Origin: a virus
Virus record (IMG/VR): IMGVR_UViG_3300021085_000079
Span: 1 to 39,691 of that record
Reading direction: 5' to 3' (one strand)
Length of the DNA: 39,691 nt
Part shown: in pieces, positions 1 to 39,691 of the stretch
Numbering within the stretch: the first letter of the stretch is position 1
How the letters are laid out: the number at the start of each line of letters is the position of its first letter
Made by a program: the position numbers and the translations under genes
Notes under the pieces: model-generated
What the model saw: the letters and a program-made list of their open reading frames with translations, nothing else
The model's database searches: none
What the model was told of the DNA's origin: nothing

Positions 1-466
1 AACGTATTCACCGAACAAATCTCAAAGAGATGAGCTTTATAGAAATGGTATTAATCCAGTAACTAATATGCCTGGAAACGGTATTCTATTATTTGGTGAT
101 AAAACACACTTAGATAGACCATCAGCATTTGATAGAATTAATGTTCGTAGACTCTTCTTGGTTATCGAAAGAGCCATTGCAGAAGCTGCTAAAAATATTC
201 TATTCGAATTTAATGATGAATTTACAAGAGCAGAATTTGTAAATATCATTGAACCATTATTGAGAGATATAAAAGGTCGAAGAGGTATTACTGACTTTAG
301 GCTATTGGCCGATGAGACAAATAATACTCCATCGATTATTGATACAAATCAATTTGTAGCAAGTCTCTTTATTAAACCAGCGCGGTCCATTAACTTTATC
401 ACTCTTAACTTCGTTGCTGTTCGCACCGGTGTTTCGTTTGAAGAAGTTGTTGGTCAGGCTACATAA
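1..466 (+). CDS. 18: Tail sheath protein gp18, C-terminal part
   Basis: The reading frame is already open at base 2 and runs to a TAA at 464-466, so the gene begins before the window. About 154 residues remain. They resemble the C-terminus of the T4 contractile sheath gp18: YRNGINPVT, then a GNGILLFGDKT stretch, then a helix-rich part ending FEEVVGQAT. Sheath subunits stack around the gp19 tube and contract to drive it through the host envelope. The tail tube gene follows after 17 bases, the T4 order 18-19-20. The family call is strong. Only the true start and the N-terminal domains cannot be seen. Confidence 0.9.
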   Translation, partial: TYSPNKSQRDELYRNGINPVTNMPGNGILLFGDKTHLDRPSAFDRINVRRLFLVIERAIAEAAKNILFEFNDEFTRAEFVNIIEPLLRDIKGRRGITDFRLLADETNNTPSIIDTNQFVASLFIKPARSINFITLNFVAVRTGVSFEEVVGQAT

Positions 467-483
467 AGGGATAGGAGAATAAA

Positions 484-1035
484 ATGGCAATTTTAGGTGT
501 AGACCAATTTAAAGCTAAATTAGCAGGTGGAGGCGCTCGCCCGAATCTGTTTAAAATCACACTTGCTTATCCAAGAATCATGACTGGTGATGTTGAACTA
601 ACATCATTTATGTGTAATGCCGGACAACTACCAGCATCTACTATTAATCCAGTTACTGTTCCATATCGCGGCAGAATGTTATACATGGCTGGTGATAGAA
701 CATTTGAGCCTTGGTCAGTAAATATCATTAACGATACTAATTTCGAAGTAAGAAAAAGTATGGAAATTTGGATGAACTCTATGAATGCTCACCAAACAAA
801 TACAGGTGTTACTTCACCGTTAGACTATCAAGCTGATTTAACTGTTGAGCAACTTGATAAAAATGAATCAACTCTATATACTTATATATTTAGAGGGTGT
901 TTTCCAACAAATGTTTCTGAAATACAGCTTGCATACGGTAATAATGATACTGTAGAAGAATTTGGCGTCAGTTTTCAGGTACAATACTGGGAAAGTTTCA
1001 CAGGAACAGGTACTGGTCAAAAAGTTACTTCTTAA
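484..1035 (+). CDS. 19: Tail tube protein gp19
   Basis: This 183-residue protein is slightly longer than T4 gp19 (163). It starts MAILGVDQFKAKLAGGGARP and continues with NLFKITLAYP, the usual start of the tube beta-barrel. Later segments such as SWSVNIINDTNFEVRK-type text (here FEPWSVNIINDTNFEVRK) and EEFGVSFQVQYWE fit the gp19 family. The protein polymerises into the inner tail tube through which DNA passes. It lies between sheath and portal as in T4, with an AGGAGA ribosome site at 474-479. A long hairpin follows the gene. A paralogue with the same fold lies at 16947-17465. Confidence 0.92.
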   Translation: MAILGVDQFKAKLAGGGARPNLFKITLAYPRIMTGDVELTSFMCNAGQLPASTINPVTVPYRGRMLYMAGDRTFEPWSVNIINDTNFEVRKSMEIWMNSMNAHQTNTGVTSPLDYQADLTVEQLDKNESTLYTYIFRGCFPTNVSEIQLAYGNNDTVEEFGVSFQVQYWESFTGTGTGQKVTS

Positions 1036-1041
1036 TTAAGT

Positions 1042-1049
1042 AATAAATA
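1042..1049 (+). promoter_or_regulatory. Possible late promoter box (AATAAATA)
   Basis: AATAAATA differs by one base from the T4 late promoter TATAAATA and sits just after gp19, 66 bases ahead of the portal start. A hairpin lies between it and the portal gene. The match is imperfect in AT-rich DNA, so this is tentative. Confidence 0.3.
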
Positions 1050-1063
1050 GTACTAATTGAAAA

Positions 1064-1093
1064 GGTATAGGGGGAAATACTTTCCCCCTTACC
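1064..1093 (+). terminator. Strong hairpin between gp19 and gp20
   Basis: GGTA and AGGGGGAAA (1064-1067, 1069-1077) pair with TTTCCCCCT and TACC (1081-1093) across the loop TAC, with one bulged T at 1068. This gives a 13-pair stem. There is no long T-run after it, so it may act as a partial terminator or an RNA stability and processing element that sets tube against portal expression. Confidence 0.6.
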
Positions 1094-1114
1094 AATGTAT
1101 TTAAAGGATTAATT

Positions 1115-2752
1115 ATGGCAGATAATTCACTTAAGCTTTTTGGTTTTGAAATAAAAAGATCTGGATCAAAAGACAAAGAAGAAAAGCTAAAATCAGTTGT
1201 TACTGCAAAGGACGACGATGGTGCAGGTTATGTGACTGCTTCAGGAGCTGGGCATTTTGGCCAATACGTAGATATTGATGGTAGTGGATCTAAAGATAAT
1301 TATCAATTAGTAATGAAATATAGAGGTGTTGCTATACATCCAGAATGTGATGCTGCAATTGAAGATATTGTAAATGAATCAATTGTTATAGATGAAGAAA
1401 GTCCTGGAGTATCAATTGAACTAGAAAAAATTGAAGCCAGTGAAAGTATTAAAGAACAAATTACAGAAGAATTTGCTAATATTTTAAGAATGTTAAATTT
1501 TATAGAAGATGGCCATGATATCTTTCGCAGATGGTATATTGATGGCAAAATTTATCATCATTTAGTGGTAGATCCAAATAATGAAAAAATGGGTATTCAA
1601 GATATTCGATTTATTGATTCTCCAAAAATGCGTAAAGTAAAAGAAGTTAAAAAGAAAAAAGATCCATTAACAAATGCTGATATTATTGAAAACGTAAAAG
1701 AGTATTACATTTATCAAGAAACACCTGGAAAAGGTGGAGCTGGATCTATTAATACATCACAAAATAGGCAGGCTGTCAAATTTACTGAAGATTCTATTAG
1801 TTATGTCACATCAGGTTTATTAGATGAAAAAAGAAAAAAAGTTCTTTCGCATTTACAGAAGGCTATTAAGCCTGTTAATCAATTAAGAATGATGGAAGAC
1901 TCGCTTGTCATTTATAGACTAGCTCGAGCTCCGGAAAGAAGAATTTTTTACATCGATGTTGGTAATCTTCCAAAAGGTAAAGCCGAAGAATATATGAAAA
2001 ATATTATGGCTAAATATCGTAATAAACTAGTATATGATGCTAATACTGGTGACTTACGAGATGATCGTAAACATATGTCAATGCTTGAAGATTTCTGGTT
2101 ACCTCGCCGAGAAGGTAATAGAAGTACTGAGATTTCAAGCCTTCCAGGTGGTGACAACCTAGGACAGATTGATGACATCATTTACTTTCAAAAACGTTTG
2201 TATAAGGCTTTAAATGTTCCATTACAAAGATTAGATCAAGAAAATAATGGTTTTAGTATTGGAAGATCAACTGAAATTAGTAGAGATGAAGTTAAGTTTC
2301 AGAAGTTTATTGATAGACTTCGTAATAGATTTTCTCATTTGTTTTTACGAATTCTTAAAAAACAACTTGTACTTAAGAAAGTTATAACTGAAGCAGATTG
2401 GGCAAAATGGGAAAAAGATATTCGAGTTAACTATAATAGAGATAATCATTTTGTAGAATTAAAAGAATCAGAAATTTTAAAAGAAAGAGTACAAACATTA
2501 GATATGGTTAGTCAATATGTAGGAGAGTATTTTACAAAAGACTGGGTTATGAAAAATGTTTTAAAGTTATCTGAAGAAGATATAAAAGAATTAGAAGATA
2601 AAGTTGATGAGTTAGAAGATAAAAACAAAGAACGAGAAGATGAAGCTATACAAAATCATATGAGTGCACAACAACAGCAAGCAGATCAACAAGCTGCAAT
2701 TCAACAACAAATGAGCCAACAACAAGCTACTGAAGAGCCACCACAACAATAA
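1115..2752 (+). CDS. 20: Portal vertex protein gp20
   Basis: The 545-residue protein matches the T4 portal (524) in length and text. Examples are YRGVAIHPECDAAIEDIVNE, RRWYIDGKIYHH, FIDSPKMRKVKEV, RAPERRIFYIDVGNLP and EDFWLPRREGNRSTEISSLP. Twelve copies form the ring at one capsid vertex that starts head assembly and conducts DNA during packaging and ejection. The N-terminal 50 residues are polar. The last 60 are an acidic helix followed by a glutamine-rich tail (QQQQADQQAAIQQQ), which is longer than in T4. An AAGGA ribosome site precedes the ATG. Prohead core genes follow, as expected for the T4 head cluster. Confidence 0.95.
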   Translation: MADNSLKLFGFEIKRSGSKDKEEKLKSVVTAKDDDGAGYVTASGAGHFGQYVDIDGSGSKDNYQLVMKYRGVAIHPECDAAIEDIVNESIVIDEESPGVSIELEKIEASESIKEQITEEFANILRMLNFIEDGHDIFRRWYIDGKIYHHLVVDPNNEKMGIQDIRFIDSPKMRKVKEVKKKKDPLTNADIIENVKEYYIYQETPGKGGAGSINTSQNRQAVKFTEDSISYVTSGLLDEKRKKVLSHLQKAIKPVNQLRMMEDSLVIYRLARAPERRIFYIDVGNLPKGKAEEYMKNIMAKYRNKLVYDANTGDLRDDRKHMSMLEDFWLPRREGNRSTEISSLPGGDNLGQIDDIIYFQKRLYKALNVPLQRLDQENNGFSIGRSTEISRDEVKFQKFIDRLRNRFSHLFLRILKKQLVLKKVITEADWAKWEKDIRVNYNRDNHFVELKESEILKERVQTLDMVSQYVGEYFTKDWVMKNVLKLSEEDIKELEDKVDELEDKNKEREDEAIQNHMSAQQQQADQQAAIQQQMSQQQATEEPPQQ

Positions 2753-2777
2753 AAATATTATTTAAAAGATTTAAATG

Positions 2778-2785
2778 TATAAATA
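2778..2785 (+). promoter_or_regulatory. Late promoter TATAAATA
   Basis: This is an exact T4-type late box, 23 bases upstream of the prohead core gene at 2809. Late promoters of this type are read by host RNA polymerase carrying gp55, and the gp55 gene is at 20025. It would drive the prohead core, protease, scaffold and capsid run. Confidence 0.7.
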
Positions 2786-2808
2786 TAACTAAATAAGCGG
2801 AGAATACA

Positions 2809-3063
2809 ATGGAAGATGAATTTGAAAATGATTATGAAATTGAAACTACAGCAGAAGAAGATATGGATCTCGATGAGCCAGAAGTTGAAGCTAATCCTTT
2901 AATGGATATGGTTAATGCAATTGGTGATGGAGATTTGTCGTCTGCTTCTAATATATTTTCAAGTCAGTTAAATGATAGATTAAGTGATGCAATTGAGCAA
3001 GAAAGAATTAGTGTTTCTAGTAATATATTTGGTGGCGATCAGGAAGAAATGGTAGATGCTTAA
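2809..3063 (+). CDS. 67: Prohead core protein, gp67-like
   Basis: This is an 84-residue, strongly acidic protein directly after the portal, the position of T4 gene 67. The C-terminal half (MVNAIGDGDLSSASNIFSSQ, then a helix ending in EQERISVSSNIF) aligns with the T4 gp67 core AIKSNDLVAARKLF...IKEEKIAIARNFL. In T4 the acidic stretch is at the C-terminus. Here it is at the N-terminus (residues 2-28). gp67 is part of the scaffold core and is later cut up by the prohead protease. The gene overlaps the next by 8 bases (ATGCTTAA). Confidence 0.75.
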   Translation: MEDEFENDYEIETTAEEDMDLDEPEVEANPLMDMVNAIGDGDLSSASNIFSSQLNDRLSDAIEQERISVSSNIFGGDQEEMVDA

Positions 3064-3268
3064 GTTTAAAGAATTAAAAGCTAATTTACAAGAAGCTTCT
3101 AATATAGTTAAAAAAGTAAAGATTGGCCGCAAAAATGTAGTCATTCATAAACTTGCACATAATAAATTTAAAACAATGATTGACGGCGATGAATTAGACA
3201 CATATCCAAATGAAAAAGAAGCTATGGCAATGGCTAAAGAATTCATTAAGCAGTACAAAGGGAGGTAG
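3056..3268 (+). CDS. Small basic head-region protein (possible prohead core protein)
   Basis: This 70-residue lysine-rich protein sits where T4 has gene 68. It starts MLKFKELKANLQEAS. That helix with an LQE|A site resembles the capsid-targeting leader of T4 internal proteins and the L/I-x-E cleavage motif of gp21. The rest (KVKIGRKNVVIHKLAHNKFK, DGDELDTYPNEKEAMAMAKE) looks like a small alpha/beta domain. Translation is coupled to gp67 by an 8-base overlap. I do not recognise the family with certainty. A role in the prohead core is inferred from position and leader. Confidence 0.55.
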   Translation: MLKFKELKANLQEASNIVKKVKIGRKNVVIHKLAHNKFKTMIDGDELDTYPNEKEAMAMAKEFIKQYKGR

Positions 3269-3271
3269 CAA

Positions 3272-3739
3272 ATGTTTAGTAATAATAATGAAAAACGACT
3301 TACGACATATGCTTCTTTGCTGCAAAATATAAGAGAAGACAAAGATGTAAGTAGTCTTCATCTTGTAGGTCCTCATGTATCGGTATATAAAGAACATACA
3401 GACGCTATTAATAAAATTCACAATAAGTATAAAAATAGTGAAGGCATGCATAGTGAAAAAGAAAAGAAACATCTGAATGCTCTTAGTACCCATCATAATG
3501 AATTATCCAAGTTTCATACAGGTCTTGCGAATGTGCACGGATTTATAGGTAACAAAGAAAAAAGTAGTGAACACAATATGATTGCTGCACAACATACAGG
3601 CCTATCAGGTGATGTAAACCCAGGTCGAAGCTTGGCAAGTCAAAAAAAGAGTTTTTTTCACAAAGCTGATCACGGTGAAGCAGCTGAAAAAATATCAGAT
3701 CTTACTAAGCGTGGGCACAACGCGCTTAAAGAAAGTTAA
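3272..3739 (+). CDS. Hypothetical head-cluster protein, His-rich
   Basis: This 155-residue protein has an AGGGAGG ribosome site just upstream (3259-3265). It is rich in His, Lys and Ser and mostly helical by pattern (HTDAINKIHNKYKNSEGMHS, THHNELSKFHTGLANVHGFI). No membrane segment or known motif is seen. It lies between prohead core and protease genes and would be transcribed from the late promoter at 2778. It could be a head-internal protein packaged with DNA, since the next-but-one gene product has similar His/Ala-rich helices. No function can be assigned. Confidence 0.6.
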   Translation: MFSNNNEKRLTTYASLLQNIREDKDVSSLHLVGPHVSVYKEHTDAINKIHNKYKNSEGMHSEKEKKHLNALSTHHNELSKFHTGLANVHGFIGNKEKSSEHNMIAAQHTGLSGDVNPGRSLASQKKSFFHKADHGEAAEKISDLTKRGHNALKES

Positions 3740-3751
3740 AGGAAAAATAAT

Positions 3752-4021
3752 ATGACAATGGTTACACTCATGGGTTCAGAAGTAAATGCGGCTACTACGC
3801 ATGGAGCTGCAACCAATCTTTCCAGCGCAAAATGTGTAAGGGTATTCAATAGCCATACTGCTAGTCTTTTGGTAACACGTTGTACAGCAGCAGGTGTTAC
3901 TATTGGAACTGCTACTATTGGACCAAAAGAAGTAATTTACTTAAATAAAAATTCTGACGAGAAAATATTCGCGGCAGCTGCAACAGTTAAACTAGTACCC
4001 GTCGGGTATCTTGGAGGATAA
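3752..4021 (+). CDS. Hypothetical small beta-rich virion protein
   Basis: The protein has 89 residues, beginning MTMVTLMGSEVNAATTHGAA and ending VKLVPVGYLGG. It is Ala/Thr/Val rich with short alternating hydrophobic runs (CVRVFNSHTASLLVTR, EVIYLNKNSDEKIFAA), which suggests a small beta sandwich such as a capsid decoration or fibre-type domain. An AAAGGAAA ribosome site lies at 3739-3746. It ends one base before the next gene, and its last codons carry that gene's GGAGG ribosome site. The location in the head cluster supports a structural role. The family is not recognised. Confidence 0.55.
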   Translation: MTMVTLMGSEVNAATTHGAATNLSSAKCVRVFNSHTASLLVTRCTAAGVTIGTATIGPKEVIYLNKNSDEKIFAAAATVKLVPVGYLGG

Positions 4022-4022
4022 A

Positions 4023-4448
4023 ATGAAAACATTTACTAATTTTATGAATGAAGTTAATGAGGCGGCACAGTATCCACTTCACAATCACCCCCACGACGCC
4101 GAATTGAGTCATAGAGACATTAAGCATGTGAAAAATTTTGCCGAGCGGCAAGAAATACACCATGAAGACCGTGGATACCAACATGAAAAGGATGCAGAGG
4201 AGTTTCCTACAGAAAGTGAAGCTCATTATGCACATCGTGAAGCTGCAGCTTTTCATTACAGTGCTGCAGATCATTATGCAAAATTAGGTAAAAATCCACA
4301 GCAAGGTCACGATCAAATGGGCGGTAAAAGAATGAAGCGGCCAACTGAAAAGGCAAATGATGCATCAAAAAAAGCACATGCAGCAGCAGACATGCATGTA
4401 CCACATAATGCACCTGAAGACGACGGTGTTGAATACCGTGTAGGTTAA
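4023..4448 (+). CDS. Putative internal head protein with capsid-targeting-like leader
   Basis: This protein has 141 residues and starts at the ATG preceded by GGAGG (4013-4017). An upstream TTG in frame at 4011 would overlap that ribosome site, so it was not used. It begins MKTFTNFMNEVNEA, close to the T4 internal-protein leader MKTYQEFIAEA, and FMNE|V could be the gp21 cut. The rest is rich in His, Ala and Glu (SEAHYAHREAAAFHYSAADH) with no known domain. T4 internal proteins are packed in the prohead and injected with DNA. The same is inferred here from leader and position next to the protease, not from homology of the body. Confidence 0.6.
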   Translation: MKTFTNFMNEVNEAAQYPLHNHPHDAELSHRDIKHVKNFAERQEIHHEDRGYQHEKDAEEFPTESEAHYAHREAAAFHYSAADHYAKLGKNPQQGHDQMGGKRMKRPTEKANDASKKAHAAADMHVPHNAPEDDGVEYRVG

Positions 4449-4463
4449 AATAAGGTAAAAAAA

Positions 4464-5114
4464 ATGAAATTAATTGCAGAATACCAAGATCAAGAAATAT
4501 CTTATATGACAGAAGCTACCGAAAACGGTGGAAAAAATCATGTAATTGAAGGTATTTTCGCACAAGCTGAAAGCAAAAACCGTAATGGCAGAATTTATCC
4601 AAAAGCTATTATGGAAAAAGCAATCGCTAAGTATAACAAAGAACAAGTAATTCCTAAGAGAGCAGTAGGTGAATTGAACCATCCAGATGGTCCCACTGTA
4701 AACTTAGACAAAGTATCCCATCGCATTACCGAACTAAATTGGTCCGGTAATAACGTGATGGGTAAGGCACTTATATTAGACACTCCAATGGGGCAGATCG
4801 TTAAAGGTTTACTCGATGGTGGCGTTCAACTAGGTGTATCAACTCGTGGTATGGGAAGTCTAGAGAATCGTAATGGAACCAACTATGTAAAAGAAGATTT
4901 TATGTTAGCAACGGTTGACATTGTTCAAGATCCATCCGCCCCAGACGCTTTCGTTAATGGCATTATGGAGGGGGTCGACTGGATATGGAACAATGGCGTG
5001 ATAGAAGCTCGAGACATTGAAAAGATTGAGACTGAAATTAAGAAAGCTCCACGATCGAGATTGTATGAAGTACAAACTCGTGAGTTTAAGAATTTCCTCT
5101 CGTTGCTTAAATAA
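4464..5114 (+). CDS. 21: Prohead core protease gp21
   Basis: The 216-residue protein is close to T4 gp21 (212). Family text includes EGIFAQAESKNRNGRIYPKA, GELNHPDGP (catalytic His), QLGVSTRGMGS (nucleophile Ser) and TVDIVQDPSAPDA (conserved Asp). It is a serine protease of the herpesvirus-assemblin-like type. It sits in the prohead core, cuts itself, gp22, gp67, internal proteins and the gp23 N-terminus after L/I-x-E, and so triggers maturation. The order 21-22-23 is that of T4, and the ribosome site is AAGGT at 4452-4456. Confidence 0.95.
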   Translation: MKLIAEYQDQEISYMTEATENGGKNHVIEGIFAQAESKNRNGRIYPKAIMEKAIAKYNKEQVIPKRAVGELNHPDGPTVNLDKVSHRITELNWSGNNVMGKALILDTPMGQIVKGLLDGGVQLGVSTRGMGSLENRNGTNYVKEDFMLATVDIVQDPSAPDAFVNGIMEGVDWIWNNGVIEARDIEKIETEIKKAPRSRLYEVQTREFKNFLSLLK

Positions 5115-5129
5115 TAGAGGAGTCAAAAC

Positions 5130-6284
5130 ATGACTGATCAAAATTACGAACAGGATGTCGACCTCGATGAAGCAACGGAAGTTGTGGACGAGGCTAAGGC
5201 ACCAACTACAAAAGGTAAGGCACCAGACCCTGATCATTCCGAAACTGATGGAATGACAAAGACTGATCCTAAAGCCCAAGCTAAAAAAGGCGCGGCCGGA
5301 ACAAGTAAAGCCAAAAACGGTGATACTTCCGGTCAAGAACCAATGCAAAAACTGAATGCTGGATATGCTGGATACGGAAACAAAATGGAAAATATGACTA
5401 AGTTGGCAGCTTTGCCAACTGATGTTATTAATACATTGTATCAAGAAGCATTTGGCACTGACTTGGATCTAGATGAGTCCGATGAAGAATTGGTAGAGTA
5501 TAACTTTGATGACGATCTGGAAGCTTTGGTTGAATCCGAAGCAACTCTTTCAGACGACTTTAAAGGTAAAGCTTCTACAATTTTCGAAGCTGCTGTTAAT
5601 TCCAAAATTATGGAAAAAGCTGCAGATATGGAACTTGTCACTGCAACCCTTATTGCTGAAAAAGTAGAAGAGCTGGAAGAACAATATACTTCTGAAATCT
5701 CTGAAGCTGTCGTTGAAGCACGTGAAGAGCTTGTCGAAAAAGTCGACGGTTATCTAAACTACGTTGTTGAAACATGGATGGAAGAAAATAGACTGGCTGT
5801 TGAATCCGGTCTTAGAACTGAAATCGCTGAAACATTCATGGGAAGTCTGAAAGACTTGTTCACTGAATCTTACATCGAAGTTCCAGAATCCAAAGTTGAT
5901 CTTGTTGATGATCTTGCTGAGCAGGTAATTGCTCTGGAAGAAAAACTCAATCAAGAAACATCTACTATCATCGAAATGAGATCTGAAATGCAAAATCTTG
6001 AGCGGCATGCAATTATTGCAGAAGCTTCAAAAGATCTTGCTGGAACTCAAGCCGACAAACTAACTAAACTTGCAGAATCAATTGATTTTGAATCATCTGA
6101 AGCATTTGCTGCTAAAGTAGATACTCTTGTAGAATCTTACTTTTCAGATCAACCTCAAGTAGAAGTTGAAGCTTCTACACCTAGCCAATCAATCACCGAA
6201 GCTAATGAGCTCGATGATGGTGAAGAAGTTGTAACAAGCACACGGATGGACCAATATCTAACTGCAATCAGATCAAATAACTAA
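5130..6284 (+). CDS. 22: Prohead scaffold protein gp22
   Basis: This 384-residue acidic protein is longer than T4 gp22 (269), mainly because of a low-complexity N-terminal 90 residues rich in Lys, Ala, Gly and Asp. The core from about residue 140 to 310 is long helices and coiled coil. It contains the gp22 signature around VDGYLNYVVETWMEENRLAV and TESYIEVPESKVDL. It forms the inner scaffold of the prohead, around which gp23 assembles, and is degraded by gp21. An AGAGGAG ribosome site lies at 5115-5121, and the major capsid gene follows after 11 bases. Confidence 0.93.
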   Translation: MTDQNYEQDVDLDEATEVVDEAKAPTTKGKAPDPDHSETDGMTKTDPKAQAKKGAAGTSKAKNGDTSGQEPMQKLNAGYAGYGNKMENMTKLAALPTDVINTLYQEAFGTDLDLDESDEELVEYNFDDDLEALVESEATLSDDFKGKASTIFEAAVNSKIMEKAADMELVTATLIAEKVEELEEQYTSEISEAVVEAREELVEKVDGYLNYVVETWMEENRLAVESGLRTEIAETFMGSLKDLFTESYIEVPESKVDLVDDLAEQVIALEEKLNQETSTIIEMRSEMQNLERHAIIAEASKDLAGTQADKLTKLAESIDFESSEAFAAKVDTLVESYFSDQPQVEVEASTPSQSITEANELDDGEEVVTSTRMDQYLTAIRSNN

Positions 6285-6295
6285 GGAGACAAAAG

Positions 6296-7642
6296 ATGTC
6301 TAACGCATACAAATCGCTTACTGAAAAGTGGGCACCGGTTCTGAACGAAGAATCAGCCGGTACAATTCAAGATCAATATAGAAAGTCGGTAACGGCTGTT
6401 GTTCTTGAAAACCAAGAAAAAGCTCTTCAAGAAGCCCGTTCTGCTCAGCAAGGTTACTTGACAGAGGATGCACCTGCTGGTGCAAATACTGGTTCGATCG
6501 ATAAGTGGGATCCAATCCTTATTTCGCTCGTACGTCGTGCAATGCCCAACATGATGGCATATGACGTCTGTGGTGTTCAGCCAATGACTGGTCCAACTGG
6601 ACTGATCTTTGCGATGAAATCACGTTTCAATGGTGGTGTAACTACTAATGACGAAGCACTGTTTAACGAAGCAAATACCAAGTTCTCTGGTGATTCATCT
6701 GGTACAGCTATGCCCACTGATGGTTCTGGTCTTAGTGGTCTTACAGATGCTAACACTTCAGGTACTATCGATGATGAGCGTTCAGCTGTTCATCCAAGAG
6801 GTGGTATGGATACAGCAAACGGTGAAGGTCTTGGTACTACTGGTACTAGTCCTAACTCTGCTTTCAATGAAATGGGTTTCACCATTGAGAAAGCAACTGT
6901 ATCAGCAAAAACACGTGCATTGAAAGCAGAATATTCGCTTGAACTCGCACAGGATCTGAAAGCAATCCACGGTCTGGACGCTGAAAGCGAACTGGCTAAC
7001 ATTCTTTCAACTGAAATTCTTGCTGAAATCAACCGGGAAGTAATCCGTACTATTAATAGCCAAGCTAGAACTGGTGCTTCTACATCTCAAACAGCAGTTG
7101 ACGGTGTCTTTGATCTGAAGAATGATGCTGATGGTCGTTGGAGTGTAGAGCGTTTCAAAGGTCTGATGGTTCAGATCGAACGTGAAGCAAATGCAATTGC
7201 AAAACTGACTCGTAGAGGTCGTGGTAATTTCATCATTACTTCTTCTGATGTTGCTTCTTGCTTGTCTGCTACTGGAATGTTGGACTATGCTCCAGCTCTG
7301 AAAGATAGCCTGACAGTCGACGATACTGGTAATACTTTTGCTGGTGTTCTTAATGGTCGTACCAAAGTATACATCGATCCGTATGCAACTGTAGACTATA
7401 TTAACGTTGGATACAAAGGTACCAATGCTTATGACGCAGGTCTCTTCTATTGCCCATACGTACCGCTGACTATGGTCCGTGCCGTAGGTGAGAATGACTT
7501 CCAGCCACGTATCGGGTTCAAAACTCGTTATGGCATGGTATCAAACCCATTTGTTGGAAACGCTCCAGCAAACGGTCTTGCTAATGCAAAGACTAACCAG
7601 TACTACAGAATCTTCCGCGTAGATAATATCCTCGACGTATAA
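6296..7642 (+). CDS. 23: Major capsid protein gp23
   Basis: This 448-residue protein matches T4 gp23 (521), for example LVRRAMPNMMAYDVCGVQPM, KAEYSLELAQDLKAIHGLDA, NREVIRTINSQARTG and PRIGFKTRYGMVSNPF. The leader ends YLTE|DAP near residue 61, which corresponds to the FLTE|AEI site cut by gp21 in T4, so the mature protein is about 387 residues. It is shorter than T4 gp23, probably in the insertion domain. GC and codon use are higher than in neighbouring genes (many GGT, CGT and AAC codons), as expected for the most abundant protein. AAGGAGA precedes the start, and two hairpins follow the stop. Confidence 0.97.
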   Translation: MSNAYKSLTEKWAPVLNEESAGTIQDQYRKSVTAVVLENQEKALQEARSAQQGYLTEDAPAGANTGSIDKWDPILISLVRRAMPNMMAYDVCGVQPMTGPTGLIFAMKSRFNGGVTTNDEALFNEANTKFSGDSSGTAMPTDGSGLSGLTDANTSGTIDDERSAVHPRGGMDTANGEGLGTTGTSPNSAFNEMGFTIEKATVSAKTRALKAEYSLELAQDLKAIHGLDAESELANILSTEILAEINREVIRTINSQARTGASTSQTAVDGVFDLKNDADGRWSVERFKGLMVQIEREANAIAKLTRRGRGNFIITSSDVASCLSATGMLDYAPALKDSLTVDDTGNTFAGVLNGRTKVYIDPYATVDYINVGYKGTNAYDAGLFYCPYVPLTMVRAVGENDFQPRIGFKTRYGMVSNPFVGNAPANGLANAKTNQYYRIFRVDNILDV

Positions 7643-7648
7643 GAAAAA

Positions 7649-7668
7649 AGAGAGGAACCAACCTCTCT
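7649..7668 (+). terminator. Hairpin after gp23
   Basis: AGAGAGG (7649-7655) pairs with CCTCTCT (7662-7668) across AACCAA, 7 bases after the capsid stop codon. It has no T-run and is followed 16 bases later by a classical terminator. It could protect the abundant capsid mRNA from 3' decay. Confidence 0.5.
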
Positions 7669-7683
7669 CTAAGAATAACTACC

Positions 7684-7710
7684 AAGGGCGCTTTCGGGCG
7701 CCCTTTATTT
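7684..7710 (+). terminator. Rho-independent terminator of the head operon
   Basis: AAGGGCGC (7684-7691) pairs perfectly with GCGCCCTT (7698-7705) over the loop TTTCGG and is followed by TATTT. This GC-rich stem in AT-rich DNA closes the capsid gene cluster. Confidence 0.9.
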
Positions 7711-7746
7711 ATGTGGAAATAAAATAAAAAACATTGAAAATACTCC

Positions 7747-7775
7747 TTTACATTTACTCTAAAATGTATTATAAA
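7747..7775 (+). promoter_or_regulatory. Early-type promoter TTTACA-N17-TATAAA
   Basis: The -35 TTTACA (7747-7752) and -10 TATAAA (7770-7775) are separated by exactly 17 bases, 28 bases ahead of the ATG at 7804. The 54 bases 7734-7787 match 34201-34254 at 47 positions, so this leader is a duplicate of the one before the small gene at 34266. Confidence 0.8.
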
Positions 7776-7803
7776 GAATATAACAAATGATAAAGGAAAT
7801 ATT

Positions 7804-8022
7804 ATGTGGACACTCAGAGGACAATTCAGCGTTAGGCAATTCGATGAAACTACAGGAAAACCTAGAACTGAAGGTCCTCTTGAGTGGACTGCAATAACAG
7901 TTAAAACTCAAGAAGAAGCTGAAGAATGGTGGAAATGTAGAACTAGTACTAATTGTAAAGTCAATAGAGTTAGTACAATGTTTGATCCAAATGGTAATGT
8001 TGTTAAAGTAGCATTTAATTAA
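7804..8022 (+). CDS. Hypothetical small early protein
   Basis: This 72-residue protein has its own early-type promoter and an AAAGGA ribosome site (7792-7797). The sequence (MWTLRGQFSVRQFDE..., QEEAEEWWKCRTSTNCKVNR) suggests a compact alpha/beta fold with no membrane segment. It stands alone between the capsid terminator and the opposite-strand fibre island. Its stop codon abuts the stop codon of the convergent gene at 8023 with no spacer. Isolated early genes of this kind in T4-like phages often encode host-takeover factors, but no function is recognisable. Confidence 0.65.
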   Translation: MWTLRGQFSVRQFDETTGKPRTEGPLEWTAITVKTQEEAEEWWKCRTSTNCKVNRVSTMFDPNGNVVKVAFN

Positions 8023-8436
8023 CTACGAATTAGATATAGATTGTAAATGTAAACGAATTCGTTCGTTTCTATCATCTATTGCATCTATTGATTTTTCTAT
8101 TGCCAATTCATAAGCAGCAAGTTTTTCTTTAGTCGATTCTTCTTCTGGTGGTGCAAATGGCTGAGTAAGGTATGCGTCAAAAGGAATGTCAATATTAGCT
8201 TCTGTTATAGTTTTAGATTCATAATGATTTATCCAATATACGGTTCCTCTAAAATCAGGTCCTATAGTCCAAGCAGATCCATCCCAAACCGCACATTCCT
8301 TATCTGATAGATCTGGAATAGCAATTGTAGTTGCGTGGGCTGGAACGCGATCATTACCTCCTAAAGGGCATGGTTTTGCAGTAGTTGTATTGGTATACAC
8401 TTTAGTTTTTTTATCATAATTATATATTAACGTCAT
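8023..8436 (-). CDS. Tail fibre assembly-type protein
   Basis: This 137-residue protein is last in the minus-strand fibre island. The pattern is that of small fibre-assembly (Tfa/gp38-like) proteins: a proline-containing N-half with an AVWDGSAWTI motif (Trp-rich, substrate-linked), a middle DFRGTVYW, and a charged helical C-terminal tail (residues 95-137). Such proteins help fold or cap trimeric fibres. It follows the 231-residue fibre by 10 bases and may serve it. The family call is by pattern only. Confidence 0.6.
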   Translation of the reverse strand: MTLIYNYDKKTKVYTNTTTAKPCPLGGNDRVPAHATTIAIPDLSDKECAVWDGSAWTIGPDFRGTVYWINHYESKTITEANIDIPFDAYLTQPFAPPEEESTKEKLAAYELAIEKSIDAIDDRNERIRLHLQSISNS

Positions 8437-8446
8437 AATTAATTCC

Positions 8447-9142
8447 TTATATTTTAATGCAGTACATTACTTCAATATCATTTATATAAGTACCTCTAAA
8501 ATCTGGAACATTGAAGGAGTTAGTGCCATCACCTATTCCATATTTAATATCAATTGCAGAAAATAGATTTGAATATAATTTTCTATCAATACCTGAACCA
8601 TCGCATTCTAGCCAACCTTTGGGTTCTATTCCAACTGAGAAAGTCATAATACTTCCTGATGGAAGATTAATATTTTCAATTGCTTTAGTATTGCTATTGA
8701 TGTTATCTGTATTAGTAGCAATATTTTTTTTATTAATAGCAATATTTTTTTTATTATTATCGATATTAATTATTGCTTTATTTAATTTTAATACAGTTAC
8801 TACTCCTGTATTAGTCATTGTAACGTCACCAGACAAAGAAGCTGCAGTAAACCCTGCGCCGTTATTAATTAAAATTTGAGTATCTAATAGCATTTTAGAT
8901 GATGCATCACCATCTGCAGCGTCATCTCTAACTAAAACTGAATTAGCATCCATATCTTGAATTTTAGCATATGTGATTTCATCATCTGGAATTTTGACTG
9001 CTGTTATTGCATCATCTGCAATCATTTCATTAAAAACTTGAGTCTCTGTTATAATTCCATTTGCAGTTGAACTTCCAAGAACAGTATTTGCAACAGAAAT
9101 ATTTTGTATTTGAGAATAAAATACTTTATCATTATGTGTCAT
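8447..9142 (-). CDS. Short tail fibre with collar domain
   Basis: This 231-residue fibre has three parts. Residues 21-117 are nearly the same as residues 168-265 of the large fibre at 15211-16860 (VLGSSTANGIITE, TDTQILINNGAGFTAA-type text). Residues 118-160 are Asn/Lys/Ile heptads (NNKKNIAINKKNIATNTDNI), a likely trimeric coiled coil. Residues 165-222 are a phage tail-collar domain (KGWLECDGSGI, FNVPDFRGTY). It then ends abruptly in MYCIKI without the long HxH-containing loop seen in the other collar fibres. AAAGG precedes the ATG. It is probably an adhesin that lost its variable tip, or a minimal form. Confidence 0.75.
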   Translation of the reverse strand: MTHNDKVFYSQIQNISVANTVLGSSTANGIITETQVFNEMIADDAITAVKIPDDEITYAKIQDMDANSVLVRDDAADGDASSKMLLDTQILINNGAGFTAASLSGDVTMTNTGVVTVLKLNKAIINIDNNKKNIAINKKNIATNTDNINSNTKAIENINLPSGSIMTFSVGIEPKGWLECDGSGIDRKLYSNLFSAIDIKYGIGDGTNSFNVPDFRGTYINDIEVMYCIKI

Positions 9143-9167
9143 TGATCACCTTTATTTACATAATTAA

Positions 9168-9443
9168 TTATTCAGGTTTATCTGGCCAAGTTACATTTGT
9201 GGGAAACCCTTCTTGGGCAGGCAAGTCTCTCAATGCTTGTCGATAAGTGCGCCACTCATCTGTTATGCGGTCAGCTAAAGCCATGTAGTCAGCTGCCACT
9301 AGTAATGCATCCCGATCCGCTCGTACTTGTATTGCGTTTGCTACCACAGCACTTTCCTGAAAGTCAGGCCAATCACTTATGTTTGCAGAATTATCAAATA
9401 CTGCACCAAGACCTGTTTCTTTGTTATAAAATATTTTAGACAT
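9168..9443 (-). CDS. Fibre-associated small chaperone (Phage_tail_APC-like)
   Basis: This 91-residue protein has a C-terminal half with the pattern RADRDALLVAADYMALADRI then WRTYRQALRDLP and GFPTNVTWPDKPE, the signature of the short phage tail assembly chaperone-like family (PF16778 type). Similar C-termini end the products at 13573-13989 and 14697-15092, so each large fibre is followed by one. AAGGATAA precedes the start. Roles in fibre folding or attachment are inferred from family and position. Confidence 0.7.
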   Translation of the reverse strand: MSKIFYNKETGLGAVFDNSANISDWPDFQESAVVANAIQVRADRDALLVAADYMALADRITDEWRTYRQALRDLPAQEGFPTNVTWPDKPE

Positions 9444-9464
9444 TAGTTTATCCTTACTAGTATA

Positions 9465-11777
9465 TTATATTGTATAGTATAGTCTAATTGAACCGTTTGC
9501 ACCATCACCAGTCACTACGGTTGTTGTAGTACTACCGCCGAAATTAACGTGTGTAGCACCGCCGCCACCACCTGGAAATCCACCGTTTACACCATCTACA
9601 TTTGTAGTAGATGCAGCTACACCATCACCTGCGTAAGTTGAGACACCAAAGGCACCACCGCCGGCATTTCCTGTCATGCCTTGTGATGCACCACCTGCAA
9701 ATTGTTCAGTAGCAGGAGTAAAGCTTGTATCTGCGCCAGCTCCTGAACCACCACCAGTTACATCCCAACTAGCGGATATATCATTTTCACCTGGCCTTGT
9801 CCACCAAATTATCTGTCCACCGCCGCCAGTAGAAGCACCTGAGTTAGCCGCTATTCCGCCTTCGCCGCCAGCAGCTGTATATATTGTACTACCAGTTCCT
9901 ATGGTTGTAATAGTAGTATTGCCACCGGCCGGTCCTTGACTGGAAGTAGAACCAATACCACCACTGCCAATTGTAAATGAAGCGCCGTTAAGTGTGCTAG
10001 CCTTCAAAGCAATGATCATAGCACCACCACCTGCCCCAGCCCTCGCCTTTTGGATAGATGAAAAACCAGTCTTATTCGCAAACGTATGTCCACCGGCACC
10101 TCCACCACCAACACCATAAGCAATGACCCAAGCGTCATCACTTAAAGCGGCTGGTTTAGTCCAAGTGCTTGATGTAGTAATTTCTTCTGTGTGTGAATTC
10201 CAATTAGGTTCTACTGGGTAATCAGAAGCTAATATACTACTTAGGTCTGTATGATTTGCTAGTTTAACCCAGTTACCAGCGTGAGCAAAGTAGCCTGCGC
10301 CTGTAGAATGAACATGAGCAAACATACCATGATAGGTGGTCGCGCTTGGCAAATCACCTTCTGTAGCATACATGTTTGCAAATAATACTTTGTTGCCTCC
10401 GGCATCAATATCACCTGTAATTCCATAGCCTGATAATGTAGTTGGAGTATTTGTTAAATCTGAAAATGCTACACCAGCACCACCACCAGAAGAGGTTGAT
10501 TGATATTTAATACAAGCAAGTAGGGCTATGTTGCGTGGGCGGGTTTCTGTACCACCTGTAGCTGCCGTTTCCCTATTCGGAGAGCCTGAATATAATCGTT
10601 GTGTAGAATCCGCCGCTGAGTAGGCACGGTTGTCATCAACCGCTGTACCGTTGTAAACAGTGTGTGTGTGACTTTTTAACTCATCAGCCTGTGCAGAACC
10701 AAAAGCTCGACTAGTATCAATTCCACGGCCGTCATCCCAACCTCTGGGAAACTCACCACGAAGGTCAGGAACATTGAACGTGGAAGAGCCGTCACCACTA
10801 CCAAAAGTTGTACCAATTGCTGCAAACAAATCAGAGTAAGTTGTCCTCGATATAGCAGCACCATTAGCTTTTATGAAATTTGTAGGGGGAGTATTAGCTG
10901 CATGATAAATTACTGTACCGGCAGAAACTGATGAATTTGCAATGCTATTTGATACCCATGCATAATCTGTACCATTCCAACTTAACACTTGATTAGATGT
11001 CGCAGTACCTTGGTTCAAGTGTGTATCAACATCACTATTTGCATATGAACCACCACCGCCACCATCTGTAATTCCGTAGCCGGCTAAGGTAGTTGGAGTA
11101 CTTGTTAAATCGGAGAATGCTACACCAGCACTACTACCTGATCCAGACGTTGATTGATATTTAATGCAAGCAAGTAGGGCTATGTTTCTTGGACGGGTTT
11201 CTGTACCGCCTGTCTCGCTGGTTGCTCGTCCATTCACCACAGGAAACGAATTATTTGTTCCGGCCCCGGTGCCTGTTGGGTTTGTTCCGTTTGTCCCGTC
11301 TGTGTAGTTGTGAGTGTGTGCTTTTAGCTCATCCGCTTGAGCCGAGCCAAAGGAACGACCGTTATCAATTCCACGACTATCATCCCAGCCACGCATAAAC
11401 TCACCACGAAGGTCAGGCACGTTAAATGTAGTGGACCCATCACCAGCGCCATACGTAGTTCCAATAACTGTAAACAAATCAGAGTAAGTTGTCCTCGATA
11501 CAGCATCACCATTGGCTTTTATGAAATTCGTAGGGGGTGTGTTGGCTGAATGATAAATTACCGTACCAACTGGAACTGATTCACCTGTTCCTGTTGCACC
11601 ATCTGTAATTCCATAGCCAGCTAAAGTAGTTGGAGTACTTGTTAAATCTGAAAATGCTACATTAGTAGATACAGCTTGTGAAAGTCCTAATTTTAACCAG
11701 TTCGCACCATCATATTTCCAAGTTTTTCCACTTAAAATATACGTATCGCCCGTAGTTGGATTTGTTGGATATGACAT
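9465..11777 (-). CDS. Large tail fibre/adhesin with two collar domains and polyglycine tip
   Basis: This is a 770-residue modular fibre. Residues 1-35 are the NPTTGDTYIL attachment-type domain shared with two neighbours. DLTSTPTTL repeats lie at 42-60, 219-239 and 437-455. Collar domains lie at about 68-145 and 286-362, each followed by an HxH (HTH at 154-156 and 370-372) and a variable loop ending RPRNIALLACIKYQ. A TTYHGMFAHVH module lies at 465-510. The C-terminal 220 residues are very glycine-rich (GVGGGGAGG, GGAMIIALKASTL, GGFPGGGGGATH), resembling polyglycine-helix tips of T-even gp38-type adhesins. The start overlaps the previous stop by one base (TAATG). It probably binds host surface sugars or outer-membrane proteins. 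Confidence 0.85.
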   Translation of the reverse strand: MSYPTNPTTGDTYILSGKTWKYDGANWLKLGLSQAVSTNVAFSDLTSTPTTLAGYGITDGATGTGESVPVGTVIYHSANTPPTNFIKANGDAVSRTTYSDLFTVIGTTYGAGDGSTTFNVPDLRGEFMRGWDDSRGIDNGRSFGSAQADELKAHTHNYTDGTNGTNPTGTGAGTNNSFPVVNGRATSETGGTETRPRNIALLACIKYQSTSGSGSSAGVAFSDLTSTPTTLAGYGITDGGGGGSYANSDVDTHLNQGTATSNQVLSWNGTDYAWVSNSIANSSVSAGTVIYHAANTPPTNFIKANGAAISRTTYSDLFAAIGTTFGSGDGSSTFNVPDLRGEFPRGWDDGRGIDTSRAFGSAQADELKSHTHTVYNGTAVDDNRAYSAADSTQRLYSGSPNRETAATGGTETRPRNIALLACIKYQSTSSGGGAGVAFSDLTNTPTTLSGYGITGDIDAGGNKVLFANMYATEGDLPSATTYHGMFAHVHSTGAGYFAHAGNWVKLANHTDLSSILASDYPVEPNWNSHTEEITTSSTWTKPAALSDDAWVIAYGVGGGGAGGHTFANKTGFSSIQKARAGAGGGAMIIALKASTLNGASFTIGSGGIGSTSSQGPAGGNTTITTIGTGSTIYTAAGGEGGIAANSGASTGGGGQIIWWTRPGENDISASWDVTGGGSGAGADTSFTPATEQFAGGASQGMTGNAGGGAFGVSTYAGDGVAASTTNVDGVNGGFPGGGGGATHVNFGGSTTTTVVTGDGANGSIRLYYTI

Positions 11778-13549
11778 TATGAAATCCTTAGAAATATAGT
11801 AACTGTTGTTGAATTCGCAGCAGTTGTTGATAAATTATAAGCCCCGCCGACAGACATGCAGCGCCATGTGCCGCTAGGCGCAGACCCTGACATGCCATAG
11901 TAACTTGGACTGTAAGAATAAGTGCTACTATACCGAAGTGAACTGCCCGATACATCTGTGCCAAGAGATGTAGTGCTACCATCAGCTTTACCAAGTAGTG
12001 AGTAAGTACCAACACCTCCAGCTGTTGTACTACCTGATGCACTACTCAGGTCTGCATGATTTGCTAGTTTAATCCAATTACCGCCATGAGCAAAGTAACC
12101 TGCTCCTGTACCGTGAACATGTGCAAACATACCGTGATAGGTGGTTGCACTTGGCAAATCACCTTCTGTAGCATACATATTCGCGTATAGTATCTTTCCT
12201 GTGGTAGTGATATCAAATGTTTGGGCGTCCAGATTGCCACCAAGCTGTGGTGTGGTATCTTCAACTATGTTGCTGAGAGAACCGCCACCACCACCAGAAG
12301 AGGTTGATTGATATTTAATACAAGCAAGTAGGGCTATGTTTCTTGGGCGGTTTTCAGAAGAATTAGACGTTCCACCGGTGAAATCTGTAGACGCATTGTT
12401 GCTTGAAAACACTCCGGTACCAACTACTATTCGGTCATGATTACCACCAAAGTTAGCGGCAGAAGGTACGCTGTGATTGTGGGATTCCATTTGGTCAGCC
12501 TGTGCAGAACCAAAAGAACGGCTGGCATCAATTCCACGGCCGTCATCCCAACCTCTAGGAAACTCGCCGCGAAGGTCGGGGACATTAAAAGTAGAAGATC
12601 CATCGCCACTACCAAAAGTTGTACCAATTGCCGTAAACAAATCAGAGTAAGTTGTTCTTGATATAGCAGCGCCGTTAGCCTTAATAAAGCCTGTAGGGGC
12701 TGTATTAGCTGAATGATAAATTACTGTACCAACTGCAGCTGATTCACTTGCACCATCTGTAATTCCGTAGCCGGCTAAGGTAGTTGGAGTACTTGTTAAA
12801 TCGGAGAATGCTACACTACCGCCTCCGGCTCCTCCTCCACCCGATGCTGAATTCCTAATTCCGTACATTACTATTTCGCCCGAGAAGATGTTCCCTGACG
12901 AAAAAAAGAATCGAATCGCATCGACCGCTGTTGCTTGCTTGTAAATATTACCAGCCCCAGCATACGATATTGTTTGTGTCGTTACTCCATTATTTCGTGT
13001 ATATATCAAATTAACGGTATCTGCGAACGTGTATTCATCAGTTAAATGTAGCGCATATAAATTAAATAAACCACCTACACCATAGCCATGTGTATTAGTC
13101 CCCACACTATCAGCTAATACAAACGCTGTTCTAGCACTACCAGCCGTTTCATAATTTCCACTAGTGGCAGAATAAGTCGAACTTCCAGTTGGCCTTAAGC
13201 GTGCAAATAAGTTTGCACCATTTGTATCAGGTATGACATTTTGAAGCGCAAAGACATAATGATCATACTTAGTTGCATCAAACTGTGTAAAGCTAACATC
13301 AGCCACATTACTTAAAGCCCCTGATGAAGCAATGAATTCCATTGCTCCGCCACCGCTACCACTGCCACCATCTGTAATTCCGTAGCCAGCTAATGTAGTT
13401 GGAGTACTTGTTAAATCGGAGAATGCTACACTAGCACTACTACCTGATGCAAACGTTGCTTGATTTACCCAGTTCGTGCCATTGTAGGTCCAAGTTTTTG
13501 ATCCTAAAACATAGGTGTCACCGGTCGTTGGATTTGTTGGATATGCCAT
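11777..13549 (-). CDS. Tail fibre with collar domain and TWR-RIS tip
   Basis: This 590-residue fibre has the NPTTGDTYVL N-domain (1-30). Next comes a DLTSTPTTL repeat, then a domain of about 160 residues with KYDHYVFALQNVIPDT and FSGEIVMYGI (a beta-sandwich type common in marine phage fibres). A second DLTSTPTTL repeat is followed by a collar domain (about 265-345) with HNH and RPRNIALLACIKYQ, then the TTYHGMFAHVH module. The last 80 residues contain GTWRCM and end FLRIS, as in the fibre at 15211. A late promoter lies 20 bases upstream and an AGGAGA ribosome site follows it. It is translated just before the 770-residue fibre with a 1-base overlap. Confidence 0.82.
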   Translation of the reverse strand: MAYPTNPTTGDTYVLGSKTWTYNGTNWVNQATFASGSSASVAFSDLTSTPTTLAGYGITDGGSGSGGGAMEFIASSGALSNVADVSFTQFDATKYDHYVFALQNVIPDTNGANLFARLRPTGSSTYSATSGNYETAGSARTAFVLADSVGTNTHGYGVGGLFNLYALHLTDEYTFADTVNLIYTRNNGVTTQTISYAGAGNIYKQATAVDAIRFFFSSGNIFSGEIVMYGIRNSASGGGGAGGGSVAFSDLTSTPTTLAGYGITDGASESAAVGTVIYHSANTAPTGFIKANGAAISRTTYSDLFTAIGTTFGSGDGSSTFNVPDLRGEFPRGWDDGRGIDASRSFGSAQADQMESHNHSVPSAANFGGNHDRIVVGTGVFSSNNASTDFTGGTSNSSENRPRNIALLACIKYQSTSSGGGGGSLSNIVEDTTPQLGGNLDAQTFDITTTGKILYANMYATEGDLPSATTYHGMFAHVHGTGAGYFAHGGNWIKLANHADLSSASGSTTAGGVGTYSLLGKADGSTTSLGTDVSGSSLRYSSTYSYSPSYYGMSGSAPSGTWRCMSVGGAYNLSTTAANSTTVTIFLRIS

Positions 13550-13569
13550 TTCTGTTTCTCCTGATTATA

Positions 13570-13577
13570 TATTTATA
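13570..13577 (-). promoter_or_regulatory. Late promoter TATAAATA (minus strand)
   Basis: An exact box (TATTTATA on the plus strand) overlaps the stop codon of the chaperone at 13573 and lies 20 bases before the ATG of the 590-residue fibre. It would give the downstream fibres their own late transcript. Confidence 0.65.
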
Positions 13578-13989
13578 CAGGTTTATCTGGCCAAGTTACA
13601 TTTGTAGGAAACCCTGACTGTTGTGGTACATTTAATAAGTCAGTTCTATATTGTGTCCACTCTGTTTGCTTATCAGATGTAAGTTCTGCCCAACGTAAAG
13701 GGTTAGTTACTATAGGGTCCAATTCTTCTACTAACTTCTGGTCACGTTGACTTCTTAGATTTGCTTCAAGTTCTGCATCTAACTCTGCCTGAGTAGGTGC
13801 TACATAAGATGTAAAGTTTGTGCTTATCAAAGACATTACAGCATTGTTATCGATAGTCATATCAGTGTCGCTAGGGTCCAAAGTGTAAGGTATCCAACCG
13901 TAATCGGGATGATTAATTTCTACATCATATGCAGTATTCTCTACGTTAAGTGATTGTGCATTACGCACTTGTGTAATTGTAACAGACAT
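13573..13989 (-). CDS. Fibre-associated chaperone-like protein
   Basis: This 138-residue protein has an N-terminal half with small beta-type text (AYDVEINHPDYGWIPY, DTDMTIDNNAVMSLIS). The C-terminal part has a helix (QAELDAELEANLRSQRDQKL) followed by the chaperone signature WTQYRTDLLNVPQQSGFPTN and WPDKPV. It follows the 222-residue collar fibre by 12 bases with an AAGGAGA site. It is a paralogue of the proteins at 9168 and 14697. It is likely a folding or capping partner of the fibre just upstream. The N-terminal half differs between the copies, as expected if it recognises different fibres. Confidence 0.7.
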   Translation of the reverse strand: MSVTITQVRNAQSLNVENTAYDVEINHPDYGWIPYTLDPSDTDMTIDNNAVMSLISTNFTSYVAPTQAELDAELEANLRSQRDQKLVEELDPIVTNPLRWAELTSDKQTEWTQYRTDLLNVPQQSGFPTNVTWPDKPV

Positions 13990-14001
13990 TATTGTTTCTC
14001 C

Positions 14002-14670
14002 TTAATATTTAATACAAGCTAGAAATGCAATGTTTCTTGGACGTGTTTCTGAACCTCCAGAGCCGCCAATATGTTGCCCATCAGTATTTGATGGTGTTCC
14101 TGTAAACGCTGACCTGTTTGCTTGACCTCCATTACTGTCCATGAGTATACCGCCGCCGCCAGTATCGTTGGTAACATTAAATTCAGTGCCCCGCCTTGAA
14201 GGGTGACCGTGTAGCTTAAATTCATCAGCCTGTGCAGAACCAAAAGAACGACTGGTATCAATTCCGCGCGCGTCATCCCATCCACGCATAAACTCACCAC
14301 GAAGGTCGGGGACATTAAAAGTAGAAGATCCATCACCAGCGCCATACGTAGTGCCTATTGCTGCAAACAAATCAGCATAAGTTGTTCTTGATATAGCAGC
14401 ACCATTAGCCTTAATAAAGCCTGTAGGGGCTGTATTAGCTGCATGATAAATTAATGTACCGGCAGGAACTGATGCACTTGATGAACTTGCAGCATCAGTA
14501 ATTCCATAGCCTGATAATGTAGTTGGAGTACTTGTTAAATCTGAGAATGCTACATCTGCAGATACAGTTTGTGAAAGTCCTAATTTTACCCAGCGCGAAC
14601 CATTGTATTTCCAAGTTTTTGATCCTAAAATATATTCATCACCTGTTGTCGGGTTTAATGGATATGGCAT
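14002..14670 (-). CDS. Short tail fibre with collar domain
   Basis: This 222-residue fibre is the simplest complete collar fibre here. It has an NPTTGDEYIL N-domain (1-35), one DLTSTPTTL repeat and a collar domain (about 70-145, with FNVPDLRGEFMRGWDD). A short variable loop carries HGH and a Gly-rich patch, and the end is RPRNIAFLACIKY. Collar fibres of T4 gp12 type form short trimeric adhesins. The HxH after the collar corresponds in position to the metal-binding pair of T4 gp12. The NPTTG domain shared with the two larger fibres suggests that they attach at the same virion site. GGAGA precedes the ATG. Confidence 0.8.
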   Translation of the reverse strand: MPYPLNPTTGDEYILGSKTWKYNGSRWVKLGLSQTVSADVAFSDLTSTPTTLSGYGITDAASSSSASVPAGTLIYHAANTAPTGFIKANGAAISRTTYADLFAAIGTTYGAGDGSSTFNVPDLRGEFMRGWDDARGIDTSRSFGSAQADEFKLHGHPSRRGTEFNVTNDTGGGGILMDSNGGQANRSAFTGTPSNTDGQHIGGSGGSETRPRNIAFLACIKY

Positions 14671-14696
14671 TCCTTTTTCTCCTAATTATGCATACT

Positions 14697-15092
14697 CTAT
14701 TCGGGTGAAGTGGGCCATGTTATTGTGTTTGGAAATCCTGCTTGAGTTGGTACGTCCCGTAAAAGTTGTCTGTATGTTGCCCAAGCAGACTTATCTACAG
14801 GAGAGTCATCAACCTGTGTCCAATCTGAAGTTATCAATAGTCCGTCACGCTTTCCACGGGCTAAAACTTCTGGTGCAATAGACTCAGGTTCTGGATCAGG
14901 TTCTACAATGGGTATATTCTCTACAACCCATCCTGAACCATCCCACTTAGCAAGTTGGCTGTCAGTTATTGTTGGTGGTGCAGTCTGTACGCAACCCGCT
15001 GGAATAAGCCAGTTAGTGTCATCTAAAGGGTCTTGATCTGCTGTTGTAGTGCCTACATAAACACCATTTAAATCTGTCTGATATACGTTCAT
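14697..15092 (-). CDS. Fibre-associated chaperone-like protein
   Basis: This 131-residue protein has an N-terminal half with the Tfa-like LAKWDGSGWVVENIP motif. The C-terminal half has RGKRDGLLITSDWTQVDDSP, WATYRQLLRDVPTQAGFPNT and WPTSPE, the fullest match here to the tail assembly chaperone signature. GGAGA at 15099-15103 precedes the ATG. The fibre that originally preceded it is reduced to a scar (15105-15221), so this chaperone either serves another fibre or is an orphan. Confidence 0.72.
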   Translation of the reverse strand: MNVYQTDLNGVYVGTTTADQDPLDDTNWLIPAGCVQTAPPTITDSQLAKWDGSGWVVENIPIVEPDPEPESIAPEVLARGKRDGLLITSDWTQVDDSPVDKSAWATYRQLLRDVPTQAGFPNTITWPTSPE

Positions 15093-15104
15093 ACCAATGT
15101 CTCC

Positions 15105-15221
15105 TTAATATTTAATACAAGCTAGAAATGCAATGTTTCTTGGCCGGGTTTCTGTACCACCAGTATACCCCTTTGAACCGCTATTTGCTTCAGAACTACT
15201 CCAATAGTCATTATGAAATCC
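15105..15221 (-). pseudogene. Remnant of a deleted collar fibre
   Basis: On the minus strand a 38-codon open stretch without a start codon ends GGTETRPRNIAFLACIKY then TAA, the exact C-terminus of the collar fibre at 14002. The nucleotides also match there almost base for base. Upstream of it is the junction AGGATTTCATAATG. The same string precedes the start of the 770-residue fibre after the homologous tip at 11777. The simplest reading is a fibre gene that lost everything between its start codon and its last 35 codons. Confidence 0.75.
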
Positions 15222-16860
15222 TCACAAATAAACTGCCGGATACGTTTGCGTTACTTGCAGTGGTACCTTGATTATAATAGCCTATGTTTCCCATAAGGCG
15301 CCAAGTTCCTGATAAAGTAGAAGTACTAGATCCACTCCAGCCACTAGTACCGGCATAAGTATTAGCAGTAGCAATTGAACTTCCTGAGAAAGTAGCACCT
15401 CCATTGTGAATGCCAAGACCAGTATAGAACCCCAAACAATAAGTTCCAATGGCATTAAAGGTTGTACTACTTGATGCAGATGTAAATGTAAATCCAGCAC
15501 TACCGTCTGTTGTTAGTACTTGTCCGCTTGTTCCATCAGTAATACTTAGGTCAGTTAATACCGACGGTGCATCTGTAATTCCGTAGCCAGCTAAAGTAGT
15601 TGGAGTACTTGTTAAATCGGAGAATGCTACATTAGCGACTACGCCAGTAACCTGTATCCAATTTGATGCATCATTACTATAAATAAACAGTTCTCCAGTT
15701 GCGCTGTCATCAAACCAAAAAGTACCATTTAAAGGTGCAGCTGGAGGCGATGCGCCTATTGTTGAAAAAGAAGTGATTGATCCAGTAACCTGTATCCAAT
15801 TTGATGCACTATCACTATAAATGAACAGTTCTCCGTCTGTTACATCATCAAACCAAAAAGTACCATCTAAAGGTGCCGCCGGTGGTGTTCCACTTATAGC
15901 TGAAAAAGAAGTGATAGACCCTGTGACCTGTATCCAATTTGATGCGCTATCGCTATATACAAACATTTCGCCGGCTGTTACATCGTCAAACCAGGCTGTT
16001 CCATTTGCAGGTGAAGTTGGGGCGTTTCCACCGATAGTAATGCCTACACTCCCGATTACTGACGGATCAACTGTTACTACTCCAGCATTATTCATTGTAA
16101 TATCACCAGATAATGCTGCAGCAGTAAATCCTGCTCCATTATTAATTAAGATTTGAGTATCTGTTAAAGTTTTTGCTGATATATCTCCAGCTGCAGCTCC
16201 GTCTCTAACTAGAATTGAATTGGCGGCTGCATCTTGAATTTTAGCATATGTAACATTATCATCTAGAATTTTAACAGTAGTAACAGCGTCATCTGCAATC
16301 ATTCCAGTTTGCACTTGAGTCTCTGTTATAATTCCATTTGCGGTTGAACTTCCAAGAACTTTGTTTGCGCCTACAACATTTTGCATTTTAGAATACGTAA
16401 CAACATCAGGTTGAATTGTAACAACACCAGCATTTGTCATAAGAACATCTTGAGATAAAGCAGCAGATGTAAAACCATTGCCATTACCAATTAAAATTTG
16501 TTCATTAATTATTTCTTTATCAGACAAAGCTCCGGCAGAATTTGCATCTCTAACTTTAATTGTATTTCCCGGAGCAGGGCCTATACTTAAACCATTTGAA
16601 TCCTGTGTTAATCCAGTTCCAGCTAAAACATTAAATACACCTGAAGAATCTCCACTAGTTGATTTGGTTATTCCAAGACCTGCTGAGTAGAGGCCTTTTT
16701 TATCAAATGCAAAATTCATAGCTTCTACAAAATCAGAATCATGACCAGTAAATTCAGAAGATAAATCATCTAAATCACCTATCAAAAGACTGAGAGCATT
16801 TGTCTTTATTCTCCAAGTGTTGATAGTGTCACTTAAGTTTACAGTTATGCGTCTAGCCAT
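15211..16860 (-). CDS. Large tail fibre, first gene of the island
   Basis: This 549-residue fibre has a unique N-terminus (1-60, MARRITVNLSDTINTWRIKT, helical, likely virion attachment). It is followed by two related beta modules (119-149 and 236-266, QILINNGAGFTAAALSGD). Three tandem repeats of about 43 residues (277-407) are built on NGTFWFDD...GELFIYSDSASNWIQV. A DLTSTPTTL repeat and a tip with TFTSASSSTTF and GTWRLM end in FVRIS. It has no collar domain. The start is preceded by a minus-strand late promoter at 16899-16906. It probably makes the proximal or main fibre, while the collar genes add tips or alternatives. That is inference. Confidence 0.8.
   Translation of the reverse strand: MARRITVNLSDTINTWRIKTNALSLLIGDLDDLSSEFTGHDSDFVEAMNFAFDKKGLYSAGLGITKSTSGDSSGVFNVLAGTGLTQDSNGLSIGPAPGNTIKVRDANSAGALSDKEIINEQILIGNGNGFTSAALSQDVLMTNAGVVTIQPDVVTYSKMQNVVGANKVLGSSTANGIITETQVQTGMIADDAVTTVKILDDNVTYAKIQDAAANSILVRDGAAAGDISAKTLTDTQILINNGAGFTAAALSGDITMNNAGVVTVDPSVIGSVGITIGGNAPTSPANGTAWFDDVTAGEMFVYSDSASNWIQVTGSITSFSAISGTPPAAPLDGTFWFDDVTDGELFIYSDSASNWIQVTGSITSFSTIGASPPAAPLNGTFWFDDSATGELFIYSNDASNWIQVTGVVANVAFSDLTSTPTTLAGYGITDAPSVLTDLSITDGTSGQVLTTDGSAGFTFTSASSSTTFNAIGTYCLGFYTGLGIHNGGATFSGSSIATANTYAGTSGWSGSSTSTLSGTWRLMGNIGYYNQGTTASNANVSGSLFVRIS
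15640..16032 (-). repeat. Three tandem ~130-base repeats in a fibre gene
   Basis: The copies each encode about 43 residues with WFDD, GELFIYSDSASNWIQVTG and a Pro/Ala-rich linker. Each begins near a CCTGTATCCAATTTGATGC string on the plus strand (about 15652, 15788 and 15926). The last copy in gene order has diverged most at its linker (SNDASN). Confidence 0.85.
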
Positions 16861-16898
16861 TAAAATTATACCATTACTTAAATTTTATATTATATGTG

Positions 16899-16906
16899 TA
16901 TTTATA
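16899..16906 (-). promoter_or_regulatory. Late promoter TATAAATA for the fibre island
   Basis: TATTTATA on the plus strand is an exact late box on the minus strand, 38 bases before the start of the first fibre gene. It is back to back with the plus-strand box at 16917, 10 bases away. Confidence 0.75.
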
Positions 16907-16916
16907 TGTAGAAAAA

Positions 16917-16924
16917 TATAAATA
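16917..16924 (+). promoter_or_regulatory. Late promoter TATAAATA
   Basis: This is an exact late box, 22 bases before the tail-tube-fold gene at 16947. It is followed by a strong AAAGGAG ribosome site (16934-16940). Confidence 0.8.
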
Positions 16925-16946
16925 GTAGTAGTTAAAGGAGTTTAAT

Positions 16947-17465
16947 ATGGCAGAATTAACAACTAACATTAATTTTCTACAAAGTACGCAGTTTAAAGTA
17001 ATAATTGATAGAAAAAAATTCGGCAATTTAGAATTTTTTGCTCAATCATTTCAGCATCCTGGTGTTACGGTTACTTCTGCTCCAATGGCGTATAAAAGAA
17101 TTTCTACAGTTGGTTTGCCTGGTGACACTTTAACCATTGATGAATTAGGTTTTGAAGTAATAGTAGATGAAAATATGAATTCTTACATCGAGATGTATAA
17201 TTGGGCAAAATCTCAAACAGAAGATAGAAGAGGAATTCTTGGTGATAATCCTTTATATCGTGACATACCATCTCCAACAGACACACATGAAGCAGACATC
17301 ACTGTTTTACTATTAACAAATTCGAACAAAGTTGTTAAAACAATAAAATATATTGATTGTGTTCCAACGTCACTAAGCTCATTAAATTTTGCTGCAACAG
17401 TAGGTGAACCATCACAGGTTACATTTCAAGCCTCATTTAGAAATGAGTATTTTACTATAACTTGA
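16947..17465 (+). CDS. gp19-fold tail protein (tube/baseplate paralogue)
   Basis: This is a 172-residue protein of the T4 gp19 tail-tube fold. The N-terminal STQFKVIIDRKKFGNLEFFA strand pair is followed by QHPGVTVTSAP and GDTLTIDELGFEVIVDENMN then EMYNWAKSQ, and the C-terminal strand is PSQVTFQASFRNEYF. It is distinct from the main tube at 484. The wide tail family includes baseplate hub and tube-initiator proteins (gp48/gp54 type) as well as tubes, so a baseplate or tail-completion role is likely. It has its own late promoter and stands next to uvsY. Confidence 0.7.
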   Translation: MAELTTNINFLQSTQFKVIIDRKKFGNLEFFAQSFQHPGVTVTSAPMAYKRISTVGLPGDTLTIDELGFEVIVDENMNSYIEMYNWAKSQTEDRRGILGDNPLYRDIPSPTDTHEADITVLLLTNSNKVVKTIKYIDCVPTSLSSLNFAATVGEPSQVTFQASFRNEYFTIT

Positions 17466-17498
17466 TGTATATATATTTTTATATTATGGAGAAATGAT

Positions 17499-17945
17499 TT
17501 GTTAACACTTGAAAATATACTTGAAGAATGGCAGACCGACTGCGAAATAGATGAAAACAATTTAGATAAAAGTTCAATTGAAATAGCTAAGTTGCACGCA
17601 AAATATCTTGAAATGTTATCTATTACAAAACTCAAGCTAAAAAAGACAGAACTTAACCAAAAAATATTGCTTAAAGAAAAATGGCTTTATTATAATGGAA
17701 AGATGACTGAAGATGAACTTATCGAAAAAGGATGGGAATTTGATCCATTTCGTGGAATGAAAATCATGAAAGGTGATATGAATCGCTATTATGATTCAGA
17801 TATAGATATACAACAGAGTGAAGAAAAAGTAATTTATTTTAAAACAACAGTGGAAACACTTACAGAAATAGTAGATACATTACGTTGGAAGCACCAAACA
17901 ATTAGCAATATTATAAAATGGAAGATGTTTCAAGCCGGTGGATAG
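17499..17945 (+). CDS. uvsY: Recombination mediator UvsY
   Basis: This 148-residue protein corresponds to T4 UvsY (137). It has the N-terminal LTLENILEEWQTDCEIDENN, the central helix LHAKYLEMLSITKLKLKKTE followed by WLYYNGKM, and a C-terminal helical part ending KWKMFQAGG (T4 ends AFEAGK). UvsY loads the UvsX recombinase on gp32-coated ssDNA. The start is TTG at 17499, six bases after GGAGA (17488-17492). The nearby ATG at 17494 is in another frame and closes at once. It overlaps uvsW by 8 bases. Confidence 0.88.
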   Translation: MLTLENILEEWQTDCEIDENNLDKSSIEIAKLHAKYLEMLSITKLKLKKTELNQKILLKEKWLYYNGKMTEDELIEKGWEFDPFRGMKIMKGDMNRYYDSDIDIQQSEEKVIYFKTTVETLTEIVDTLRWKHQTISNIIKWKMFQAGG

Positions 17946-19440
17946 AATTTTACTACAAAAGAAAAATGAAGCTATGTTACTTATTGGTTGTGATAATGGT
18001 ATTGCAATGGAATTAAGTGAGTACTTTTCGTTTTTTGTTCCAGGTTATAAGTACATGCCTTTATATCGTAATAAAGTCTGGGATGGTAAGGTAAGATTAT
18101 TTAATCCCGCAAATTATGAATTGCCAGTTGGTTTATTGCCATATGTAAAAGAGTTTGCTGAAAAACGTGATTATGCTGTTGAATATGAAGACGGTCCATT
18201 TGGTCCTCCAGAATCATTTAATAAAATTGATGTTAAAGATATAATGGATTTTATTAAATCTCTTAATATTCATAGTAAAGGTAATCAAATTGAAGTAAGA
18301 GATTATCAGTTTAATGCTATTTGTGAAAGCATTAGAAAAAAACGAGCAATTTTACTATCACCAACTGGATCTGGAAAATCATTAATAATTTATGTTTTGA
18401 TGAGATGGTACATGGCCAATCACGATGAAAAGGTTTTAGTAATCGTACCAACAACTTCGCTTGTTCAACAAATGTTATCAGACTTTGATGATTATTCATC
18501 TCATGATGATAGCTTTTCTAAAGATGATTGTCATGCAATTTTTTCTGGTCAAGCTAAAATGAATATATCTGAAAACGTTTTTATTAGTACATGGCAATCA
18601 ATATATAAATTACCTATGACATGGTTTAGTCAATTTGGCGTTATATTTGGTGATGAGGTTCATGGATTCAAATCAAAATCGTTATCTAATATTATGAACA
18701 AAGCTAAAACAACAGTTTATAGATTTGGTACAACTGGAACACTTGATGGTACACAAACACATAAATTAGTACTTGAAGGATTGTTTGGAAAGGTAATGAA
18801 AGTTACTACAACTAAAGCATTACAGGATAAAGAGACATTAGCTGCTCTTGATATTTTTATTTTAAGATTAGAACATGCTGATGATGTAAGACAATTAATT
18901 AGTGGAAGTACTTACCAACAAGAAATAAACTTTATAATTGGAAATGAAAAACGAAATCATTTTATAAGAAATCTTGCTCTTGATCAAAAAGGTAATTCAT
19001 TAGTATTATTTCAATTTGTGGAAAAACATGGTAAAATTTTATATGAATTAATACAATCTAAAGCTGATATAAATAGAAAGGTGTTCTTTGTTAGTGGTGC
19101 AACTGAAGCTACTGATAGAGAAGCTATAAGAAAAATAACGGAGAAACAAAAAGATGCGATTATCGTGGCTAGTCTCGGGACTTTTAGTACAGGGATTAAC
19201 ATACGTAATCTTCATAATATCATTTTTGCGAGCCCATCAAAATCACAAATCAAAGTCCTCCAAAGCATTGGACGAGGACTCAGAAAAAGCGACAATGGAG
19301 TAACTACTAAACTATATGATATATCAGACGATATACAACATAAATCGAAGAAAAATTATACGCTGTTACATTCCGAAGAAAGAATCAAAATATATAAAAG
19401 AGAGCAATTTAATTTCAAAATATATAAAATAAAGGTTTAG
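17938..19440 (+). CDS. uvsW: RNA-DNA and DNA helicase UvsW
   Basis: This 500-residue superfamily 2 helicase is the length of T4 UvsW. The N-terminal domain has the YKYMPLYRNKVWDGKVRL motif. Walker A is SPTGSGKS (141-148), the DExH box is GDEVHG (238-243), and motif VI is QSIGRGLRKS. It unwinds R-loops and branches recombination intermediates, shutting origin-primed replication and favouring recombination-dependent replication. The start is GTG, inside the end of uvsY with an 8-base overlap. In T4 uvsW is a late gene. Here it is translationally linked to uvsY. Confidence 0.93.
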   Translation: MDRILLQKKNEAMLLIGCDNGIAMELSEYFSFFVPGYKYMPLYRNKVWDGKVRLFNPANYELPVGLLPYVKEFAEKRDYAVEYEDGPFGPPESFNKIDVKDIMDFIKSLNIHSKGNQIEVRDYQFNAICESIRKKRAILLSPTGSGKSLIIYVLMRWYMANHDEKVLVIVPTTSLVQQMLSDFDDYSSHDDSFSKDDCHAIFSGQAKMNISENVFISTWQSIYKLPMTWFSQFGVIFGDEVHGFKSKSLSNIMNKAKTTVYRFGTTGTLDGTQTHKLVLEGLFGKVMKVTTTKALQDKETLAALDIFILRLEHADDVRQLISGSTYQQEINFIIGNEKRNHFIRNLALDQKGNSLVLFQFVEKHGKILYELIQSKADINRKVFFVSGATEATDREAIRKITEKQKDAIIVASLGTFSTGINIRNLHNIIFASPSKSQIKVLQSIGRGLRKSDNGVTTKLYDISDDIQHKSKKNYTLLHSEERIKIYKREQFNFKIYKIKV

Positions 19441-19444
19441 AGTA

Positions 19445-19873
19445 ATGATTGTAGATAACGTTAAACAAATCAAAATGGTAAACGGCGACGAAATTATTTG
19501 TGAAATTTTAGAAGAACTTGAAGATGATTTAGTTGTAAGATACTGTTTATTAATTGATAAGTTTAGAGCTCAAAGTAATGATACAGAACAATACACTACA
19601 ACTTTATATGTTCTTAAACCTTGGATGACATATGTTGAACATAAAGATGAAGTAATTACTATTAATGCGTATCATTGTATGGCGTTGTCTAATCCGCATA
19701 CTGAATTACTTAAACAATATGAATTAGCTCTATCTAGAATAGTAGATATGGCAAATGAAGAAATTAGAGAAAAAGATTTAGTTCAATTAGATCTTATCGG
19801 AGAATCTGATCATCAGAATAAAAACGTAGTAACCTTATCATTTAATAAGATTTCGAAGAATAAACTTCATTAG
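19445..19873 (+). CDS. Hypothetical protein with Sm-like N-terminus
   Basis: This 142-residue acidic protein starts four bases after uvsW. The opening VKQIKMVNGDEIICEILEEL and a following VVRYCLLI strand recall the first strands of LSm/Hfq-like small barrels found in other T4-like marine phages. The last 55 residues form a helix (HTELLKQYELALSRIVDMAN) and an acidic tail. An RNA-binding or protein-bridging role is possible but rests on a weak pattern. It would be co-transcribed with uvsY-uvsW and is followed by a weak hairpin and a new promoter. Confidence 0.6.
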   Translation: MIVDNVKQIKMVNGDEIICEILEELEDDLVVRYCLLIDKFRAQSNDTEQYTTTLYVLKPWMTYVEHKDEVITINAYHCMALSNPHTELLKQYELALSRIVDMANEEIREKDLVQLDLIGESDHQNKNVVTLSFNKISKNKLH

Positions 19874-19906
19874 ATACTACCTTCCCTTTAAAGAATACTC
19901 TTTATT

Positions 19907-19927
19907 ATACCACATTTTTTGCGGTAT
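19907..19927 (+). terminator. Possible weak terminator hairpin
   Basis: ATACCACA pairs with TGCGGTAT across TTTTT with one A-C mismatch. No T-run follows, but the hairpin lies in the 151-base gap between the uvsW unit and the gp55 promoter. Confidence 0.35.
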
Positions 19928-19964
19928 GTAAACAGTTATTTTCAATATTTTAAAAATAAATTTA

Positions 19965-19993
19965 TTTACAAACAACAAAAAATAGTTTATAAT
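19965..19993 (+). promoter_or_regulatory. 55: Promoter TTTACA-N17-TATAAT before gp55
   Basis: TTTACA (19965-19970) and TATAAT (19988-19993) are exactly 17 bases apart, 31 bases ahead of the gp55 start. The late sigma gene is thus under an early-type promoter, as its role requires. Confidence 0.85.
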
Positions 19994-20024
19994 TACTAAT
20001 ATATTATGTGGAGATATAAACATT

Positions 20025-20615
20025 ATGCCCAAAAAAACTAAAAATGTACATTATGTAAATAATGCTGAATTCTCATTATCAGTAGTCAACTATGTAAAAA
20101 CTGTTTCTGAAGCTAAAGAAAATAACGATGTTTTACCAATTGTTCCTGATGATATTGCTATATCTTTTTTAAAAATTGCTGAAAATCTTTCACATAAGTC
20201 TAATTTTATACGATATACTTATCGTGAAGAAATGGTTATGGATGCAGTTGAAAATTGTCTAAAAGCTGTTGAAAACTATAATATTGATGCTAAAACTCGT
20301 TCAGGCAAACCAAACGCATTTGCTTATTTTACTCAAATTATTTGGTTTGCTTTTCTTCGTAGAATTACAAAGGAAAAGAAACAGCAAGAGATTAAAGAAA
20401 AGTATATGTTGCAATCTGGAGTTGAAGCGTTTATCACTTCTTCTAGTAGTGAAGAATCGACTCAGGTAGCTACGCACTTTGTTGATACTTTAAAAGATAG
20501 AATTAGTAAAGTAAAAGAATATGATACCGAGCTTAAAACTTTTGCTAAAGCTAATAAGACACCAAAGAAAAGAGCTCGTACAGTTGACTCAGACTTACAG
20601 GATTTCTTAGAGTGA
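20025..20615 (+). CDS. 55: Late-transcription sigma factor gp55
   Basis: This 196-residue protein matches T4 gp55 (185): VHYVNNAEF at the start, FIRYTYREEMVMDAVENCLK, NAFAYFTQIIWFAFLRRITK and EKKQQEIKEKY. It binds host RNA polymerase core and recognises TATAAATA late promoters. The C-terminal SDLQDFLE corresponds to the T4 motif SLDFLYE that binds the gp45 sliding clamp, so clamp-activated late transcription appears to be kept. The gene opens a unit that runs on into gp47-gp46. Confidence 0.92.
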   Translation: MPKKTKNVHYVNNAEFSLSVVNYVKTVSEAKENNDVLPIVPDDIAISFLKIAENLSHKSNFIRYTYREEMVMDAVENCLKAVENYNIDAKTRSGKPNAFAYFTQIIWFAFLRRITKEKKQQEIKEKYMLQSGVEAFITSSSSEESTQVATHFVDTLKDRISKVKEYDTELKTFAKANKTPKKRARTVDSDLQDFLE

Positions 20616-20833
20616 GTAAAATACAAGAAAGAATTAAGCTTCATATGGATGCTATTCAAGCTATTATGGAATCACCTGGACAGGATCATTTAATAGAAGG
20701 TAAAACTGACCTACTAAATCAAATGGCGAAAGTTAGTTTATTTGCTGCACATATGAACGACGAAGACAAAGACTATTATCAAGCAGTACAATGGACTCTT
20801 GAAGAAAAAGCAGATTGGGACGTAAAAGCATGA
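20612..20833 (+). CDS. Hypothetical small protein between gp55 and gp47
   Basis: This 73-residue helical protein starts at GTG inside the gp55 stop (GTGA overlap) and ends inside the gp47 start (ATGA overlap), so it is translationally coupled on both sides. The sequence (RIKLHMDAIQAIMESPGQDH, KVSLFAAHMNDEDKDYYQAV) shows three amphipathic helices and no known motif. The tight packing supports a real gene. The function is unknown, possibly linked to the late sigma or the recombination nuclease. Confidence 0.6.
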   Translation: MSKIQERIKLHMDAIQAIMESPGQDHLIEGKTDLLNQMAKVSLFAAHMNDEDKDYYQAVQWTLEEKADWDVKA

Positions 20834-21891
20834 AAATAGCCGTACTGAATGATACTCATTGTGGTATTAGAAATAGCTCAGACATATTCTTAGATAATGC
20901 AAATACTTTTTATGACAAAATATTTTTTCCATATTGTAAAGAACATAATATTAAACAAATAATTCACCTTGGTGATTACTATGATCATCGTAAGTTTGTT
21001 AATTTTAAAGCTCTTAATTCAAATAGAAAACATTTTCTTAATCGATTAAGAGATCTTGGTATTGCTATGGACATTATGCCAGGTAATCATGATACTTATT
21101 ATAAAAATACAAATGATCTGAATTCTCTTAAAGAACTACTTGGTCACTTTATGAATGAAATTCACATTGTGATGAAACCAACAGTAATGGAATATGATTC
21201 ATTTAAGTTTGCAATGTTGCCATGGATTACTCCAGAAAATCATGATGAGTCTATGAACTTTATTAAAAACTGTAAAGCTGATTGGCTAGGCGGTCATTTA
21301 GAATTATCTGGTTTTAATCTGATGGCTGGTATTGTTAACCAACATGGCATGGATCATAATATTTTTAATAGATTTGAAAAAGTATTATCTGGTCATTTTC
21401 ATACAAAATCACAACGAGACAACGTAATGTATCTTGGTTCGCAAATGGAATTTTTTTGGAATGATGCTCATGATAACAAGTACTTTCATGTCATTGATAC
21501 TGAAACTCGAAACATTGAAGCCATTCGTAATCCTCATACTTTGTATGAGCGAATTATATATGATGATTCGAATTATAATTATTTAGATATGAAACTAGAT
21601 CATTTAGATTATAAATTTGTAAAAATAGTTGTAAAAAATAAACAAGACCTATTTACATTTGATCGATTTGTTGATAGAATACAGAATAGGAAGATACATG
21701 AACTAAAAATTGCCGAAAACTTTGAAGAGTTTATTGGAGAAAATGTTGAAGATGAAGGTATATCACTTGAAGATACTTCAACATTGTTAGATAGTTATGT
21801 TGAATCAGTTGACACTGAATTAGATAAAGACAGAATTAAGATTGATATGAGAAAACTTTTAACAGAAGCACAGGCGCTTGAAGTAGTATGA
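20830..21891 (+). CDS. 47: Recombination nuclease subunit gp47 (Mre11/SbcD)
   Basis: This 353-residue protein (T4: 339) is a calcineurin-type phosphoesterase of the Mre11 family. Metal ligands are visible in NDTHCG (Asp8, His10), HLGDYYDH (Asp49) and PGNHD (Asn86-His87), with later GGHLE and SGHFHTKS. With gp46 it resects DNA ends, producing the 3' ssDNA that UvsX uses for recombination-dependent replication, and degrades host DNA. The ATG overlapping the previous stop was chosen. The in-frame TTG 15 bases earlier adds residues not seen in the family. Confidence 0.95.
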   Translation: MKIAVLNDTHCGIRNSSDIFLDNANTFYDKIFFPYCKEHNIKQIIHLGDYYDHRKFVNFKALNSNRKHFLNRLRDLGIAMDIMPGNHDTYYKNTNDLNSLKELLGHFMNEIHIVMKPTVMEYDSFKFAMLPWITPENHDESMNFIKNCKADWLGGHLELSGFNLMAGIVNQHGMDHNIFNRFEKVLSGHFHTKSQRDNVMYLGSQMEFFWNDAHDNKYFHVIDTETRNIEAIRNPHTLYERIIYDDSNYNYLDMKLDHLDYKFVKIVVKNKQDLFTFDRFVDRIQNRKIHELKIAENFEEFIGENVEDEGISLEDTSTLLDSYVESVDTELDKDRIKIDMRKLLTEAQALEVV

Positions 21892-23603
21892 TAGTATTTA
21901 AAAATCTTAGATGGAAAAACTTTTTATCAACTGGTAATAAGTGGACAGAAATAAACTTAAATAAAATATCTTCAACATTAATTGTTGGTCATAATGGGTC
22001 TGGCAAATCAACTATGCTAGATGCTTTGTCCTTTGCGTTGTTTGGAAAACCTCATCGTAATATTAATAAACCTCAATTGGTAAACTCTATTAATAATAAA
22101 GATTGTATTGTTGAAGTTAACTTTACAATTGGTAAATACGAATATAAAGTTGTACGAGGAATTAAACCTGGAATATTTGAAATTTGGCGTAATGATCAAT
22201 TATTAAATCAATCATCACATGCTAAAGAATATCAAAAAATACTTGAACAAAATCTTCTTAAATTAAATCATAAATCATTTCATCAAATTGTTGTTCTTGG
22301 TAGCAGTTCATTTATTCCATTCATGCAGTTGCCAGCTCAACATCGAAGAGATGTGATTGAAGATTTACTTGATATTAATATATTTTCAAAAATGAATATT
22401 CTTATTAAAGAAAAAAATGCTATATTAAAAGAAAATCTTAAAGAATTAAATTATAAATTGGACATTGTAAAAAATAAAATAGAATCTCAAAAAAAATATA
22501 TTAGAGATATAACTCAAATTAACACGGATGAGATCAATGATAAAGAAGAAAAAATTAAAGAAGTACAAGAGATCATCAAAGACCTACAATTATCTAATTC
22601 CGAACTTTCATCTTTTATTCAAGAGTATGCCGAAAAATGTTCCACGGCCCTCAAAACAGCAAATGATAAAAAACAGATCATTTTGTCAGATAAGGCTACA
22701 GCATCATCTTCCATTAAGAACATCGTTATCAATTCAAAATTTTACAAAGAGAATGACAACTGTCCTACCTGTACACAGGCGATTGAACCGAATTTTAAGC
22801 AAGGGAAAATTGATAGCCTCAAAACCGAAGCGGTTGACATTAAAAAGAAGATGGATCAATTACAGGTACATGCCGAAGAGATAACAGAAAATTTAGATAA
22901 ATGGACAAAAGTACACGAAGAAATAAGAGAAAAACAATCAACATTACATTCTAATAATCAAAATATAGAAATATACCAAAACCAAATTAGTGAATATAAT
23001 AATGATATTTCTAGACTGACATCAAGAGAAGGTGATCTTTCTACTGCTAATTCTGATCTACTTGATATGCGAACTAAAATGGAAGGATATATGGAATCAA
23101 GATTTGAATTAAATGAGCAACATTCTTACAATAGTGTTATGAGTGAAATGCTTAAAGATACTGGAATTAAGACGAAGGTCATCAAACAATATATTCCTGT
23201 TATCAACAAACTGGTTAATCAGTATCTTCAGGTTCTAGATTTCTTTGTTCATTTTAATCTAGATGAAAGTTTCCAAGAAACAATTCGCTCTCGTCATCGT
23301 GATGCCTTCTCATATGATTCATTTTCAGAAGGAGAAAAACAACGAATTGATTTGGCACTTCTCTTTACTTGGCGTCAAATTGCTAAGATGAAAAACTCAG
23401 TTGCAACAAATCTTCTAATACTTGATGAAACATTCGATAGCTCTCTTGATCATGATGGTGTAGACAATCTAATGAAAATACTTCATACACTTGATGATGA
23501 TACTAATGTTTTTGTAATATCACATAAAGGAGAAATTCTTGACGGCAAGTTTAAAGAAAAACTTGAATTTTATAAAGATAAAAATTTTAGTAAAGTCAAA
23601 TAA
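21888..23603 (+). CDS. 46: Recombination nuclease subunit gp46 (Rad50/SbcC)
   Basis: This 571-residue protein (T4: 560) is an SMC-like ATPase. Walker A is GHNGSGKST (34-42), followed by long coiled coils from about 165. The zinc hook is CPTC (292-295), then a second coiled coil. The ABC signature is FSEGEKQR (479-486), Walker B is LLILDETFD (509-517), and the switch His is at 546. It partners gp47. The start overlaps the gp47 stop (ATGA). A promoter for the next gene follows within 5 bases of the stop. Confidence 0.95.
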   Translation: MIVFKNLRWKNFLSTGNKWTEINLNKISSTLIVGHNGSGKSTMLDALSFALFGKPHRNINKPQLVNSINNKDCIVEVNFTIGKYEYKVVRGIKPGIFEIWRNDQLLNQSSHAKEYQKILEQNLLKLNHKSFHQIVVLGSSSFIPFMQLPAQHRRDVIEDLLDINIFSKMNILIKEKNAILKENLKELNYKLDIVKNKIESQKKYIRDITQINTDEINDKEEKIKEVQEIIKDLQLSNSELSSFIQEYAEKCSTALKTANDKKQIILSDKATASSSIKNIVINSKFYKENDNCPTCTQAIEPNFKQGKIDSLKTEAVDIKKKMDQLQVHAEEITENLDKWTKVHEEIREKQSTLHSNNQNIEIYQNQISEYNNDISRLTSREGDLSTANSDLLDMRTKMEGYMESRFELNEQHSYNSVMSEMLKDTGIKTKVIKQYIPVINKLVNQYLQVLDFFVHFNLDESFQETIRSRHRDAFSYDSFSEGEKQRIDLALLFTWRQIAKMKNSVATNLLILDETFDSSLDHDGVDNLMKILHTLDDDTNVFVISHKGEILDGKFKEKLEFYKDKNFSKVK

Positions 23604-23607
23604 ATTG

Positions 23608-23636
23608 TTTACATTATTACTAAAATATGATATAAT
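23608..23636 (+). promoter_or_regulatory. 45: Promoter TTTACA-N17-TATAAT before gp45
   Basis: TTTACA (23608-23613) and TATAAT (23631-23636) with a 17-base spacer lie 26 bases before the clamp start. It begins the replisome operon. Confidence 0.85.
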
Positions 23637-23661
23637 AGTCTAATATCAAAATGGAGAATAT

Positions 23662-24345
23662 ATGATGGAACTAACTGAAAATACTCTACAAATTCTTAAG
23701 AATTTTTCAGCAATTAATTCGAATATTGTTATCAACGAAGGTTATACTTTACAGACAATTGCAGAAGCTAAAAATCTTTTAGCAAAAGCTGAAGTTGTAG
23801 AAAACTTTCCAAAAGGCTTTGGCATTTACGACTTAAGTGAATTCCTTGGCGTACTCAACTTAGTTGATTCACCTCAACTAGAATTTCATGAAGAATATGT
23901 ATCGATTGCTGATTCAAGTGGTAGATCTAAAATTAAATATAGATATGCCGATGTCGATATGCTTACTACTGTTACCAAAGATGTCAAAATGCCAGCTCAT
24001 GATATTAGCTTCACACTTGATAATACTACACTAGGTAGAATTAAACGAGCTGCAGCTGCACTCGGCCATAATGAACTAGTTATTGAGCCAGATGGCGATG
24101 GTCTAGCAAGTTTAACTGTAACTACTGTAGAAAATAAAACAGCAAATACTTATTCTATTTCAGTACCAGTTGAGTCTAACGAGAGTATATATAAACTTGT
24201 ATTTAATATATCTAATATTAAAGTTTTAGCCGGAGATTACGACGTTGAAATTTCATCAAAACTAATTTCTAAATTTACTAACTCAGCAAATTCAATGAAT
24301 TATTGGATTGCACTTGAAAAAACATCAACTTATGGAGAACAATAA
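23662..24345 (+). CDS. 45: Sliding clamp gp45
   Basis: This 227-residue protein equals T4 gp45 (228) in length. It has the family pattern: ELTENTLQILKNFSAINSNI at the start, KGFGIYDLSEFLGVLNLVDS in the first domain, and a C-terminal end with YDVEISSKLISKF and WIALEKTSTYG. The trimeric ring tethers gp43 to DNA and is the mobile activator of late transcription with gp55. TGGAGAA precedes the ATG, and a second ATG follows at once. Clamp-loader genes follow. Confidence 0.93.
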   Translation: MMELTENTLQILKNFSAINSNIVINEGYTLQTIAEAKNLLAKAEVVENFPKGFGIYDLSEFLGVLNLVDSPQLEFHEEYVSIADSSGRSKIKYRYADVDMLTTVTKDVKMPAHDISFTLDNTTLGRIKRAAAALGHNELVIEPDGDGLASLTVTTVENKTANTYSISVPVESNESIYKLVFNISNIKVLAGDYDVEISSKLISKFTNSANSMNYWIALEKTSTYGEQ

Positions 24346-24348
24346 ACT

Positions 24349-24543
24349 ATGGCCGACCACAAAAAATCTTATGATCTAATGAATCAGATCTCTCGATCTT
24401 CTATTGCTATTATTGATACTATTACTCAGCGTGGTGGATTTCGAGGCGAAGAGCTTTCCACAATTGGTCAACTACGTGATCAATGTGCTCAAGCAGTACA
24501 AGTAGTCGAATCGTTTAAACAAGAAGAAGCTGAAGAAGAGTAA
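24349..24543 (+). CDS. Hypothetical small acidic protein in replisome operon
   Basis: This 64-residue protein starts three bases after gp45. The sequence is helical (YDLMNQISRSSIAIIDTITQ, TIGQLRDQCAQAVQVVESFK) with an acidic tail EEAEEE. T4 has no gene at this exact place between 45 and 44, but it carries small accessory genes in the cluster (such as rpbA nearby). No motif is recognised. Spacing and conserved-style composition support a real gene. It may be a clamp- or polymerase-associated factor. Confidence 0.6.
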   Translation: MADHKKSYDLMNQISRSSIAIIDTITQRGGFRGEELSTIGQLRDQCAQAVQVVESFKQEEAEEE

Positions 24544-24567
24544 ACTCCAATAAGGATAGACTATATA

Positions 24568-25512
24568 ATGAATCTTGATAATGAATTTCTGTGGGTCGAA
24601 AAATATCGCCCACAAACTATTGAACGAACTATCCTACCTTCTGAACTAAAATCAACATTTTTAGAAATTGTTAAGACCGGTGAACTTCCAAACATGTTAT
24701 TTACAGGAAGTGCTGGTCTTGGCAAAACTACTGTTGCAAAAGCGTTATGTAATTCTCTTGACTTAGATTACATTTTAGTGAATGGTTCTGAAGAAGGTAA
24801 CATTGATACCCTTCGTGGTAAAATAAAACAATTTGCTTCATCATTATCTTTACAGGGTGGCTACAAAGTAGTCATCCTTGATGAAGCTGATTACTTAAAC
24901 GCTCAATCAACTCAACCGGCTTTAAGAGCTTTTATTGAAGAGTTTTCTAACAATTGTCGGTTTATCTTAACCTGTAATTTTAAGAATCGTATTATTGAAC
25001 CACTTCATTCTCGATGTGGTGTATATGAATTTAATACTTCAAAGAAAGATCTAAGCGAATTAGCTAAAGATTTTTTTAAACATGCTCGTAATATTCTTGA
25101 ACAAGAAAATATTACATATGACCAAAAAGATCTTGTTAATATTATTATGAAACATGCTCCAGATTGGAGGAGAGTTTTAAATGAACTTCAAAGACGATCA
25201 GTGGGTGGTAGTTTTAGTAGTAGTGGTTCTTCTAGTTCTTCTGTTACTGAAATTGACTTACTCTTAAAATATATTAAAGAAAAAGATTTTAAGAAAATGA
25301 GAAGCTGGGTTGTTAATAATATTGACACCGATGCTTCAGCTATTTTTCGTGGAATTTACGATCGTATGAATAACCATATGAAACCAGCTTCTGTACCACA
25401 GGTTGTTCTTATTCTTGCAGACTATCAATACAAACATGCTTTTGTTGCTGACCATGAATTAAATGTGGTAGCATGTATGACAGAGCTAATGGCTAATGTG
25501 GAGTTCCAATAA
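24568..25512 (+). CDS. 44: Clamp loader large subunit gp44
   Basis: This 314-residue AAA+ ATPase (T4: 319) has the RFC-type start LWVEKYRPQTIERTILP, Walker A GSAGLGKTT (47-55), Walker B LDEADYL with DEAD at 105-108, and the arginine-finger SRC (148-150). A four-residue-type Ser-rich linker (about 213-225) precedes the C-terminal oligomerisation domain. With gp62 it opens the gp45 ring and loads it on primer ends. The stop overlaps the next start by one base (TAATG). Confidence 0.95.
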   Translation: MNLDNEFLWVEKYRPQTIERTILPSELKSTFLEIVKTGELPNMLFTGSAGLGKTTVAKALCNSLDLDYILVNGSEEGNIDTLRGKIKQFASSLSLQGGYKVVILDEADYLNAQSTQPALRAFIEEFSNNCRFILTCNFKNRIIEPLHSRCGVYEFNTSKKDLSELAKDFFKHARNILEQENITYDQKDLVNIIMKHAPDWRRVLNELQRRSVGGSFSSSGSSSSSVTEIDLLLKYIKEKDFKKMRSWVVNNIDTDASAIFRGIYDRMNNHMKPASVPQVVLILADYQYKHAFVADHELNVVACMTELMANVEFQ

Positions 25513-26096
25513 TGGATAATGCAGTTGTATACGATTTTGAAACCTTATCACAAGATCCAGTTAAAGGTGTAGTAATTTCATTTGCTATGCTTTCATTTGA
25601 TGAATCTCGATTTATTAGTAAACCATATTTGTATGAAGAACTGTTAAAGAATTGTCACATGATTAAATTTAATGTTGATGAACAGGTTAAAGAATATGGT
25701 CGATCTGTTCAGCAAAGCACTATTGATTGGTGGAAAAACCAACCGAAAGAAGCTCAATATCAGTTAAAACCATCTACTGAAGATGTATCTATTACTGAAC
25801 TATATGATTTCTTTGTTGAAAATAGACCAGATGAACTTAAAAAAGTTTATACTCGAGGTAATACATTTGATCCAATCTTTTTTGATTTTTTAATGAAAGA
25901 CACTGATCAAGTTACACCATATCCTTGGTGGACCATAAGAGATACACGGTCTCTTATTGATGGCATGGCATGGGGATCTAATTTAAATAATAAATTTATG
26001 CCAGCTGATGTAGCAGATAAATTTATTCATCATGATCCAAAACATGATATTTCTGTAGATGTCATGAGAATTCAAGCATTGGCGCAAGCATTATGA
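25512..26096 (+). CDS. dexA: 3'-5' exonuclease DexA
   Basis: This 194-residue protein matches T4 DexA (227). It has the exo I motif VYDFETLSQD (Asp8, Glu10), the family text STIDWWKNQPKEAQYQLKPS, exo II GNTFDPIFFDF, and exo III HHDPKHDISVD of the DEDDh type. It degrades ssDNA from the 3' end. In T4 dexA lies elsewhere, near dda. Here it is inserted between the two clamp-loader subunits and coupled on both sides by 1- and 4-base overlaps. Confidence 0.88.
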   Translation: MDNAVVYDFETLSQDPVKGVVISFAMLSFDESRFISKPYLYEELLKNCHMIKFNVDEQVKEYGRSVQQSTIDWWKNQPKEAQYQLKPSTEDVSITELYDFFVENRPDELKKVYTRGNTFDPIFFDFLMKDTDQVTPYPWWTIRDTRSLIDGMAWGSNLNNKFMPADVADKFIHHDPKHDISVDVMRIQALAQAL

Positions 26097-26473
26097 GTCC
26101 TTTTGATTATCTTAATAGTATTAATACAACTAAACAAGATATTATGAATGATGATTTAGATGAAAAAAATTATCCAGCTTTTATGATAAATCGTAGTTTA
26201 TCTTATTTTAATGATACTGTGTTAATGGCAAATGAGATGAATTTAAATGCTCATATTGATAGTAGATTACAGTATGACTTTTATCTTGAAATTGTTCGTA
26301 AAAGAAAAAGGTTTTCTAAATGGACTAAAGAAGATAAGTCAAAAGATATTGATGCTATTAAAGAATATTATGGATATTCAAAAGCAAAAGCGTATCAAGT
26401 TCTTCCATTGATGACGAAGGATCACCTAGAAAAAATTCATTCATTAATTAGTAAAGGTGGTAAAACCCGCTAA
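26093..26473 (+). CDS. 62: Clamp loader small subunit gp62
   Basis: This 126-residue helical protein is shorter than T4 gp62 (187). It contains INRSLSYFNDTVLMANEMN and LQYDFYLEIVRKRKRFSKW, which parallel T4 VENALSQFPECMPAVYAMN and NYLMAAVPRGKRYGKW, and a YYGYSKAKAYQVLPLM segment before the C-terminal helix. It completes the 4:1 gp44:gp62 loader. The ATG overlaps the dexA stop (ATGA). The call rests on these local matches plus position before regA. Confidence 0.8.
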   Translation: MSPFDYLNSINTTKQDIMNDDLDEKNYPAFMINRSLSYFNDTVLMANEMNLNAHIDSRLQYDFYLEIVRKRKRFSKWTKEDKSKDIDAIKEYYGYSKAKAYQVLPLMTKDHLEKIHSLISKGGKTR

Positions 26474-26485
26474 AAATTTAATTAG

Positions 26486-26493
26486 TATAAATA
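26486..26493 (+). promoter_or_regulatory. TATAAATA box before regA (uncertain)
   Basis: This exact late-type box lies 55 bases upstream of regA in a 75-base AT-rich gap. regA is normally early or middle, so this may be chance or may give late regA expression. Confidence 0.3.
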
Positions 26494-26548
26494 TATCTAT
26501 CATGAGTACATTATCGTGAATAGAATATATTAAAAGTGAGTTGAAAAA

Positions 26549-26962
26549 ATGAATGAAGAAGCTACTTTAGTAGACTGGTCTCCTGAATCTATGTTGGAGA
26601 TTACTCTTAACGATCCAGATGATTTTCTAAAAGTTAGAGAAACTCTTACACGCATTGGCGTTGCATCTCGAAAAGAAAAAAAATTATTTCAATCTTGTCA
26701 TATATTACATAAACAAGGTAGATATTTTGTTGTCCATTTTAAAGAATTGTTTTTACTTGATGGTAAAAAATCGACTCTTGAAGAAAGTGATATATCTAGA
26801 AGAAATACAATTGCTACATTAATTTCCGACTGGGGGTTGATTACGATAGATAATCCTCAAAAAGCTTTACCAGTTGCACCTTTAAGACAAATTAAAATAA
26901 TTTCTTTTAAAGATAAAGGCCAATGGGAATTATGTCCAAAGTATAATATTGGTCGAAAATAA
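26549..26962 (+). CDS. regA: Translational repressor RegA
   Basis: This 137-residue protein (T4: 122) has an almost continuous match: EITLNDPDDFLKVRETLTRI, FQSCHILHKQGRYFVVHFKE, RRNTIATLISDWGLITI, and ISFKDKGQWELCPKYNIGRK. RegA binds AU-rich ribosome sites of early mRNAs, including its own and clamp genes, and blocks translation. The first 14 residues are extra. The internal Met15 (base 26591) aligns with the T4 start, but no ribosome site is visible there, so the upstream ATG is kept. Its own leader GTTGAAAAAATGAATGA is AU-rich, fitting autoregulation. Confidence 0.93.
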   Translation: MNEEATLVDWSPESMLEITLNDPDDFLKVRETLTRIGVASRKEKKLFQSCHILHKQGRYFVVHFKELFLLDGKKSTLEESDISRRNTIATLISDWGLITIDNPQKALPVAPLRQIKIISFKDKGQWELCPKYNIGRK

Positions 26963-26984
26963 TATTTTTTTTTGATATAACCTA

Positions 26985-27016
26985 TTTACTTTTTTAAATA
27001 AAGTACTATATATACT
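26985..27016 (+). promoter_or_regulatory. Possible promoter of the hsp20 cassette
   Basis: TTTACT at 26985 is followed by a TATATATACT run at 27007-27016 with a spacer of 16-20 bases depending on the -10 chosen. It is a weaker relative of the TTTACA-N17-TATAAT promoters. It would give a leader of about 85 bases before the hsp20 ATG. Confidence 0.45.
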
Positions 27017-27021
27017 ATAGA

Positions 27022-27101
27022 GGCAATTCGTAGGAATTGTCCAAAGACGGAGGGATGCAGAATAATCTGGTCCCAGAACATTCTTGCTTGGAAGAGGAGA
27101 A
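27022..27101 (+). promoter_or_regulatory. Predicted ROSE-type RNA thermometer in the hsp20 leader
   Basis: Three consecutive hairpins can be drawn. I is 27022-27041 (GGCAATTC/GAATTGTC, loop GTAG). II is 27052-27074 (GGGA and CAGA with TCTG and TCCC, loop ATAA). III is 27081-27101, where TTCTTGCTT pairs with GAGGAGAA over a GGAA loop. In III the conserved-type UUGCU lies opposite the AGGAG ribosome site with a bulged G at 27086 and two G-U pairs. A weak 3' hairpin with UUGCU masking the ribosome site upstream of a small heat-shock gene is the ROSE layout. Pairing was done by eye, and activity is inferred. Confidence 0.6.
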
Positions 27102-27108
27102 CACCAAA

Positions 27109-27579
27109 ATGACAGGCATACAAACACTATTTCCGCGATCATCTTTTGTAGGATTCGATCATCTGTTTAATGAAATGGAACATACCGTTCGTCACGCAGC
27201 TGATCATTATCCACCCCATAATATTATTAGAGCATCTGAACACGAGTATCTTATTGAACTTGCAGTTGCTGGTTTTTCAAAAGATGAATTATCAATTGAA
27301 GTTAAAGATAGAACTTTAATGATAACAGGAGAACACGTAAGCAAAGGAAGAGACTTTATTCATCGTGGTATTAGTACCAAGAAGTTTAAACGTACTTTTC
27401 GATTGTCTGAACACGTTCAAGTAAACGGAGCAGATATTCAGGATGGCATACTTGCAGTAGAATTGAAGTATGAAATACCAGAAGAAATGCGTCCTCGTAA
27501 AATCAATATTGGTCAAACGAGGAAAACAAATGACACAAGTAATATTAATAGCACACAACTACTCAACGAAAGCAATTGA
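27109..27579 (+). CDS. hsp20: Small heat-shock protein Hsp20 (IbpA-like)
   Basis: This 156-residue alpha-crystallin-domain chaperone has a short N-terminal arm with a FDHLFNEME helix. The domain lies at about 37-134 with YLIELAVAGFSKDELSIEV, RGISTKKFKRTFRLSEHVQV and DGILAVELKY, then RPRKINI, most like bacterial IbpA. It is a holdase that protects proteins from aggregation. T4-like marine phages often carry one, perhaps for scaffold or capsid folding. ATG 27109 was chosen. It sits 9 bases after AGGAGA, while an in-frame TTG at 27037 lies inside the structured leader. The last 50 bases overlap the next gene. Confidence 0.93.
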   Translation: MTGIQTLFPRSSFVGFDHLFNEMEHTVRHAADHYPPHNIIRASEHEYLIELAVAGFSKDELSIEVKDRTLMITGEHVSKGRDFIHRGISTKKFKRTFRLSEHVQVNGADIQDGILAVELKYEIPEEMRPRKINIGQTRKTNDTSNINSTQLLNESN

Positions 27580-27808
27580 GCTAATTATTGAATCACTATC
27601 TTCATTTTGGAAGCATCTAAAATTTAGAAACGGTGTTAGAGAAACACGTAATGAACTTAAATCATTAAATGATAAAGAATTGCGTGATATTGGTATCACA
27701 AGAGGTGATATTGAAGCAATTGCACGAGGTGACTGGGAATTTGTTCGAAGAGCAAACCATCGTTATTCCGAACCATCATCCAATCCTAATTTAAAAGGAT
27801 GGAGCTAA
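27530..27808 (+). CDS. DUF1127 small protein
   Basis: This 92-residue protein starts at the ATG after ACGAGGA (27517-27523), inside the end of hsp20. The C-terminal part ELKSLNDKELRDIGITRGDI is the classic DUF1127 (YjiS-like) motif, preceded by a helix (FWKHLKFRNGVRETRN) rich in basic residues. DUF1127 proteins are widespread in alphaproteobacteria, where some are induced by heat or oxidative stress and bind RNA. Its place in an hsp20 operon fits a stress-control role and points to the host group. An upstream in-frame ATG at 27470 lacks a ribosome site. Confidence 0.85.
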   Translation: MTQVILIAHNYSTKAIELIIESLSSFWKHLKFRNGVRETRNELKSLNDKELRDIGITRGDIEAIARGDWEFVRRANHRYSEPSSNPNLKGWS

Positions 27809-27981
27809 TGGCAACAAGTATAGCATCTACTATATTTTCGCCATTGTCGGGATTTTGGTCTGCATTAGAACGCTTCAACTTGACAATGGGATATTCCAAG
27901 GCAGCGGCGGAACTCGCACGAATGGGATATTACGAGGAATCGAGAAAATGTATGATGGAAATACAAAAATTGCGTAGCTAA
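27808..27981 (+). CDS. Hypothetical small protein of the hsp20 operon
   Basis: This 57-residue protein is coupled to the DUF1127 gene by a TAATG overlap, with AAGGA 8 bases before the ATG. The sequence MATSIASTIFSPLSGFWSAL then MGYSKAAAELARMGYYEESR suggests an amphipathic or membrane-touching N-terminal helix and a second helix-turn-helix like those beside DUF1127 proteins. The family is not recognised. An in-frame ATG nine bases earlier is possible. The operon ends at the terminator that follows. Confidence 0.6.
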   Translation: MATSIASTIFSPLSGFWSALERFNLTMGYSKAAAELARMGYYEESRKCMMEIQKLRS

Positions 27982-27983
27982 CA

Positions 27984-28007
27984 AAAAAGGGCAGAAATGC
28001 CCTTTTT
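27984..28007 (+). terminator. Rho-independent terminator of the hsp20 operon
   Basis: AAAAAGGGCA (27984-27993) pairs perfectly with TGCCCTTTTT (27998-28007) across a GAAA tetraloop, and the T-run is in the stem's 3' side. It starts three bases after the stop codon. Confidence 0.92.
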
Positions 28008-28041
28008 AACTTTTTAACACAAATATAAAAGGAACACACAC

Positions 28042-28263
28042 ATGACACAGAAAAACCCCTTTGAAATTAGAGCTGAAATGCTTCAAATGGCTAAAGACTA
28101 TATGGATCAGCAATATAAAATGAATATTCAACTTGCAACTGATATGTATGATCAAGGTCAAAAAAATATGGTAGAATTGCAGGATGCTTACAAAATGTAT
28201 TCAGTTGAAGACATGATGGCAAAGGCCAAAGAAATGTATTCTTTTGTCTCGAAGAAAGATTAA
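28042..28263 (+). CDS. Hypothetical helical protein (phasin-like)
   Basis: This 73-residue protein lies behind AAAGGAA (28027-28033). It is a single long amphipathic helix by pattern (NPFEIRAEMLQMAKDYMDQQ, QGQKNMVELQDAYKMYSVED) and recalls short phasin-type proteins, though it is too short for a firm call. It lies between the hsp20 terminator and the polymerase promoter, which begins 4 bases after its stop. No promoter of its own is evident, so transcription may come from read-through. Confidence 0.55.
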   Translation: MTQKNPFEIRAEMLQMAKDYMDQQYKMNIQLATDMYDQGQKNMVELQDAYKMYSVEDMMAKAKEMYSFVSKKD

Positions 28264-28266
28264 AGG

Positions 28267-28295
28267 TTTACATTACTTCTATATTATGTTATAAT
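28267..28295 (+). promoter_or_regulatory. 43: Promoter TTTACA-N17-TATAAT before gp43
   Basis: TTTACA (28267-28272) and TATAAT (28290-28295) have an exact 17-base spacer and end 24 bases before the polymerase start. The short leader limits the start choice to the TTG at 28319. Confidence 0.88.
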
Positions 28296-28318
28296 TACTC
28301 CAATGACGGAGGAATGTT

Positions 28319-30910
28319 TTGAATAATTTTTACACATCAGTTAATCGGTATGGTAATACTATTTTATATAGAGGCTATACTGAAAATGGTACTCGAATAG
28401 AAGATCGTATTAAATTCGGTCCAACACAATATTTGCCATCGAAAGAACCCACAAAATTTCGTTCTTTCGATGGTGGATATCTAAATGCTATTAAATTTCA
28501 AAAAATGAGTGAGTCAAAAGATTTTCTTGAAACTTATAAAGAAATGGAAGGCGTTAAAGTCTATGGCACTCGAAACTATATCCAACAATTTATTACAGAT
28601 AAATTTCCAGATAATATAAATTTTAATCAAAATCACATTAACGTTGTTAATTTTGATATTGAAGTAGCATCTGATGATGGTTTTCCTATTCCAGAAGAAG
28701 CAGCATATCCTATTATATCAATTGCTCTTAAATCTAGTAAATCTTCTATTTACGAAGTGTGGGGTTTAGGTGAATACGATACAAATAAAACAGAATTAGA
28801 AATGAATGGTGATCTAATCAAGTATCATAAATTTGATACTGAAAAAGCTATGTTAGCTTCCTTTTTACACTATTGGGTAAACAATTATCCAGATGTTATT
28901 ACAGGTTGGCATATTCGTTTCTTTGATATTCCTTATCTTGTAAATCGTATCAAAAATATTGGTACTGAAGAAGCAGCCAATAAACTTTCTCCATGGAAGC
29001 TAGTTAATGATAGACAAATAACTAAGATGGGTCGTACTCAGTATAGTTATGAATTAGTTGGTATTCAAACCGCAGACTATATTGAATTATTCAAAAAGTT
29101 TGGTTATTCATATGGCGCTCAAGAATCTTATAAGCTTGACCATATTGCTTATACAGTCCTCAATGAAAAAAAATTATCTTATGAAGAACATGGTAATCTT
29201 CACAGTTTATATAAAGCTGACCATCAAAAGTTTATTGACTATAATATTAAAGATGTTCAACTTGTAGACCGTATTGATCAAAAGATGGGTCTTATTAATC
29301 TTGGATTGACTATGGCATATAAAGGTGGTGTTAATCTTGGTGATACAATGGGTACAACTTCAATATGGGAATCAATCATTTATCGAAGACTTCTTAAAAA
29401 TAATGTAATATCACCAATTGAACAGATTAAACCATGTATGTATGCTGTTCATGGAGCTACTGAAACTTCAAAGAAAAACCCAGCTGGTAATTTAGATCGT
29501 ACCCGTGAACCACAAAAATCTCACGCAATTGCTGGAGGTTATGTTAAAGATCCACATGTTGGTTCACATGATTGGGTCGTATCATTTGATTTAAATTCTC
29601 TATATCCAAACATAATTGTTCAATCTAATATATCTCCTGAAACTCTTGTAAAAGATAAATCATTTGGTGAATATACCCAAGGTGTTGATCACTATTTTAT
29701 TGATGGTCAGGCTGCTTCTGATGAGTATTCTATATGTGCAAGTGGTGTTCCATTTAGTAAAAATAAGCAAGGTATTATTCCTGAATTAATTGTTGAATAC
29801 TATGCTGAACGTAGTGTAATTAAACAAAAAATGCTTAAAGTAAAACAAGAGTATGAGCAAACAAAAAATACAGCTCTTGAGTCAGAAATTAATCAGCTAG
29901 AAAATAATCAAATGGCTATTAAGATTCTACTTAATTCTTTGTATGGCGCAATGGCAAATAAGTATTTTAAATATTTTGATAATGCTCTTGCCGAAAGTGT
30001 AACTCTTACTGGTCAACTTTCAATAAAGTGGGCTGAAAGAGCTATCAATGTTGAAATGAATAAAATACTTAAAACTAAAGGAAAAGATTATGTTATTGCT
30101 ATTGACACTGACTCAGTCTACATTAATTTTGGTCCTCTTATTGCTCAACTGGCGCCAAAGGACTCTGTTAAAGCATTGGACAAAATTTGTAAGACACACT
30201 TCGAACCCATAATTGCTAAGTCATATGATAAATTATTTCATAGATTAAATGCTTATACTCCTCGTATGGAAATGGGTAGAGAAGTTATAGCTGATCGTGG
30301 CATATGGACAGCAAAGAAAAGATATATTCTCAATGTACATAATAATGAAGGTGTACAATACGCTGAACCAAAACTTAAAATCATGGGGATTGAAGCTATT
30401 AAATCAAGTACTCCCGAAGTAGTTCGTGATAAATTTAAAGAAGCTTTTAAAATAATCGTTACTGGATCTGAACTTGCAACTCGTAAGTTTATAGATAACT
30501 TTAGACAAGAATTTAAATCATTACCTCCTGAAAAAGTATCATTTCCTCGTGGCGTTTCAGAAGTATCCAAATGGCAAGATAGAAATTTAATTTATAAAAA
30601 GGGTACACCAATTCATGTTCGTGGTTCTCTTTTATATAATCATGAAATTAAAGACAAAGCTCTTAATAAGAAATATGATATGATACAAAATGGTGAAAAG
30701 ATTAAATTTACTTATCTTAAGATGCCTAATCCTATTAAAGAAAATGTCATATCCTTTCCTGAATACTTACCACCTGAGCTTAATCTTCATAAATATATAA
30801 ACTATGATATACAATTTAATAAAACTTTTATTGAACCGCTCACGCCAATTCTTGATGCTGTTGGCTGGTCAGTTGAAGATAGAGCAACATTAGAGGATTT
30901 CTTTGGATGA
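28319..30910 (+). CDS. 43: Family B DNA polymerase gp43
   Basis: This 863-residue protein (T4: 898) has a complete exonuclease and polymerase. Exo I is VNFDIEVAS (Asp113, Glu115). Motif A is [20 protein letters not shown], motif B is [16 protein letters not shown], and motif C is AIDTDSVYI. KxY is in AKKRYILNV. The last residues ATLEDFFG match the T4 clamp-binding tail ASLDFLFG. The start is TTG, five bases after GGAGGA. The adjacent ATG at 28314 is out of frame and stops after one codon. It overlaps the PEPCK gene by 4 bases. Confidence 0.97.
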
Positions 30911-32139
30911 CAAATATTAATATTACAACAAATCCAACTGGCCGAAGCCCAGAAAATAAATACTTTTTTGGAGAAAAAACAAAGTGTTTAGATAAGACTC
31001 GACCAAAGTATTATAAAGTTGGAGAGATGGAAGACTTTCTTCAACTTGCAGATTTGATGATGCCTAGGTTAATATCTCAATTGATTTATAAAGAACCTTT
31101 ATGCCTTGAGACATGTAATATCAGATTTAAAATAATTACTAATGATGCGAGACATGAGCAATTTGTTAAGAATATGTTTGATGTATTGCCTGATGGGTTC
31201 GATCCTCAAGTTTATCCACATAGCGCACATGATTCTGATTGGACGATTTGGCATAACACAGAATTAAAGGTCGATGAACCAAAAATCTATGTAAATCTTG
31301 ATACTAAAACTATGTTAATTGCTGGAACAACATTTTTAGGTGAAATCAAAAAAGGTATATTTGGTATAGTTAGTTTTGAACTACCAAGATATGATATTTT
31401 ACCAATGCATTGTAGTGCCTTTACATATAATGATACAACTAATTTAATGTTTGGATTAAGTGGTACTGGTAAAACTACTCTTAGTAGCGATCCGGATTAT
31501 AGATTAATTAGTGATGACGAAGTATCTTGGAATCACGATGGAATTGAAATGATAGAAACTGGTTGTTACGCAAAAAGTGAAGGATTAACACCAGAGACAC
31601 ATAAGACTATATTTGATGCAGTAGAAAAAGCAAGATCAGAAGATTGCTTAGTTGTAGAAAATCCAGGTGTACCAAATGCAAGATTAAGTTATCCAATTAC
31701 TTGTGTTGAAAACGCATATCATAAACCTCAACAATTTAATCATCCAACTAATATCTTTTTTCTTACTATGGATGCGAAAGGCGTGTTTCCTCCGGTATCT
31801 AAAATTTCTGATGAGACTGTACGACGTTTCTTTGAAACTGGATACACAAGCCAAATGCCCGGAACTGAGCAGGGAGCAACAGAAATCAAGCCACTCTTTA
31901 GTCCATGCTATGGCTCACCTTTTATGCCAAGACCGATACATGTTTATAGTGATTTACTAATGAGTAAAATTAATGATAATAAATGCAATGTATATTTAAT
32001 CAATACGGGAATGGATAAAGAAGGCAAGCGATATCCATTGGACTTTACTAGAAATTGTGTCAAGGGAGCTATTAGACGTGGTACTCATGACGATAGTGAA
32101 AGTGTGTTAAACATTCTAGAAAGCTTAATAAATGATTAA
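30907..32139 (+). CDS. pckA: Phosphoenolpyruvate carboxykinase (ATP-type), compact viral form
   Basis: This 410-residue homologue (cellular about 540) would catalyse oxaloacetate + ATP to PEP + CO2 + ADP. Kept motifs are TGRSPENKY (Arg13), GEIKKGIFG (Lys148-149), MHCSA (His168), the kinase loop [14 protein letters not shown] (183-196), ISDDE (Asp203-204), ARLSYPI (Arg259), [10 protein letters not shown], and YLINTG then [10 protein letters not shown] (Arg382). Relative to E. coli Pck it lacks about 50 N-terminal and 80 C-terminal residues, and Phe143 stands where Tyr207 is. It is coupled to gp43 (ATGA) and to the phosphomannomutase (8-base overlap). Its role may be gluconeogenic carbon for sugar phosphates, or an altered kinase. 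Confidence 0.9.
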
Positions 32140-32848
32140 TTTTATTTTTGATGTTGATGGAACTCTTACTCCAAGCAGAGGTAAAATGGATGAAGAGTTT
32201 TCAAAGTTTTTCTTTGATTTTTGTACTTTAAATAAAGTGTATTTAGTAACAGGTAGCGATATTCAAAAAACACGAGAGCAAGTTGGAGAAGTTATTTGGG
32301 GAATGACTAAGCGCAATTATCAATGTTGTGGAAATGACGTGTGGGAACGCGGTAAGAATGTTCGTACTTCTACTTTAAAGTTACCAGATGAAATGTGGGG
32401 CTATTTAAACAAAGCAATTACTGACAGTTCATTTCCAGTTAAAAACGGACAGCATATTGAGGAACGTCCGGGTCTATATAACTTGTCTATTCCAGGAAGA
32501 AATATAGGTAATCGTACTCGAATTCAATACGTAGCATATGACAATTATACTAATGAAAGAAATAATATTGCTGCTAAGCTACGAGAGCGATTTCCATTGT
32601 TTGAATTTCAAGTCGCTGGCGAAACCGGTATAGATATTACTGCTAAAGGAAATAATAAATCACAAATTCTTGATGATTTTGATTCTTCAGATGTTATCTA
32701 TTTCTTTGGAGACAAATGTGATAAAGGTGGAAATGATCATGAAATCGCATTAGCTGTACATGATCGTGGAGGAGAAAATAGTACATATCAAGTGAATAGT
32801 TGGGAAGATACATTTTCTTATTTACAAGCTGTTAAAAATATGTTATAA
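32132..32848 (+). CDS. Phosphomannomutase, eukaryotic (HAD) type
   Basis: This 238-residue HAD-superfamily IIB protein has FIFDVDGTLTPSRGKMD (Asp7 nucleophile, Asp9), VTGSDIQK, a cap region with RPGLYNLSIPGRNIG (like the RNGMLNVSPIGR substrate motif of PMM2), ETGIDITAKGNNK and YFFGDKCDKGGNDHEIA. These are PMM hallmarks rather than those of bacterial ManB. It would interconvert mannose-6- and mannose-1-phosphate (or the glucose equivalents). The gene is translationally coupled to PEPCK. A promoter for the next gene lies in its last codons. Confidence 0.85.
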   Translation: MINFIFDVDGTLTPSRGKMDEEFSKFFFDFCTLNKVYLVTGSDIQKTREQVGEVIWGMTKRNYQCCGNDVWERGKNVRTSTLKLPDEMWGYLNKAITDSSFPVKNGQHIEERPGLYNLSIPGRNIGNRTRIQYVAYDNYTNERNNIAAKLRERFPLFEFQVAGETGIDITAKGNNKSQILDDFDSSDVIYFFGDKCDKGGNDHEIALAVHDRGGENSTYQVNSWEDTFSYLQAVKNML

Positions 32849-32849
32849 T
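32821..32849 (+). promoter_or_regulatory. Promoter TTTACA-N17-TATAAT before MazG-like gene
   Basis: TTTACA (32821-32826) and TATAAT (32844-32849) are 17 bases apart and lie inside the end of the phosphomannomutase gene, 25 bases ahead of the next ATG. Confidence 0.82.
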
Positions 32850-32874
32850 ACTTTATATAATAATGGAGAACTAA

Positions 32875-33288
32875 ATGACTAAAGTATGGTTTAATGACAT
32901 CGAGCAAATGCATAAAAAATTCGGAGTAAATGATTGGTTTGAAGCTAATAAAGATAATAAGGAATTGATGGCAAAATATCTTGCATTTCGTATGTCAATG
33001 ATTAAAGAAGAATATGACGAGACTATGGATGCTATTGAAGCAAAAGATGCTGAAGAAGTAGTTGATGGTTTAATTGATATGTGTGTATTTGCTATTGGTA
33101 CACTTGAAGTTTTAGGTGTAAATGGTAATGAGGCTTGGACAAAAGTATTTGATGCTAATATGACTAAATCTCCTGGCGTAAAGCCTGGTCGTCCTAATCC
33201 ATTTGGATTGCCTGATTTGCTTAAGCCTGAAGGATGGACTGCACCAACTCATAGAGGTAATCATGGAAGTCTCAGCGACATTCTTTAA
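32875..33288 (+). CDS. MazG-like nucleotide pyrophosphohydrolase
   Basis: This 137-residue all-alpha NTP pyrophosphatase has the metal-binding KEEYDET (Glu45, Glu46, Glu49) and the second-helix EEVVDGLIDM (Glu61, Asp64, Asp68). The phage-typical tail is MTKSPGVKPGRPNPFGLPDL and then APTHRGNHG. The family hydrolyses (d)NTP to (d)NMP + PPi. Next to dCMP hydroxymethylase and dCMP deaminase it may remove dCTP, the job of T4 gp56, or lower (p)ppGpp as proposed for cyanophage MazG. TGGAGAA precedes the ATG. Confidence 0.82.
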   Translation: MTKVWFNDIEQMHKKFGVNDWFEANKDNKELMAKYLAFRMSMIKEEYDETMDAIEAKDAEEVVDGLIDMCVFAIGTLEVLGVNGNEAWTKVFDANMTKSPGVKPGRPNPFGLPDLLKPEGWTAPTHRGNHGSLSDIL

Positions 33289-34198
33289 ATCTATATACGA
33301 TAACAAAACTAATCGTAACATGAAATTTAAAAGCTTCTCTCAATTTGAGAAGCTGTTGTATAAATTGTCTGAGATACCTCGGAAAGGAAAAAAAGATGCT
33401 GAACTTATATCACCAGCTAGTTATGTTGATGATACGACTCGGGCAAACAAAAATGTTTTGGATTGGTCAGGTTGGACTGCTGTTGATGTTGATGATCATG
33501 AGTTTAAAGGAAACCTAAAGGATGAATTATATAATCGTTTCGGCAGTTTTCATTATGTTTGCTATAGTACTGCTAGTAGTTCCGATAATCATCCAAAGTT
33601 TAGACTTGTCTTTCCAATTAAAGCAAAGATTAAATCTGATAAAATTAGACATTTTTGGTTCGCCCTCAATAAAGAACTCGGCGAAATTGGAGATGGACAA
33701 ACTAAAGATTTATCTCGAATGTATTACATCCCTGCAACGTATGCTGGCGCTAACAATTTTATATTCAGTAATAGTGGTGTGTATATTGATCCTGAGCAGT
33801 TAATATCCAAACATCCATATACTGAAAAACGAGGGTCATCATTTATGGATAGGCTTACACCTGAAATGCAAGCTCAGGTTATAGAACATCGTAAAAATAA
33901 AATGGAAAATACTAATTTTAATTGGTCTGGATATAGAGACTGTCCATTTATTAATAAGAATCATATTAAAGAATGGTTTGCTATATCTGGTATTGATAAT
34001 TCTGGTAGATACGCTATGATATATAAGATCATGGTATCAACAGCAATAAGTGCTATTAAAAAAGAATATCCAATATCGTCATATGAAATTGAACAATTAG
34101 TAAGAGAATTGGATAATGAAACAAGCCGTAGATATGAAAAACGACCATTAAATATTGAAGCTGATAGAGCTATAGAATATGCATATAAAAATGCATAA
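33263..34198 (+). CDS. Primase-polymerase (AEP/PrimPol)-like protein
   Basis: This is a 311-residue protein from the ATG after GAGGT, overlapping MazG by 26 bases. It has the order of archaeo-eukaryotic primase motifs: motif I TAVDVDDHEFK (Asp75, Asp77), motif II SSSDNHPKFRLVFPI (His110), and motif III DLSRMYYIPATY, as in PrimPol domains of VirE/RepE-type proteins. The C-terminal 90 residues (INKNHIKEWFAISGIDNSGR, SYEIEQLVREL) are helical like a PriCT domain. It would be a primer-making or gap-filling enzyme, in addition to the T4-type primase expected elsewhere. Motifs only; catalysis is unproven. Confidence 0.6.
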   Translation: MEVSATFFKSIYDNKTNRNMKFKSFSQFEKLLYKLSEIPRKGKKDAELISPASYVDDTTRANKNVLDWSGWTAVDVDDHEFKGNLKDELYNRFGSFHYVCYSTASSSDNHPKFRLVFPIKAKIKSDKIRHFWFALNKELGEIGDGQTKDLSRMYYIPATYAGANNFIFSNSGVYIDPEQLISKHPYTEKRGSSFMDRLTPEMQAQVIEHRKNKMENTNFNWSGYRDCPFINKNHIKEWFAISGIDNSGRYAMIYKIMVSTAISAIKKEYPISSYEIEQLVRELDNETSRRYEKRPLNIEADRAIEYAYKNA

Positions 34199-34213
34199 TA
34201 TTGAAAATAATCC

Positions 34214-34242
34214 TTTACATTTGCTTAAAAGTGTTATATAAA
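34214..34242 (+). promoter_or_regulatory. Promoter TTTACA-N17-TATAAA
   Basis: TTTACA (34214-34219) and TATAAA (34237-34242) are 17 bases apart, 24 bases before the ATG at 34266. The surrounding 54 bases are a near copy of 7734-7787. Confidence 0.82.
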
Positions 34243-34265
34243 GAATATAACAAAAGGAGTTACCA

Positions 34266-34454
34266 ATGAACCTATTTACTCAAACAATCGCTAATCAAAT
34301 CCCTACAGGTCTAGATCGTTACGATCAAATCTTCGCTGCTAAGAGACTTATCCTTGCATCAGACTCTCCTCTTCTAGCTACATGCAGAGAGACTCTAGAA
34401 GAAATCGAAGAAATCATCTTTCAACGAGACAGAAAGGAATTGCCAGATGCATAA
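34266..34454 (+). CDS. Hypothetical small early protein
   Basis: This 62-residue protein lies behind AAAGGAG (34253-34259) and its own early promoter. It is helical (MNLFTQTIANQIPTGLDRYD, LATCRETLEEIEEIIFQRDR) with no known motif. Codon use is more C-rich than in neighbours (many CTT/CTA, ATC and TCT codons), which may mark high expression or separate origin. It starts the operon that runs to dCMP deaminase. It overlaps the next gene by 8 bases (ATGCATAA). Confidence 0.65.
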   Translation: MNLFTQTIANQIPTGLDRYDQIFAAKRLILASDSPLLATCRETLEEIEEIIFQRDRKELPDA

Positions 34455-34635
34455 AGCTGAAATTAATAATTTAGTAAAAGCTTATCTTGATAATGGTGGT
34501 AGAATTCAAAAAATTCCAACATCCAGGATCAAAAAACATACTAATTTGGAAAAACCAAATTATTATCTTAATAGAAGATCTTTATCAAAAGCAAAGGCAA
34601 ACAATGCCTATGTTTCAACAGAAAAAGGATTATAA
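34447..34635 (+). CDS. Hypothetical small basic protein
   Basis: This 62-residue lysine- and asparagine-rich protein (NLVKAYLDNGGRIQKIPTSR, PNYYLNRRSLSKAKANN) is coupled to the preceding gene. A net positive charge suggests nucleic-acid contact, but no domain is recognised. It ends one base before the next ATG, and AAAGGAT in its last codons serves that gene. Similar short basic ORFs of the LVxxYLxxGGxI type are common in T4-like phages. Confidence 0.6.
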   Translation: MHKAEINNLVKAYLDNGGRIQKIPTSRIKKHTNLEKPNYYLNRRSLSKAKANNAYVSTEKGL

Positions 34636-34636
34636 A

Positions 34637-35008
34637 ATGAAAGACAAATATTCAATTAGATTTCTGCAAAAATGTGCAGAAGTACAAATCAAAAAAAGTA
34701 ATGATTATCAAAATCCAAATTCTCGAGTAAAACAAGCTCATTATTATCCTCGAGGCTGCGCTAGTCTTCTTGATACTATGGCTGCAAAAGTTTTGCGGTT
34801 ACAATCTGTTCTTGAGGCTATGGAACTAGATCCAAACTATGAACCAAATTTCGAGTCCCTTGAAGACTCATGTGTTGATCTTACTAATTATGCGTCATTC
34901 TTTGCTGCTTATATGAATGGTGCCATTGATGGCCAGACAGATGATCGTGATTTTCTAAATCGTCCTATAGTGCCTAAAGGAAAACCAAATGAGAACGTTC
35001 AGTCTTAA
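34637..35008 (+). CDS. DUF1599 / Nmad1-type protein (nucleotide-modification associated)
   Basis: This 123-residue protein is counted from the ATG after AAAGGAT. Longer in-frame readings from 34487 would run through the previous gene. The text KKSNDYQNPNSRVKQAHYYP, LLDTMAAKVLRLQSVLEAME and LEDSCVDLTNYASFFAAYMN fits the DUF1599/Nmad1 family of small all-alpha proteins that turn up with base-modification genes in phages. The family's chemistry is not settled. It may act on modified nucleotides. It lies three to six genes upstream of gp42. Confidence 0.65.
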   Translation: MKDKYSIRFLQKCAEVQIKKSNDYQNPNSRVKQAHYYPRGCASLLDTMAAKVLRLQSVLEAMELDPNYEPNFESLEDSCVDLTNYASFFAAYMNGAIDGQTDDRDFLNRPIVPKGKPNENVQS

Positions 35009-35468
35009 AGATATAAATTTGATAGAACTCTTGGCCAAGGCAAAGGCTGAGAGTCAACTTATTTTTGATAAAGAGTCTACTCGAAAGGGTAGAACTCTTG
35101 ATGATATTACTGTTACTAGTATGTACGGTCTGGCGGCTGAACAGTTTCTTATTGAAAAATGTAATTTTACTGATAATCCTTTACCATATCAGGATGTAAT
35201 ATCTCCAGAAGGTATTGATGTTGAAGTAAAAGTAACAAAAGTTTTTAATTACATTCCTAATGTATTATATCGTTTGAAAGAAAAGCGTAAAAAGTATCCT
35301 AACTTATATCAGCCTGATTGGGTTATCATATATTTAAATGATAAAAAAACTCGTGATTATGTTTTTGCTGGTACATACAAATGGAATGGTAAAACATATG
35401 TTACTAAAGATTGGTCTTTAGAAATTGATAGAGAATTTCTTGCTAACTATGAAGGAGTAAATAATTGA
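34989..35468 (+). CDS. PD-(D/E)XK-type nuclease candidate
   Basis: This 159-residue protein has the restriction-endonuclease-like core in order. A helix with Glu51 (MYGLAAEQFLIEK) is followed by a strand pair GIDVEVKVTK giving Asp77-x-Glu79-x-Lys81, and then a third strand PDWVIIYLNDK. No DNA-recognition domain is obvious. In a phage predicted to carry hydroxymethylcytosine, an enzyme cutting unmodified host DNA is plausible (T4 uses EndoII and EndoIV). It overlaps the previous gene by 20 bases and the next by 4. Motif-based call. Confidence 0.6.
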   Translation: MRTFSLKDINLIELLAKAKAESQLIFDKESTRKGRTLDDITVTSMYGLAAEQFLIEKCNFTDNPLPYQDVISPEGIDVEVKVTKVFNYIPNVLYRLKEKRKKYPNLYQPDWVIIYLNDKKTRDYVFAGTYKWNGKTYVTKDWSLEIDREFLANYEGVNN

Positions 35469-35824
35469 AAGCTGGTAAAGTCTGGGGAATGACTGAACTC
35501 ATTGAAGCTAATGGCACTTTAGAATTTCATCGTATTGAAATGGAAGCTACAGGAGTATGCTCAAAACATCTGCATGAGTACAAATGGAATGGTTTCTATA
35601 TCGAGTCAGGAATAATGCTTGTACGCGTATGGCAAAATGATTACGATTTAATCGATGAAACTATTTTACAAGCTGGTGAATATACTAAAGTGAAACCAGG
35701 AGTTTATCATCAATTTGAATGTATTGAACCTGGTGTAGCTTTTGAGTTATACTGGGCTGAGTTTAACCACAACGATATCATAAGAGAAACTGTAGGGAGA
35801 TCGGACAATGAGAGAATTTATTAA
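35465..35824 (+). CDS. Cupin, mannose-6-phosphate isomerase-like
   Basis: This 119-residue single-domain cupin starts at TTG (overlapping the previous stop, TTGA) 7 bases after AAGGAG. The opening KVWGMTELIE resembles the KPWG start of type II mannose-6-phosphate isomerases, SKHLHEYKWNGFYIESG carries the two cupin His, PGVYHQFE is motif 2, and DIIRETVGR resembles the C-terminal DIVR..YGR. It could isomerise fructose-6- and mannose-6-phosphate, feeding the phosphomannomutase. A sugar-binding or epimerase role is equally possible. Confidence 0.65.
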   Translation: MKAGKVWGMTELIEANGTLEFHRIEMEATGVCSKHLHEYKWNGFYIESGIMLVRVWQNDYDLIDETILQAGEYTKVKPGVYHQFECIEPGVAFELYWAEFNHNDIIRETVGRSDNERIY

Positions 35825-36113
35825 TGATGCTTGGAATAGTGTCATGGATGCAGATATTAATCCTTTAAGAAATATACCAAATCTTCAAGTTAGACATTTG
35901 ATTATGCAGATACTTGCTTGGATGTGGGTATCTGTATGCTCTATGTATTTAGGAAGCATTATGTTTTGGGGTATTAACGCAATCGTTCATACATTGCTAT
36001 TAGCAGCAATTGTGATTACAGTCGGCACATTTGATACTGCAAAGCGCAATCCTAAGCTTTTTGATAGAATTGATGGATATAACGGTCGTAGAAATAATGG
36101 AGAACACGACTAA
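35808..36113 (+). CDS. Small membrane protein
   Basis: This 101-residue protein has two hydrophobic segments, about 30-54 (LIMQILAWMWVSVCSMYLGS) and 56-74 (INAIVHTLLLAAIVITVG), joined by a short turn. A charged tail follows (FDTAKRNPKLFDRIDGYNG). The N-terminal MREFINDAWNSVMDAD is amphipathic. It has no known motif. It probably lies in the host inner membrane with both ends on one side. It sits between cupin and cytidylyltransferase genes with overlaps of 17 and 1 bases. A link to envelope or lipid-linked precursors is only a guess. Confidence 0.65.
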   Translation: MREFINDAWNSVMDADINPLRNIPNLQVRHLIMQILAWMWVSVCSMYLGSIMFWGINAIVHTLLLAAIVITVGTFDTAKRNPKLFDRIDGYNGRRNNGEHD

Positions 36114-36520
36114 TGAAAGTGGGATTTACTTGTAGTACTTTTGATTTACTTCATGCTGGACATGTATCTATGCTCAGAGAAGCAAAGTCACAGTGTGACT
36201 ATTTGATCTGCGGTCTGCAAGTAGATCCTACCATCGATCGTAAAGAAAAGAATGCTCCAATTCAAAATATTGTGGAAAGACAGGTACAGCTCAATGCAAT
36301 AAAATATGTAGATGAAGTGATTATTTATTGTACAGAAAGCGATTTATGTGATATAATAAACATGTATCCAATTGATGTTAGGATACTTGGTGAAGAATAT
36401 AGGAGTAAAGATTTTACTGGTAAAGATGAATGTCGACAACGTGGTATAGATCTTTATTTTAATAAACGTGATCATCGCTTTTCAACAAGCGATCTAAGAA
36501 AGAGAGTATGTGAGCAATGA
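36113..36520 (+). CDS. Glycerol-3-phosphate cytidylyltransferase-like (TagD family)
   Basis: This 135-residue nucleotidyltransferase matches the single-domain TagD size. The catalytic motif is FDLLHAGHVSML (HxGH at 15-18 region), followed by ERQVQLNAIKYVDEVI, RILGEEYRSKDFTGKDEC, and the C-terminal FSTSDLRKR (the R/S-S-T-x-x-R motif). It transfers CMP from CTP to an alditol or sugar phosphate. Phage RB69 carries a similar gene near its cytosine-arabinosylation pathway. Here the substrate could be glycerol-3-phosphate, mannose/pentose phosphate or inositol phosphate. It is coupled by 4 bases to gp42. Confidence 0.85.
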   Translation: MKVGFTCSTFDLLHAGHVSMLREAKSQCDYLICGLQVDPTIDRKEKNAPIQNIVERQVQLNAIKYVDEVIIYCTESDLCDIINMYPIDVRILGEEYRSKDFTGKDECRQRGIDLYFNKRDHRFSTSDLRKRVCEQ

Positions 36521-37206
36521 AAATGAATTCTGTAAAAGATGTTCGTCAATTCTTTATTGATGAATTAAATGATGAAGCATTTACTATTGATAAAACTGGC
36601 GCACGCACTATTGAAATGATTGGTGCATCATTTATTGCTGATGAGCCATCTATATTTGGTAAACCGTCTCTTTCATATATTCAAAAAGAATTGGATTGGT
36701 ATGATAGCCAATCAACTAATATCTTTGATATTAATAAAGAGTCTGGCGAAGATGCTCCAGCTGCTTGGAAATATGCTGCTAATACACATGGTGAAATTAA
36801 TTCAAACTATGGTCATCTAATTTATTCGAATAAATACTATGATCAATATCAAAACGTATTGGCTGAACTAGACAAAAATCCCGATGGTAGACGTGCTTCT
36901 ATGATCTACAATCGGCCTTCTATTTGGGTGGAGTTTAACGAAAATGGAAAATCTGATTTCATTTGTACTAACGCTGTCACTTACTATATTCGTGATAATT
37001 TACTTCATTGTGTAGTCCAAATGCGGTCTAATGATGTGGTGTTTGGTTATAAGAACGATTATGCTTGGCAACGACATGTACAAAATAAATTAGTAGATGA
37101 TTTAAATAATATCTGTATAGTTAAAGATCCAGTTAGCGCTGGTATGATGATCTGGCAGGTACAAAATCTTCACGTATATGAAAGGCATTTTAATCTTGTC
37201 AAATAA
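36517..37206 (+). CDS. 42: dCMP hydroxymethylase gp42
   Basis: This 229-residue protein (T4 gp42: 246) matches closely: DKTGARTIEMIGASFIADEP, GEINSNYGHLIYS, DFICTNAV with the nucleophile Cys, QMRSNDVVFGYKNDYAWQRH, and NLHVYERHFNLV. The Asp in KNDYAW replaces the Asn of thymidylate synthases and marks dCMP as substrate. It makes 5-hydroxymethyl-dCMP from dCMP and methylene-THF, so the virion DNA is probably hmC-modified. It ends about 17 residues earlier than T4 gp42. It overlaps the dCMP deaminase gene. Confidence 0.92.
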   Translation: MKMNSVKDVRQFFIDELNDEAFTIDKTGARTIEMIGASFIADEPSIFGKPSLSYIQKELDWYDSQSTNIFDINKESGEDAPAAWKYAANTHGEINSNYGHLIYSNKYYDQYQNVLAELDKNPDGRRASMIYNRPSIWVEFNENGKSDFICTNAVTYYIRDNLLHCVVQMRSNDVVFGYKNDYAWQRHVQNKLVDDLNNICIVKDPVSAGMMIWQVQNLHVYERHFNLVK

Positions 37207-37711
37207 TTATAATGATATGAAAGATAGAGAGAATGCTCATAAAAAAAATGATAAAGCTTTTCTTGCCCGACAACATAAGTGGGATCTAAGATATTTAGAG
37301 CTAGCTAAAACTATTGCTGGATGGTCTAAAGATCCTTCAAGCCAAATTGGAGCCATTGCTGTAGGTTCAAAAGGGCAAGTCTTAGCTCAAGGATATAATG
37401 GATTTCCTCGAGGAATGCTTGATAGTCCTAACCTATATAGTAATCGAAAAGAGAAATATGTTAGAATTGTTCATGCTGAAATGAACATGATTTATAATGC
37501 ATCTTTTAATGGTGTGTGTTTAAATAAATCAACTGTTTACGTATCAGGTCTTCCTACTTGTTCTGATTGCGCAAAAGGACTTATTCAAGTAGGAGTTGCT
37601 GAACTAGTCATGCCACGGCAAAAGATTGATGAAAAATGGCATGACTCATGGCAAAGATCTAAGTCATATTACAAAGAAGCTGGTCTTAAATATAGATGGG
37701 TTAATTTGTAA
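37196..37711 (+). CDS. cd: dCMP deaminase
   Basis: This zinc deaminase of about 171 residues has WSKDPSSQIGAIAVG, ARGYNGFPRG-type text (QGYNGFPRGM), the VHAEMN catalytic motif and the zinc pair PTCSDCAKG. It converts dCMP to dUMP for dTMP synthesis. In T4 it is allosterically tuned by hm-dCTP and dTTP. The start is uncertain. TTG 37196 follows AAAGG by 10 bases and was preferred to ATG 37178 (no ribosome site, deeper in gp42) and ATG 37217. It ends the operon, and a new promoter follows in 9 bases. Confidence 0.9.
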   Translation: MSNNYNDMKDRENAHKKNDKAFLARQHKWDLRYLELAKTIAGWSKDPSSQIGAIAVGSKGQVLAQGYNGFPRGMLDSPNLYSNRKEKYVRIVHAEMNMIYNASFNGVCLNKSTVYVSGLPTCSDCAKGLIQVGVAELVMPRQKIDEKWHDSWQRSKSYYKEAGLKYRWVNL

Positions 37712-37719
37712 ACTTTTAG

Positions 37720-37748
37720 TTTACATTTTATTAAAAATGTAATATAAT
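37720..37748 (+). promoter_or_regulatory. Promoter TTTACA-N17-TATAAT before inositol-phosphate synthase
   Basis: TTTACA (37720-37725) and TATAAT (37743-37748) have an exact 17-base spacer. The predicted leader to the ATG at 37839 is about 84 bases, the longest of the early-type promoters here. Confidence 0.85.
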
Positions 37749-37777
37749 ATAATCACTAAAACTATTATAACTATAAC

Positions 37778-37809
37778 GTGAGCTACTCTGCTTATGCAGC
37801 CAATCTCAC
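37778..37809 (+). promoter_or_regulatory. Structured leader of the inositol-phosphate synthase gene
   Basis: GTGAG (37778-37782) pairs with CTCAC (37805-37809), and inside it CTGC/GCAG (37788-37791, 37796-37799) closes a TTAT loop with 5-base internal bulges. TTTAAAA follows. It could be an attenuator, a protein-binding site or part of an RNA switch. Only the pairing is seen. Confidence 0.45.
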
Positions 37810-37838
37810 TTTAAAAAACTGAAATAAAGGAAGTAAAA

Positions 37839-39134
37839 ATGAAGAAAATTAAAGTTGGTATTATTGGTGTAGGAAACTGCGCACAGTCGCTTGTTGAAGG
37901 CATGCAATATTATAATGAAAATCCAAATGATACTGTAGGTCTTATGTATCCAGATATTGGTGGATACGATACAAGCTCTGTTGAATTTGTAATTGGCTTT
38001 GACGTAGACCGTCGTAAAGTTAATCGTCCTCTTATTGAAGCTTTACGAGCAAAACCAAATTGCGCAATGAATCATGTTCAAGAAATATTAGAATCTGGAA
38101 ACAATTCACCTGGAGCTGTAGCCAAAGGCGCTCAAGTGTATTCAAGCCCAACACTTGATGGTGTTGCAGAATGGATGGAATATTACCCTGAAGAAGTATC
38201 ATTTAGAGTTGGTGCTGAATCAGCTAAGTCATTTGATGATATTGTTAGTCTTATCAAATCATCTGGTGTCGAAGTTCTTATTAATTATCTGCCAGTTGGA
38301 TCTGAAAAAGCTACTCGCTTTTATTTAGACGTTGCTCTTGCTGCTGAAGTACATTTTGTTAATTGTATTCCAACATTGATTGAAACAAAAGAAACTCAAG
38401 AAATCGAACAAAAATTTATTAATGCAGGTCTTACTTTTGTTGGATCTGATATGCGTTCAGCTTGGGGAGCATCTCGTTTATCTGAGGTATTGCAGGGTGC
38501 AATGATTGATGGTGGTTTACATGTTACATATCATACTCAAACCAATCGAATTGGTGGAGCAACCCAAGGCCGTGAACATATTCGTAATGGTGTTACATCA
38601 AACACTGACTTTATTAATATGGCTGAAAAAGAGCGTTTACATAATAAACATATCTCAAAAGAAAATGTTTTAAAAGGACAGAATACTGTCCGTGGTGTTG
38701 ACTATGCCGGTGATACACTATATGCCGGCCCATCTCTAACTGTTATGCAAAAACCAGGTGGTGATTATGTTGGATCTGATAATAAGATTGCAGATCTTGA
38801 TATTGTAGCATTTGGATTTGGTGGAGCTCGTTATACTCTTCAAGCTAGACTATCATGTCAAGACTCACCAAACTCAGGTGGTGTTGTTATATCAGCAATT
38901 CGTTTCTGTCGAGTAGCTGCTGAAATGGGAATTGTTGGCATTCTTCGTGGGCCAAGTGCTTATACACAAAAAACTCCACCTGTTCAGCTTACAACATCTG
39001 ATGCAAAGTTTGAATGTGATGCCCTTGCTCGTCGAGAGCTTACTAATATGACTCGGCCACAATTAGCTAAATCTAATCCTAAAGCTAAAGATTTGCCATA
39101 TACATACCAAGATGGAAAAACTGATTATGAATAA
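37839..39134 (+). CDS. Inositol-3-phosphate synthase (Ino1 family)
   Basis: This 431-residue NAD-dependent enzyme is of the bacterial/archaeal Ino1 type. It has a Rossmann start KVGIIGVGNCAQSLVEGMQY, VEFVIGFDVDRRKVN, LINYLPVGSEKATRFY, FVNCIPTLI, GSDMRSAWGAS, and a long core with FINMAEKERLHNKHISKE. The hallmark CQDSPNSGGVVISAIRF is followed by QKTPPVQ. It converts glucose-6-phosphate to inositol-3-phosphate. It has its own promoter and structured leader, and AAAGGAAG precedes the ATG. An 8-base overlap (ATGAATAA) links it to a HAD-like gene that could be its phosphatase. Confidence 0.9.
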   Translation: MKKIKVGIIGVGNCAQSLVEGMQYYNENPNDTVGLMYPDIGGYDTSSVEFVIGFDVDRRKVNRPLIEALRAKPNCAMNHVQEILESGNNSPGAVAKGAQVYSSPTLDGVAEWMEYYPEEVSFRVGAESAKSFDDIVSLIKSSGVEVLINYLPVGSEKATRFYLDVALAAEVHFVNCIPTLIETKETQEIEQKFINAGLTFVGSDMRSAWGASRLSEVLQGAMIDGGLHVTYHTQTNRIGGATQGREHIRNGVTSNTDFINMAEKERLHNKHISKENVLKGQNTVRGVDYAGDTLYAGPSLTVMQKPGGDYVGSDNKIADLDIVAFGFGGARYTLQARLSCQDSPNSGGVVISAIRFCRVAAEMGIVGILRGPSAYTQKTPPVQLTTSDAKFECDALARRELTNMTRPQLAKSNPKAKDLPYTYQDGKTDYE

Positions 39135-39546
39135 TTATGTAGAGCAAAATGCTGTTCCAGATAAAATAATTAATTCTTTTGATATTGATGGTGTTATTTT
39201 TATGGATAAATATGATGGTGTTTATCCAGGTGATAGAGATGTTATCATTACAGGTCGATCTAATGAAGAAAGATCTGAAACTGAAGCAATGCTTAAATCT
39301 AAAAATATAACCAATGAATTGTATTTAAATCCAACACCATTTGAATCAAAATCAAGAGAAGACTCCGGCCGCCATAAAGGCCGGACACTTTTTCATCTTG
39401 AAACACTTGGATATAGATTTGGAATACATTATGAAGATGATCCAATTCAAGCAGAAATCATTAGAAAAATGATGCCCCACATTAATGTGGTATTGCTACA
39501 ACACGATTTAGTTGAAAAGGAAAATGTGCGGCATGATTTCGCTTAA
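39127..39546 (+). CDS. HAD-like small protein
   Basis: This 139-residue protein has a HAD-type motif I NSFDIDGVIFMD and a motif II-like DVIITGRSNEER, then an acidic YEDDPIQAEI resembling motif IV. This is a minimal HAD phosphatase or nucleotidase pattern. It is translationally coupled to inositol-phosphate synthase, which suggests dephosphorylation of inositol phosphate or another small phosphate ester. ATG 39127 gives the 8-base overlap style seen elsewhere. ATG 39112, five codons earlier, is also possible. Confidence 0.65.
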   Translation: MNNYVEQNAVPDKIINSFDIDGVIFMDKYDGVYPGDRDVIITGRSNEERSETEAMLKSKNITNELYLNPTPFESKSREDSGRHKGRTLFHLETLGYRFGIHYEDDPIQAEIIRKMMPHINVVLLQHDLVEKENVRHDFA

Positions 39547-39691
39547 AACGTTAAAACAGACCCGTGATCCAAATAATTTTAATTATTTTAATAAGTGGGT
39601 TCTTGATTTTTTTAAAAGAGAAACTTTAAGAGAAAGGGGTCAAATTAACGAATACGAATACTCTGAAGATTTTGGCCCTGCAATGAGACAA
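39533..39691 (+). CDS. Hypothetical protein, N-terminal part
   Basis: An open frame starts at ATG 39533, inside the end of the HAD-like gene, and runs off the window (53 codons). It reads MISLKTLKQTRDPNNFNYFN, then WVLDFFKRETLRERGQ and an acidic stretch. AAGG at 39517-39520 is a weak ribosome site. No family is recognised from this fragment. Confidence 0.5.
   Translation, partial: MISLKTLKQTRDPNNFNYFNKWVLDFFKRETLRERGQINEYEYSEDFGPAMRQ

Follow-up and report, generated by a model that had tools for sequence, protein, structure and literature searches.

The range of bacteria that a phage can bind is set by the tips of its tail fibres. In T4 the distal fibre tip (gp37) is followed by a cognate small assembly/adhesin gene just downstream (gp38), and there is one such pair. 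In the Alteromonas phages V22 and A5, a fibre with its cognate downstream chaperone has been described as common to distant phages, and the V22 chaperone is required for maturation and absent from the final fibre (PMC7289586, PMC10579305). Cobaviruses are credited with two tail fibres and three tail assembly chaperones, located in a variable region (PMC6775973). Marine T4-like phages also carry hypervariable regions with several tail fibres, known as the host recognition cluster in pelagimyophages and the hyperplastic region in cyanomyophages (PMC7029224). In carotovoricin tailocins, fibre tips pass from one lineage to another by homologous recombination that takes place around a conserved N-terminal region (PMC13195805).

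The locus described here lies in a fragment of a T4-like marine myovirus genome, a whole IMG/VR record of 39,691 bp that we refer to as the window. Positions 8023-16860 on the minus strand form an island of ~9 kb holding fibre and chaperone genes only, located between the major capsid gene gp23 and a gp3-like tail gene. PHROG matches placed genes for the sheath, portal, protease, scaffold and major head protein on the left side of the island; on its right side are UvsY, UvsW, the late sigma factor gp55 (20025-20615) and a gp3-like protein of the tail-tube family. The PHROG families matched include tail tube and helicase. The gene order is of the T4 core type, with gp18-gp23 head and tail genes and with UvsY, UvsW and gp55 nearby. 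The left edge of the site is a small open reading frame, x72 (7804-8022, plus strand), on the gp23 side, and the right edge is the gp3-like gene (16947-17465, plus strand; phrog_45, E 3e-24). In eight related loci (L009, L012, L117 and L123-L127), x72 is followed directly by gp3, with ~50-250 bp of intergenic DNA that includes a late-promoter box and with no fibre gene. One of these empty-site relatives, L009, is 95% identical to the window in gp22 and 92% in gp23, and the 90-kb record L123 carries a fibre with an F1-like stalk at a different location. The fibre/chaperone island is an insertion between x72 and gp3. Among named phages, C48C1 is the closest by capsid (65%), and in it the tail-tube gene directly follows gp23; HTVC008M and Melnitz phages are among those that come next.

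Reading away from gp3 on the minus strand, the array runs F1, scar, C1, F2, C2, F3, F4, C3, F5, C4, where F denotes fibre genes and C chaperone genes. The first-pass annotation had counted five fibre genes and four small chaperone-type genes here, and the open reading frames agree with it exactly, as do its motif counts. F1 (15211-16860) is built from an F1N adaptor, two stalk segments, three WFDD modules, a DLTST block (15559-15665) and a RIS tip. F2 (14002-14670) has the order NPTTG-DLTST-collar tip, F3 (11777-13549) NPTTG-DLTST-F3ins-DLTST-collar-YHG-RIS tip, and F4 (9465-11777) NPTTG-DLTST-collar-DLTST-collar-DLTST-YHG-glycine-rich tip. F5 (8447-9142), a stalk with a short collar, stands at the conserved end distal to gp3. 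The NPTTG domain therefore occurs in three genes (F2, F3 and F4), the DLT(S/N)TPTTL block seven times (once each in F1 and F2, twice in F3, three times in F4), TTYHGMFAHVH in F3 and F4, and the TWR...RIS tip in F1 and F3. The collar domain (PF07484) scored above cut-off five times, in F2, F3, F4 (two copies) and F5, with E values of 8e-19 to 3e-42, and a 32-codon remnant adds to these. The repeats exceed chance: four 300-nt copies share 72-78% identity, and seven 107-nt copies share 66-93%. F3 is a stack of former tips, and other loci have its F3ins segment as a terminal tip. The RIS tip ends in the codons AGG ATT TCA TAA TG, which also provide the ribosome-binding site and the TAATG start of the next gene. 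We also considered whether NPTTG, WFDD and YHG represent one repeated fold, all three ending by eye in ...NWvkl; profile-profile comparison gave probabilities of 0.9-14% and the idea was dropped. A PDB fold search with a model of the RIS tip (mean pLDDT 75) returned no match. F1 probably docks to the tail through its F1N adaptor, which also occurs in two tandem fibre-like genes of the relative G005; tblastn gave no match to F1N in named phages, and the domain is present in IMG/VR relatives. The DLTST block is not confined to the island, since other phages have it in many fibre proteins whose N-termini are unrelated.

Comparison with sibling genomes, a check proposed in the first-pass annotation, revealed that tips and cassette orders differ between siblings that are 96-99.8% identical in their flanks. 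At least eight siblings vary in their cassettes with constant ends, F1 beside gp3 and F5-C4 beside x72. This variation bears on the possibility that the NPTTG fibres attach to F1 and not to the baseplate, so that a single fibre would bear several tips. A branched fibre has been proposed for LtfA/LtfB of DT57C (PMC4728585), and the NPTTG fibres do not carry the F1N domain. The number of NPTTG fibres, however, ranges from one to three or more among siblings in which the position and order of F1 are fixed, and we consider a branched arrangement improbable.

The sites at which siblings diverge point to the DLTST block. Along 11,851 bp the genomes L094 and L099 share 99.8% identity; they part in the tip of the second fibre, 13 bp past the DLTST block. 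Through F1, as far as 14 bp after DLTST, L095 and L096 are ~96-97% identical to the window, L091 and L092; beyond that point F1 ends in a collar tip in L095/L096 and in a RIS tip in the window. Several tip switches fall 8-16 bp after the block. Six of 13 breakpoint clusters lie in DLTST or within 20 bp after it, a zone that makes up 4.8% of island bases (P 7e-4, in a test that rests on few, partly dependent events). One of these junctions, in L102, was discarded as a likely assembly chimera because of a 107-nt exact repeat at the contig end; without it the count is 5/12 (P 0.004). Three other clusters nearly coincide inside the collar, at nucleotides 258-280 of the domain. Where DLTST copies have the same residue, they share the codon at a fraction of 0.85 of sites, whereas codon usage predicts 0.39; this is as would be expected if exchange keeps the block uniform. 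The corresponding values for collar copies are 0.59 and 0.42. DLTST behaves as a crossover point within fibre genes. The loci are metagenome contigs, mostly partial, in which DLTST repeats could cause misassembly. The longest exact match between DLTST copies is at most 43 nt in most genomes, 66 nt in the window and 107 nt in the excluded L102, and the key architectures were found repeatedly, in two to four samples. L092 carries a tandem duplication. Since tips are swapped, lost or reordered in near-identical relatives, the cell-binding parts change much faster than the remaining genome, and because near-identical natural genomes differ mainly in their tips, host-range evolution can be traced tip by tip.

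Deletion also contributes to these differences. Upstream of C1, a frame-consistent remnant of a lost fibre with a collar tip occupies positions 15102-15210 on the minus strand. It comprises the final ~32 codons and has no start codon, and we term it the scar. At the same position L092, whose flank is 96% identical, has the order F1-C2-[NPTTG-DLTST-DLTST-collar]-C1. At the scar, the window sequence ..TTTCATAATGACTATTGGAGTAGTTCTGAAGC.. aligns with the L092 collar sequence ..TATAATAATTATTGGGCTAGTTCTGAAGC.., and it follows that a deletion fused the end of F1 to the interior of a collar. The joint falls at ~5 bases of homology (ATAAT), and C2 and most of one fibre were lost. Intact forms of the scarred fibre survive in relatives including L092, and the window retained a second C2.

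The four small genes had been described as repeated chaperone genes. There are indeed four, and they proved to be four different ones, one per tip class, and not copies. C1 (14697-15092) combines a Tfa-like N-terminal part with PF16778 (Phage_tail_APC) and matches PDB entry 2kz6 (E 2e-6). C2 (13573-13989) has an N-terminal part of its own joined to PF16778, and C3 (9168-9443) is a short APC-only gene. PF16778 matched C1-C3 with E values of 7e-12 to 3e-22 and bit scores of 78.8, 45.4 and 76.1, respectively (Pfam gathering cut-off 26.6). C4 (8023-8436), the conserved partner of F5, gave no PF16778 match in the Pfam search and matched the lambda-Tfa-like phrog_105 (E 8.5e-12). All four lie on the minus strand, like the fibres. 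The structural model of C2 (pLDDT 89) resembles 2kz6/CV0426 loosely in its C-terminal half (Z 6.0), beside generic helical matches to the DnaK lid, and we therefore drew no conclusion on its fold. No gp37 or gp38 family was named among the PHROG and Pfam matches of the island tips or helper proteins.

Across all loci compared, a C2-type gene followed a RIS tip in 49 of 60 cases and a C1-type gene followed a collar tip in 27 of 28, and APC-only genes came after glycine-rich tips, as C3 does, and after F3ins and other tips. With the pairs dereplicated at 60% and window clones left out, the pairing was 27/33 for C2-RIS (Fisher test, 2e-19) and 23/23 for C1-collar (2e-23). Of the six exceptions for C2, five carry SGT-W-(R/K)...RIS-like tips that score under the profile cut-off; in the sixth, L094, an APC gene intervenes. 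The window itself departs from the rule by neighbourhood, with C1 after a RIS tip and C2 after a collar tip; the former is accounted for by the scar deletion. The window, L094, L099 and L100 each have a single C2 for two or three RIS fibres, and L095 and L096 have a single C1 for a pair of collar fibres; several of these contigs are partial, and an extra copy could lie outside them. The likeliest reading of this pattern is one chaperone per tip class, which would act in trans on the fibres of that class. The pairing may amount to a code, in which each tip class has a cognate chaperone class acting in trans, DLTST is kept uniform as a crossover platform, and new tips plug in with the attachment and folding machinery unchanged. 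We advance this code tentatively, as a plausible reading that we hesitate to call probable. If it is true, phages of this kind could accept new adhesins without changing how fibres are attached or folded. The pairing itself offers a clear and testable rule for keeping many fibres foldable in multi-adhesin phages, and across phage families a small chaperone gene predicts which class of tip is present.

Each of the nine genes is intact and evolves under purifying selection, with dN/dS below ~0.5 in most comparisons. Values for the fibres were 0.09-0.44 (F1), 0.22-0.48 (F2) and 0.07-0.17 (F5), and those for the chaperones were 0.27-0.76 (C2), 0.09-0.30 (C3), 0.23-0.31 (C4) and ~0.3 for C1, with 0.92 in one 79-codon comparison; the comparison gene gp23 gave 0.16-0.39. 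Decay of the array was seen in none of the relatives compared. The notion of several adhesins, put forward in the first-pass annotation, is supported by this upkeep and by the different tips carried by siblings. Because all genes are under purifying selection, its counter-scenario of extra genes decaying in relatives does not hold, and that earlier reading is partly supported, as regards cassette exchange and upkeep. If the array were a neutral by-product of recombination, with redundant duplicates around one functional fibre, then the clear remnant at 15102-15210 and the frequent losses and gains between siblings would be expected. The other genes, however, are intact and selected in relatives too, and chaperone classes track tip classes. 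This explanation is very improbable and largely refuted.

Expression signals were examined for the same genes. The box TATAAATA, the T4 late-promoter consensus, lies 38 bp before F1 (16899-16906, minus strand), 22 bp before the divergent gp3 (16917-16924, plus strand), where it is also present at empty sites, and 20 bp before F3 (13570-13577, minus strand). With 7 copies against 6.8 expected by chance, the box is not enriched in the window; only its placement, which is kept before F1 in the siblings L092, L095 and L099, is informative. A clear Shine-Dalgarno sequence precedes eight of the nine array genes and is weak for F1. These signals bear on the idea that only F1, perhaps with F5, is on the tail, and that F2-F4 are mainly a store from which tips reach F1 by recombination at DLTST. 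That the F1N adaptor, seen in the structural fibre-like genes of G005, is confined to F1, that the F1 tip varies between RIS and collar among siblings, and that DLTST DNA is unusually uniform would all fit such a store. A silent store, however, needs no start codons, strong Shine-Dalgarno sites, NPTTG start domain, low dN/dS or, in the case of F3, late-promoter-like box of its own. Since F2-F4 retain these, we regard the store as unlikely.

Fibre genes are the usual targets of DNA invertases and diversity-generating retroelements. The window, a genome fragment, holds no reverse transcriptase or resolvase family, and neither an invertase nor a diversity-generating retroelement was found in its 39,691 bp. 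No inverted repeats frame the island, and its fibre genes are all on one strand. Judged from this fragment, dedicated phase variation by such a system is very improbable.

We consider it reasonably probable that the island is a recombining adhesin cassette array with class-specific chaperones, in which tips are exchanged at DLTST. The nine genes would be expressed late, transcribed away from gp3 from a T4-type late promoter. Each fibre is a stack of an N-terminal piece (the tail-adaptor-like F1N in F1; in F2-F4 NPTTG, a candidate virion-docking domain), a stalk, DLTST and a C-terminal, putatively receptor-binding tip drawn from a few classes. C2 would fold RIS fibres, C1 collar fibres, C3-type genes those with glycine-rich and similar tips, and C4 would fold F5, each chaperone acting in trans on every fibre of its own class. 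Late expression would then yield several trimeric fibres, which may be mixed on the virion or compete for one dock and whose tips may bind different receptors. Tips would be swapped by homologous recombination when related phages meet in one cell: one exchange point would lie at DLTST or inside the collar, and the second at the conserved ends of genes. T4-like phages are well equipped for this, UvsY and UvsW lying beside the island, and occasional illegitimate deletions leave scars.

The nearest chaperones to those of the island belong to two Roseobacter phages, CRP-227 (68%) and CRP-207 (66%), and in both phages the gene follows a fibre with the same class of tip. The RIS and C2 pair occurs in the roseobacter phages CRP-227, ICBM2 and P12053L, and the collar and C1 pair in CRP-207 and ICBM1. 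These shared pairs suggest a rhodobacterial host, probably a roseobacter, and exchange across phage families. A scan of cellular genomes with the C2 profile gave four matches in unrelated metagenome bins, which we rejected as host evidence.

Multi-fibre variable regions, fibre-chaperone arrays, cognate-pair exchange, branched fibres and recombining tailocin fibres are already known. Cobaviruses (the Lentibacter phages ICBM1/ICBM2, Celeribacter phage P12053L and SIO1) resemble the island in interleaving fibre and chaperone genes and in the chaperone classes that come after their RIS-type or collar tips. They differ in being podoviruses with fewer fibres at a different genome position, and the portion of their account used here describes neither a DLTST crossover nor a tip/chaperone rule (PMC6775973). 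V22 and A5 have one fibre-chaperone pair per phage, and relatives of V22 gp27 carry DUF4376 and not the PF16778 of C1-C3. T4 gp37/gp38 is likewise one pair, with no PF16778 and apparently different tip folds. The pelagimyophage cluster lies between VrlC and gp14, averages 44.6 kb and includes glycosyltransferases, whereas the island is far smaller, limited to fibres and chaperones, placed between gp23 and gp3 and on the opposite strand. Carotovoricin is not a multi-fibre, multi-chaperone array of a phage; it is a tailocin of bacteria, some strains of which have an invertase. New in the literature we searched are the gp23-gp3 location with its empty site, the pattern of one chaperone per tip class across many loci, the recurrent switch point at DLTST, and a scar found alongside its intact precursor.

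In the two fibres that share the TWR...RIS tip class, F1 and F3, the conserved RIS C-terminus encodes both the Shine-Dalgarno site and the TAATG start of the following gene (window 11777-11796 and 15204-15230, minus strand). The end of the tip and the translational coupling to the next gene thus form a single DNA element.

The DLTST block (SVAFSDLTSTPTTLAGYGITDA) of the fibre genes recurs on many unrelated contigs of marine phages (L315-L340), in fibre proteins whose N-termini differ. About 72 bp, including one of the DLTST copies of the fibre F4, are absent from the relatives L011 and L091 at window 11068-11123, a small deletion between genomes that are otherwise 97-99.5% identical. In another relative, L092, the block is tandemly duplicated (about 60 nt) within a single fibre gene (7931-8041).

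Recombination between a pair of sequences would remove the whole array, and F5, the fibre at its far end, may be the distal half split off from an F1-like fibre. Elsewhere in the window, neither the 410-amino acid ORF at 30907-32139 nor the 155-amino acid ORF at 3272-3739 had a PHROG match. At the right flank of the island, gp3 (window 16947-17465) is only 65% identical to that of the empty-site relative L009, while gp22 is 95% identical, so this flank is mosaic too.

Follow-up and report, generated by a model that had tools for sequence, protein, structure and literature searches.

Viral inositol-phosphate synthase genes lie in DNA-modification cassettes behind a conserved leader RNA and may serve phages that coat their DNA with inositol

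Why does a marine T4-like phage carry a gene for the synthesis of inositol phosphate? The question is raised by a 39,691-nt virus record of IMG/VR (IMGVR_UViG_3300021085_000079, positions 1 to 39,691), in which an ino1 gene is followed by a gene for a small HAD-like protein (Table 1). The whole of this stretch is referred to as the window, and our analysis of it and of its relatives is sequence-based throughout. The original prediction regarded Ino1 as unusual in a phage, and the gene pair could be taken for a stand-alone unit of inositol metabolism. Neither view was supported. At least 511 IMG/VR viral contigs encode Ino1 relatives (a lower bound, as these are the contigs passing the relative test in one scan), and the unit makes up the forward portion of a cassette for DNA hypermodification, which runs past the window end. 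Among 50,697 phage records, Ino1 was found in 18, comprising 16 of Stenotrophomonas (Menderavirus) and two of Caulobacter (Cr30), and the HAD protein was found in the same 18.

Table 1. Positions of the features discussed in the text, in window coordinates.
Feature	Position	Strand	Basis of assignment
DNA polymerase	28319..30910	+	gp43-like by position and family cluster; C-terminus ...RATLEDFFG
TagD/HldE-type cytidylyltransferase	36113..36520	+	PF01467 E 1.3e-12; NCBIfam
dCMP hydroxymethylase, T4 gp42 type	36517..37206	+	T4 1b49 E 1.3e-70; Asp179 equivalent kept
dCMP deaminase	37178..37711	+	PF00383 E 3.2e-15; phrog_174
Promoter-like TTTACA-17-TATAAT	37720..37748	+	11/12 match; consensus match only
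TATAACTA, T4-late-promoter-like box directly 5′ of hairpin	37766..37773	+	tentative
Conserved leader RNA	37777..37833	+	comparative evidence; without Rfam match
Ino1, myo-inositol-1-phosphate synthase homologue	37839..39134	+	1gr0 E 4.7e-48; PF01658; invariant residues
Small capless HAD phosphatase-like protein	39127..39546	+	four motifs; AF2 model; linkage to ino1
HMUDK_hel-family protein, start only, cut by window end	39533..39691	+	frame open from TTG 39512; continues in L017

The Ino1 protein (431 aa) matches Mycobacterium tuberculosis Ino1 over residues 3-391, which is almost its whole length, and scores 37.7 bits against PF01658 (cut-off 27). The NAD motif GxGxxx is kept, as are the active-site residues K270, K274, K316, K378, D204, D314 and D342, whose roles we take to be those of the yeast and archaeal enzymes. 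All of them align with 1gr0 and are invariant in 16 diverse phage sequences. The original prediction had been made to depend on the NAD- and substrate-binding residues, and the NAD loop is intact, as are the lysines and aspartates of the active site. Ino1 scores 197.2 bits against TIGR03450, the equivalog model of mycothiol-type (actinobacterial) INO1, and thus falls below its cut-off of 638.

The genes downstream of the window were identified in locus L017 (IMG/VR 3300048118_000360), which matches the final 1,600 bases of the window without a difference and extends beyond it with the HMUDK_hel protein, then a BGT/SGNH-like protein, then a C5-methyltransferase-like (C5MT-like) gene. The order gp42-dCMP deaminase-ino1-HAD-HMUDK_hel-BGT/SGNH-C5MT is that of most loci. 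The window gp42 is clearly of the T4 dCMP hydroxymethylase type (E 1.3e-70, versus at best 3e-8 for thymidylate synthases), and the aspartate equivalent to T4 Asp179 is present in all 52 relatives where the position is readable. The HMUDK_hel protein of L017 (365 aa) contains the helical domain PF18723 (38.3 bits, cut-off 25, E 1.3e-9) and no P-loop kinase domain; the main cassette likewise lacks the P-loop kinase that is usually paired with HMUDK_hel. The C-terminal half of the BGT/SGNH protein has the SGNH-hydrolase fold (Z up to 11.9), and its N-terminal half resembles T4 beta-glucosyltransferase weakly (PF09198 E 0.015; Foldseek E 5e-4, TM 0.28). A gene for a TagD/HldE-type cytidylyltransferase, which might activate a polyol phosphate, recurs near ino1 in L292, L296, L312, L322, L334, L344 and L092, in two contexts. 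A ferredoxin-like 111-aa gene is present between the dCMP deaminase gene and ino1 in L003-L009 (e.g. L008 7517-7852).

The C5MT-like protein matches PF00145 (E 1.1e-18) from profile position 25 onwards. Its base-attacking motifs IV (PC), VI (EN) and VIII (QxRxR) are each kept in 42 of 44 sequences. The SAM motif I FxGxG occurs in none of the 44, and PLIGGE stands in its place in 43. This family with an altered cofactor motif may catalyse a different reaction. C5 methyltransferases couple nucleophiles to hydroxymethylcytosine in vitro, and we speculate that such a coupling would fit the altered motif.

DNA base-modification genes are found near ino1 in 131 of 132 viral loci and the HAD gene in 123; many of these loci are closely related, and the counts are not those of independent events. 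The stronger point is that ino1 occurs in three contexts with differing gene orders. The window-type arrangement, or parts of it, accounts for 113 loci, a TET/ADDT context for 13 and a 7-deazaguanine context for five; the remaining locus, without neighbours, is a 1.7-kb contig. The TET/ADDT context, which includes Cr30, combines Tet_JBP (E 6.9e-23) and/or amino acid:DNA transferase (ADDT, E 4.4e-20) genes with FkbM, glycosyltransferase or kinase genes. In the 7-deazaguanine context ino1 lies within FolE, QueC and TGT clusters. A search of these genomes gave no gp42, TET, ADDT or HMUDK_hel match, so a single pyrimidine scheme does not fit all contexts. None of 79 cellular ino1 loci carries the HAD gene or a modification cassette. 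In Cr30 (L002 2706-4034, 6943-7869) the Tet_JBP match falls on a gene annotated as SNF2 DNA repair protein, and the 308-aa gene before ino1 shows a weak match to TET-associated glycosyltransferases and a clamp-like C-terminal peptide.

A C-terminal peptide sets the DNA-acting proteins of the cassette apart from the soluble supply enzymes. The C-terminus of the phage DNA polymerase reads ...TLEDFFG, a LEDFF-type peptide; in the RB69 polymerase it is a peptide of this kind that binds the sliding clamp. The same kind of peptide ends 96% of the DNA polymerases, 91% of the HMUDK_hel, 88% of the BGT/SGNH, 95% of the C5MT-like and 86% of the TET proteins, as well as all TGT proteins, compared with 27 of 1180 other proteins. 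Among the supply enzymes it was seen in one of 81 Ino1, one of 57 gp42 and one of 60 deaminase sequences and in no HAD protein. The peptide probably mediates clamp binding.

Taken together, these data are compatible with a T4-like hypermodification cassette in which Ino1 and the HAD protein would supply inositol or inositol phosphate for hydroxymethylcytosine and the leader would gate ino1 translation; we give this reading a probability of about 0.58. Ino1 would convert glucose-6-phosphate to inositol-1-phosphate, from which the HAD protein would probably strip the phosphate. In parallel gp42 would make 5-hydroxymethyl-dCMP, so that hydroxymethylcytosine should enter the phage DNA. The transferase-like HMUDK_hel, the BGT-like/SGNH and the C5MT-like proteins would then act at the replication fork, joining inositol or one of its derivatives to the hydroxymethyl base. 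Finally, the structured leader, with its conserved tail right next to the ribosome-binding site, would gate translation of ino1, most simply through feedback by the pathway product, which we infer that it senses. A literature search, with the key hypermodification papers outside its reach, returned no inositol in phage DNA and no nucleoside analysis of these DNAs. In a bolder version, widespread T4-like phages would place inositol or inositol phosphate on hydroxymethylcytosine by means of an enzyme of C5MT-like or HMUDK_hel type, with base activation but no ordinary SAM methylation, and would check the supply by the first cyclitol-sensing riboswitch class. In all its parts together this version is unlikely.

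The control region of ino1 bears on the last step. The original prediction assigned to the unit a strong promoter of its own. The promoter-like site 5′ of ino1 is indeed the best in the region, but such sites are no commoner than in shuffled sequence (14 found, 16.9 expected). A transcript start near 37755 behind this site gives a leader of about 84 bases, in agreement with the length first proposed, and the distinct control region supports the suggestion that the unit is separate from the gp42 operon and may be tuned separately. Boxes resembling TATAACTA tentatively precede the hairpin in many relatives.

Within the leader, helix P1 (37778-37782/37805-37809) encloses an invariant CUAC (37783-37786), helix P2 (37788-37791/37796-37799) and the bases NCAA (37800-37803). 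The tail AACUGAAAU (37817-37825) and the Shine-Dalgarno sequence (37827-37833) follow. The aligned leaders have the same order: P1, CUAC, P2, NCAA, P1′, AACUGAWAU, Shine-Dalgarno, AUG. The hairpin 37778-37809 folds at -11.8 kcal/mol. Since folding of the window leader as a single sequence was not significant (z -1.39), it was not used as evidence, and the case for the structure was built on comparative data. A MAFFT alignment of all leaders misaligned P1′ and was replaced by a core alignment (A6) and by strings of equal length with the variable loops removed (A8). Over 30 distinct aligned leaders, 91% of cells are paired, compared to 63% after shuffling and 26-36% after sliding. Double-sided changes numbered 58 (16 shuffled, at most 13 slid), and the covariation score was 0.693 (0.202 shuffled, at most 0.081 slid). 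The P1′ site in A8 was picked by complementarity, which favours pairing; this was controlled by the shuffles and by a matched-versus-mismatched test, where all ten distinct P1 strands found their own complement as against 13% of mismatched strands. P1 occurs in 21 distinct sequences, nearly all fully complementary, and P1 and P2 were found together in 53 of 72 leaders versus five in shuffles. Three unique leaders gave no P1 call: contig ends truncate two of them, and the third (L032) is a degenerate form. The structured hairpin originally proposed is thus borne out by covariation and pairing across relatives.

The element appears to be restricted to ino1. Model R1, built from these same leaders and with rough E-values, placed the leader before ino1 in most of 80 loci (0.92 Mb), with all matches of E <1 located there. 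Among 100 loci retrieved with a loose pattern there were ten strong matches, each within a few tens of bases of an Ino1 start codon. In the whole genomes of the phages Ps15 and Cr30 the best R1 match is a weak one and lies immediately 5′ of ino1. We found no confident copy elsewhere, none at the 79 cellular ino1 loci and no match to any of the 4227 covariance models of Rfam 15. The only occurrence in 80 loci from a bacterial and archaeal genome collection (L200) is a phage contig in a MAG. Judged by these comparisons, the leader is an RNA element of phages, not previously described, that serves a single metabolic gene.

What the leader might recognise is less certain. It is a conserved, covarying structure directly 5′ of the start codon, as a riboswitch would be, and no inositol riboswitch was reported in the literature searched. 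It could also be imagined as the operator of a phage-encoded protein, either a RegA-like repressor or a protein of the cassette, instead of a metabolite riboswitch. T4-like phages use translational repressors, and the element was seen at ino1 only and in phages only. Yet the same invariant bases accompany Ino1 proteins from different parts of the tree (L001, L002), so that Ino1 itself is an unlikely ligand; autoregulation by Ino1 through the leader was judged unlikely as well. We hold the operator to be a serious possibility of somewhat less than even weight. A Watson-Crick pseudoknot between tail and loop was sought by eye and was not conserved; the invariant tail showed no conserved Watson-Crick partner.

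The distribution of the leader also bears on the origin of the enzyme. In a maximum-likelihood tree 18 phage Ino1 sequences cluster in a single clade (100/100). The enzyme of the Stenotrophomonas phage (L001) joins bacterial MAG sequences, and that of Cr30 (L002) forms a long branch. The tree, proposed at the outset as a means of finding the donor, thus pointed to none for the main phage clade, and associated only the Stenotrophomonas phage enzyme with bacterial MAGs. Because leader and HAD gene are common to separate Ino1 lineages, they travel with the module and not with a single Ino1 lineage, unless the deep branches are misplaced.

The HAD gene is coupled to ino1 as originally described. 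Its frame is open from ATG 39112, and the in-frame ATG 39127 gives the 8-base overlap with ino1 that had been noted; in most loci of relatives the overlap is 1-26 bases. The linkage is nearly constant (74 of 83 loci). All four motifs (DxD, T, K, DD) are present, kept in 75-77 of 77 homologues, with D24, D26, T47, K89, D109 and D110 invariant. An action as inositol-phosphate phosphatase is plausible. An action on phosphate borne by DNA or nucleotides, for instance on a modified-base intermediate, is suggested by the AF2 model, the nearest fold of which is the T4 polynucleotide kinase 3′-phosphatase domain, and by the PHROG assignment as polynucleotide kinase. We regard it as rather unlikely: the HAD gene follows ino1 in every context, including that of 7-deazaguanine, and its product does not end in the clamp-type peptide seen in the DNA-acting proteins. 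A profile of the HAD alignment gave no meaningful match to PDB sequences. In phage Ps15 (L001 9365-9736) the HAD partner of Ino1 is annotated as phosphoribosyltransferase or polynucleotide kinase. The HAD coding sequence of the window contains a strong terminator-like hairpin (39364-39385), in which TCCGGCCGCCATAAAGGCCGGA is followed by CACTTTTT.

Related phages carry other genes in the place of ino1 and HAD. Homologues of BGT/SGNH and HMUDK_hel without Ino1 were found in 19 Aeromonas phage records (44RR2.8t, 31), and their substrate need therefore not be inositol. In 16 of 21 contigs showing both genes, ino1 lies between DNA polymerase and uvsX, as do the proposed arabinose-supply genes of RB69 (PMC6024577). 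From this shared place and the exchange of supply genes among relatives, Ino1-HAD appears to be one supply module among several that can replace each other. In Aeromonas phage 31 (L347 4408-8388) BGT/SGNH and HMUDK_hel are fused in PHG31ORF233c (795 aa, clamp-like end). This gene adjoins one for an SGLT-type sodium/sugar symporter, an odd neighbour for a DNA-modifying protein of a lytic phage; the symporter itself is present in 19 Aeromonas records. In Stenotrophomonas phage IME13 (L350 2273-6050) UDP-galactopyranose mutase is encoded a few genes upstream of the BGT/SGNH homologue, in a cluster with an unmatched 358-aa protein, possibly a glycosyltransferase; the cluster suggests galactofuranose on DNA.

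Such neighbours of BGT/SGNH in phages without Ino1, a sugar symporter or UDP-galactopyranose mutase, raise the alternative that Ino1-HAD belongs to the cassette and the DNA nevertheless receives a sugar or sugar conjugate, inositol being only an acceptor or intermediate as in galactinol, or that another cyclitol phosphate is made. A GT4-family glycosyltransferase gene is inserted before ino1 in L011-L015 and L297, and the aristeromycin cyclitol synthase (6k96), which makes a five-membered cyclitol, is an Ino1 homologue. However, Ino1 clearly resembles the M. tuberculosis inositol synthase more than the latter (167 versus 101 bits) and keeps the lysines and aspartates of inositol synthase, and we find this alternative improbable. 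Least likely of all is that ino1 is an auxiliary metabolic gene (inositol serving as an osmolyte, which would suit the marine setting of this metabolic enzyme, in host lipids or signalling, or in NAD/phosphate balance) with modification genes beside it by chance, for Ino1-HAD is kept inside three unrelated DNA-modification contexts in at least three gene orders and the clusters showed no further inositol enzymes.

If the preferred reading, inositol on hydroxymethylcytosine, is correct, hundreds of viral ino1 genes would be explained as counter-defence chemistry and not as generic auxiliary metabolism. It predicts, in a form open to test, that DNA bases carry a new chemistry, with a cyclitol attached to a pyrimidine and possibly also present in the 7-deazaguanine phages, and two of the phage groups are already cultured. 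The conserved phage RNA element at this one metabolic gene is new as well. TET-dependent cytosine hypermodification of phage DNA is a known system, and L053-L069 and Cr30 resemble it in combining Tet_JBP with glycosyltransferase and transferases, although here Ino1-HAD and the leader belong to the cassette. The T4/RB69 glucosyl- and arabinosyl-hydroxymethylcytosine modules (PMC6024577) likewise have a dCMP hydroxymethylase, a post-replicative decorating enzyme and supply genes between DNA polymerase and uvsX. Unlike these, the supply here is Ino1-HAD, and the decorators are HMUDK_hel, SGNH-type and C5MT-like proteins with no plain glycosyltransferase. Thymidine hypermodification through 5hmdU DNA kinase (M6, ViI, SP8; PMC6449724, PMC7653180) shares the HMUDK_hel and ADDT families and, in the TET context, a P-loop kinase, whereas here the hydroxymethylase is of the cytosine type, the main cassette is without kinase and Ino1-HAD is present. 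The M. tuberculosis enzyme has the family and catalytic residues in common with phage Ino1, which differs in its insertions, its phage context and its score below the mycothiol equivalog cut-off. The leader resembles the riboswitches and structured RNAs of Rfam 15 as a small 5′-UTR element with conserved unpaired bases beside the Shine-Dalgarno sequence, but belongs to none of those families. One further Ino1-bearing phage contig, L036, carries a permuted alphaproteobacterial tmRNA and a group I intron (1193-1543, 14266-14485).
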